A stretch of DNA of 36,324 nucleotides from an uncultured Verrucomicrobiota bacterium. GTDB lineage: Bacteria > Verrucomicrobiota > Verrucomicrobiia > Limisphaerales > UBA9464. This document shows positions 1 through 36,324 of this stretch, one piece after another. The notes under the pieces were generated by a model. It was not told where the DNA came from. It ran no database searches and was given only the letters and a program-made list of their open reading frames with translations. Both the position numbers and the translations under genes were made by a program. Positions within the stretch are counted from its first letter, which is position 1; each line of letters opens with the position of its first letter. The stretch spans positions 1 through 36,324 of the forward strand of contig CAIVQB010000137.1 of the NCBI GenBank assembly GCA_903907925.1, read 5' to 3'.

Positions 1-217
1 CTGTAGCCGTCTTCCCCGACTCCGCAGAGCATCTGGAACCAGATCTCCACTTCGTGGATTTTTCCCTGGAGTAGGCGCTCGTCGGTCGGCCATCAGGCTC
101 AGTATTCTCCTCTTTGAAAGCTGAGATTAGAGCATGAGCCTTGGCGTACTTCTCTAGGTCGTGCGGTGTGTTGTCCACTAGATGGCGCAGTTGGTGTATG
201 GCTTTGATTAAGTGCAT
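1..217 (-). pseudogene. Partial unknown ORF, possibly frameshifted, running off the left edge
   Basis: I do not recognise this gene. An open minus-strand frame runs from an ATG at 217 (or a GTG near 273) to the window edge. It begins MHLIKAIHQLRHLVDN and contains a helical, charged stretch ending in FKEENTEPDGRP, which reads like real protein. Near position 60-75 the reading becomes Ser/Arg-rich, while a neighbouring minus frame begins to read naturally (DERLLQGKIHEVEIWF). That suggests a frameshift, or two overlapping genes. The plus strand here also reads as a plausible C-terminus (VDFSLE, stop at 72-74), so the strand is not certain. The stretch looks AT-richer than its surroundings. Confidence 0.3.
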
Positions 218-1233
218 AGATTGAAGGTTAACGACTCCAAGGCCTAGCGCCCGCTGAATGCGGCACAGCACCTACATGGCGGGTGGAAAGGCGGCGCTGT
301 GGTTCATCCTCTTGCGCCGAAGGAAGACGGAACCGGGTGGCAGAGCAAGGCGAAAACCGGTTCGGACTCGACGGATCCATGAGGCTCCGTCCCGCCCCGG
401 GGACTGGGCGCCGCACGATCCGCGCTGGGTCTCGCCGCCCTCGGGGGTTGTGGCGGGCAGCGCCACCACGCCAGAGACCGGAGGGTCGGCGGTGTCGTCG
501 ATGACATGATGCCCGCCGGCCGGTTCGTCTTGGACCTGATGGCCCTGACGGCCGCGGTCGAGGCGGACGTGAGGATCGGGGACTTCTTCGGGGAGGTGAT
601 CCGGAGAACTGCGCGAATGGGTGAGCCGTCATATCGTGAGCCCAGCGGCCTCAGGCGCGACCGGAGGGCAGAGGTGTTCGAGGTGAACGCCAGCGTCCGC
701 GGTGGCGGTACTGGTGTTGTGCCCCTTGTTGGGGACGGTGGCCGGAAGAAGTTCTCCGGGGAAAAGCCCAGAGAGTTGCGCGAGGGGGTATTCGTAAACA
801 GTGGAGCCCTTCCATCAAACCCCGGCGTACCCCCCGGGGTGGGCGTCAGCCGTGGAGGGACCGGGAAAGCTCACGGGAGGGCCGCCAGCGTTGGCGAGAA
901 CTGCATTCTGGTATTTGGTTCCAATATACCACGATGGCGGAGGAGAGCCGTAAAATCCCGGCGAATCGGGTTGCAGGATGGACCCGATCAGTGTGATCCG
1001 GGCAAAAAAAACGAGTTCGTGGAGCCTAAACAAATCACCGGAGGCCCGTAAACATTAAGTCGAACCGCGTCCCTAGACTACGTTTGGAGGTGGTGGGGCG
1101 GCTTGGGCGGGTTGATCGGACCGGATTTCCGTCCCAGTCATCGGCTGCGCTGGACTGGTTGAAGTGGCCCAAAAGTGGCCCACACGCATTTTTCGAGACC
1201 GAGTTGGACAGCGACTAACCCCTTGGGAGAGAA
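218..1233. other. Gene-poor region beside tRNA-Arg, no recognisable gene
   Basis: No frame here gives a recognisable protein. The longest open frame (506-1051, +) is low in hydrophobic order and looks like a chance ORF in GC-rich DNA, as do the Arg/Pro-rich frames on the other strand. At the right end there is a tandem 10-base direct repeat, aagtggccca, at 1162-1171 and 1173-1182. It lies in a short open frame reading LDWLKWPKSGPHAFFETELDSD before a stop at about 1216-1218. Its position next to the 3' end of a tRNA would suit a decayed integrative element, but no integrase domain can be read. Confidence 0.4.
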
Positions 1234-1310
1234 TGGTGCACCCGTGAAGAGTCGAACTTCAAACCTGCTGATCCGTAGTCAGCTGCTCTATCCAATTGAG
1301 CTACGGGTGC
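1234..1310 (-). tRNA. tRNA-Arg (anticodon ACG)
   Basis: The minus strand folds into a complete cloverleaf. The acceptor stem GCACCCG (1310-1304) pairs with CGGGTGC (1244-1238), followed by discriminator A and an encoded CCA (1236-1234). The D arm contains TAGCTCAATTGGATAGAGCA. The anticodon arm is GCTGA-CTACGGA-TCAGC with anticodon ACG, reading CGN arginine codons after deamination to inosine. The T arm contains GTTCGACTC. The encoded CCA and intact pairing indicate a functional gene. Confidence 0.95.
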
Positions 1311-1324
1311 ACTAAGAGGCGGGG

Positions 1325-1353
1325 AAAGTAGGAATCGACCGGCCGACGGGCAA
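1325..1353 (-). promoter_or_regulatory. Putative promoter of tRNA-Arg
   Basis: On the minus strand a -35-like TTGCCC (1353-1348) is separated by 17 bases from a -10-like TACTTT (1330-1325). The -10 ends 14 bases before the mature 5' end of the tRNA at 1310. Spacing and placement fit a sigma-70-type promoter; the hexamers are only partial matches. Confidence 0.45.
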
Positions 1354-1452
1354 GTGGATTTTTCCGGAACTGTCTGCGGCGCGGTTCCACCGGCGGTTCG
1401 CGAAGGCTAGGTCGGATCCGTCAGAACCACGTCCAGCGCGGTGGTCCGGTTC

Positions 1453-2742
1453 TCACGCGGGCAGGGCGCGCAAAGCGGCTTCGTAGACGGTTCGCAGCGG
1501 GACGCCGGCTTGGATGGCCTTCGCCCGGCAGGCCTCGAATTCCGGGGCGGCCTGCACGCGTTCGCCGTCGAGCATGCCGATTTTCACCGGGATCTCACCG
1601 AACTCCGTCGGCACGGCCACGAAGCTGCGCTGGAGCTTTCGACGCTCACAGAGACTGCGCCGAACGCCGAACGCGCTCGTATGCTTCAGGAGTCGCGCGG
1701 TAAAACGGTCGGCGTCCGCAGTGGCGCAAAGGACGGTCAGCAGCACGCCGGGACGGTTCTTTTTCATCTGGATCGGCGTGTGGAAAACGTCCAACGCGCC
1801 GGCGGCCAGGGTGGTTTCGACGAAATGACCCAACGTCTCGCCCGAAACATCGTCGAGATTGGTTTCCAATACTGCGATGGTGTCCGATTCCCAATCGTGC
1901 TCTCCATCCGTCGCTTCGGCCTCGGCTAGGACGGCGCGGAGAACGTTGGGCCGGGTCACGTTATCGCGGGTGCCGAGGCCGTAGCCGATCCGCCGGGCCA
2001 CCAGATGGCGCATGGGCGCAAAGGATTCGGCGAATTCAGCGAGCAACGCCGCGCCGGTCGGGGTGACCAGTTCATGGGGTTCGTCGCATTGCTGAAGCGC
2101 GACGCCGCGGGCGCCGAGGATTTCGAGGGTGGCGGGTGCCGGAATCGGGAATCGGCCATGGGCGCAGCGGACGAATCCGGTGCCCTCGGTCACCGTGCTG
2201 GCGAGAACGCGCGGCCGGCCGAGCAGTTCGAGGGCGACCGCGGCACCGACAATGTCGACGATGGAATCCACCGCGCCGACCTCATGAAAATGGACTTTCT
2301 CCGGCGGCATACCGTGGATTTTCCCCTCGGCAACGGCCACCCGATGGAACACGGCGATGGATTTTCCCTTCACCCAATCGGACAAACGACTGGCTTGGAT
2401 CAGTTCCCGGATTTGGCGGAAATTGCGATTGTTCGGACCGTGCTCATGAGTGGGTTCGGTGGCCGGTTCATGAGAATGGGAGTGGTCGTGTGAATGCGCA
2501 TCCTTGGCATCGTGCGGGTGCGAATGTCCGTGGCCGCAGTCCTCTCCGTCGAGATGGACATCGAATTTGACCCCTTCGATTCCGGACTTGGAACGGCGCG
2601 CGACGTGGAGGTGGTAGCCGTCGAGGCCGAGTTTTTTCAGTTCGCGTTCCAGCGCGGTGGCATCGACGCCCAGGTCGATCAGCGCACCGATGAACATGTC
2701 ACCACTGACGCCGCTGAACAGGTCGAGGTAAAGGGTCTGCAC
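1453..2742 (-). CDS. larC: LarC, nickel-pincer nucleotide cofactor insertion protein
   Basis: This 429-residue protein belongs to the LarC (DUF111) family. Known members are CTP-dependent cyclometallases that insert nickel into the pyridinium-dithiocarboxylate mononucleotide made by LarB and LarE, completing the cofactor of lactate racemase-type enzymes. The N-terminus LYLDLFSGVSGDMFIGALID is the family signature. A His-rich loop at about residues 71-101 (HGHSHPHD... HSHDHSHSHE) is a likely nickel-binding tract. The gene is one continuous frame, unlike the frameshifted larC1/larC2 of lactobacilli. It starts with GTG and lies 18 bases after the sugar isomerase-like gene, probably in one operon. 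No larB, larE or larA lies in the window, so its client enzyme is unknown. Confidence 0.93.
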   Translation of the reverse strand: MQTLYLDLFSGVSGDMFIGALIDLGVDATALERELKKLGLDGYHLHVARRSKSGIEGVKFDVHLDGEDCGHGHSHPHDAKDAHSHDHSHSHEPATEPTHEHGPNNRNFRQIRELIQASRLSDWVKGKSIAVFHRVAVAEGKIHGMPPEKVHFHEVGAVDSIVDIVGAAVALELLGRPRVLASTVTEGTGFVRCAHGRFPIPAPATLEILGARGVALQQCDEPHELVTPTGAALLAEFAESFAPMRHLVARRIGYGLGTRDNVTRPNVLRAVLAEAEATDGEHDWESDTIAVLETNLDDVSGETLGHFVETTLAAGALDVFHTPIQMKKNRPGVLLTVLCATADADRFTARLLKHTSAFGVRRSLCERRKLQRSFVAVPTEFGEIPVKIGMLDGERVQAAPEFEACRAKAIQAGVPLRTVYEAALRALPA

Positions 2743-2760
2743 GGTGAAGTGGGTGAAAAA

Positions 2761-3642
2761 TCAGGAGGCCTTGATCTCGCGGATCAATTGTTCGAGGCGT
2801 TGGCCGTACTCGACGAAATTGGCGCGCAGAGTGTCGTCCTGCGCTGCGGCTCCGGCATCGTGAAACACGGCGACCATGTGGGGTTCGATGCTGATGCCGC
2901 CGTCATAGCCACGGGCGAAGGCGTCCGAAAGTATCCGTCGGACGGCACCGTCTCCTTCACCGGGCCAGGTGTAGTCGGCGTCGTTTCGGGCCGGATTCCA
3001 GCGGGCGTCCTTGATGTGGATGTGGGTGACGTGGTCGCGGACCTGGGTCCAGAATTCCCACGGATCCTGGCGTTTCCAGGGCAGGGGACCGCGGCGATCG
3101 GTGTTGAAGACCGGGTTGGCAGTGTCGAACACCCATTGCAATCCGGGGACCGCTTCGAGGAGTTGCAGCGCGTGCTGCGAACTCATGCCGCCGTGATTCA
3201 TGCAATTCTCGTGAACGGGCTGGAGTCCGGCATCGAGGAACCGTTGAGTAACATCACGGACCCGTTCGATCACGGCATCGGGGAGCCGGGCTTCGGTTTC
3301 CTCGGGCTTGAAGCTCATGATCCGGACATAGCGTGTTCCCAGTCGTTTCATCCGGGGAATGGCGCGACCGACCTCGGCGAGAGTGAGGTCGAACGGATCC
3401 GTGACCCGTTTCGCCCAGTTCATGATGGTGGAACCGAAGCAATACACCTGGATCCCGGCGGCGTGGCATTGTTCGACCGCCGCTTCGAAGGCCGGGTCGG
3501 GGATCTCGTGGAGATTGCCCTTGGGGAAGCCTGCGACCTGGACGTTGCGGGCTTCGATGGCCGTCCAGCCGAGCCGCCGGGTGGCCGCCAATTGCGATTC
3601 GAGGGCATTGCCGGCTTCGTCGCCGATACCGCAGAGTGTCAT
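2761..3642 (-). CDS. Sugar phosphate isomerase/epimerase family protein (xylose isomerase-like TIM barrel)
   Basis: The 293-residue product beginning MTLCGIGDEAGNALESQL looks like an AP endonuclease family 2 / xylose isomerase-like TIM barrel. Likely metal ligands sit at strand ends: Glu in PVHENCMNHGG, Asp in FDTANPVF, His in HIHIKD and Glu in ISIEPH. Such enzymes isomerise or epimerise ketoses, inositols or related sugars; the substrate cannot be read from sequence. A longer frame opens at 3705, but its start lies in the terminator of the upstream gene and adds an Arg-rich leader, so I take the ATG at 3642. The gene precedes larC by 18 bases, suggesting co-transcription. Confidence 0.85.
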   Translation of the reverse strand: MTLCGIGDEAGNALESQLAATRRLGWTAIEARNVQVAGFPKGNLHEIPDPAFEAAVEQCHAAGIQVYCFGSTIMNWAKRVTDPFDLTLAEVGRAIPRMKRLGTRYVRIMSFKPEETEARLPDAVIERVRDVTQRFLDAGLQPVHENCMNHGGMSSQHALQLLEAVPGLQWVFDTANPVFNTDRRGPLPWKRQDPWEFWTQVRDHVTHIHIKDARWNPARNDADYTWPGEGDGAVRRILSDAFARGYDGGISIEPHMVAVFHDAGAAAQDDTLRANFVEYGQRLEQLIREIKAS

Positions 3643-3691
3643 GGGAAGATGGAGCCGGGTTGACCGCCGGTGTGGCAAGCGGCGTGTTCGC

Positions 3692-3719
3692 AAAAAAAGA
3701 GCCACCCGGCGGGGTGGCT
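3692..3719 (-). terminator. Rho-independent terminator of the 32-residue protein gene
   Basis: On the minus strand AGCCACCC (3719-3712) pairs perfectly with GGGTGGCT (3707-3700) around a four-base loop. A run of seven T follows (3698-3692). It lies 24 bases beyond the stop codon of the small basic protein gene and separates it from the isomerase gene. Confidence 0.9.
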
Positions 3720-3742
3720 TGATTGTCGTCGTCGGAACGTGC

Positions 3743-3841
3743 CTATTTGCGCTTGGCGGTCGTCTTCACCCGGGCTTTTTTGCGCTTGAGGTACGAGGAG
3801 CGGCGGCGACGTTTCTGGATTTTATTGGATTGTTGACCCAT
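3743..3841 (-). CDS. Small Arg/Lys-rich protein, 32 residues
   Basis: This short frame encodes MGQQSNKIQKRRRRSSYLKR followed by KKARVKTTAKRK. About half of the residues are Lys or Arg, with no acidic residue, which is typical of small RNA-binding or ribosome-associated proteins. The strong terminator directly downstream supports a real, separately transcribed gene. The product resembles in style the tiny basic ribosomal proteins (Thx, bL36, the AURKAIP1/COX24-like bL38), but I cannot assign it to one. It is divergent from the lipoprotein gene, with only 22-46 bases between starts, so its promoter must overlap the start of that gene. Confidence 0.75.
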   Translation of the reverse strand: MGQQSNKIQKRRRRSSYLKRKKARVKTTAKRK

Positions 3842-3887
3842 AGCTGTTTTCGATTTCTACCAAATGTCTGCGATTTCGCCACTCAAA

Positions 3888-4517
3888 ATGCGGGGTTGGA
3901 CGGTCCGCATCAACACCTTTTTCCCGGCCTGCCTGCTGGTGGCCTCCCTGTGGATGGCCGGTTGCGCCTCCGATTCGGCCTCAAAAAAGGGTCCCAAACC
4001 GGACAAGGAGGTGGCCGCGATGCGCGTGCATGTCGAGCTGCGCGACGGCGCGGAGGGCGGCCGGACGATCTCGATCCTGCGGGCCAGTCCGGTGTCGCTT
4101 CTCATCGAAAAGGAACCCTTTCTCGACGAACGCGACATCAAATCCGCCAAGATCGTGGAGACGGTGACCGGTTTCGCGGTCTCGGTGACCTGCACGTTGC
4201 ATGGTCGATTGGTCCTGGAAATGACCAGTGTTTCCCGCACTGGACGGCATCTGGCGGTGGTCAGCACCTGGGAAACCGACAAGGACAAATCGGAAACCCG
4301 CTGGCTGGCGGCACCGCTGCTCAAGGGGGCGTTGCGGGAAGGTGTCCTGACCTTCGTGCCCGATTGTACCCGTGAGGAAGCCGAACACCTCGTCCGCGGC
4401 CTGAACAATCTGGCGATCAAACTGAAGAACCAGGAGAAACCGGAAAAGCCGTCGAAGAAGGCGACGCCGGAGGACGGGTCCGACGACCTGGTCAAACCTT
4501 TCAAGGAGACGCGTTGA
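3888..4517 (+). CDS. Lipoprotein with SecD first-periplasmic-domain-like fold
   Basis: The product has a type II signal peptide: a positively charged start, the hydrophobic run FFPACLLVASL, and lipobox MAGC, placing the lipidated Cys at residue 34 if the ATG at 3864 is used. The ATG at 3888 gives a tidier signal peptide and more room for the divergent promoter, so I prefer it. The mature part resembles the SecDF P1 head domain. It has an L-x-M-T-S-x-S-R-T-G-R-x-L-A-V-V strand pair, a later segment ALREGVLTFVPDCTREEAEHLV and a following helix. In SecD this domain sits in the periplasm and helps pull out secreted proteins; here it is free-standing. The tail is Lys/Glu-rich. The next gene overlaps its stop codon. 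Confidence 0.7.
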   Translation: MRGWTVRINTFFPACLLVASLWMAGCASDSASKKGPKPDKEVAAMRVHVELRDGAEGGRTISILRASPVSLLIEKEPFLDERDIKSAKIVETVTGFAVSVTCTLHGRLVLEMTSVSRTGRHLAVVSTWETDKDKSETRWLAAPLLKGALREGVLTFVPDCTREEAEHLVRGLNNLAIKLKNQEKPEKPSKKATPEDGSDDLVKPFKETR

Positions 4518-5536
4518 ATCGGAATCGCAGGTATCGGACGGCCGTCGCGCTGTGGGCGGGTTGCCTGTTGACGACGGCACTGGCCGCCGCGCCGGTGTTG
4601 TTTCCGACCGCCAACCGGGCGCTCCTGGAACCCGGCGGCGGGGAACGTTTTTTTGTCGGGACCGCGGGAAAAACCTGGGAGAGCGGGCAGTTCGGCTGCG
4701 TGCGTTCCGGCGGCGGACAATTGCACGAAGGACTCGATATCCGCTGCCTCCAGCGCGATCGCCGTGGCGAACCGATCGATCCGGTGATGGCCACCGCCGA
4801 CGGCACGGTGGCGTACATCAATGCGCATCCGAGCCTGTCGAATTACGGCAACTACATCGTGCTGCGACATGTTCTGGACGGCATCGAAGTCCATTCGTTG
4901 TACGCCCATCTCAGCGCGATTCGCCCCGGGCTGAAGGTTGGCGAGGTCGTGCGCGCCGGTGATCGGATAGCCACCATGGGCCGGACCTCCAACACCCATC
5001 AGCCGATTACCAAGGACCGCGCGCATTGCCATTTTGAATTTGATCTCCTGCTCAACGACCGCTTCGCGCGCTGGCATGAGGCGCGGAAATCGGGCGAGCA
5101 GAATGACCACGGCAATTTCAACGGTCATAACCTCGCGGGATTTGATGCGGCGCCCGTGTTGCGTGAATCGGTGCGAACCGGGGGCGCGTTTGATTTCGCG
5201 ACCTTTCTTTCGACCCGTCCCGAGATGTTCCGGGTGGTGCTGCGATCGCGGTCCCTTTCGATTGCCCGACGCTGTCCCCGGTTGGTTCAACGGAATCCGA
5301 TCGCGGAAAAGGAAGGCGTCGCCGGCTTCGAGGTGGCGCTGTCGTTCAACGGCGTTCCGCTTCGGATCATTCCGCGGGCCGCGTCGGAGATCAAATCACC
5401 GGCTAAAGTCAGCGTGCTGTCGGTCAACGAGGCGGAATGGCAGTCTCATCATTGCGCCAAGCTCCTCTTCAAACGCGGCCAATCCTGGGTCCTGCTGGCT
5501 CACGGACTCGATGTGGTCGATTTGCTGACCTACTGA
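4514..5536 (+). CDS. M23 family metallopeptidase (LytM-type peptidoglycan hydrolase), secreted
   Basis: This 340-residue protein starts with TTG at 4514, overlapping the stop of the lipoprotein gene. An AAGGAG box 5 bases before the TTG supports this start. An N-terminal signal sequence (about 9-26, VALWAGCLLTTALAAA) directs export. The M23 zinc site is present: H71 and D75 in HEGLDI, H132 in YAHL, and H171/H173 in HCHFEF. Such enzymes cut peptide cross-links in peptidoglycan, or act as regulators when inactive; here all metal ligands are retained. The region after about residue 200 is an unassigned C-terminal extension. Translational coupling to the lipoprotein suggests both act in the cell envelope. 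Confidence 0.9.
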   Translation: MNRNRRYRTAVALWAGCLLTTALAAAPVLFPTANRALLEPGGGERFFVGTAGKTWESGQFGCVRSGGGQLHEGLDIRCLQRDRRGEPIDPVMATADGTVAYINAHPSLSNYGNYIVLRHVLDGIEVHSLYAHLSAIRPGLKVGEVVRAGDRIATMGRTSNTHQPITKDRAHCHFEFDLLLNDRFARWHEARKSGEQNDHGNFNGHNLAGFDAAPVLRESVRTGGAFDFATFLSTRPEMFRVVLRSRSLSIARRCPRLVQRNPIAEKEGVAGFEVALSFNGVPLRIIPRAASEIKSPAKVSVLSVNEAEWQSHHCAKLLFKRGQSWVLLAHGLDVVDLLTY

Positions 5537-6674
5537 TTCCGCGGGGGGTCCGGCGTTGGACGAGAACCGAGAATCCGCGGCCGAGATGGTCCGGATGGGT
5601 CAATGTTTGAAACTGCCGGGTTCGTTCGGGGGTCCATGGAAATCCTGCGGGGTGCTCGGAGTGGCTAGTGTGGGCTTCGAGCGTTTCTTGAAGGATCCCG
5701 GTGAGCCACTGCCGCTGTCCCGTTCGTTGGATCGTGGTGAGTCCGGCCGCCTCACCGGCGTGTTGCAGGGCGGTGAAATTCACCTGCGCGGTCAGGTCCT
5801 GATCGCCGGGGTTTGCCAGAAGATCGGCAGAAATCCGATGCCTGTGGTACGCGCGGAGCGTGCCGTCGGAGCGTTGCGGTTGGAAGAAATCGAGACCGTC
5901 CAATCCATAGTCGAGCGTGACCAACCAGCCGTCGCGCAGGGTTGCCGCCGCCTGATGCCACCAGAGGGTCGCCGCGGTGTGAACTTCGGTGCAGAATCCA
6001 TCGGGCAGAACGGCGGTGAGTTCCGGCGGAAGATCGGGCCATTCCGTCGCCTTCAACGCTGTCGCGTCGGCTGGCATCGGACGCCACTCGAAGCCCGTGT
6101 CCGACTCGCCGACGCCCCATTCAAACCAGCGACGATCGCGGGCGTTCCACGCGATGCGATGAACCGGAAATGCATCCAGGAGTTCGTTGCTAAAAACGAC
6201 GCCATGGATTCCTTCCGCGGGGAGCGAATCGATCCAACGCACGCGGCCGGCCCACGCCTCCAGGTTGGCCTTTTGCCAGGCGCGGCGTTGTTCCGACGAT
6301 TCGAGGATCACATACTCGATGTGTTGGCGTTCAGTCGGATACCGGTCGAGCGCGGTCAGGAGATCGCGGGCGAGCCGTCCGTCGTGCGCACCGCATTCGA
6401 CCCAGCTCCAAGTGCGTTCCGCAAAGTGGGGCAACGACTTCAGCCAGCCGATGAAACGCTCGGCGAGCAGTTCGCCGAAGAGCGGGCCGGTGCTGACGCT
6501 GGTGTAGAAATCACCGGCTCGTCCGACCCGGCCGGCGGTGGATTCGTAATAACCGAGTCCGGGCTCGTACAGGGCGATCTCCATGAACCGGGCAAAGGAA
6601 AGGGTCCCGCCCACGTCGCGGATTTCTTCGCGGATCCTCCGGTCCACCCCGGCCTGTCGTGTGACTTCGTCCAT
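5469..6674 (-). CDS. NDUFAF7/MidA-like class I SAM-dependent methyltransferase
   Basis: The 401-residue product starting MDEVTRQAGVDRRIREEI carries the family signature FMEIALYEPGLGYY (30-43), then GRAGDFYTS (51-59), and the SAM-binding motif WVECGAHDGRLARDLL (91-106). The mitochondrial relative NDUFAF7 symmetrically dimethylates an arginine on complex I subunit NDUFS2; bacterial substrates are not established. The frame extends upstream to 6881, but that leader is Pro/Arg-rich and overlaps the divergent tlyA gene, so I take the ATG at 6674. The 3' end overlaps the convergent M23 gene by 68 bases, leaving no room for a separate terminator. Confidence 0.85.
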   Translation of the reverse strand: MDEVTRQAGVDRRIREEIRDVGGTLSFARFMEIALYEPGLGYYESTAGRVGRAGDFYTSVSTGPLFGELLAERFIGWLKSLPHFAERTWSWVECGAHDGRLARDLLTALDRYPTERQHIEYVILESSEQRRAWQKANLEAWAGRVRWIDSLPAEGIHGVVFSNELLDAFPVHRIAWNARDRRWFEWGVGESDTGFEWRPMPADATALKATEWPDLPPELTAVLPDGFCTEVHTAATLWWHQAAATLRDGWLVTLDYGLDGLDFFQPQRSDGTLRAYHRHRISADLLANPGDQDLTAQVNFTALQHAGEAAGLTTIQRTGQRQWLTGILQETLEAHTSHSEHPAGFPWTPERTRQFQTLTHPDHLGRGFSVLVQRRTPRGISRSANRPHRVREPAGPRIGRV

Positions 6675-6745
6675 CGCCCGGATAGTTTGCCGTCGAAGCG
6701 GCCGGAGGCGAGGTCGAACGGGGCGCGGAGCTTGGCAAGCGGGCG

Positions 6746-7516
6746 GTGGCTGGTTCAGGTTGTCGCGCGTTGAAACAGCGCATCGACCAAGCCCTTGTGG
6801 ATCGCGGACTTTGTGAGTCGCGCACCCAGGCTCAGCGCGCGGTGATGGCCGGTCAGGTGCGGGTGAACGGTCATCCCGCATCGAAATCCAGCGAAACGGT
6901 CGGGGACGGCGACACCGTGGACTGGCTGCATTCCGACCGCTACGTCAGCCGGGGCGGCCACAAACTCGCCCATGCCCTGGGCCATTTCGGCGTCGATGTT
7001 TCGGGAATGATCGCGGTGGATCTCGGGGCGAGCACCGGTGGATTCACCGATTGTTTGCTGCAACACGGGGCCGCCCGGGTGGTGGCGGTCGATGTCGGCC
7101 ACGGCCAACTTGCGTGGAAACTGCGTCAGGATCCCCGGGTCGAAGTGCGGGAGAAGGTCAACGCCCGTCATCTCACACCGGCGCAGTTTGGCCCGGAGTT
7201 CCGACCGTTTGATTTGGCGGTGGTGGATTGTTCGTTCATTTCCCTGCGCCTGATTCTGCCGCCGGCAGTGGGTTTGCTGCGAAACGGGGGCCGGATCATC
7301 GCGTTGATCAAGCCGCAGTTCGAAGCCGGGCGGGAAGAGGTCTCGCGCGGGGCGGGGGTGATTGCCGACCCGCTCGTACATGCGCGGGTAATGCGGGAAA
7401 TGGAAGGGTTTGTCGGCGGAGGGCTTCCCGGGGTAGTGTGGCGGGGCGCCACCGAATCCCCCTTGCTCGGCCCTGCCGGCAACAAGGAGTTTTTGGCGTT
7501 GCTTGAGAAAACATGA
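6746..7516 (+). CDS. tlyA: TlyA family rRNA 2'-O-methyltransferase
   Basis: The protein has an N-terminal S4 RNA-binding domain (about 10-57: RIDQALVDRG, AVMAGQVRVNG) followed by an FtsJ-like methyltransferase. Its motifs are YVSRGGHKL (66-74), SAM-binding VDLGASTGGFTDCLL (91-105), VVDCSFISL and ALIKPQFE. TlyA enzymes 2'-O-methylate cytidines in 16S and/or 23S rRNA, which affects capreomycin binding. The GTG at 6746 is the longest sensible start. A TTG at 6770 would begin directly at the S4 domain (MKQRIDQAL) and is equally possible, since neither has a strong ribosome-binding site. The stop overlaps the nadK start (ATGA), so the two are translationally coupled. Confidence 0.9.
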   Translation: MAGSGCRALKQRIDQALVDRGLCESRTQAQRAVMAGQVRVNGHPASKSSETVGDGDTVDWLHSDRYVSRGGHKLAHALGHFGVDVSGMIAVDLGASTGGFTDCLLQHGAARVVAVDVGHGQLAWKLRQDPRVEVREKVNARHLTPAQFGPEFRPFDLAVVDCSFISLRLILPPAVGLLRNGGRIIALIKPQFEAGREEVSRGAGVIADPLVHARVMREMEGFVGGGLPGVVWRGATESPLLGPAGNKEFLALLEKT

Positions 7517-8427
7517 GCCGCGAGTCCAGTCCGGACGCCTCCGTGAAACGCATCGCTGATTCCATCCGCCGGGTCGGACTGATTGCCAATCCGGAGAAGC
7601 CCAACGCCGCCCGGCTGGTCCGGCGCGCGGCGCGGATTCTCGTCGGCCTGCGGCGTGGCGTCGGGTGCGATCCGGCGACGGCTGCGGTTCTTGGCGGAGA
7701 GATTCCGGTGGCGGACAGCCTGGATCACCTGGCACGGAGTTCCGACTTGCTGCTCGTGTTCGGCGGCGATGGAACGATGTTGCGGGTGGCCCGCGAGGTG
7801 GCCGGATTGCCGGTTCCCTTGCTGGGCATCAATGCCGGCACGCTGGGCTTTCTCACCGCGGTGCCGTCTTCCCGCCTGGCTGATTCGTTGCGGAAACTGC
7901 CGCAGGGCCGGTTTTCCATGGAGGAACGGGCGCTGCTGGAGGCGACGGTGGTCGCCGGCGGAAAGACCACGACGTCCATCGCGCTTAATGATTTCGTTCT
8001 CAGTCGTGGCCAGACGTCGCGATTGATCGAGATCGAGGTGAGCGTCAATGGCGAGCTGCTGACCCGCTATCGATGCGACGGTTTCATCGCCAGTTCTCCG
8101 ACGGGTTCAACCGCATACTCGCTCGCGGCGGGTGGTGCGATTGTGAGTCCGGATGCCGAGGTGTTGATCCTGACGCCGATCTGTCCGCATACCCTGAGCA
8201 TTCGCCCGCTGGTGGTCGGATTGGATTCGGAGGTGCGGGTTCGAGTGACGAGTCCGCGATTGGTGGCGACGCTGGCGGCGGACGGTCAGCAACAGACGGA
8301 CCTCGGAACCGGCGACACCGTCACGATCCGCCGCAGTGCGCGAACCGTCCGGATGCTGCGGCTGAATGGCACCAGTTTCTTCGGAACGCTGCGGCACAAG
8401 TTCGGCTGGTCGGGCGGCAACCTCTGA
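7513..8427 (+). CDS. nadK: NAD kinase
   Basis: NadK phosphorylates NAD to NADP. The hallmark GGDGT is at 84-88 (LVFGGDGTML), followed by the family segments LLGINAGTLGFL, ALNDFVL (the Asn-Asp motif) and SSPTGSTAYSLAAGG, which binds NAD. The 304-residue length is normal. The start ATG overlaps the tlyA stop, and the LacI-type regulator begins 5 bases after its stop, making a tlyA-nadK-lacI unit. The NAD biosynthesis gene nadA lies convergently just beyond. Confidence 0.95.
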   Translation: MSRESSPDASVKRIADSIRRVGLIANPEKPNAARLVRRAARILVGLRRGVGCDPATAAVLGGEIPVADSLDHLARSSDLLLVFGGDGTMLRVAREVAGLPVPLLGINAGTLGFLTAVPSSRLADSLRKLPQGRFSMEERALLEATVVAGGKTTTSIALNDFVLSRGQTSRLIEIEVSVNGELLTRYRCDGFIASSPTGSTAYSLAAGGAIVSPDAEVLILTPICPHTLSIRPLVVGLDSEVRVRVTSPRLVATLAADGQQQTDLGTGDTVTIRRSARTVRMLRLNGTSFFGTLRHKFGWSGGNL

Positions 8428-8432
8428 TTCCC

Positions 8433-9482
8433 ATGGTGCGACTCAAGGAAATCGCGGCGGCGACCGGTGTCTCGATGATGACGGTGAGCAAGGCGCTGCG
8501 GGACAAGTCGGATCTCTCGGCCGCCACCAAGGCGCGCATCCGCAAGATCGCCACCGAAATGGGGTACGTGCCGGACATCAGCGCGCAGGGATTCCGCAGC
8601 CGGAAGACCCGGCTCTTCGGTGTGGTGTTGTCGACGGCGACGAATCCGCTGAACGCCCGGGTTCTGTTTGCGCTGGAACAGCAGGCCCATGAACTGGGTT
8701 ATGACCTGATTCTGGCGCATTCGCTGAACCGGGTGGAACGCGAGGAGGCGGCGATCCGGCGGATGATTTCGCGGCGAATTGACGGTCTGTTTCTGTCGCC
8801 GGTGTACCGGATGGAGAATGTGGCTCCGATCTACGCGGAGGTGGCCCGGCGGGGCATTCCCACGGTGCTTCTCGGTCAGTCGGCCCCGTTTTGTCGCCAC
8901 GTTCCGGCGGTGGCGACCGACGATCTCTCGGCATCCGCTGCTGCCACGCGGTATCTCCTGGAACTCGGTCACCGGCGGATCGCGTTTTTCGCGGGACCGA
9001 TGAACACGCCCTGGGCGGTGGAACGGCTCGAAGGGTATCGCCGCGCGCTTCGGGAAGCCGGGGTTCCGGTGGTGGATCAACTGGTGTTCGGCGGCGGGGC
9101 AACGGTCGAGGAGGGTTCGGCGGCGGCACTGCAATTCATCCAGGAAAATCCCGGAGCCACTGCGCTGCAGTGCGTCAATGATCTGGTGGCCATTGGTGCC
9201 GCCGACACGCTGCTCAATCAGGGCGTTCGAATTCCCGGCGACCTCAGCGTGATGGGTTTTGGCAACGTGATGGTCAGCGAATACTTCCGCGTTCCGTTGA
9301 CCACGGTCCGCCAGCCCAAACTGCGGCTGGGATCGGTGGCAATGGAAATGATGACCGCACTCCTGCGCGGGGAAACGGTCACCAACCGCCGGCTCGCGGC
9401 GGAGTTGGTCGTCCGGGCCAGCACGGCCGTACCGCCTTCCGTTGAACCCGAACCCGCGATTCCTCCGTCAGTCGCGGGCTGA
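8433..9482 (+). CDS. LacI/GalR family transcriptional regulator
   Basis: The 349-residue protein begins MVRLKEIAAATGVSMMTVSK, a typical LacI helix-turn-helix (about 3-22), followed by a hinge region and a periplasmic-binding-protein-like sensor domain (GVVLSTATNPLN, FFAGPMNTPWAVERLEGYRRAL, VMGFGNVMVSEYFRVPLTTV). Such proteins usually bind a sugar or nucleoside and repress nearby genes; the ligand is unknown here. The frame is open upstream to 8073, but that part is an out-of-frame shadow of nadK, so the ATG at 8433 is the start (a GTG at 8436 is an alternative). Its position 5 bases after nadK is unusual for this family. The 3' end overlaps convergent nadA by 15 bases. Confidence 0.92.
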   Translation: MVRLKEIAAATGVSMMTVSKALRDKSDLSAATKARIRKIATEMGYVPDISAQGFRSRKTRLFGVVLSTATNPLNARVLFALEQQAHELGYDLILAHSLNRVEREEAAIRRMISRRIDGLFLSPVYRMENVAPIYAEVARRGIPTVLLGQSAPFCRHVPAVATDDLSASAAATRYLLELGHRRIAFFAGPMNTPWAVERLEGYRRALREAGVPVVDQLVFGGGATVEEGSAAALQFIQENPGATALQCVNDLVAIGAADTLLNQGVRIPGDLSVMGFGNVMVSEYFRVPLTTVRQPKLRLGSVAMEMMTALLRGETVTNRRLAAELVVRASTAVPPSVEPEPAIPPSVAG

Positions 9483-10454
9483 GATTTCCAGCATCCGCTC
9501 GATGGCGATGCGTGCGCGTGCGCTGAGTTCGGCCGGAAGATCAATCGCGGGGGCGAGGTTCAACATACAGTCATGAACCTTCTCCAGCGTGTTCATTTTC
9601 ATGAATCGACATTCGTTGCAGGCGCAGCGATCGGTCGGAGCGGGGATGAAGTTCTTGCCCGGACACTCCTTCTTCAACCGGTGCAACATACCCGCCTCGG
9701 TGGCGATGATGATGTCGGTGGCCGCGGTCTGCTGGCACCAAGTCACCATTTTCTCGGTGGAACACACTTCATCCGCCAGCATCCGGACGGCTTTCGGACA
9801 TTCCGGATGCGCGACCACGGGTGCCCACGGATGCCGCTCACGGATACGGGTGATGGCGGCGTGGGTCCATTCCACGTGCACGTAGCAGTCGCCCTTCCAC
9901 AGGGTCATCGGCCGGCCGGTTTGTTCCATCACCCAGCCGCCGAGATTTTCATCGGGCACGAACAGGATGTCGCGGTCCTTCGGTGCTGCTTTGACGATCT
10001 TGACCGCGTTGCCGCTGGTGCAAATGCAATCGCTGAGGGCTTTGACCTCGGCCGAACAATTGATGTAGGCGATGGTCCAGAAGTTCGGGTTCGTGGCCTG
10101 GAGCGCCTTCAACTTCGGTCCGGGGCAGCTCTCCTCGAGCGAACAACCGGCATCCTTGTCCGGCAGAATGACGAGCTTGCCCGGATTGAGAATTTTGGCT
10201 GTCTCGGCCATGAAATGAACGCCGCAAAACACGATGACGTCGGCATTCGTTTGGGCGGCTTGCCGTGCGAGCCCGAGTGAATCGCCGACGTAATCCGCGA
10301 CGTCCTGAATTTCCGGTCGCTGATAGTTATGGGCGAGAATGACCGCGTTCAGCGATTGCTTCAGCGCAAGGATTTCGCGGGACAGGAAATCGAGCGATTC
10401 CGGTCGGGGCGGAGTGACACGGCCGGCCGGGGTCACTTCGGGCGCATTGAACAT
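9468..10454 (-). CDS. nadA: Quinolinate synthase A
   Basis: NadA condenses iminoaspartate with dihydroxyacetone phosphate to quinolinate, the entry to de novo NAD synthesis, using a 4Fe-4S cluster. The sequence shows VILAHNYQRPEIQDVADYVG (38-57), VFCGVHFMAETAKILNP, AGCSLEESCPG, AHPECPKAV and the C-terminal CACNECRFM segment. Probable cluster ligands are the Cys in AGCSLE (104), the Cys in HPEC and one in CACNEC. At 328 residues it is near normal length. No nadB or nadC is in the window. Its gene overlaps the end of the LacI gene convergently, so termination of one or both transcripts may depend on Rho or on interference. Confidence 0.96.
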   Translation of the reverse strand: MFNAPEVTPAGRVTPPRPESLDFLSREILALKQSLNAVILAHNYQRPEIQDVADYVGDSLGLARQAAQTNADVIVFCGVHFMAETAKILNPGKLVILPDKDAGCSLEESCPGPKLKALQATNPNFWTIAYINCSAEVKALSDCICTSGNAVKIVKAAPKDRDILFVPDENLGGWVMEQTGRPMTLWKGDCYVHVEWTHAAITRIRERHPWAPVVAHPECPKAVRMLADEVCSTEKMVTWCQQTAATDIIIATEAGMLHRLKKECPGKNFIPAPTDRCACNECRFMKMNTLEKVHDCMLNLAPAIDLPAELSARARIAIERMLEISARD

Positions 10455-10557
10455 GGGCTCATCATAAAACCTGAGGGGTGAAAGTCGAAATCTGAATCGA
10501 GTTCCCGCGTCTGCCAGCAGGCTCCCGGTTGGAACAATTCAGGAAAAGCACCGAGGA

Positions 10558-10612
10558 CACTGATTTCACAGATTTGCACCGATTCCTGAAGAGCGGATGG
10601 GGTCTGGTTCAA
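10558..10612 (+). repeat. Dispersed intergenic repeat, copy A
   Basis: The segment begins GACACTGATTTCACAGATTT and continues GCACCGATTCCTGAAG. It aligns along about 55 bases with the spacers at 33915-33969 (+) and 33120-33175 (-). All three lie between genes. Its last bases reach the stop codon of the MFS gene (from 10609, opposite strand). Such cacagatt-type repeats are non-coding; their function is unknown. Confidence 0.7.
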
Positions 10613-11838
10613 TCGACGACTTCCTCGGTGAGGATTTCCCCCTTTCGGTTCGCACGCGAGCGGCGGATTTCCGGGAGCAGGAGAAGCGTCGCCGCGACGA
10701 TGAGGACCGCGCTGAATCCTCCGAGTGCGGCGAGGCTGTAGTGTTGAACCAGTTGGAAGGCCATCATCGGCGCGGCGATGCCCCGGACGCCGGTGAGGAA
10801 GGTATGCACCCCCATGTAGTCGGCGACGCGTCCGGGCGGGGCGAACTTGGTCACCCACAGGCCCCAGGCGACGTCTCCGCCGGCATTGGAGATGCCGTAG
10901 ATGATGGCACCGACGATCAGACCGGTGGTGGTGTTGCTGGTGAAGAAGGCCAGGATTCCGAGCGCGAAACCAATGTTGAGCGTGGTGCGCAATGCGAAGA
11001 AGTTCATCCGGTCGAACAACCAACCCCAGACCGGGTTCATCACCAACCGCGCCAGATTCGGCACCACACCGGTGAGGAAGGCGATTTCCGCGGCGGATTT
11101 CGCCAGTCCGTGGGCGGGATTCCCCAGATACTCGACGCGCATCGGGAGCATCATCAGGTTGGCGAATCCCATGAACATCCAGACGATGAGGGTCTGGCGG
11201 AACACGCGGTCTTCGCGGACGAACCGCATGGCGTGGAGCGGATGGGCGGCACCGTTGTCGTGAAGCGGGCTCGACGGAATGCGGTGGGCGCAGAGCGCCG
11301 CCACCCCGAACGCGGCACCATATCCGAGGAGGAGCACGGGGAACTGTTGGGGGTGGGCGTCGAGGAAACGTCCACCCACCCAGGCCGCCAGCATGGCACC
11401 TCCGATGCGGAGCGTGAACGCACGGGCGTAGAGCTTGCCGCGTGCATCGCCGGGATAATTGTTGTGATACGTCTCGGTCATCAGCGGGATGATCGCCGAG
11501 TTGACCGCCATGGCCATGAGGCAGGCGGGAACGTACAGCCAGAGTTGCGGAACAACGGCCATCAACACGCAACACAGCGCGCCCACGCCGAGGAAACGGG
11601 CGACTCCGGTGGTGGCTTTCCATCGACGACGTTGGACGAACGCCACCGCCACCGGTGACATCAACAGACCGAAGCTGCCGGCACCGGCGACAAGGGCCTT
11701 GGCAACGGGGCCGGCCTTGAAGTGGGTGACCGCGATCAGCAACAGGAAGGTGTTGCCGGCGGATTCGAGAATTCCCGCGCAGAACATCCGTCCTGCATCG
11801 TTCAGGAAGGTGATCCGGGTCCGCTCACCGGGTGACAT
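10609..11838 (-). CDS. MFS transporter
   Basis: The 409-residue product starting MSPGERTRITFLNDAGRMF is strongly hydrophobic, with about 12 predicted membrane helices in two halves. Its first half has SFGLLMSPVAVAFVQRRRWK, a typical MFS cytoplasmic basic loop after helix 2. The substrate cannot be read. The frame is open to 11973, but that N-terminal part is charged and Pro/Arg-rich and would occupy the cysK upstream region, so I take the ATG at 11838. It is divergent from cysK. A dispersed repeat lies at its 3' end. Confidence 0.85.
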   Translation of the reverse strand: MSPGERTRITFLNDAGRMFCAGILESAGNTFLLLIAVTHFKAGPVAKALVAGAGSFGLLMSPVAVAFVQRRRWKATTGVARFLGVGALCCVLMAVVPQLWLYVPACLMAMAVNSAIIPLMTETYHNNYPGDARGKLYARAFTLRIGGAMLAAWVGGRFLDAHPQQFPVLLLGYGAAFGVAALCAHRIPSSPLHDNGAAHPLHAMRFVREDRVFRQTLIVWMFMGFANLMMLPMRVEYLGNPAHGLAKSAAEIAFLTGVVPNLARLVMNPVWGWLFDRMNFFALRTTLNIGFALGILAFFTSNTTTGLIVGAIIYGISNAGGDVAWGLWVTKFAPPGRVADYMGVHTFLTGVRGIAAPMMAFQLVQHYSLAALGGFSAVLIVAATLLLLPEIRRSRANRKGEILTEEVVD

Positions 11839-11997
11839 GCGCGGCGAGCATGGGGGGCGGAGCCGGGCGGGCAATGGATTTGTGGAACCGATCGATTCGA
11901 CGGCCGGTGCTCTGATTAAATCCCGCTTGCCGCGCCGTCGGGTCCCGGCAGACTCACCGACGTTACTCAACACCTCGATTTCTCACGTCATCATTTT

Positions 11998-12981
<984 letters not shown>

Positions 12982-13033
12982 AATCAGGCGGATCCACCGG
13001 TTCCTCCGAATGTGGGAAGAGCGTTCCGCCGTT

Positions 13034-13055
13034 CCCCGGAGGTTCCGGGGTTCCT
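13034..13055 (+). terminator. Hairpin between cysK and sufT, weak terminator or leader
   Basis: CCCCGGA (13034-13040) pairs with TCCGGGG (13044-13050) around a three-base loop, followed by ttcctccctt. The T content after the stem is low, so this is a weak candidate for terminating cysK transcripts. Confidence 0.3.
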
Positions 13056-13094
13056 CCCTTGGCATTGCCGATTCCTCGCCTACTGTCCCAGCAA

Positions 13095-13640
13095 ATGACT
13101 TCCGTCCAAACCGTCGTTCTCAGCCGCGATACCGATGCCGTGCAGATCCCGGCGGGCAATGTCGTCACCCTTCCCGCCGGCTCCGAAGTGGACATTACCC
13201 AGACGCTGGGCGGGACGTACACGGTCATCGCGCAGGGCGGATTGTTCCGGATCGGAGCGAAAGACGCGGATGCCCTCGGATTGAAGGCCGATGAAAAGGT
13301 GGGCCGGACCTTCGGGGAAGGGGACCTGGTGAACGAATCCATGGTTTGGGAAACCCTGCGCAGCTGCTATGATCCCGAGATTCCGGTGAACATCGTGGAT
13401 CTCGGCCTGGTGTATGACATGGGCATTGAACCGCTGCCCACGGGCAACCGGAAGGTGTTCGTGAAGATGACCCTGACGGCGCCCGGGTGTGGGATGGGTG
13501 CCACCATCGCCGGCGATGCGCAGCAAAAGGTGCTGATGTTACCCGGGGTGGAGGATGCGAGTGTTGAGATCGTGTGGGACCCGCCCTGGCATCAGAGCAT
13601 GATCACCGCCGAGGGCCGGAAGCTGCTGGGAATTGAGTGA
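13095..13640 (+). CDS. sufT: SufT-like Fe-S cluster maturation protein (DUF59/MIP18 family)
   Basis: The 181-residue protein matches the SufT pattern. An N-terminal region (about 1-75, with IPAGNVVTLPAGSEVDITQTLGG) is followed by a DUF59 domain: ESMVWETLRSCYDPEIPVNIVDLGLVY (81-107), then LTAPGCGMGATIAGDA and the closing WDPPWHQSMIT. Known SufT helps mature Fe-S proteins, mainly under high demand for iron-sulfur clusters. The reactive Cys in SCYDPE and the Cys in APGCGMG are retained. I take the ATG at 13095; a TTG at 13059 in frame gives an unlikely leader. No other suf genes are in the window. Confidence 0.88.
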   Translation: MTSVQTVVLSRDTDAVQIPAGNVVTLPAGSEVDITQTLGGTYTVIAQGGLFRIGAKDADALGLKADEKVGRTFGEGDLVNESMVWETLRSCYDPEIPVNIVDLGLVYDMGIEPLPTGNRKVFVKMTLTAPGCGMGATIAGDAQQKVLMLPGVEDASVEIVWDPPWHQSMITAEGRKLLGIE

Positions 13641-14025
13641 AGGGCGTCCGTCGGATCAGTGTCGAAGACTGGCCGGAATTGCACGCTTTGCCACGGATGC
13701 GCCCCGATTCTTAAAAGTCCAATTGCATCCTGTTCATTCTGTCCATTCCGTCTCAATCCCTGCTAACAGGTTTCATTCCTGTCAGGTCTTTATCATCACG
13801 GCCCAAGCCGCAATCGGTGTCGATTCCATCGGCGAATTTTCAGGATTGCCACAAAGAAACAGTTGCGAACGCCCTCGTTCATGGCTATTTCTTGCTTGTC
13901 CGAGGTCTGACTGCACTGGCGGGTTTGTAAGCCAGTGCTGCTTCCCCAAGTTCGAAATTCCTGCGGCACTTCTGTAAGTTCGCCGCCTTTCCTGGGTTCA
14001 GACGCTTCCGTGACGTCACAATACT
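13641..14025 (+). promoter_or_regulatory. rho leader region with a stable hairpin and a repeat
   Basis: This 385-base spacer has no convincing gene. It contains the 24-base element at 13732-13755 that recurs at 33969-33992. A perfect 8-bp hairpin lies at 13913-13938: GCACTGGC and GCCAGTGC around a 10-base loop. The hairpin lies about 90 bases before the rho start and is not followed by a T-run. In Escherichia coli, rho is autoregulated through its leader, so a regulatory role is plausible but unproven. Confidence 0.45.
13732..13755 (+). repeat. 24-base repeat element, copy 1
   Basis: The element starts gttcattctgtccattccg and ends tctca. An exact second copy is at 33969-33992, where it directly follows repeat copy B. 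The sequence before it (from about 13690) only weakly resembles the 55-base repeat. Confidence 0.75.
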
Positions 14026-15606
14026 ATGAGCGAAAGCACCCCGCAGCCTGCGGCCCCATCCGGCCAGTCGAGTGACTGGTCACCCGGAACAAATTCTCCC
14101 GGATCCAACTCAGCGTCTGCATCGCCCTCTGCGCCTCCTTCAAATCCCGCCCCCGCTGTTGCGAGGGAACCTCAGGGAAACGGCGGCGCACCCGGTGGAG
14201 CTCCCAGTCCCCAATATCAGGACCGGGGTGATCGCGGTGACCGCGGTCCCAACATGGATCGTTCGCAGGGACAGGGACGCAATCAGGGCGGTGGCCCCCC
14301 GCGCGGTGGCGGTGGCGGCGGCGGACAGGGACGCAATCAGGGACGTCATCAGCACCAACAACATCATCACCACCAGAACCGCAATCAACCCCGTGGGGGC
14401 GGCGGCGGTGGAGGAGGAGGGGGCGGCGGTGGAGGAGGAAATCCGCAGCAACAGCAACAACGGCCGCAGGCGCCGCAAGGCCCGCAGTTGGGTGCTGACG
14501 GAACTCCGATCATCCACGACGGATATCTTGAAATCTCCGAGAAGGGCTTTGGTTTTCTGCGCTCGGCAAAGGGCAATTACGCGCCGAAGCCGATCGATGT
14601 CTTTTTGACCCCGGATTCGATCAAGCGCATGGGCCTGCGCGAGGGTTGCCAGATCGAATGCACCGTCAATCCGCCGCACAAGGGCAACAGTCCGCAGTTG
14701 CGCGAGGTGCTCAAGGTGAATGGCAAGTCGTATCAGGACTATCTCCATTCCCCCCGGTTCGAACTGCTCACCACCATCGATCCCATCGAGAAGTTCCGGC
14801 TGGAAACCACGCCGGATGTGCTGGAGACACGGATCATCGACCTGGTGACGCCGATCGGAAAAGGCACCCGCGGTCTCATCGTCGCCCCGCCGCGCACGGG
14901 AAAAACCACGATCCTCAAGCAGATATGCAACGCCATCAGCATCAATCATCCGGACGTGCACACGATGGTGCTGCTGATTGATGAGCGTCCCGAGGAGGTC
15001 ACCGATTTCCAACGGAGCGTGAAGGGCGAAGTGGTCGCCTCCAGCAACGATCAGGATCTCGAGACCCACGTTCGACTCAGCCGGTTCATGATCGAGCGCT
15101 GCCGTCGGATGCTCGAAGCCGGCAAGGATGTTTTTGTCCTGTTGGATTCCATCACCCGCGTGGCCCGTGCCTACAACAGCGTTCATGGCGGTTCCGGCCG
15201 TACGATGACCGGTGGTGTGGATGCCCGTGCGCTGGAGATTCCCCGCAAAATGTTCGCCGCCGCGCGCAAGGTGGAAGAGGGCGGTTCCCTCACCATCCTG
15301 GCCACGGCCCTGGTGGACACCGGCAGCCGCATGGACGAACTCATTTTCCAGGAGTTCAAGGGCACCGGTAACATGGAACTCATCCTTGACCGGAAGCTCT
15401 CCGAACGCCGGCTGTTCCCGGCCATCGACATTCCGAAGTCCGGCACGCGCAAGGAGGAGAAACTCTTCGCCGCCCAGAACATCGACGCCATCCGCAAGCT
15501 GCGCCGGATGATGACCGATCTTCAGCCGGTGGAAGCGATGGAAACGCTCATCGCCGCGTTGAAGAAGCACAAGACCAACGACGAACTGCTCGCCAAGCTG
15601 GCCTGA
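14026..15606 (+). CDS. rho: Transcription termination factor Rho with long disordered N-terminus
   Basis: Rho is the hexameric RNA-dependent ATPase that ends transcription. The core is complete: an OB-fold RNA-binding domain from about residue 163 (IIHDGYLEISEKGFGFLR), P-loop APPRTGKTT (287-295), Walker B VFVLLDSITR, Q-loop VKGEVVASS and R-loop SGRTMTGGVDARALEIPRK. The length is 526 residues against about 419 in Escherichia coli. The extra part is residues 1-162, which are low complexity: Pro/Ser-rich, then RGDRG repeats, Gly/Gln/His-rich, with 15 consecutive Gly (124-138) and five Gln. Insertions of this type occur in Rho of several phyla and can promote phase separation or prion-like behaviour. 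The gene stands alone, with a strong terminator after it. Confidence 0.97.
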   Translation: MSESTPQPAAPSGQSSDWSPGTNSPGSNSASASPSAPPSNPAPAVAREPQGNGGAPGGAPSPQYQDRGDRGDRGPNMDRSQGQGRNQGGGPPRGGGGGGGQGRNQGRHQHQQHHHHQNRNQPRGGGGGGGGGGGGGGGNPQQQQQRPQAPQGPQLGADGTPIIHDGYLEISEKGFGFLRSAKGNYAPKPIDVFLTPDSIKRMGLREGCQIECTVNPPHKGNSPQLREVLKVNGKSYQDYLHSPRFELLTTIDPIEKFRLETTPDVLETRIIDLVTPIGKGTRGLIVAPPRTGKTTILKQICNAISINHPDVHTMVLLIDERPEEVTDFQRSVKGEVVASSNDQDLETHVRLSRFMIERCRRMLEAGKDVFVLLDSITRVARAYNSVHGGSGRTMTGGVDARALEIPRKMFAAARKVEEGGSLTILATALVDTGSRMDELIFQEFKGTGNMELILDRKLSERRLFPAIDIPKSGTRKEEKLFAAQNIDAIRKLRRMMTDLQPVEAMETLIAALKKHKTNDELLAKLA

Positions 15607-15631
15607 CGAAGGGCGACACGGATTTTCACGG

Positions 15632-15671
15632 AATGGGCATCGCGGACTGACCGCGGTGCCCATTTTCTTTT
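15632..15671 (+). terminator. Rho-independent terminator after rho
   Basis: AATGGGCATCGCGG (15632-15645) pairs with CCGCGGTGCCCATT (15651-15664) around a five-base loop, with one G-T pair. The tract ttcttttc follows. It starts 25 bases after the rho stop codon. The stem may also serve the convergent Sel1-repeat gene, whose stop is at 15671. Confidence 0.9.
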
Positions 15672-16186
15672 CACTGCTTCCGATGGATGTGGCAATAGGT
15701 GATCGCGAGACCTCGTCGAAGAAACCGACGGCAGGTGCAGATCTTGTCCAACTCTCCCTGTCGAAGCGCGTCCAGAAGGGCTTGGGCCTGGGGGTAGTCG
15801 CCGTCTTGGTTGGCTCTCTGAAGCAGGCGTTTGATTTCAGTCAACGCCACCGGACGAGGTCTTTTCAGCAAGAGCACCGCGAGCAGGTACATTGCTTCCT
15901 CCCGGTGGAAATCGGTGATCCATTGGCTCCGGACCGCTGCCCGGTAGGCGCGTTCCGCAGCAGCGGGGTTTCGACGGACTCCTGCGCCCTGCTGGTAGCA
16001 GTATCCCAGCTCGACGAGGTTGTCGCCGTCCTTCCGGGAAATCTTCTTCCACCAACGAAATGCCAATTGCGGCTTTCCCAGTATGCGATAGGACGCCGCA
16101 GTGTTGTGAATTGCCAGCGAATCACCGGAAATGGCCTTCTTGCGCCATCGCCTGAGATATGTCTCCTCGCGCTCGCGGTTTGTCAT
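15671..16186 (-). CDS. Sel1/TPR-repeat protein
   Basis: The 171-residue product starting MTNREREETYLRRWRKKAIS contains at least one clear Sel1-type repeat, LVELGYCYQQGAGVRRNPAAAERAYRAAV. A weaker one precedes it (IHNTAASYRILGKPQLAFRWWKK) and a helical pair follows. Such repeats mediate protein-protein contacts. There is no signal peptide, so it is probably cytoplasmic. The C-terminus has a Cys-containing basic tail (CTCRRFLRRGLAITYCHIH). The frame opens upstream to 16369, inside the MEKHLA gene, but the ATG at 16186 follows that gene's stop by one base and is the likely start. It is the last gene of the long minus-strand block. Confidence 0.7.
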   Translation of the reverse strand: MTNREREETYLRRWRKKAISGDSLAIHNTAASYRILGKPQLAFRWWKKISRKDGDNLVELGYCYQQGAGVRRNPAAAERAYRAAVRSQWITDFHREEAMYLLAVLLLKRPRPVALTEIKRLLQRANQDGDYPQAQALLDALRQGELDKICTCRRFLRRGLAITYCHIHRKQ

Positions 16187-16187
16187 C

Positions 16188-16688
16188 TTAACCTCGCGTG
16201 ATTCGATCGGTTGCACTCTCGATTGGTTCCCAGCGGTCGAAGGTCGCCGCCTGTCCGGCGGGATCTCCAGTGGCGTCGACCAGGTTCCAGACGATGGCCT
16301 GGGAAATTCGGAAGCGTTTTCCGGATTTTGAGATTCGGATGCCGGCGTAGTTGGCGATGAAACCGTCACGGGTGACGGTCGCCATCAAGCGGGCGCGTTC
16401 CTCACGTTCCGGGGCTTCTGCCGTCAGACGGGAGGGGGTCGAAGTGAAAGAATCCCAATCCATTTCCCAAAGCGTCAACGCCGCCTGGTTTCCGTAGTTG
16501 AGAATCGGATCGGCCTGAGTTCCGTGGGATACAATGACCCGCGGCGCATAGAACACTGCGAACGCGAGTTCTGCGTCAGTGCTTCGGGAAAGATCTTCTC
16601 CCAACAAATCGAGACCGGTCCAACGGCGATACGAATCGATCAGGATTCGTGCATGCGCCCGGAGTTTGGGAGTATCCCAAGGGTCCAT
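16188..16688 (-). CDS. MEKHLA domain protein
   Basis: The 166-residue product starting MDPWDTPKLRAHARILIDSY matches the MEKHLA domain pattern: FAVFYAPRVIVSHGTQADPI, YGNQAALTLWEMDWDSFTSTPSRLTAE, ER..RLM, FIANYAGIRISKSGKRFRI and VWNLVDATGDPAGQAATF. The domain is PAS-related and known mostly from plant HD-ZIP III proteins and from bacteria, where its function is not established. It spans nearly the whole protein. The frame is open to 16799, but the ATG at 16688 starts the recognisable part. The Sel1 gene follows by one base, so the two are probably co-translated. Confidence 0.8.
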   Translation of the reverse strand: MDPWDTPKLRAHARILIDSYRRWTGLDLLGEDLSRSTDAELAFAVFYAPRVIVSHGTQADPILNYGNQAALTLWEMDWDSFTSTPSRLTAEAPEREERARLMATVTRDGFIANYAGIRISKSGKRFRISQAIVWNLVDATGDPAGQAATFDRWEPIESATDRITRG

Positions 16689-16743
16689 CGGTCGCGATTG
16701 GAACAGGCACCCGATGGCGTCGTCCCTGCGGTGCAGCGGGCCG

Positions 16744-16902
16744 TCAGTGGCTCTGGCAGCCGTAGCGGATGAAGAGTCCCAGATAGCCCAGCACGCCAAC
16801 CGCCAGCAGCCACAAGGCGCCCTTGTCGACGGCCATCCACACGCCGACCCCGAGGATCACAGTGGCAATGAAGTAAAACAGGAAGGCCAGGAACGGTTTC
16901 AT
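16744..16902 (-). CDS. Small membrane protein, 52 residues, two helices
   Basis: This short frame encodes a protein starting MKPFLAFLFYFIATVILGVG and ending RYGCQSH. Hydropathy suggests two membrane segments (about 4-22 and 29-46) joined by WMAVDKGA. I do not recognise a family. It lies 72 bases after the UlaG-like gene and 55 bases before the MEKHLA gene, all on the minus strand. The absence of rare codons and the clean stop support a real gene. Confidence 0.6.
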   Translation of the reverse strand: MKPFLAFLFYFIATVILGVGVWMAVDKGALWLLAVGVLGYLGLFIRYGCQSH

Positions 16903-16974
16903 CGGCGCTTGAAATACCTCAGCGAGCCGAAACAGGCAAGGGATCCGAACGGAATCGACGTTGCGGGCGTAGCT

Positions 16975-17868
16975 TCAACCTCCACCGGGAGTCCAGCGCC
17001 CACCGGCTTGAAGCACGGAAAAGCCCTGCCCAAGACCGCGACAGGCGGCCACGAATTCATCCGGGGTCGCCGTGTTGAATTCGAATTGATCGTAGTGGCA
17101 GGGAATCACCCAGCGCGCGCCGATGGCGTGGGCGAGCTCGGCTGCCTCGCGTCCCCACAGGTTTCCCGCCACGCGTCGTTCAGGCGAGCGTCCGTTGATC
17201 GGCAACAGCGCCAGATCAATGCCGCGTGTTCTCAAGAGTTCCTCCATTCCGGGATACAGCATCGTGTCGCCCGAATGATAGACGGTCCACCGACCAAACC
17301 GCACCAGCCAGCCCAGGGCGATCAGGTGGCCGTCGACATCGCGATCGAGGTGTTCGTGTGCGGCGGGAACGGCATGGATTTCGAAGGGGCCCACGCGTGT
17401 GGATTCCGGGACGGCCGATCCGGTCGAAGCCGCCGGTTTCGACGGATCGGTGACCGGGAAATCGAGTCCTAGGATTTGATCGTCCGGCAGACCGCTTCGA
17501 GTTCGCGCGCTTGCCCGGATGGACTCGGGACAAACGAGGCGCATCGCCGGATTGGCCCGACAGAGCGGTTGCAGGGTCTGTGGATCGAGATGATCGGTGT
17601 GGACGTGGGACGCGGTGACCGCGTCGATTCGAGTCAGCCGGGCGGGATCCACGACTCGTGCCGTCATCCGGACGTGGGGCTTGTCTGTGGCCGCGTATTT
17701 TTCGGTCAACGAATCCGAAAGATAAGGATCGAGGAGAATCCGATGACCCTCCCATTGAATCAGGAATCCACTCTGTCCGAGCCACCACAGGTTGAAGGCA
17801 TCGGCAGCGGAATCCGCGGCCGCGACGTCGGCGAGAAACGCGTCATTCTGGAGTGCGGGCTGGATCAT
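16975..17868 (-). CDS. UlaG-like metallo-beta-lactamase fold hydrolase
   Basis: The 297-residue protein has the metallo-beta-lactamase metal motif HVHTDH (H88, H90, D92, H93), the upstream LWWLGQSGFLIQWEGHRILLDPYLSD typical of UlaG-like lactonases, YHSGDTMLYPGM (metal-binding Asp) and IPCHYDQFEFNT. UlaG opens L-ascorbate 6-phosphate; related enzymes cleave other lactones or cyclic phosphates. The substrate here is unknown. It begins 34 bases after the MetE-like gene and probably shares its transcript. That places a lactonase-type enzyme beside a sugar kinase and a dehydrogenase, which would fit sugar acid metabolism. Confidence 0.85.
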   Translation of the reverse strand: MIQPALQNDAFLADVAAADSAADAFNLWWLGQSGFLIQWEGHRILLDPYLSDSLTEKYAATDKPHVRMTARVVDPARLTRIDAVTASHVHTDHLDPQTLQPLCRANPAMRLVCPESIRASARTRSGLPDDQILGLDFPVTDPSKPAASTGSAVPESTRVGPFEIHAVPAAHEHLDRDVDGHLIALGWLVRFGRWTVYHSGDTMLYPGMEELLRTRGIDLALLPINGRSPERRVAGNLWGREAAELAHAIGARWVIPCHYDQFEFNTATPDEFVAACRGLGQGFSVLQAGGRWTPGGG

Positions 17869-17902
17869 GCGGGGCGAGCGGAACAGGAGAGGTCGACGGG
17901 GT

Positions 17903-18964
17903 TCACGCGCAGCCGAGGGACTTTTTCACCCGCCGGACGCCTTCCACCATCGCCTTGAGTTTGCGTCGGGCGGCCCAGCGCGCGGTCTGACTGAGGCCGC
18001 AATCCGGGGCCAGCACCAGGCGTTCGGCGGGAACGAATTCCAGACAGCGACGCACCCGGCGTTCGATGTCGTCCGTGGTCTCAATGTAGTAGCTCTTCAC
18101 ATCCACCACACCGACCGCCACGTCACGACGTTTCGCGATGGCTCCGATCAATTCCAGTTCGGAAAACTCGCGGCTCGCCATTTCGACGTGGAGTTCGTCA
18201 CAGGCGAAATCGAGGAAGGCAGGAAACAGCGGTGCCAGCTGCCGGGGTCCGACCGCCCGCGCGCGATAATTTCCAAAGCACAGATGGCTGCAGATGCGGG
18301 CGCGTCCCCGAACGCCCTCCACCGTGCGATTGAAAATATCGACGAACCGCTTTGGATCCTCGCGATGCGCGTAACAACTCATGCTCGGTTCATCGACGCT
18401 GATTTCCCGGCAACCGGCATCCACCAGCGCCATCAATTCAGCCCGCACCATCGGAAGCAGCGCCTCGGTGACCGCCCATCGATCCGGATAGCCGAGCTCG
18501 GCATTGGGAACAATGCGCCCCGACAGCGTGTAGGGTCCCGGAACGGAAGCCTTCAGCGTGACGGTGGGCGACACGCTGAGCGCGACGGCGATCCGGCGCA
18601 GGCGTTGGAATTCGTCGACCACACCCAGTCCGCGAGGAGCGGTGAGCGGTGCGGTGATGGGATGGCGTCCGCGCTGATCGTGGGCTGGTGGACCGAAGCG
18701 TCGCAGAGGCTGTGATTCCAGGGCGATGCCGTGAATGAAGCCGTAAAAGCTCAGGTTGAAGTCGAGACGGGTCTGTTCGCCATCGGTGATGACGTCGAGT
18801 CCGGCCGCGAGTTGGTCATGGACGGCGGCAATCACCGCATCCTCCTGGACTTCGGCGAGATCATCCGGTCCGAAGCGTTCGAGCTGGCTGGCGGCGAGTT
18901 CGAGCCACGACGGGAACGGATAACTGCCAATGATCGTGGTTCGCAGCGGCGATGGAGGATTCAT
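17903..18964 (-). CDS. Core-MetE-like methionine synthase family protein (C-terminal MetE domain only)
   Basis: The 353-residue product matches the C-terminal, zinc-containing catalytic domain of cobalamin-independent methionine synthase without its N-terminal domain. Visible motifs are TTIIGSYPFP (9-18), DVITDGEQTR, SVPGPYTLSGR, ISVDEPSMSCY, the HxC zinc motif in SHLCFGNY, a likely Glu ligand in ELHVEMAS, and the last Cys ligand in APDCGLSQ. Free-standing core-MetE proteins are known to use methyl donors other than methyl-folate (Mes families), while others act on other thiols. Its ATG overlaps the SIS gene stop (ATGA), so it is tightly coupled to a sugar-type operon, an odd setting for methionine synthesis. 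A demethylase role is conceivable. Confidence 0.85.
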   Translation of the reverse strand: MNPPSPLRTTIIGSYPFPSWLELAASQLERFGPDDLAEVQEDAVIAAVHDQLAAGLDVITDGEQTRLDFNLSFYGFIHGIALESQPLRRFGPPAHDQRGRHPITAPLTAPRGLGVVDEFQRLRRIAVALSVSPTVTLKASVPGPYTLSGRIVPNAELGYPDRWAVTEALLPMVRAELMALVDAGCREISVDEPSMSCYAHREDPKRFVDIFNRTVEGVRGRARICSHLCFGNYRARAVGPRQLAPLFPAFLDFACDELHVEMASREFSELELIGAIAKRRDVAVGVVDVKSYYIETTDDIERRVRRCLEFVPAERLVLAPDCGLSQTARWAARRKLKAMVEGVRRVKKSLGCA

Positions 18965-19820
18965 GAAACGTTCGGGCGGGGTGCGGATGCGGGGAGGGCG
19001 GCGGCCCGGGGTGTCCCAAGGTTTTCGTAGAGCCGCGCGAGCCGGCGGGCATGTTCGTCGTAGGCCGCCTCAAACAGGGAAGTCGCGGTTTCGGCACCGA
19101 CAAGCGCGCTGGCGGTGAGAACGGTGGGCGGCTGGCCGGCGGCAGTCAGGCGGACTGCGATTTCGGCCTTCAGCGAGTTGATGAGAAGGCAGCCGCCGAC
19201 CGTGGAACCGGGGGCGACTGGAGTTTCCAGCCCGGGAATTCGGACCATGGCGTCACCGGCGGGCGCTCCGGTGTCGAGAATGATGTCGGCGAAGTCCTGC
19301 AGCTTCCGTCCGTCGGCACGGTGGCTTCGGCTTGCCTCACTGTGACGACGTGAAATGACCGCCACCACCGGCACCTTGCGGCGTTGGAATTCCTCGGCCA
19401 TTTCAATCGGGACGCGATTGCATCCGCTCGATGAGATGACCAAGGCCGAATCGACAGGCGACAAGTCATAGTTTCTCAGAATCCGCTCGGCGAGGCCGGA
19501 GACATTCTCCAGGAACATGGCCTGCCGCTGGCCGTTGGCGCCCACCACGAGATTGTGGAAGCTGAGCGAGAGTTCGACGATGGATTGAATCCGGGAAACG
19601 AGCCGTAGCGGGGCCACATTTCCTCGACGAGAATCCGGCTGTGGCCTGATCCGAAGAGGTGAACCATGCGACCCGCGAGAATGGTGGCGGTGAAGAGGTC
19701 GGCGGCCTTTCGAATCTCCGGGGCTTGCGCGGCGACCCTGTCCAACAGGCCACGGCACTGTTCGAGATAGGTGTCGGTGGCGGAGAACGCTGCGGGAACG
19801 GATGGGGCGAGCGGGATCAC
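18961..19820 (-). pseudogene. SIS domain (phosphosugar-binding) protein, frameshifted
   Basis: Two minus frames together give one SIS protein. The first, from a GTG at 19820 that overlaps the ROK stop (GTGA), reads TYLEQCRGLLDRVAAQAPEI and MVHLFGSGHSRILVEEMWPR, then YGSFPGFNP. The second continues IVELSLSFHNLVVGANGQRQ, ALVISSSGCNRVPIEMAEEF and PGSTVGGCLLINSLKAEIA, ending at 18961. Both halves belong to the same family of about 290 residues. The join is near 19581, where adding one base would restore the frame. SIS proteins bind phosphosugars, as isomerases, etherases or regulators. The break is either a sequencing error or a real inactivation; the coupling overlaps at both ends suggest an otherwise intact gene. 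Confidence 0.85.
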
Positions 19821-20764
19821 GCGGGTGAGGAAGTGGAGACGATGATGTCGTCGTTGGAAAGTGCGTTGCGGGCGGCACCCCACGCGCCGGCGAATTCGCC
19901 CAATTGCGCGGGCACGAGACGGAGCGGGTGCCCGGTCGGCCGCCATTCGAAGCGATCGAGGAGAGACTGGATCGGGTCAAAGAGAAGGTTCCCTGCGGCG
20001 GCGATTCCACCGCCCAGGATCACCACTTCGGGATCGAGAATGTTGGCGAGCGAAACAATCGCTGCGGCGAGCGCCTGGATCGAGCGTTGCCAGACTTCAG
20101 CGGCCCGGGTGTCGCCCCACCGGACCGCGTCGATCAGGTCCAGGGTCGAAGCGAAACGGCCGTTGGATCGCCGGCCGATGTTGTGATTGCCGATGGCGTC
20201 CTCCAGCGAACCCGGGGTTCCGCAAATATCCAGTTCACCAAATGGATTCAGGGAAAGGTGACCGAAGTGCCCCGCCTTGCCGCAGAAACCGCGGAGGAGG
20301 TGTCCGTCCACGATCGCCGCACCACCCACGCCGGTTCCCAACGTGAGCAGCAGGGCGTTGCTGCAACCCCGCGCCGCGCCGGCCCAGGATTCACCGAGGA
20401 GCGCGGCCTGCCCGTCGTTGAGCACCGGGACGCGATCCGTTCGTCCAAGGAAGCCCGCCCACTCCAGGCCGACCAATCCGGCGAGCCGACCGGGCATGCT
20501 GGCGATCGAACGTCCGTCGACGGCGGCAAGTCCAGGAGCTGAAACTCCGATCCGACCCGGTTCGCCGAATTGTTTTCGATCCGCGCTGACCTGATGGGTG
20601 ATGGTCGTCAGGAAATCTCCCACCCGGTCCGGATCGAACGGCGTGACGCACGCATTCAGGAGCACCCCATCCGGCGTGACCACCACCCGCTTCACGGAAC
20701 TGCCTCCGAGATCGATTCCGAAAACCGTGCCACCCGGAGAAACTGCGGATGGGGGAGGGTTCAC
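19817..20764 (-). CDS. ROK family sugar kinase-like protein
   Basis: The 315-residue product has the ROK phosphate-binding start VFGIDLGGSSVKRVVV (14-29), the catalytic Asp in PVLNDGQAA (D117), and LTLGTGVGGAAIVDG (140-154). There is no N-terminal helix-turn-helix, so it is a kinase rather than a repressor. ROK kinases phosphorylate glucose, N-acetylglucosamine, N-acetylmannosamine or fructose. The usual zinc motif CxCGxxGCxE reads DICGTPGSLE here, so two of three Cys are lost, and the usual AGE-x-GH is AGHFGH; substrate or metal use may differ. It begins with GTG overlapping the SDR stop and ends overlapping the SIS start. Confidence 0.88.
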   Translation of the reverse strand: MNPPPSAVSPGGTVFGIDLGGSSVKRVVVTPDGVLLNACVTPFDPDRVGDFLTTITHQVSADRKQFGEPGRIGVSAPGLAAVDGRSIASMPGRLAGLVGLEWAGFLGRTDRVPVLNDGQAALLGESWAGAARGCSNALLLTLGTGVGGAAIVDGHLLRGFCGKAGHFGHLSLNPFGELDICGTPGSLEDAIGNHNIGRRSNGRFASTLDLIDAVRWGDTRAAEVWQRSIQALAAAIVSLANILDPEVVILGGGIAAAGNLLFDPIQSLLDRFEWRPTGHPLRLVPAQLGEFAGAWGAARNALSNDDIIVSTSSPA

Positions 20765-21594
20765 GGAAGTTGCCCTTCGGAAACTGTCCAGCCTCCATCC
20801 ACGGCGATGACCTGGCCGGTGACGAATTCCGATCCCGACGACAACAGCCAGACGACGGCGGCATCGAGGTCGGTGGGGTTTCCGATGCGGCCTCCATCGA
20901 GCGGTTGTTTGGAGCGGATGAAGTCGAGGATCTCCGGGTTCTGCTGCGCCCGCGTGGACATGGGCGTGGCCACCAGACCCGGTGCCAGCGCATTGATGCG
21001 AATACGCTTCGGCGCGTAGGTGCTGGCGGCACTGCGGGTCAGTCCGATGATGGCTGACTTGGCGGCGGCGTAGGCATGGGTGCCAAAAAAATGTGGCGAC
21101 GGGGAAAGGCCGAGGACCGAAGAGCAGTTCAGGATCGCTCCCGGACTGTCCTGTCGGAGGAACTGCTGGACGGCGGCACGGTTCGAGTAAAAAACCGAGG
21201 TGAGATTCAGGCGCAGCGTGAAGTCCCAGCCGGAATCCGTCAGCAAATCCAAGGGACCGTCGCCTTCGCTCCGACCGCTTCCGCCGGCGACGTGATACAA
21301 TCCGTCAAAGCGTCCGAACGCTTCCAGCGCTTGCGCAATGGCGGTGGGAGCGGTTCCAGGATCGGTGGCGTCGGCGGACAACAACCGTGCCGAATCGCCC
21401 AACTGCGCGAGTGCGGCCTGCCCGTCAATGGTATCGCGGCCCACAATGACAACCCGGCCACCGGCGGCGATCACGGCGCGCGCGGCGGACAGACCGAGGC
21501 CGGCGGTGCCACCGATGATGACGAGTACCTTGTCAGCGAGAAGGCCGGGCATGCCGCCAGCATCGGAACCCGCGGCGTCGGGTTCCAGTCTCAT
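20761..21594 (-). CDS. Short-chain dehydrogenase/reductase (SDR)
   Basis: The product is a classical SDR. It has the cofactor loop GGTAGLGLS, Asp near VVIVGRDT, HVAGGSG in place of NNAG, the catalytic Ser in ILNCSSVLG, and YxxxK in YAAAK. The closing part (INALAPGLVATPM, VTGQVIAVDGGWT) is typical of sugar and polyol dehydrogenases. The frame opens at 21705 within the preceding gene. I prefer the ATG at 21594 (MRLEPDAAG, 277 residues), while an ATG at 21552 starting MPGLLADKVLV is also possible. It heads the coupled SDR-ROK-SIS-MetE-like unit and follows the secreted-protein gene by about 23 bases. Confidence 0.88.
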   Translation of the reverse strand: MRLEPDAAGSDAGGMPGLLADKVLVIIGGTAGLGLSAARAVIAAGGRVVIVGRDTIDGQAALAQLGDSARLLSADATDPGTAPTAIAQALEAFGRFDGLYHVAGGSGRSEGDGPLDLLTDSGWDFTLRLNLTSVFYSNRAAVQQFLRQDSPGAILNCSSVLGLSPSPHFFGTHAYAAAKSAIIGLTRSAASTYAPKRIRINALAPGLVATPMSTRAQQNPEILDFIRSKQPLDGGRIGNPTDLDAAVVWLLSSGSEFVTGQVIAVDGGWTVSEGQLP

Positions 21595-21617
21595 CTTTTG
21601 AACGGACCGTTGCGGGG

Positions 21618-22361
21618 TCAGCGGGTAATCAGCCGGAAAAATCCAATCGTGCCCGTCACGGGAAAGGTGGTCGAGGTGCCGGTGACTCCGGGCACGTCGG
21701 TCCAAGCGCTGCTACCGGTGACGACGTCCTGCCGTTGCAACTTGTACGTGGAGTCCTGCCAACTGACCTGGATCTGATTGACCGCAGGGGAACTGATCAC
21801 CAAACCCTGACCGTCGTTCACGGTGACGGTTGCCGTAAACATGGCGTGACCGGTGAGGACCTGCCGGATGTGCCACCCGCCAGTGCTGCGCAGCCACATG
21901 TCATCGTAAGCCTGGCCCTCGGTGGGGATGGTATCTGGGGTCAGGAGTCCGGCGGAGTTGGCTCCGCCGTCATTGCCCTGAAACTCGACCGTGTAGGTGA
22001 AGCTCTTGGGAATCGGTGTCGAATTGTAACTGATGGACACCTGATCATGCCCGAGTTTGATGTCCAGCGGGTTGCTTTGGTAGAGGAGCGTTCCCGGGGT
22101 GCCCTGGCCGCCGTCGTTCTGATAGAATCGAACGATCATCCCGGCGGTCATCGAGTAGTTCGACTCGTATTCGAACGTGAAACCGGTCAGCAGTTTCTGA
22201 GAGTCGTCGCCCCGGAGAAAGATCTGGTTGCCGAACTCACCGACCAGCGAGATTTCGCGGCTGGTCGGACTGCTCGGCACCTCATAGCCAATCCCCGCCT
22301 GGGCGGAGGGAAGCATCAATGCGGCTCCGAGTAGGGAGAGGGCGAAGTCGGTTCTGCTCAT
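21618..22361 (-). CDS. Secreted protein of unknown function with a verrucomicrobial-type C-terminal domain
   Basis: The 247-residue product has a signal peptide with probable cleavage after MLPSAQA (about residue 22). The central part (FEYESNYSMTAGMIVRFYQN, LGHDQVSISYNS, YTVEFQGNDG) looks like an all-beta extracellular domain. The end, VNQIQVSWQDSTYKLQRQDV ... SAWTDVPGVTG ... FFRLITR, resembles a short beta module often found at the C-termini of secreted verrucomicrobial proteins. I cannot give a function. It is the first gene of the minus-strand block, about 23 bases before the SDR start, so it may share that transcript. Confidence 0.75.
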   Translation of the reverse strand: MSRTDFALSLLGAALMLPSAQAGIGYEVPSSPTSREISLVGEFGNQIFLRGDDSQKLLTGFTFEYESNYSMTAGMIVRFYQNDGGQGTPGTLLYQSNPLDIKLGHDQVSISYNSTPIPKSFTYTVEFQGNDGGANSAGLLTPDTIPTEGQAYDDMWLRSTGGWHIRQVLTGHAMFTATVTVNDGQGLVISSPAVNQIQVSWQDSTYKLQRQDVVTGSSAWTDVPGVTGTSTTFPVTGTIGFFRLITR

Positions 22362-22541
22362 AAATTCTTCGTGCTGAATAGTGTGTGCGCCAAGTCGGAT
22401 CGTGCCCGATTTGGGCGCGAGGGTTCAAGAACCGGTTGGAGTCAATCAAACCGCGGGCGCCGCGTCAAAATACAAGAATCGGCCCGAAGAGAGCACCGCC
22501 GGACCGAGGAGCCGGTGTTTGCCGAGGGTCCCGCCGACCCG
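22362..22541. other. Spacer upstream of the secreted protein, downstream of obgE
   Basis: This 180-base spacer separates the obgE 3' end from the secreted-protein start. I see no gene and no clear terminator or promoter. It probably holds the promoter of the long minus-strand block. Confidence 0.4.
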
Positions 22542-23744
22542 TCACGTGGCGGCGTCAGTGGTGGAATGGCGTTCGACCTCTTCGCGGATCCGCCGCTTGA
22601 ACTCGGCCACTCCCTGGTCAAATGCCGCCGAAATTGGCAGGACGGGGGTCTTGGTGATTTTCCGCTTGAACTTCTTCAGGTTCGCCTCGGCGGCGGGTTC
22701 GTCCATCTTGTTGGCGACGACGATCCGGGGCCGATCCAGCAGACCGGGATCGTAGAGTTCGAGTTCGCCGATGAGACTCTTGTAGTCGTCCCACGGAGCC
22801 CGGTTGTCAGTGCCAGCCATGTCGAGGAGGATGACGAGGATCTTGCAGCGCTCGATATGCCGAAGGAAGGCGTGACCCAGTCCGACGTTTTCGTGCGCGC
22901 CGGCGATCAAGCCGGGAACATCGCAGGCGGTGAGCCGGTAAAAATCGGGATATTCGACGATCCCCACCTGGGGCGTCAGCGTGGTGAACGGGTAGGGAGC
23001 GATCTTGGGGCGGGCATGGGAGATCGCTGTCAGCAGGGTAGATTTTCCGGCGTTCGGGTAGCCGACGATTCCAACCTCGGCCATCAGGCGGAGTTCGAGC
23101 AGGTAATCGCCCTCGGTGCCGACCTCGCCCGGTTGGGCGAAGCGCGGTGCCTGCCGGACGCTGGTGGCGAAGTTCCGGTTTCCCAGACCGCCGCGCCCGC
23201 CCTTGCAGAGGACAAACTGCTGGCCATCAGCGGTGAGATCGCACACGAGTTCACCCTTGGCCCGCGACCGGGCTGCGGCCGGTGCCGTTTCGTCGGCATC
23301 GCAAAGATTGATCTCCAGTGCCTTGGCCCCGCGGGCGGTGCGGATGACCGGCCGGTGGGAGGCGGTGGCCTTCAGGACCGAGGCGGGAGTTTCGTCTTCG
23401 GCCGCGTCCTCAGAGCCGTCCGCTCCTGGCGGTGGCAAAAGAGGGGAGGGAACCCGCCACACGAGGGTTCCGCAGGGAACACGGATCACAAGATCTTTGC
23501 CGGCCGGGCCATCCATGCCCTTTCCCATTCCGTTGAATCCATCCTCGGCCAGCAGGCGGGGCACGAAAAACTGGTTCAACAGATTGTTCAGATCGTGATC
23601 CGCCTGGAGGATCACGTTGCCGCCGCGTCCGCCGTTGCCGCCGCTGGGACCGCCCTTGGGACGGAACGTTTCCCGCAGGAACGCGACGCATCCTTTGCCG
23701 CCATGCCCGGCACGCGCGTACACTTTGACTTCATCGATGAACAT
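22542..23744 (-). CDS. obgE: GTPase Obg/CgtA, ribosome assembly
   Basis: Obg is a GTPase needed for large ribosomal subunit assembly and linked to stress signalling. The N-terminal glycine-rich Obg fold is present (MFIDEVKVYARAGHGGKGCV, KGGPSGGNGGRGGNV), followed by the G domain: G1 GYPNAGKST (228-236), TTLTPQVG, DVPGLI (DxxG), NKMDE and a final ISA motif. Residues about 97-163 form an insertion within the Obg fold where most family members continue from the conserved GTLVW strand straight to GELVCDLT; the insert is acidic, then Ala/Arg-rich. There is no C-terminal OCT domain. The gene follows rplU and rpmA, as is usual, but a terminator-like hairpin lies just before its start. Confidence 0.96.
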   Translation of the reverse strand: MFIDEVKVYARAGHGGKGCVAFLRETFRPKGGPSGGNGGRGGNVILQADHDLNNLLNQFFVPRLLAEDGFNGMGKGMDGPAGKDLVIRVPCGTLVWRVPSPLLPPPGADGSEDAAEDETPASVLKATASHRPVIRTARGAKALEINLCDADETAPAAARSRAKGELVCDLTADGQQFVLCKGGRGGLGNRNFATSVRQAPRFAQPGEVGTEGDYLLELRLMAEVGIVGYPNAGKSTLLTAISHARPKIAPYPFTTLTPQVGIVEYPDFYRLTACDVPGLIAGAHENVGLGHAFLRHIERCKILVILLDMAGTDNRAPWDDYKSLIGELELYDPGLLDRPRIVVANKMDEPAAEANLKKFKRKITKTPVLPISAAFDQGVAEFKRRIREEVERHSTTDAAT

Positions 23745-23757
23745 GGGAGGGGGGAAT

Positions 23758-23785
23758 AAAAAAGGGCGAGGCAGGCGCCTCGCCC
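23758..23785 (-). terminator. Terminator-like hairpin between rpmA and obgE
   Basis: On the minus strand GGGCGAGGC (23785-23777) pairs perfectly with GCCTCGCCC (23772-23764), followed by a run of six T (23763-23758). It begins 24 bases after the rpmA stop and ends 14 bases before the obgE start. It should cut or reduce read-through into obgE. Confidence 0.85.
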
Positions 23786-23808
23786 CGAAATGAATCGGTC
23801 AACGCCTG

Positions 23809-24093
23809 TCAGTTCGTGGCAACCACGCTGGGCTCGAGAGCCGGTTTGGTATCGGCGATGATGTGAACCCGGCGGCGATGCTTGTCGAACTTCACGTGGC
23901 CGTCCGCGAGGGCATAGAGGGTCCAATCGCGACCAGTGCCGACGTTGACGCCGGCATGAAATTTGGTGCCGCGCTGGCGGATGATGATGGTGCCGGCGCT
24001 GACGGTTTCCCCGCCAAAACGTTTGACACCCAGGCGCTTGCTCTGGCTGTCGCGGCCGTTGCGGACACTTCCCTGACCTTTTTTATGTGCCAT
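23809..24093 (-). CDS. rpmA: 50S ribosomal protein bL27
   Basis: The 94-residue product matches bL27 along its length: [59 protein letters not shown] and the end in [10 protein letters not shown]. bL27 sits near the peptidyl transferase centre. The start directly at MAHKK shows no Firmicutes-type cleavable N-terminal extension. It follows rplU by 15 bases, the standard rplU-rpmA pair. Confidence 0.98.
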
Positions 24094-24108
24094 GGTATTA
24101 CTCCCGGA

Positions 24109-24420
24109 TTAAGCGGCGATTTCCTTGATTTTCACCAGGGTCAGCTTTTGACGGTGACCCTGCTTCTTGTGATAGCCTTTGCGGCGTTTCATCTTCCAGA
24201 TGACCTTTTTGTCACCCTTGGTCTGCTCGACGACGTCGGCGATGACCCGGGCACCGGCGACGGTCGGAGATCCGACCGTGAGGATGCCATCGTTGTTGAC
24301 CAGCAACACGCGATCGAAGGTGAAAATGGAACCGGGTTCGGCTTCCAGCTTTTCGATTTCGAGAGTGTCACCAGCGGTGACGCGGTATTGTTTACCGCCC
24401 GTTTCCATCACAGCGTACAT
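24109..24420 (-). CDS. rplU: 50S ribosomal protein bL21
   Basis: The 103-residue product starts MYAVMETGGKQYRVTAGDTL and ends with RRKGYHKKQGHRQKLTLVKI, the usual bL21 signature and C-terminus. The frame opens at 24477, but the ATG at 24420 gives the family start and has an AAGG box about 9 bases upstream. It is the first gene of the rplU-rpmA-obgE cluster. Confidence 0.98.
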   Translation of the reverse strand: MYAVMETGGKQYRVTAGDTLEIEKLEAEPGSIFTFDRVLLVNNDGILTVGSPTVAGARVIADVVEQTKGDKKVIWKMKRRKGYHKKQGHRQKLTLVKIKEIAA

Positions 24421-24449
24421 AAAATTGGCCTTGTAAAAAAGGAGCGCGA

Positions 24450-24477
24450 AGTAACCAAACGGGGAGCAAAGTGTCAA
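24450..24477 (-). promoter_or_regulatory. Putative rplU promoter
   Basis: On the minus strand a consensus -35 TTGACA (24477-24472) is separated by 16 bases from a -10-like GTTACT (24455-24450). It lies about 30 bases before the rplU start. The -35 match is perfect; the -10 is weak. Confidence 0.5.
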
Positions 24478-24537
24478 TGCAACTTTGAAGGAAACTTGGA
24501 TTGATTAAATATCCAGTCCCGGTAGTCCATCCCGCTC

Positions 24538-26142
24538 ATGAAGCTGTTTCCCCTCACTCTCGGCTGCGCCTTTGCCGTCGTGGCAGCGCTGGCCCAGACC
24601 ACCCAAACTCCCACGACCGGCTCCGCGGGCAGCGGCCCGGATGTGTCCTCCTGGCTGCCGGCCGAGTCCGAATTCCGCAAGGTCGTGCTCGACGAGGATC
24701 AGATCGTTGATGGCAAACCCACCGACACCATCGTGGACCCGATGGAACTGGCCGTGGCCAAGGACGGCCGCGTCTTCTGGGCGGAGCGCAAGGGCGTCGT
24801 CAAGATGTGGACCCCCGCCACCAAGACGACCACCACCATCGCCACCATTCCGGTCTTCGACGGGTTGGAGGAAGGCATGCTGGGCATCACTCTGGATCCC
24901 AATTTCCTCAAGAACGGATGGATCTTCATCAACCATTCGTTGACCGAGACGTTCAACGATGGACAGGGAAAGGCCGGCAAGATCCGCGTGTCCCGCTACA
25001 CGCTGAAGGGGGCTTCGCTCGATCTCGCCAGTGAGAAGACCATCATCGAAATGCAGGTGCAGCGGGAACAATGCTGCCATGTCGGCGGCTCGCTCGCCTT
25101 CGATGCCAAGGGCAATCTGTTCGTCTCCATCGGTGACAATTCCAACCCGTTCGATTCCGACGGGTATTCGCCGAATGACCCGCGTCCCGGCCGTTACCCT
25201 TGGGATGCTCAACGCTCGGCGGCGAATGCCAATTCCCTCGCCGGAAAAATCCTTCGCATCAAACCCCGCGCTGAAGGTGGCTACGACATTCCCGCCGGCA
25301 ATCTGTTCAAGCCCGGCACCGCGGGAACCCGTCCCGAGGTCTATGTGATGGGCAATCGCAATCCGTTCCGCATCAATGTGGATCAGAAGACCGGTTACCT
25401 CTACTGGGGAGAAGTTGGACCGGACGCCGGATCCGGCGATCCGAAGCGTGGGCCGACGGGACACGACGAAATCAACCAGGCCCGCGGGCCGGGCTTCTTC
25501 GGCTGGCCTTATTTCGTGGGCGACAACAAGCCGTATGCACCGGTGGACTACGTCGCCCGGCAGAAGTTCAACGACGCGAACGCGGCGCGTGCCGAGGCCC
25601 GGAAGGCAGGGAAACCGGAATCCGAATGGCCTGCCAAACCCGAGCCCTGGATCGCTGCCGATTTCAAACCGGAGTTCTACGATCCCGCGCATCCGGTCAA
25701 TCGGTCACCGAACAACACCGGCATCCAAAATCTGCCCCCAGCCCAGCCGGCCTTCATCTGGTATCCACCGTCACCCTCGAGCAAGTTCCCGGTCGTGGGC
25801 AGCGGCGGCCGCACCGCCATGGCCGGACCGGTGTATTACTTCGATCCGAAGCTGAAGTCGGAGCACAAGCTGCCCCGTCAGTTTGATCACACCTTGTTCA
25901 TCTACGAATGGTCGCGAAACTGGATCATCGCGGTAAAACTGGATGACCACGACAACATCGCCAAGGACGCCAACGGCAAGTTGATGATGGCCCGCTTCAT
26001 GCCGAAGACCGTCATCCTGCGTCCGATGGACATGGAAATGGGTCCGGACGGCTGCCTCTACGTGATCGAGTACGGCAAGGAATGGGGCAACAACAAGGAT
26101 ACCAAGATCCTGCGCCTCGAATACACCGGTGCCTTGCAGTAA
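24538..26142 (+). CDS. Secreted PQQ-dependent sugar dehydrogenase (glucose/sorbosone dehydrogenase family)
   Basis: The 534-residue product begins with a signal peptide (MKLFPLTLGCAFAVVAALAQ). It has the six-bladed propeller of the soluble glucose/sorbosone dehydrogenase family. Visible segments are MELAVAKDGRVFWAERKG, LEEGMLGITLDPNF, CCHVGGSLAFDAKGNLFVSI, NSLAGKILRIKP, VMGNRNPFRINVD, GYLYWGEVGPD and MEMGPDGCLYVIEYG. Known members oxidise sugars with PQQ and calcium in the periplasm, though many homologues lack a shown activity. The ending has GALQ with no obvious extra domain. A strong terminator follows. It is divergent from rplU. Confidence 0.9.
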   Translation: MKLFPLTLGCAFAVVAALAQTTQTPTTGSAGSGPDVSSWLPAESEFRKVVLDEDQIVDGKPTDTIVDPMELAVAKDGRVFWAERKGVVKMWTPATKTTTTIATIPVFDGLEEGMLGITLDPNFLKNGWIFINHSLTETFNDGQGKAGKIRVSRYTLKGASLDLASEKTIIEMQVQREQCCHVGGSLAFDAKGNLFVSIGDNSNPFDSDGYSPNDPRPGRYPWDAQRSAANANSLAGKILRIKPRAEGGYDIPAGNLFKPGTAGTRPEVYVMGNRNPFRINVDQKTGYLYWGEVGPDAGSGDPKRGPTGHDEINQARGPGFFGWPYFVGDNKPYAPVDYVARQKFNDANAARAEARKAGKPESEWPAKPEPWIAADFKPEFYDPAHPVNRSPNNTGIQNLPPAQPAFIWYPPSPSSKFPVVGSGGRTAMAGPVYYFDPKLKSEHKLPRQFDHTLFIYEWSRNWIIAVKLDDHDNIAKDANGKLMMARFMPKTVILRPMDMEMGPDGCLYVIEYGKEWGNNKDTKILRLEYTGALQ

Positions 26143-26169
26143 GGCGGGGTGACAGAATGTGAACGAAAG

Positions 26170-26205
26170 CGGGCGGTCCGGGAGGGCCGTCCGTTTTTTT
26201 CTTTT
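26170..26205 (+). terminator. Rho-independent terminator after the sugar dehydrogenase
   Basis: A 10-bp stem with two G-T pairs is formed by CGGGCGGTCC (26170-26179) and GGGCCGTCCG (26184-26193), with a four-base loop. It is followed by a T-rich tract (ttttttt c tttt). It starts 28 bases after the stop codon. Confidence 0.88.
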
Positions 26206-26244
26206 GAAGGGAGTCCGCGACGGCAACGGCCGCAGCCGATCGGA

Positions 26245-26646
26245 TCAATCGAACAATTTGGCGAGCTTTTGCACGCGGTCGTACACCGGTGAGCCGGCGG
26301 GAACGCGGGCGCGGACCACCTGATAAATCCGGCGTGCGCCCACAGGATCGCTGCGGACCAGCAATTGGGCGTAATCCAGTTCGATGGCCGCCTTCCGCGG
26401 ATCGCGCAGAACCGCCTGGTGCTCTTCCAGCCAATCGCGCATTCCTGACGCGCCTGCCGCCTGGGCCTGCTGCAGCGAGGCTTCCAACGCTGGCGCGAGG
26501 GCGGGCAGCGGTTCGGGTGCGGGAGCCACCACCTGGTTGCGGGGAGGGCCCTCGGTGGCGAGCTTGGTCTTGTCGTAGAATCCGATCAGTTTGCTGACCC
26601 CCCAGACCACCGAAAGGATGATCAGAATGGTAAAGACGTTTTTCAT
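26245..26646 (-). CDS. Unknown protein with an N-terminal membrane helix
   Basis: The 133-residue product starts MKNVFTILIILSVVWGVSKL, one membrane-spanning or signal-anchor helix, followed by a Pro/Ala-rich linker (VVAPAPEPLPALAPALE). The C-terminal half is helical (AIELDYAQLLVRSDPVGARR, VYDRVQKLAKLF), resembling a TPR pair. I do not recognise a family. It starts 4 bases after the murA stop, so it is probably co-transcribed with murA. Confidence 0.65.
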   Translation of the reverse strand: MKNVFTILIILSVVWGVSKLIGFYDKTKLATEGPPRNQVVAPAPEPLPALAPALEASLQQAQAAGASGMRDWLEEHQAVLRDPRKAAIELDYAQLLVRSDPVGARRIYQVVRARVPAGSPVYDRVQKLAKLFD

Positions 26647-26650
26647 GGGT

Positions 26651-27913
26651 TTATTCGCCGTCCACGCGGTCGATTCGTGCCCCCAGTTTCTTCAGTTTGG
26701 ATTCCATGCGTTCGTAGCCGCGGTCGAGGTGGTAGATCCGGTTGACCTGGGTTGACCCGGTTGCCGACAAACCAGCGATCACCAATGCCGCCGAGGCTCG
26801 CAAGTCCGATGCCATGACCGGCGCCCCGCTGAGCGGCCGACCGCCCTTGACGATCGCACTGGGGCCTTCGATGGAAATCTCCGCACCCAGCCTCGCCATT
26901 TCCGAAACGTGCATGAACCGGGATTCGAAAATGCGCTCGGTGATGACGCTGATGCCTCGGGCCTGGCACATCAGGGCCATGAATTGCGCCTGAACATCGG
27001 TCGGAAACCCGGAATAGGGCAGGGTGGTGACATCCGTGGGCTTCAAGGTCCGGCAGGCCTTGACCAGCAGGGCACCGGCCTTTCGTTCCACCTTCACTCC
27101 AGCCTCGCGGAGCTTGTCGAGAACCGCCGCGAAATGTTCCGGCCGGGCCCCGTGCAACAGCACCTCGCCGTGAGTCGCCGCCGCCGCGCAGAGAAACGTG
27201 CAGGCCTCAATCCGATCCGGGATAACTTCGTGATCGGTCCCGTGGAGGGTTTTGACGCCGGTGATGGTCAGGGTGGGGCTGCCGATGCCCGTGATGCGCG
27301 CACCCATGCTGACCAGGAAATTCGCGAGATCGGTCACCTCGGGTTCGCAGGCGGCGCTTTCGATCACCGTGATCCCGTCGGCCAGGGTGGCGGCCATCAT
27401 GATGTTGGCGGTGCCCAGAACGGTCGGACCGACCCGTCCACCCAGGAACAACGTGGTTCCCTTCAACCGCCGGGTCTTGGCGTTAATGTAGCCGCCCGAA
27501 ATGTCGAGTTGCGCCCCCAGCGCCCGCAGGCCCTTCAAATGAAGATCGATCGGCCGGGTCCCGATCACGCATCCACCCGGGAGGGACACGCTGGCCTGGT
27601 TCAGGCGTGCAAGCAGTGGACCGAGGATGCAGATGCTGCCGCGCATTTTGCGGATCAGCTCGTAATCGCCAAAGCCCTTCACCTTCGCGGCGTGTACGGT
27701 CACGGTGTCGCCGTCAAATTTCACTTCAGCTCCCAGTGATTCCAAGATGCGCCCCATGAAGCGGACGTCGCTCAAGTCGGGCACGTGCCGGATCACGCAG
27801 GGATCCCCGGTGAGCAGAGTGGCCGCCATGATCGGCAGCACCGCGTTTTTCGAGCCGCTGATGCTGATTTCGCCGTGCAGCGGGACACCGCCTTTGATGA
27901 GAAAGCTATCCAT
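26651..27913 (-). CDS. murA: UDP-N-acetylglucosamine 1-carboxyvinyltransferase
   Basis: MurA transfers enolpyruvate from PEP to UDP-GlcNAc, the first committed step of peptidoglycan synthesis. The 420-residue product has the N-terminal GGVPLHGEISISGSKNAVLP with Lys22, the catalytic loop LPGGCVIGTRPIDLH with Cys at exactly position 115, GYINAKTRRLKG, and the C-terminal DLRASAALVIAGL and HLDRGYERMESKL. Cys115 is the fosfomycin target; its retention suggests sensitivity at the enzyme level. It follows prmC by 33 bases and precedes a small membrane protein gene by 4 bases. Confidence 0.97.
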   Translation of the reverse strand: MDSFLIKGGVPLHGEISISGSKNAVLPIMAATLLTGDPCVIRHVPDLSDVRFMGRILESLGAEVKFDGDTVTVHAAKVKGFGDYELIRKMRGSICILGPLLARLNQASVSLPGGCVIGTRPIDLHLKGLRALGAQLDISGGYINAKTRRLKGTTLFLGGRVGPTVLGTANIMMAATLADGITVIESAACEPEVTDLANFLVSMGARITGIGSPTLTITGVKTLHGTDHEVIPDRIEACTFLCAAAATHGEVLLHGARPEHFAAVLDKLREAGVKVERKAGALLVKACRTLKPTDVTTLPYSGFPTDVQAQFMALMCQARGISVITERIFESRFMHVSEMARLGAEISIEGPSAIVKGGRPLSGAPVMASDLRASAALVIAGLSATGSTQVNRIYHLDRGYERMESKLKKLGARIDRVDGE

Positions 27914-27946
27914 TCGATGAGATTGCCCGGAGCGGATTGAACCTCG

Positions 27947-28840
27947 TCAAATCGAGGCGGTGCCAGAACCGGGACGCCGAACGATGAGAACACGTTCGCC
28001 GTCGCTCAAGTCTTTCTCGACGGATTCGATCTGCCACTGACGCTCGGCGAAGAGACGGGTTGCGTCCGCCGCCTGTCCGTCGCCCAACTCCACCAGCATC
28101 CAGCCGCTCGGTGGCAGCCACGCAGCACTTTCCGCGGCCAAACGGCGATAAAAGTCGAGTCCATCGGCCCCGCCATCCAAGGCCATCCGCGGATCGTGAT
28201 CCTTCACCTCCGGGTCCAGCGTCTCCACTTCGGCGGTGGGGATGTACGGAGGATTCGAAACAATCAGATCGAATTGAAGCCCGGGCACGAGCGCCGAAAA
28301 CCCGTCACCGAGGTGGAAATGAATAGCGGTAGGCTGCGGTTGGGCCGCGGCATTGCCCCGCGCCACGTCGAGCGCGGCGGGTGAACGGTCCAGCGCATGA
28401 AACTCAGCCTCCGGGCAGGCCGCCGCGAGGGCGATGATCAGGCATCCGGATCCCGTCCCAAAATCGAGGCACCGGACCGGACCGCTGCCCGGAGGCCGAT
28501 CCCGGAGTATCGCCTTCAGGCGGCTTTGGGCCAATTGGGCCAAGGCTTCAGTCTCCGGTCGTGGCACCAACACGTCCTTGCTGACCCGGATTTCATGCCC
28601 GAGAAATGAGACCGAACCGGTGAGATGTTGAAGCGGTTCGCGTTGGCCGCGACGCCGGACCAGGTCGCGGAGGATGTCGATTTCGGCGACGGTCAGAACC
28701 CGGTCGAACTGGAGGTAGAGTTTGAGCCGCGGAAGCTTGAGGACGTGGGCGAGGAGTAGTTCCACCTGGAGCCGCGGCGATTCGACGCCTCTTTCCGCAA
28801 GGTAATCGGTCCCGCGACGGATGGTTTCCAGGATGGTCAT
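27947..28840 (-). CDS. prmC: Peptide chain release factor N5-glutamine methyltransferase
   Basis: PrmC methylates the Gln of the GGQ motif in release factors RF1 and RF2. The 297-residue product has the N-terminal helical domain (about 1-75), then PLQHLTGSVSFLGHEIRVSKDVLVPRPETE, the SAM motif CLDFGTGSGCLIIALA, and the catalytic NPPY in VSNPPYIPTAEV. The frame opens upstream at 28930, but the ATG at 28840 gives the family N-terminus (MTILETIRRGTDYLAERG). It heads the prmC-murA-small protein operon and is divergent from the gamma carbonic anhydrase. Confidence 0.95.
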   Translation of the reverse strand: MTILETIRRGTDYLAERGVESPRLQVELLLAHVLKLPRLKLYLQFDRVLTVAEIDILRDLVRRRGQREPLQHLTGSVSFLGHEIRVSKDVLVPRPETEALAQLAQSRLKAILRDRPPGSGPVRCLDFGTGSGCLIIALAAACPEAEFHALDRSPAALDVARGNAAAQPQPTAIHFHLGDGFSALVPGLQFDLIVSNPPYIPTAEVETLDPEVKDHDPRMALDGGADGLDFYRRLAAESAAWLPPSGWMLVELGDGQAADATRLFAERQWQIESVEKDLSDGERVLIVRRPGSGTASI

Positions 28841-28928
28841 GAACGGCCGGGTCACCTTCCGGCCAACCACCAACCGCCTGCAAGCCCTGTTGCTTGCCCT
28901 GGCCACCGGCTTCTGCGATGTCTCCGGC

Positions 28929-29483
28929 ATGGATGCATTGGTTGCCCGTCTGGATCGTCACCTGCGCCGCCGCCCGGTTCTCGGAGGCGGCGTGTACATC
29001 GCTTCGACCGCGGTTGTGTTGGGCGACGTCACCCTCGGCGAGGCCAGCAGCGTGTGGTATGGCGCGGTGTTGCGCGGAGACATCAACCGGATCGAGGTGG
29101 GCCATCATTCCAACGTCCAGGACAATGCCGTGTTGCATCTCGCCGATGATTTTCCCTGCATCGTGGGCAACTGGGTGACGATCGGACATTCCGCGAACGT
29201 GCACGCCTGCACCATTGGTGACGAATGCCTCATCGGCATGGGGGCAACTGTCTTGGATGGTGCGGTGGTCGGAGAACAGAGCCTGATTGGTGCCAATGCA
29301 TTGGTCACTCCGGGCACCCGGATTCCGCCAGGGTCACTTGTGGTCGGCTCGCCAGCGGTGGTGAAGCGTGCATTGACCGATGCGGAGCGGGCCGGACTGC
29401 GGCATTGGGCGGAGAAGTATGTGGTCAACGGTGCCTATTGCCTGCGACACGGCATCCAAGTGGGGCGACCGTTGGAAAGTTGA
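28929..29483 (+). CDS. Gamma carbonic anhydrase family protein
   Basis: The 184-residue product has left-handed beta-helix repeats with the three zinc-type histidines of the family at H70 (DNAVLH), H87 and H92 (IGHSANVH). RGDINRI and VGHHSNVQD also match. This is the YrdA/CaiE-type short family; some members hydrate CO2 and others have no shown activity. The acidic proton-shuttle loop of archaeal Cam is absent. I take the ATG at 28929; the open frame to 28821 adds a non-conserved leader. The C-terminus ends with helical RAGLRHWAEKYV. Confidence 0.88.
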   Translation: MDALVARLDRHLRRRPVLGGGVYIASTAVVLGDVTLGEASSVWYGAVLRGDINRIEVGHHSNVQDNAVLHLADDFPCIVGNWVTIGHSANVHACTIGDECLIGMGATVLDGAVVGEQSLIGANALVTPGTRIPPGSLVVGSPAVVKRALTDAERAGLRHWAEKYVVNGAYCLRHGIQVGRPLES

Positions 29484-29882
29484 TCTCAATGGGTTGAAGG
29501 GTAACGGAGTTGAAGGGTTGAAGAGGAGCCACATCTTGACAGTGGCCCCGAACGCCGCGCTCCAGGGCGGGGAGACAAAACTTCCGCTGCTCTCAGGGCC
29601 AATGGCCCGCCCCATACCAGACTTGGGCATCGCCCAAGGTGGAGGGCCCGGTTCCACCCGAGCCCCCTATTCGTTTGGGTACGCGGTGGATTGGCCGCCG
29701 TGGGTCGGATGCATGCCCAACGTTGTTCCGACGTGCTTCCATAGGGGCAGTGTCCCGATGCGCCCGTTGAAGAGGGGAAGCAGGTTCAAGCAGGATGAGG
29801 CTCCTGCCGAACCGGGTGCGTGGTGCAATGTGGTTCGCCACTGGGCACGGCAATGTTGAAGAGCCGATCTTGTTTCGTCTGA
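29484..29882. repeat. Hairpin-rich spacer with short direct repeats
   Basis: No gene is convincing in this 399-base spacer. Consecutive hairpins occur at 29596-29608 (GGGCC-AAT-GGCCC), 29622-29638 (CTTGGGC-ATC-GCCCAAG) and 29638-29658 (GGTGGA and TCCACC). The motif gttgaagggt occurs at 29493-29502 and 29509-29518, and gttgaagag recurs near 29518, 29764 and 29853. The layout resembles REP-type (BIME) or other dispersed palindromic elements. Copies elsewhere in the genome would be the test. Confidence 0.5.
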
Positions 29883-32800
29883 CTACAGACCGCTGTCGCG
29901 TAGGAAGCGTCCGGTGTGACTGGCTTCGCACCGGGCCACCGTTTCCGGCGGACCTGCTACCACCACTTCACCGCCAGCATCCCCCGCCTCTGGACCGAGA
30001 TCGATCACCCAATCCGCTGCCCGGATGACATCGAGATTGTGTTCGATCACCAGAACGGTGTTGCCCGCGTCGACCAATCGTTGGAACACCGCCAGCAACA
30101 CCCGGACGTCGTCGAAGTGCAGACCGGTGGTGGGTTCGTCGAAGAGAAACAGCGTCCGCTGGATTCCTGCCGGCGCGTCGGCGAGATGGCGAACGAGTTT
30201 CAACCGCTGACTCTCTCCGCCACTCAGCGTGTTGACCGGCTGACCCAGATGCAGATAGCCGAGCCCGACCTCGCACAACAGACGGAGTCGTTCGACCGCG
30301 CGGCGGGCGGGTTTGGATTCGGGAAAGCCTTCCAGAAAGGCCATCGCCGTTTCGACCGGCGCTTCGAGAACGTCCGCGATGCTCCATCCTGTTGCGTTCG
30401 CCTTGGGGTTCGACCGCGCTTCGATGCGCACGTCGAGGATGGGTCCGCGATACCGGCGTCCGTGGCACTCCGGGCACTTGATGAAGATATCGCTCAGGAA
30501 CTGCATCTCGATCTTCTCGAAACCCGCGCCGCGGCAGTGCTGGCATTGACCCACGCCCGAATTGAAGCTGAAGGCGCTCGCATTGAATCCCGCGCTCTTC
30601 GCAGCCGGCGTGGCGGCGAAGAAATCGCGGATCTCTTCGAACGCTCCAGTGTAGACGGCCGGATTCGAACGCGGGGTTCGGCCGACGGGGGATTGATCGA
30701 CCACCACCACGGCACTGAGGCCGCCCAATCCCGAAAGCGTGGCTGCCTTCAACGCCGATCGGGCCTCGTCCATCGACTCCCCTTCGACTTCGTCCTCCAG
30801 CGCGGTGGCCTTCGAATTCCCGGACAGGTGCGTTTGCAGCAATGGCAGCAGGACTTCCCGGATCAACGTTGATTTTCCCGAACCGCTGACACCGGACACA
30901 CAGACGAGCCGATTCAACGGAATCCGAACCGAGACATCGCGGAGATTGTGGGCCGAGGCGTGTTGCAGTTCGAGAAAAGTGGGGGCTCCACCATTCGCGG
31001 TTGGCAAAACGGACCGCCGCCGGGGCAGGGGAATCACGGCGCGACCGGTGAGGTAATCCGCCGTCAACGAACCGCTCGCCCGGGCCAAGTCGGTGGGGGT
31101 CCCTTCGAATACCACCGATCCGCCACTGTCACCGTGTCCGGGCCCGAGATCGACGATGCGGTTCGCGGCGAGCATGACGCTGGGTTCGTGCTCGACCACC
31201 ACCACGGTGTTGCCGCTGTCGCGCAGCCGCCGCAGGATTCCAATCAGGCGTCCGGTGTCGCGCGGATGAAGACCCACACTCGGTTCATCCAGGACGAACA
31301 GCGCATTGACCAGCCTGGTTCCGATGCAGGTGGTTAGATTAACGCGTTCGGTTTCGCCGCCGCTCAGGGTTCGCGTGGTCCGATCCAACGTCAGGTAGCC
31401 GAGCCCCACTTCGACGAGGTATCCCAATCGCGCCTCAATCTCTCCCAACACCACGGCCAACGGATGGGTGGACGGCCAGTCCAACGCCTTCGTCCACTGT
31501 TGCAATTGTTCCAGCGCGTCACGAATGGGAAGCCCATAGAATCCGGCGAGCGTCAGGGCATCGCCGGATTCCGCGCTGCCCGCGTAGGAACGCGCGGGGG
31601 CATCTTGCAGGACCAGCGACTCGGCTTCCGCAGTGCGGTTGCGTTCCGCCGTTGTCCCGCGCGCCGGTCGGGCGTTGCGGCGGGAGGCCGCCAGCGGCAC
31701 ACGAAAGGAGAGACTTTCGGAATTGAACCGCTGGCCTTTGCATTCCGGGCACAAGGAATAGCTGCGATACCGCGACAACAGGACGCGGACATGCATCTTG
31801 TACGCCTTGCTTTCCAACCAGCGGAAATAGCCGCGGACGCCGTACCACAGCTTCGGCCACGACTTTGCAGGATCCGCCGAATCGTAGCCTGGATCGCCTT
31901 CCATGACCCAGCGTTGGTGCGCCTCGGACAGTTGATCGAACGGCACCTGCATCGGCACGCTGGCACGCCGCGCGGCCTTGGTCATGTCCCGCTGGGATTC
32001 CAGTCCGGTGGCGGTTTGCCACGGCTTGACCACGCCTTCCGCCAGCGTCTTGCTCCGATCCGGAAGCGCGAGAGTCGGATCGATGGTGATGATCCGACCG
32101 AATCCCTTGCAATGCGGACAGGCACCAATCGGGTTGTTGAACGAGAACAGTGACGGCACCGGTTCCTTGAACGAACGATCGCAGGCGGCGCAGTGGAATC
32201 CGGCGGAGAACCAGCGCGGCGGTCCGCTGCCGCCCCGGCCGCCATCGCTGGAGATCGCACGAACAGCGAGACGTCCGCTCCCGAAGCGATAGGCCTGTTC
32301 GCAGGCTTCGATGAATCGGCTGCGATTTTCCGGCGCCAGACGAATGCGATCGGCCACCACGGTCAATTGGGTCACCGGCGTTGCCAGCGTTGGAAATTCA
32401 TCCCAGCGAACCACACGGCTTTCCGCGAGCACACGTTGGAATCCCTGCTGACTCAGAAGGGTGAGCTGTTCGGACAGCGGAATCCTTGGGGACAGCGGAA
32501 GTTCGAACGTGACCAGCGCCTCGCCGACCGCCGTATCCCGGGTGCAGGCTTCCCACACGGATTGCGGGGGTTCCTTGCGGACCTCGGTGCCGCAGGAGGG
32601 GCAGCGCAGGCGGGCCAGGTGCGGCCACAACACCTTCATGTGATCGCAGACCTCGGTCATGGTGCCGATCGTGCTGCGCGTGGTCCGGACCGTGTTGCGC
32701 TGTTCGATGGCGATGGCCGGGGGGATGTTCTCGATCCGGTCGGCGGCCGGCTTGTCCATCCGGTCGAAGAATTGCCGGGCGTAGGGCGTGAAGGTCTCAA

Positions 32801-33029
32801 TGTACCGCCGCTGCCCCTCGGCATAGAGCGTCTCGAAGGCTAGCGAACTTTTGCCTGACCCGCTGAGGCCAGTAATGACGATCAATTCCCGCAGCGGCAG
32901 GTCGAGATCAATGCCCTTGAGGTTGTTTTGGCGCACGCCGCGCAGGCGGATGTGGTCGGGCGACGCAACGGGTTCCGACGCCTTCCCAGGAACAGGTTCT
33001 GAAGTGGTGATGCTCTGCTTCCGGGCCAT
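29883..33029 (-). CDS. uvrA: Excinuclease ABC subunit A, large form
   Basis: UvrA is the damage-sensing ABC-type ATPase of nucleotide excision repair. Both nucleotide-binding modules are present: P-loop [10 protein letters not shown] (53-62) and a second in [10 protein letters not shown], with signature motifs [12 protein letters not shown] and [12 protein letters not shown]. Zinc modules are [13 protein letters not shown] with [17 protein letters not shown], and CQHCRGAGF with CPECHGRRY. The length is 1048 residues, against about 940 in Escherichia coli. Part of the excess is a charged stretch ([20 protein letters not shown]) in the first half and linkers such as [14 protein letters not shown] take the ATG at 33029; the open frame to 33233 would read through repeat copy D and the glutaredoxin gene end. 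Other UvrA copies in the genome cannot be excluded. Confidence 0.92.
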
Positions 33030-33119
33030 GTCGGCGCGCACAGTAGGAGCGATCGGGGGAGAGTCAACGAAGCGGCCCAGGGGAGGTGCAAATGGACCCT
33101 TCCCAATTTTCAAACGCAC

Positions 33120-33175
33120 TCTGAATCCGATAGACCCTTCTGAAATCCGTGTAAATTCGTGAAATCTGTGTCCAA
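33120..33175 (-). repeat. Dispersed intergenic repeat, copy D (inverted)
   Basis: Read on the minus strand this spacer gives GGACACAGATTTCACGAATT and then TACACGGATTTCAGAAGG. It aligns with copies A (10558) and B (33915), which are on the plus strand. It lies between glutaredoxin and uvrA. Confidence 0.7.
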
Positions 33176-33196
33176 ACTCAGCCGCTTCTGAATCGC

Positions 33197-33460
33197 TCAG
33201 GGCAACCGCGGTTCGAAGTCCATCTGCTTCCACCAGGCTTCGAGTTCATCCGCACCGAAGTCGGCGAGGATGTGGCCGTCCACATCGATCGAAGGCGCCT
33301 TGGTTTGTTCGGTGAGCTCCAGCATCTCGGCCCGAGCCTCCGCGGATTTGCTGACGTTCAACGTTTCATAGGTGATGCCATGATCATCCAACCACCCGGT
33401 GGCCTCGTGGCACCAGGGACAGAACGATTTGACGAACAGGCGGATGGAAACGGGTTTCAT
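33197..33460 (-). CDS. Glutaredoxin-like protein
   Basis: The 87-residue product starts MKPVSIRLFVKSFCPWCHEA with a CPWC redox motif (C14, C17). It has the cis-Pro segment APSIDVDG and the closing helix ELEAWWKQMDF, consistent with a thioredoxin/glutaredoxin fold. It probably reduces disulfides or glutathione mixed disulfides in the cytoplasm. It begins 12 bases after the cupin gene stop, so the two are likely in one operon. Confidence 0.88.
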   Translation of the reverse strand: MKPVSIRLFVKSFCPWCHEATGWLDDHGITYETLNVSKSAEARAEMLELTEQTKAPSIDVDGHILADFGADELEAWWKQMDFEPRLP

Positions 33461-33472
33461 TCGGAGCGGATG

Positions 33473-33838
33473 TCAGGACTCGGTCAGGATGGTGTCACCG
33501 TGTTCGTACGCCGGGGAGCAGCAGCAAAGCAGGCGCAACGGTTCCTGTCCGGTGTTCCACAATTTGTGCCGTTTTCCCGGCAGGATGGCGATGGCGTCAC
33601 CGGTGCGGACCTCGCGGAGTTCGGATTCGATCCGCATGCGACCGATCCCGTGCGTGATGTAGTAAATCTCTTCGGAACGCGGGTGATAATGTTCGTCGGT
33701 GGCCTTGCCAACAGGAAGCCGGGCCTCCGCAAGGCTCTGATTCCGGATCGCCGAATTGCGATGCGACAACAGCTCGCGGATCTCGGAACTGTCCTTGGTG
33801 ATGTAGGCGGGTTGCTCGTCGAGTTGAAACACGTCCAT
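33473..33838 (-). CDS. Cupin domain protein
   Basis: The 121-residue product starting MDVFQLDEQPAYITKDSSEI has the cupin motif 1 EHYHPRSEEIYYITHGIGRM (metal ligands H, H, E) and motif 2 TGDAIAILPGKRHKLWNTG. This is a small single-domain cupin of unknown substrate. A late CCCC-like stretch (LLCCCSPAYEHGDT) adds extra cysteines. The frame opens at 33931, but the leader is not conserved and overlaps repeat copy B, so I take the ATG at 33838. It is followed by glutaredoxin. Confidence 0.85.
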   Translation of the reverse strand: MDVFQLDEQPAYITKDSSEIRELLSHRNSAIRNQSLAEARLPVGKATDEHYHPRSEEIYYITHGIGRMRIESELREVRTGDAIAILPGKRHKLWNTGQEPLRLLCCCSPAYEHGDTILTES

Positions 33839-33914
33839 GCCGCGAGAAGGTTGATCGGGTCGGTTGGGTTGCCAACCTCGAAATCCGATCCAACGCGACG
33901 GCTTCGAAAGGAGG

Positions 33915-33969
33915 AACGACACTGATTTCACGGATTCACACGAATTCCCGAAATGCCGATCGGATTCGG
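33915..33969 (+). repeat. Dispersed intergenic repeat, copy B
   Basis: This copy starts GACACTGATTTCACGGATTC, directly comparable to copy A. It runs into the 24-base element at 33969-33992. Copy B lies between the cupin and the EamA permease genes. Confidence 0.7.
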
Positions 33970-33992
33970 TTCATTCTGTCCATTCCGTCTCA
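33969..33992 (+). repeat. 24-base repeat element, copy 2
   Basis: This is an exact copy of 13732-13755. Its last three bases form the stop codon of the EamA permease gene on the minus strand, so the element reaches the coding end of that gene. Confidence 0.75.
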
Positions 33993-34922
33993 CTCCTCGG
34001 GCATCCAGAAGCGGGCGAAGGTGCGTTCCCAGTTCAATTGTCCGACGACGACTCCGGCGATGATGAAGGCCATCGCGAGGCCGAAGGTTGGACTCGGATG
34101 CTCGAAACCCAGCGCCGCCGCCCAGGCCATCGTCGATCCGGGAATGAGATTTCCAAACAAGGCCACCCGGCTCACCGGCCAGCGGGCGAGGCATTGGTTC
34201 CAGAGTGTGAACGGGATGACGCCGCCGAGCACGATGCAGTAGAGTTGGAGTCCGATGAGGTTCGGGGTGATCGATGGCAGTTTCCCGGCGACAACCAGCT
34301 CAATGAGGGCAATCGGGAGCAGCAGGATTCCGGCGCGCCACATGGAATGCGCGGCGACGGCGGTTCCCGACCAGCCTTCGGCGAGTGCCTTTCCTTGCCG
34401 GCTGTGCAATGTCCAAAACCATCCGGACGCCAAACCCAGAAGTTCACCGAACCAGTGGGAGTCCGCGTTTCTCCGAAGCGACGGCCATAGCAGAATGGCC
34501 ACTCCGCTGAACGCCAATGCCGCCGCGGTCCAACGTCGGAGCCGGTCCCGGGTGGAGAGGACGCCGCCTTCCAGCAGGAGCGCCCAGATCGGCGACAACG
34601 CCAGTTCGAGCGCGAAATGGGAGGCCGGGATGAACCGCAGCGCGGCGTTGCACAGCACGATGTAGGTGGCCATCAGCAGACCACCGCGCCACCACAACGC
34701 CCGGCGCAGGGCGGGTGACGGGGGTGGAATCGGGCCAAACCAGTTCGTCCAACGGATCAGTCCCAGCAGCAGCAGTCCGGCGACGAGGAAACGGGTCGAG
34801 CCGGTCCATGCCGGCGTCCACACGTTCATCATCTGTTTCAAAGCCACATTGTTTCCGCCCCACAGAAAGACCGCGAGGGTCAGGCTGAGGACGATAGGTG
34901 CGGCCGGAGGGCGAGCGGACAC
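33990..34922 (-). CDS. EamA/DMT family transporter
   Basis: The 310-residue product is very hydrophobic, with about 10 membrane helices in two related EamA halves (TLAVFLWGGNNVALKQ at 15-30, and a second half beginning near LLGLASGWFWTLHSR). Such proteins export or import small metabolites, commonly amino acids or nucleotide sugars; the substrate is unknown. It starts with GTG at 34922, with an 84-base divergent spacer to the rhodanese gene. Its stop falls in repeat element copy 2. Confidence 0.85.
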   Translation of the reverse strand: MSARPPAAPIVLSLTLAVFLWGGNNVALKQMMNVWTPAWTGSTRFLVAGLLLLGLIRWTNWFGPIPPPSPALRRALWWRGGLLMATYIVLCNAALRFIPASHFALELALSPIWALLLEGGVLSTRDRLRRWTAAALAFSGVAILLWPSLRRNADSHWFGELLGLASGWFWTLHSRQGKALAEGWSGTAVAAHSMWRAGILLLPIALIELVVAGKLPSITPNLIGLQLYCIVLGGVIPFTLWNQCLARWPVSRVALFGNLIPGSTMAWAAALGFEHPSPTFGLAMAFIIAGVVVGQLNWERTFARFWMPEE

Positions 34923-34936
34923 TTGAAGAGCTTCCC

Positions 34937-34991
34937 GGCTGCCACCGCTGTCTCAAAGTCCAAAGTTCAGGATTGAGCGGTTGCGGCAGCC
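34937..34991. other. Long imperfect hairpin between the EamA and rhodanese genes
   Basis: GGCTGCC (34937-34943) pairs with GGCAGCC (34985-34991), and CCGCT (34945-34949) with AGCGG (34976-34980); a short CAA/TTG pair continues inward. It sits in the divergent spacer, so it may be an operator, a cruciform or an RNA leader structure. There is no T-run on either side. Confidence 0.45.
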
Positions 34992-35006
34992 GCCTAGCGT
35001 TGCCGC

Positions 35007-35375
35007 ATGCAACACAGCCCGGGTTTTCTAAAGATCGTTGAGGAGGCCAAGTCGCGCGTTCATGAAGTAACGCTGGAAGACCTTCGTGCCCGCCTGACTG
35101 CGAATCCGTCGCTGGTGTTGGTCGACGTCCGCGAAGACAACGAATGGGCGGCCGGACACGCTGTCGAAGCGGTGCATCTCGGAAAAGGAATTCTCGAGCG
35201 CGACCTCGAATCCCGCGTTCCGGATCCGGAAACAGAAATCGTTCTCTACTGCGGCGGCGGATTCCGCAGTGCGTTGAGCGCGGAAGCCGCGGGTCGGATG
35301 GGCTATCGCAACGTGGCGTCGCTGATCGGCGGCTACAAGGCGATGGTGACGGCGGGCTGGCCGATGGTCCGGTAA
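35007..35375 (+). CDS. Rhodanese-like domain protein
   Basis: The 122-residue protein is a single rhodanese domain: LVLVDVREDNEWAAGHAVEA (37-56) and the active-site loop YCGGGFRS with Cys82. It can carry sulfur as a persulfide. The substrate is unknown. It lies before the S-box-controlled thrC but has its own intergenic region, so it is probably separate. Confidence 0.9.
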   Translation: MQHSPGFLKIVEEAKSRVHEVTLEDLRARLTANPSLVLVDVREDNEWAAGHAVEAVHLGKGILERDLESRVPDPETEIVLYCGGGFRSALSAEAAGRMGYRNVASLIGGYKAMVTAGWPMVR

Positions 35376-35409
35376 GCTTCCCAAGCGGCCGCGTGGTCGG
35401 TAAAAACCT

Positions 35410-35440
35410 TTGACACGCCCGTCCCTCCTGACGCATTGAT
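35410..35440 (+). promoter_or_regulatory. Putative promoter of the SAM riboswitch-thrC transcript
   Basis: A perfect -35 TTGACA (35410-35415) is followed 19 bases later by an ATTGAT hexamer (35435-35440). It precedes the riboswitch aptamer by 25 bases. The -10 match is partial. Confidence 0.4.
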
Positions 35441-35460
35441 TCGGGCGTCCCGGGTTTCCG

Positions 35461-35592
35461 GGACACTCATCCAGAGTGGCGGAGGGTACGGCCCGACGAT
35501 GCCACGGCAACCGGTCGAACCGGCAGTTCGATGTCCAGGTGCCAATTCCGGTTTGGGAATCCGATTTTGGATTTCCGACAAAGATGAGAAGA
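35461..35592 (+). promoter_or_regulatory. SAM-I riboswitch (S-box) upstream of thrC
   Basis: The S-box core is unmistakable. P1 CTCATC (35466-35471) pairs with GATGAG (35583-35588). The conserved segments ccagagtggcggagg, ggcccgacgatgccac and ggcaacc follow, and ggtgccaattcc comes before P4 (GGAATCC with GGATTTCC). The P3 stem TCGAAC/GTTCGA is also visible. After P1, GATGAGAAGAG (35583-35593) can instead pair with CTCTTCTCATC (35612-35622), so P1 and this hairpin exclude each other. A further 6-bp hairpin lies at 35633-35652. By analogy, SAM binding should lower thrC expression. Confidence 0.93.
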
Positions 35593-35692
35593 GCCGGTTT
35601 GCGTTTTCGCCCTCTTCTCATCCGCGTGTGAAGCGGGCTTTTTGTTGCCCGCGACCCGCGCTGAAACGGCGAAAACGCAGAGTGGCTGTACC

Positions 35693-36324
35693 ATGAGCGA
35701 GAAGAACGGTTTCATGAAGGCGCTGAAGTGCCGCGAGTGCGGACGGGAATACCCGCTCACCGCGACCCACGTCTGCGAGTTTGATTTCGGTCCGTTGGAA
35801 GTCGCCTACGACTACGAGCGGATCCGCGCGACGCTAACCCGCGAGACCATCACCGCCCGCCCGCAATCGATGTGGCGGTATCGCGAGCTCCTCCCGGTCG
35901 CCGGTGAGCCGACCGTCGGCCGCCAGGTGGGCTACACGCCGCTGGTGCGTGCCGATCGTCTCGCGAAACGTCTCGGGATCCGCGAACTCTGGATCAAGAA
36001 CGACGCGGTCAACTACCCGACCCTTTCGTTCAAGGACCGCGTGGTGAGCGTGGCGCTCAGCCGCTCGGTCGAACTCGGATTCAAAACCGTCGCCTGCGCC
36101 TCCACCGGCAATCTCGCGAATTCGGTCGCCGCCAACGCCGCCGCCGCCGGACTCGACGCCTACGTCTTCATCCCGTCCGATCTCGAACAGGGCAAGGTGA
36201 TCAACTCGCTCGTCTATGGCGCGCATGTGATCGGCATCAAGGGCCACTACGACGAGGTCAACCGCCTCTGCGCGGAGATCGCCGGCAAGTACGGCTGGGC
36301 CTTTGTGAACGTCAACATGCGGCC
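35693..36324 (+). CDS. thrC: Threonine synthase (partial, C-terminus beyond the window)
   Basis: The first 210 residues show threonine synthase with an N-terminal zinc-finger-like segment LKCRECGREYPL (C13, C16) and VCEFDFGPLEV (C28). The fourth ligand position is Asp31 rather than the usual Cys. The PLP lysine is in LSFKDRV (K114), and the cofactor loop ASTGNLANSVAANAA follows. The enzyme converts O-phosphohomoserine to threonine. The gene is cut by the window edge. It is preceded by an S-box, tying it to SAM level. The start ATG is at 35693; codons 3-5 (GAGAAGA at 35699-35705) can pair with the freed TCTTCTC at 35613-35619. Confidence 0.93.
   Translation, partial: MSEKNGFMKALKCRECGREYPLTATHVCEFDFGPLEVAYDYERIRATLTRETITARPQSMWRYRELLPVAGEPTVGRQVGYTPLVRADRLAKRLGIRELWIKNDAVNYPTLSFKDRVVSVALSRSVELGFKTVACASTGNLANSVAANAAAAGLDAYVFIPSDLEQGKVINSLVYGAHVIGIKGHYDEVNRLCAEIAGKYGWAFVNVNMR

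Follow-up and report, generated by a model that had tools for sequence, protein, structure and literature searches.

A MetE-like protein family encoded with sugar-metabolism enzymes: a possible folate-independent route of methyl groups to homocysteine

The window, i.e., the whole 36,324-nucleotide stretch of DNA from an uncultured Verrucomicrobiota bacterium that was analyzed here, encodes a free-standing MetE catalytic domain next to genes for sugar enzymes. With a probability of roughly 0.38, the family represented by this protein is a zinc-dependent, folate-independent homocysteine S-methyltransferase whose methyl donor is an intermediate of the linked sugar pathway, phosphorylated and anionic. 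The data in support of this reading are the conservation and co-occurrence of the genes, the intact homocysteine and zinc site, the loss of the folate site and the retention of the catalytic residues of the SIS partner.

Operon layout and phyletic spread

The following genes make up the operon:

20761..21594, minus strand: SDR-family oxidoreductase, 277 aa (Pfam adh_short_C2, 1.6e-49)
19817..20764, minus strand: ROK-family sugar kinase, 315 aa (Pfam ROK, 2.2e-44)
18961..19820, minus strand: SIS / UPF0309 phospho-sugar enzyme, broken frame with 1 base missing at 19581/19582 (SIS_2 and PRK02947 over two frames)
17903..18964, minus strand: free-standing MetE catalytic domain, 353 aa (Pfam Meth_synt_2, 5.6e-26)
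16975..17868, minus strand: UlaG-like hydrolase of the metallo-beta-lactamase fold, 297 aa (Pfam Lactamase_B_2, 1e-24)

Direct reading confirms the 4-base overlaps (GTGA at 20761-20764 and 19817-19820, ATGA at 18961-18964) and the 34-base spacing between the MetE-like and UlaG-like genes, and the Pfam matches uphold all five domain assignments of the sequence-only reading. That reading described four overlap-joined genes; the overlaps and the order are indeed present, but the SIS gene is not one open frame, a frameshift that had been overlooked. The frame that starts with GTG at 19820 stops at 19476, the one that closes in ATGA at 18961 is a different frame, and the NCBIfam sugar-isomerase model is divided between the two. 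In the alignment with four relatives (L002, L003, L005 and L008), the window gene is 1 base short between 19582 and 19581, so that the break appears to be due either to a mutation that arose recently or to faulty assembly; programmed frameshifting was set aside given this single missing base. Among the family loci, a start yielding the same 4-base overlap is available in 15 of 20 adjacent SDR-ROK pairs, 7 of 15 ROK-SIS pairs, 6 of 27 SIS-MetE pairs and 28 of 66 MetE-UlaG pairs, a recurrence of the coupling that we judge, with no shuffled control, to be above chance.

The MetE-like family is tight, with 80 loci at 66-84% identity and near-full-length outsiders seen at no more than 42%. Its hosts include Verrucomicrobiota, Acidobacteriota, Planctomycetota, Gemmatimonadota, Chloroflexota and others. 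At least one of the SDR, ROK, SIS and UlaG genes is located on the same strand within 3 kb in 44 of the 51 loci with complete 3-kb flanks (SIS in 38, UlaG in 38, SDR in 17 and ROK in 13), and none is found in the remaining 7. Among 42 paralogue control loci with 1.5-kb flanks, there is no SIS, ROK or UlaG gene and SDR appears twice, whereas 9 of 12 family loci fetched in the same manner have partner genes. These neighbor counts are based on tblastn; gene orders named from gene lists are less certain, and in GC-rich loci the gene caller at times mistook antisense frames for genes. The set is found in several phyla, which refutes the suspicion that the neighbors are limited to close relatives: the operon exists as such and is found again well outside that circle.

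Among 387 Verrucomicrobiota genomes, the close SIS and close UlaG types occur in all 7 MetE-like carriers, as compared with 2 (SIS) and 1 (UlaG) of the 380 non-carriers. In some carriers the three genes are present together though unlinked (G187, G190, G199 and, for UlaG, G234). This co-occurrence is limited to the close types; weaker relatives at 1e-20, with the close types counted in, are found in 84 (SIS) and 51 (UlaG) of the 387 genomes.

The SDR of the window is 71-74% identical to those of L002 and L003, and no NCBIfam model scores above its cut-off among the best 25 of the 228 matches listed. Likewise, 0 of 13 NCBIfam matches of the ROK protein reach their own cut-offs, and in L054, L056 and L144 a ketohexokinase-like gene replaces ROK. 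The UlaG-like protein matches the UlaG structure 2wyl (6e-08) and retains H88, H90, D92, H93, H171, D201 and H258 in at least 72 of 74 rows, with a score against the curated model PRK11709 UlaG of 49.7 bits, below the cut-off of 306.

Several genes near the clusters provide weak leads to nucleosides and transport. In L058, there are genes upstream of SDR for a member of the nucleoside hydrolase family, for a PfkB kinase and for a sugar ABC system of the CUT2 type, and in L059 a protein of the phosphorylase superfamily (PNP_UDP_1) is encoded upstream of MetE; both are single cases. Nuc_H_symport-type genes are present in L033, L045, L073 and L144, and CUT2-like permeases in L140-L142, L160, L162 and L164, some of these several kb off MetE or UlaG. 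MFS transporters adjoin SIS in L159, L161 and L163 (by eye; with Pfam matches for both in L161).

Active sites of the MetE-like protein and its SIS partner

An AlphaFold2 model of the MetE-like protein (pLDDT 88) finds its best structural match in 3rpd, MesD from Shewanella (Z 36.0, rmsd 2.6 over 320 residues, 26% identity), and the rows listed in the fold searches are exclusively barrels of the MetE, UROD and MetH kinds. None of the matched MetE-type NCBIfam models reaches its cut-off. On the question of whether the protein falls among known methionine synthases, a quick tree, which includes full-length MetE and leaves out 3rpd and any recognized MesA-D, sets the family apart on one branch (SH-aLRT 100), although the family and its nearest two rows may join through a long-branch artefact.

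The zinc, homocysteine and folate sites were mapped after the site descriptions given in PMC539065 and PMC7857596. In all 93 MetE-like rows (92 distinct), the zinc ligands H227, C229, E261 and C322 and the homocysteine residues S14, E63 and D191 are invariant, which is the H-C-E-C and S-E-D signature of a core homocysteine methyltransferase. The folate residues W561, E605 and H694 of E. coli MetE, which characterize the two-barrel enzyme and are retained in the full-length controls L111 and L112, correspond in the family to R150, a gap and K290 (R and K in 93/93 rows); the loop 95-101 starts with HDQR in all 93 rows. As placed by the alignment to MetE, R150 and K290 probably lie in the donor pocket. 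Thus, of the two sites raised in the sequence-only reading, the residue alignment indicates that the one for homocysteine is kept and the one for folate is replaced. The genome of the window, which is 96% complete, yields no Meth_synt_1 / PF08267 match (the N-terminal barrel, fused or separate), and on this and the replaced folate residues an ordinary or split MetE was set aside. MetH is encoded in this genome, and 38 of 42 tested carriers also have it, so that the role of the sole methionine synthase of the host was set aside.

The family thus shares with MetE the C-terminal barrel, the HCEC zinc site and the homocysteine residues. With MesD it shares the single catalytic barrel and identical zinc and amino-acid residues, but 3rpd has T at the position of R150 and A at that of K290, and the sugar neighbors are a feature of the family; MesX (DUF1852), the partner on which MesD depends, is not among the nine window proteins scanned. 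The core MetE of Dehalococcoides (MesB type), as described in the cited passages of PMC7005905, also consists of one barrel and has no folate domain; it works with methylcobalamin in vitro, and where the MetE-like family retains the zinc Glu, it carries an Asp.

For the SIS partner, the solved structures closest to the intact L003 protein are 3cvj and 9eol, the latter being NagS (GlcNAc-6P dehydratase, UPF0309, SCO4393). Residues H53, S54, R64, E94, S119 and D179 of NagS, among them the four essential ones (H53, R64, E94 and D179; PMC12680351), are present in all 76 SIS rows from the collected family loci (59 close and 17 distant, with L003 entered twice). Unlike these, the substrate-side residues are altered, S91 to M or L in 76/76 rows, and N228 to A or V in 53/59 close rows and to Q in 16/17 distant rows. 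According to the passages cited from PMC12680351, NagS forms an unsaturated sugar phosphate, its activity is reported only from Streptomycetaceae, and distant homologues (26-36% identity) have negligible or no GlcNAc-6P dehydratase activity, so that elimination chemistry of the SIS partner is not assured.

Source of the methyl group

The pathway for a methylated sugar proposed in the sequence-only reading is partly supported and still the best reading; which compound donates the methyl group, which sugar is involved, what each enzyme does and in which order are inferred. The ROK (or Khk) kinase would phosphorylate the sugar, the SDR would oxidize it, the UlaG-like protein would open a lactone, and the NagS-like SIS protein would remove water through elimination. 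Elimination beside a 2-O-methyl group would leave an enol methyl ether where there had been an inert methyl ether; zinc-bound homocysteine could then take the methyl group to yield methionine, and the demethylated 2-keto-3-deoxy product could be cleaved by a KDPG-type aldolase. In 14 of 91 loci, PurU (formyl-THF deformylase) is encoded between SIS and MetE, which fits a supply of methionine without folate. The link to the aldolase is thin, with one cluster containing the gene (L072) and an aldolase of this type present somewhere in 30/30 genomes examined, all of them carriers.

The narrower proposal that SIS and the MetE-like protein form a methyl-salvage pair is improbable on the present data. 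Here, SIS would act on a sugar phosphate methylated at O-2 and eliminate its 3-hydroxyl, and the MetE-like protein would pass the methyl of the resulting enol methyl ether to homocysteine, leaving the 2-keto-3-deoxy product; the sugar might perhaps be 2-O-methylribose from RNA or a methylated sugar of a polysaccharide. A literature search on the breakdown of 2-O-methylribose gave nothing relevant, and 4-O-methylglucuronate, considered as an idea only, was set aside after an equally empty search. No published case of a MetE-fold enzyme supplied by the methyl ether of a sugar was found. To our knowledge, LigM, a tetrahydrofolate-dependent O-demethylase, requires neither B12 nor an oxygenase. It resembles the proposed reaction in outline, in that it transfers the methyl group of an ether to a carrier, H4folate (PMC8091115), but belongs to another protein family, uses another carrier and acts on aromatic ethers. 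The P450 that acts on 6-O-methylgalactose also processes a methylated sugar (PMC10033563), but does so oxidatively, with release of formaldehyde.

Several observations count against a sugar methyl donor, namely the presence of ROK in 13 and of SDR in 17 of the 51 loci, the 7 loci without any partner, and the frameshift in the SIS gene of the window itself; moreover, methionine has little capacity to absorb a bulk carbon source. The corrinoid protein encoded in two clusters suggests another donor there, and the main alternative, rather unlikely in our estimate, is that the methyl group comes from a methyl-corrinoid protein, as proposed for core methionine synthases of the MesB type, loaded by the sugar pathway or by an adjacent UROD-family methyltransferase. 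A donor of this kind would be the mark of the MesA/MesB/MesC group. These clusters, L033 from Opitutaceae and L072 from Chloroflexota, encode MtgC/MtbC-like B12 proteins with 55% mutual identity as well as UROD-family proteins, the B12 protein of L072 lies immediately upstream of MetE, and UROD-like proteins are also found in L060 and L061. As counted from the listing, 21 of 47 carriers have a corrinoid-protein relative outside a MetH-length frame (that of G391 is in a 781-aa frame), but 22 of the other 26 have corrinoid matches solely in frames of at least 913 aa and 4 have no match. Corrinoid matches, with MetH counted in, occur in 322 of the 387 genomes and so are not specific to carriers, and a corrinoid gene is present in the collected stretch of 2 of 91 family loci, many of these stretches being short. 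The two B12-binding_2 matches in the genome of the window are MetH and one in a 332-aa frame, a size found among CarH-type regulators.

That the family is one more methionine synthase with an unspecified donor, linked to sugar genes merely by shared regulation or co-transfer, is unlikely. The retained homocysteine site, the closeness to the MesD structure and the co-occurrence of MesD with MetH in 75% of cases (PMC7857596) are compatible with it, but the unlinked co-occurrence in G187, G190, G199 and, for UlaG, G234 and the MetH already present in most carriers tested count against it. Less likely still is a homocysteine alkyltransferase, in which zinc-bound homocysteine would attack an electrophilic sugar (e.g., an unsaturated one from SIS) to form a thioether, a thiol attack comparable to that of epoxyalkane:CoM transferase on epoxides. 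The intact homocysteine half, the rebuilt donor half and the unsaturated product of NagS (PMC12680351) would suit it; however, no recognizable thioether-cleaving or thioether-using gene is encoded among the part of the neighbors scanned, and the PurU neighbors suit methyl flow better. A sulfur-sugar or sugar-thiol repair route, also raised in the sequence-only reading, was dropped because no recognizable gene for either was found among the neighbors scanned.

Implications for the family

According to PMC7857596, there are core methionine synthases for which the source of the methyl group has yet to be established. The MetE-like family appears to be a further such synthase, with a genomic clue to the donor that is common to many phyla; no description of the family or the cluster was found in the titles and abstract starts of open-licence PMC literature, which is not proof of absence. 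The family provides concrete enzyme pairs for assay, and possible roles are suggested for widespread genes so far assigned just to the broad SDR, ROK, SIS and MBL-fold families. A sugar ether as the donor would mean a new route for breaking methyl ethers and recycling methyl groups and, if SIS and the MetE-like protein act as a methyl-salvage pair, the methyl of such ethers would be returned to methionine with no need for folate, B12 or oxygen.

A MetE-like gene among sugar-enzyme genes

The window encodes a cluster of five genes, and Pfam searches of the window proteins bear out all five domains:

21594-20761, minus strand, SDR
20764-19817, minus strand, ROK
from 19820, minus strand, SIS, with a broken frame
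18964-17903, minus strand, free-standing MetE catalytic domain
17868-16975, minus strand, UlaG-like hydrolase

The sequence-only reading, a coupled SDR-ROK-SIS-MetE unit followed by an UlaG-like gene, stands with one correction: the three 4-base overlaps, the 34-base gap and the five domains hold, but the SIS gene is not intact. The SIS model is divided between two frames, and four aligned relatives have one extra base at 19581/19582, so that the lesion arose either by recent mutation or through an assembly error. The nearest relative, locus L002, carries another lesion in its SIS gene (L002:6947-7761), a 17-base insertion; inferences about SIS draw on the intact gene of the relative L003. Downstream of the cluster, the minus strand encodes a MEKHLA-domain protein (16188-16799) and an overlapping Sel1-like protein (15671-16369; match below the Pfam cut-off), and the MEKHLA gene also follows UlaG in L002 and L003. 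Between obg and the SDR gene (21618-22361, minus strand) lies a gene for a protein with no Pfam match and an N-terminus that appears signal-like by eye, found at the same position in L002 and L003.

The cluster is widely shared among bacteria; literature searches among open-licence PMC papers found no description of it. In a scan of 84,980 species, one genome each, the best 80 loci (more exist) encode proteins with 66-84% identity to the window MetE-like protein, under record titles that include Verrucomicrobia, Acidobacteria, Planctomycetota, Gemmatimonadota, Latescibacterota, Chloroflexi, Armatimonadetes and others. Together with 11 other loci, these make up 91 family loci, 51 of which have 3 kb on both sides. 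Within this distance and on the same strand, SIS and UlaG are each found in 38 of the 51, SDR in 17, ROK in 13, PurU and a Gfo/Idh/MocA pair in 10 each, and a PTE-type lactonase in 7; SDR, ROK, SIS and UlaG are all missing from 7. In 57 of the 79 loci with enough sequence, UlaG lies after MetE on the same strand at a distance of no more than 400 nt. As a control, 42 MetE-paralogue loci (1.5-kb flanks, some truncated) were checked: no SIS, ROK or UlaG was found near them and SDR occurs twice, whereas 9 of 12 family loci retrieved by the same procedure have a partner. At locus L058, genes for a sugar-binding protein, a CUT2-type permease, a nucleoside hydrolase family protein and a PfkB kinase (83-4224) run directly into SDR-ROK-Gfo-SIS-MetE-UlaG, an order that hints at a nucleoside or pentose substrate.

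Among 387 Verrucomicrobiota genomes, the close SIS type (at least 73%) is found in nine and the close UlaG type (E 1e-68 or better) in eight, in both cases including all seven MetE carriers, which represent five genera and three families and, with three in one genus, are not seven independent cases. Given that neither SIS nor UlaG is near MetE in genomes G187, G190 and G199, nor UlaG in G234, something beyond position keeps these genes together. The converse fails: G313 (gene order SDR-ROK-SIS-FAD-PTE, with ROK split over two frames) and G375 have SIS but no MetE, and G078 has UlaG, next to a KDPG-type aldolase, but no MetE. On the basis of these three genomes, MetE appears to have been added to a sugar route, as would be expected if it removes a substituent.

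Distinctness and active site of the MetE-like family

Family members are present in 7 of 387 Verrucomicrobiota genomes (at least 67% identity, the window's own genome included), where the next near-full-length match is at 33%, and in 6 of 247 Acidobacteriota genomes (66-71%), where the next two are at 40-42%. In a quick tree of 74 rows, a single branch (SH-aLRT 100) separates all 31 members included from the rest; the two 40-42% proteins adjoin the family, with a program warning of a possible long-branch artefact. The Acidobacteriota genomes G452 and G478 have five MetE-like matches each (E 1e-20 or better), and a 42% protein of this set lies near dehydrogenase-complex-like genes (named by eye) in L151. 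The window protein is the sole PF01717 match in the organism's genome, which has no Meth_synt_1 match and possesses MetH.

In an alignment to E. coli MetE (93 rows, 92 distinct), the zinc ligands and homocysteine residues show no variation across 81 of 81 rows, nor in 12 further rows. According to the description of the T. maritima structure (PMC539065; E. coli numbers are T. maritima numbers + 22), the MetE pterin stacks on a Trp and a Glu holds it, and one of the candidates for proton donor is a His. The family instead has Arg150, an alignment gap and Lys290, respectively, whereas two full-length MetE from Verrucomicrobiota genomes, taken as a control, retain all three residues. An added loop begins with HDQR in all 93 rows. 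We interpret this pattern as remodelling of the donor pocket to suit an anionic donor other than folate. The AlphaFold2 model (mean pLDDT 88; under 50 at 90-96, adjoining the added loop) is closest among solved structures to MesD (3rpd, Z 36.0) and MetE C-terminal halves. A second uncharacterised MetE-like group (L091-L103, L105-L110; 26-30% identity) has intact zinc and homocysteine residues, with the folate Trp replaced by Thr and the His by Lys; the L131 protein has lost the zinc ligands (Y, G, A and G at the four positions).

The SIS partner and possible methyl donors

The nearest characterised relative of the SIS partner is NagS, described as converting GlcNAc-6P by dehydration into an unsaturated sugar phosphate (PMC12680351). 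H53, R64, E94 and D179, whose loss abolishes NagS, are kept in 76 of 76 SIS rows from the loci examined, as are S54 and S119; at S91, in contrast, all 76 carry M or L, and at N228 53 of the 59 close rows carry A or V. Since the same source describes distant NagS homologues without NagS activity, the residue match supports action on a phospho-sugar, perhaps by elimination, and not any given substrate. In a route that we propose on chemical grounds, SIS would make an enol methyl ether, which the MetE-like enzyme could demethylate.

Alternatively, a corrinoid protein might donate the methyl group in some carriers. The clusters of L033 and L072, from two phyla, include MtgC/MtbC-type corrinoid proteins (55% identical to each other) accompanied by UROD-family proteins, and in 21 of 47 carriers a relative of these is encoded outside a MetH-length frame, in one case in a 781-aa frame. 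However, 22 carriers show matches solely in frames at least 913 aa long and 4 show none, and a PF02607 search of the window's genome found MetH and one hit in a 332-aa frame. Thus, some carriers may use a corrinoid donor, but no dedicated one was recognised in the window's genome.

In 14 of the 91 loci, the gene for the formyl-THF deformylase PurU (TIGR00655, above its cut-off) stands between those for SIS and MetE. Methionine activates PurU in E. coli; given a second source of methionine independent of folate, C1-folates would remain to be drained, in keeping with either donor. Overall, the MetE-like enzyme appears to represent a new family of core homocysteine methyltransferases with a probably sugar-linked methyl donor.
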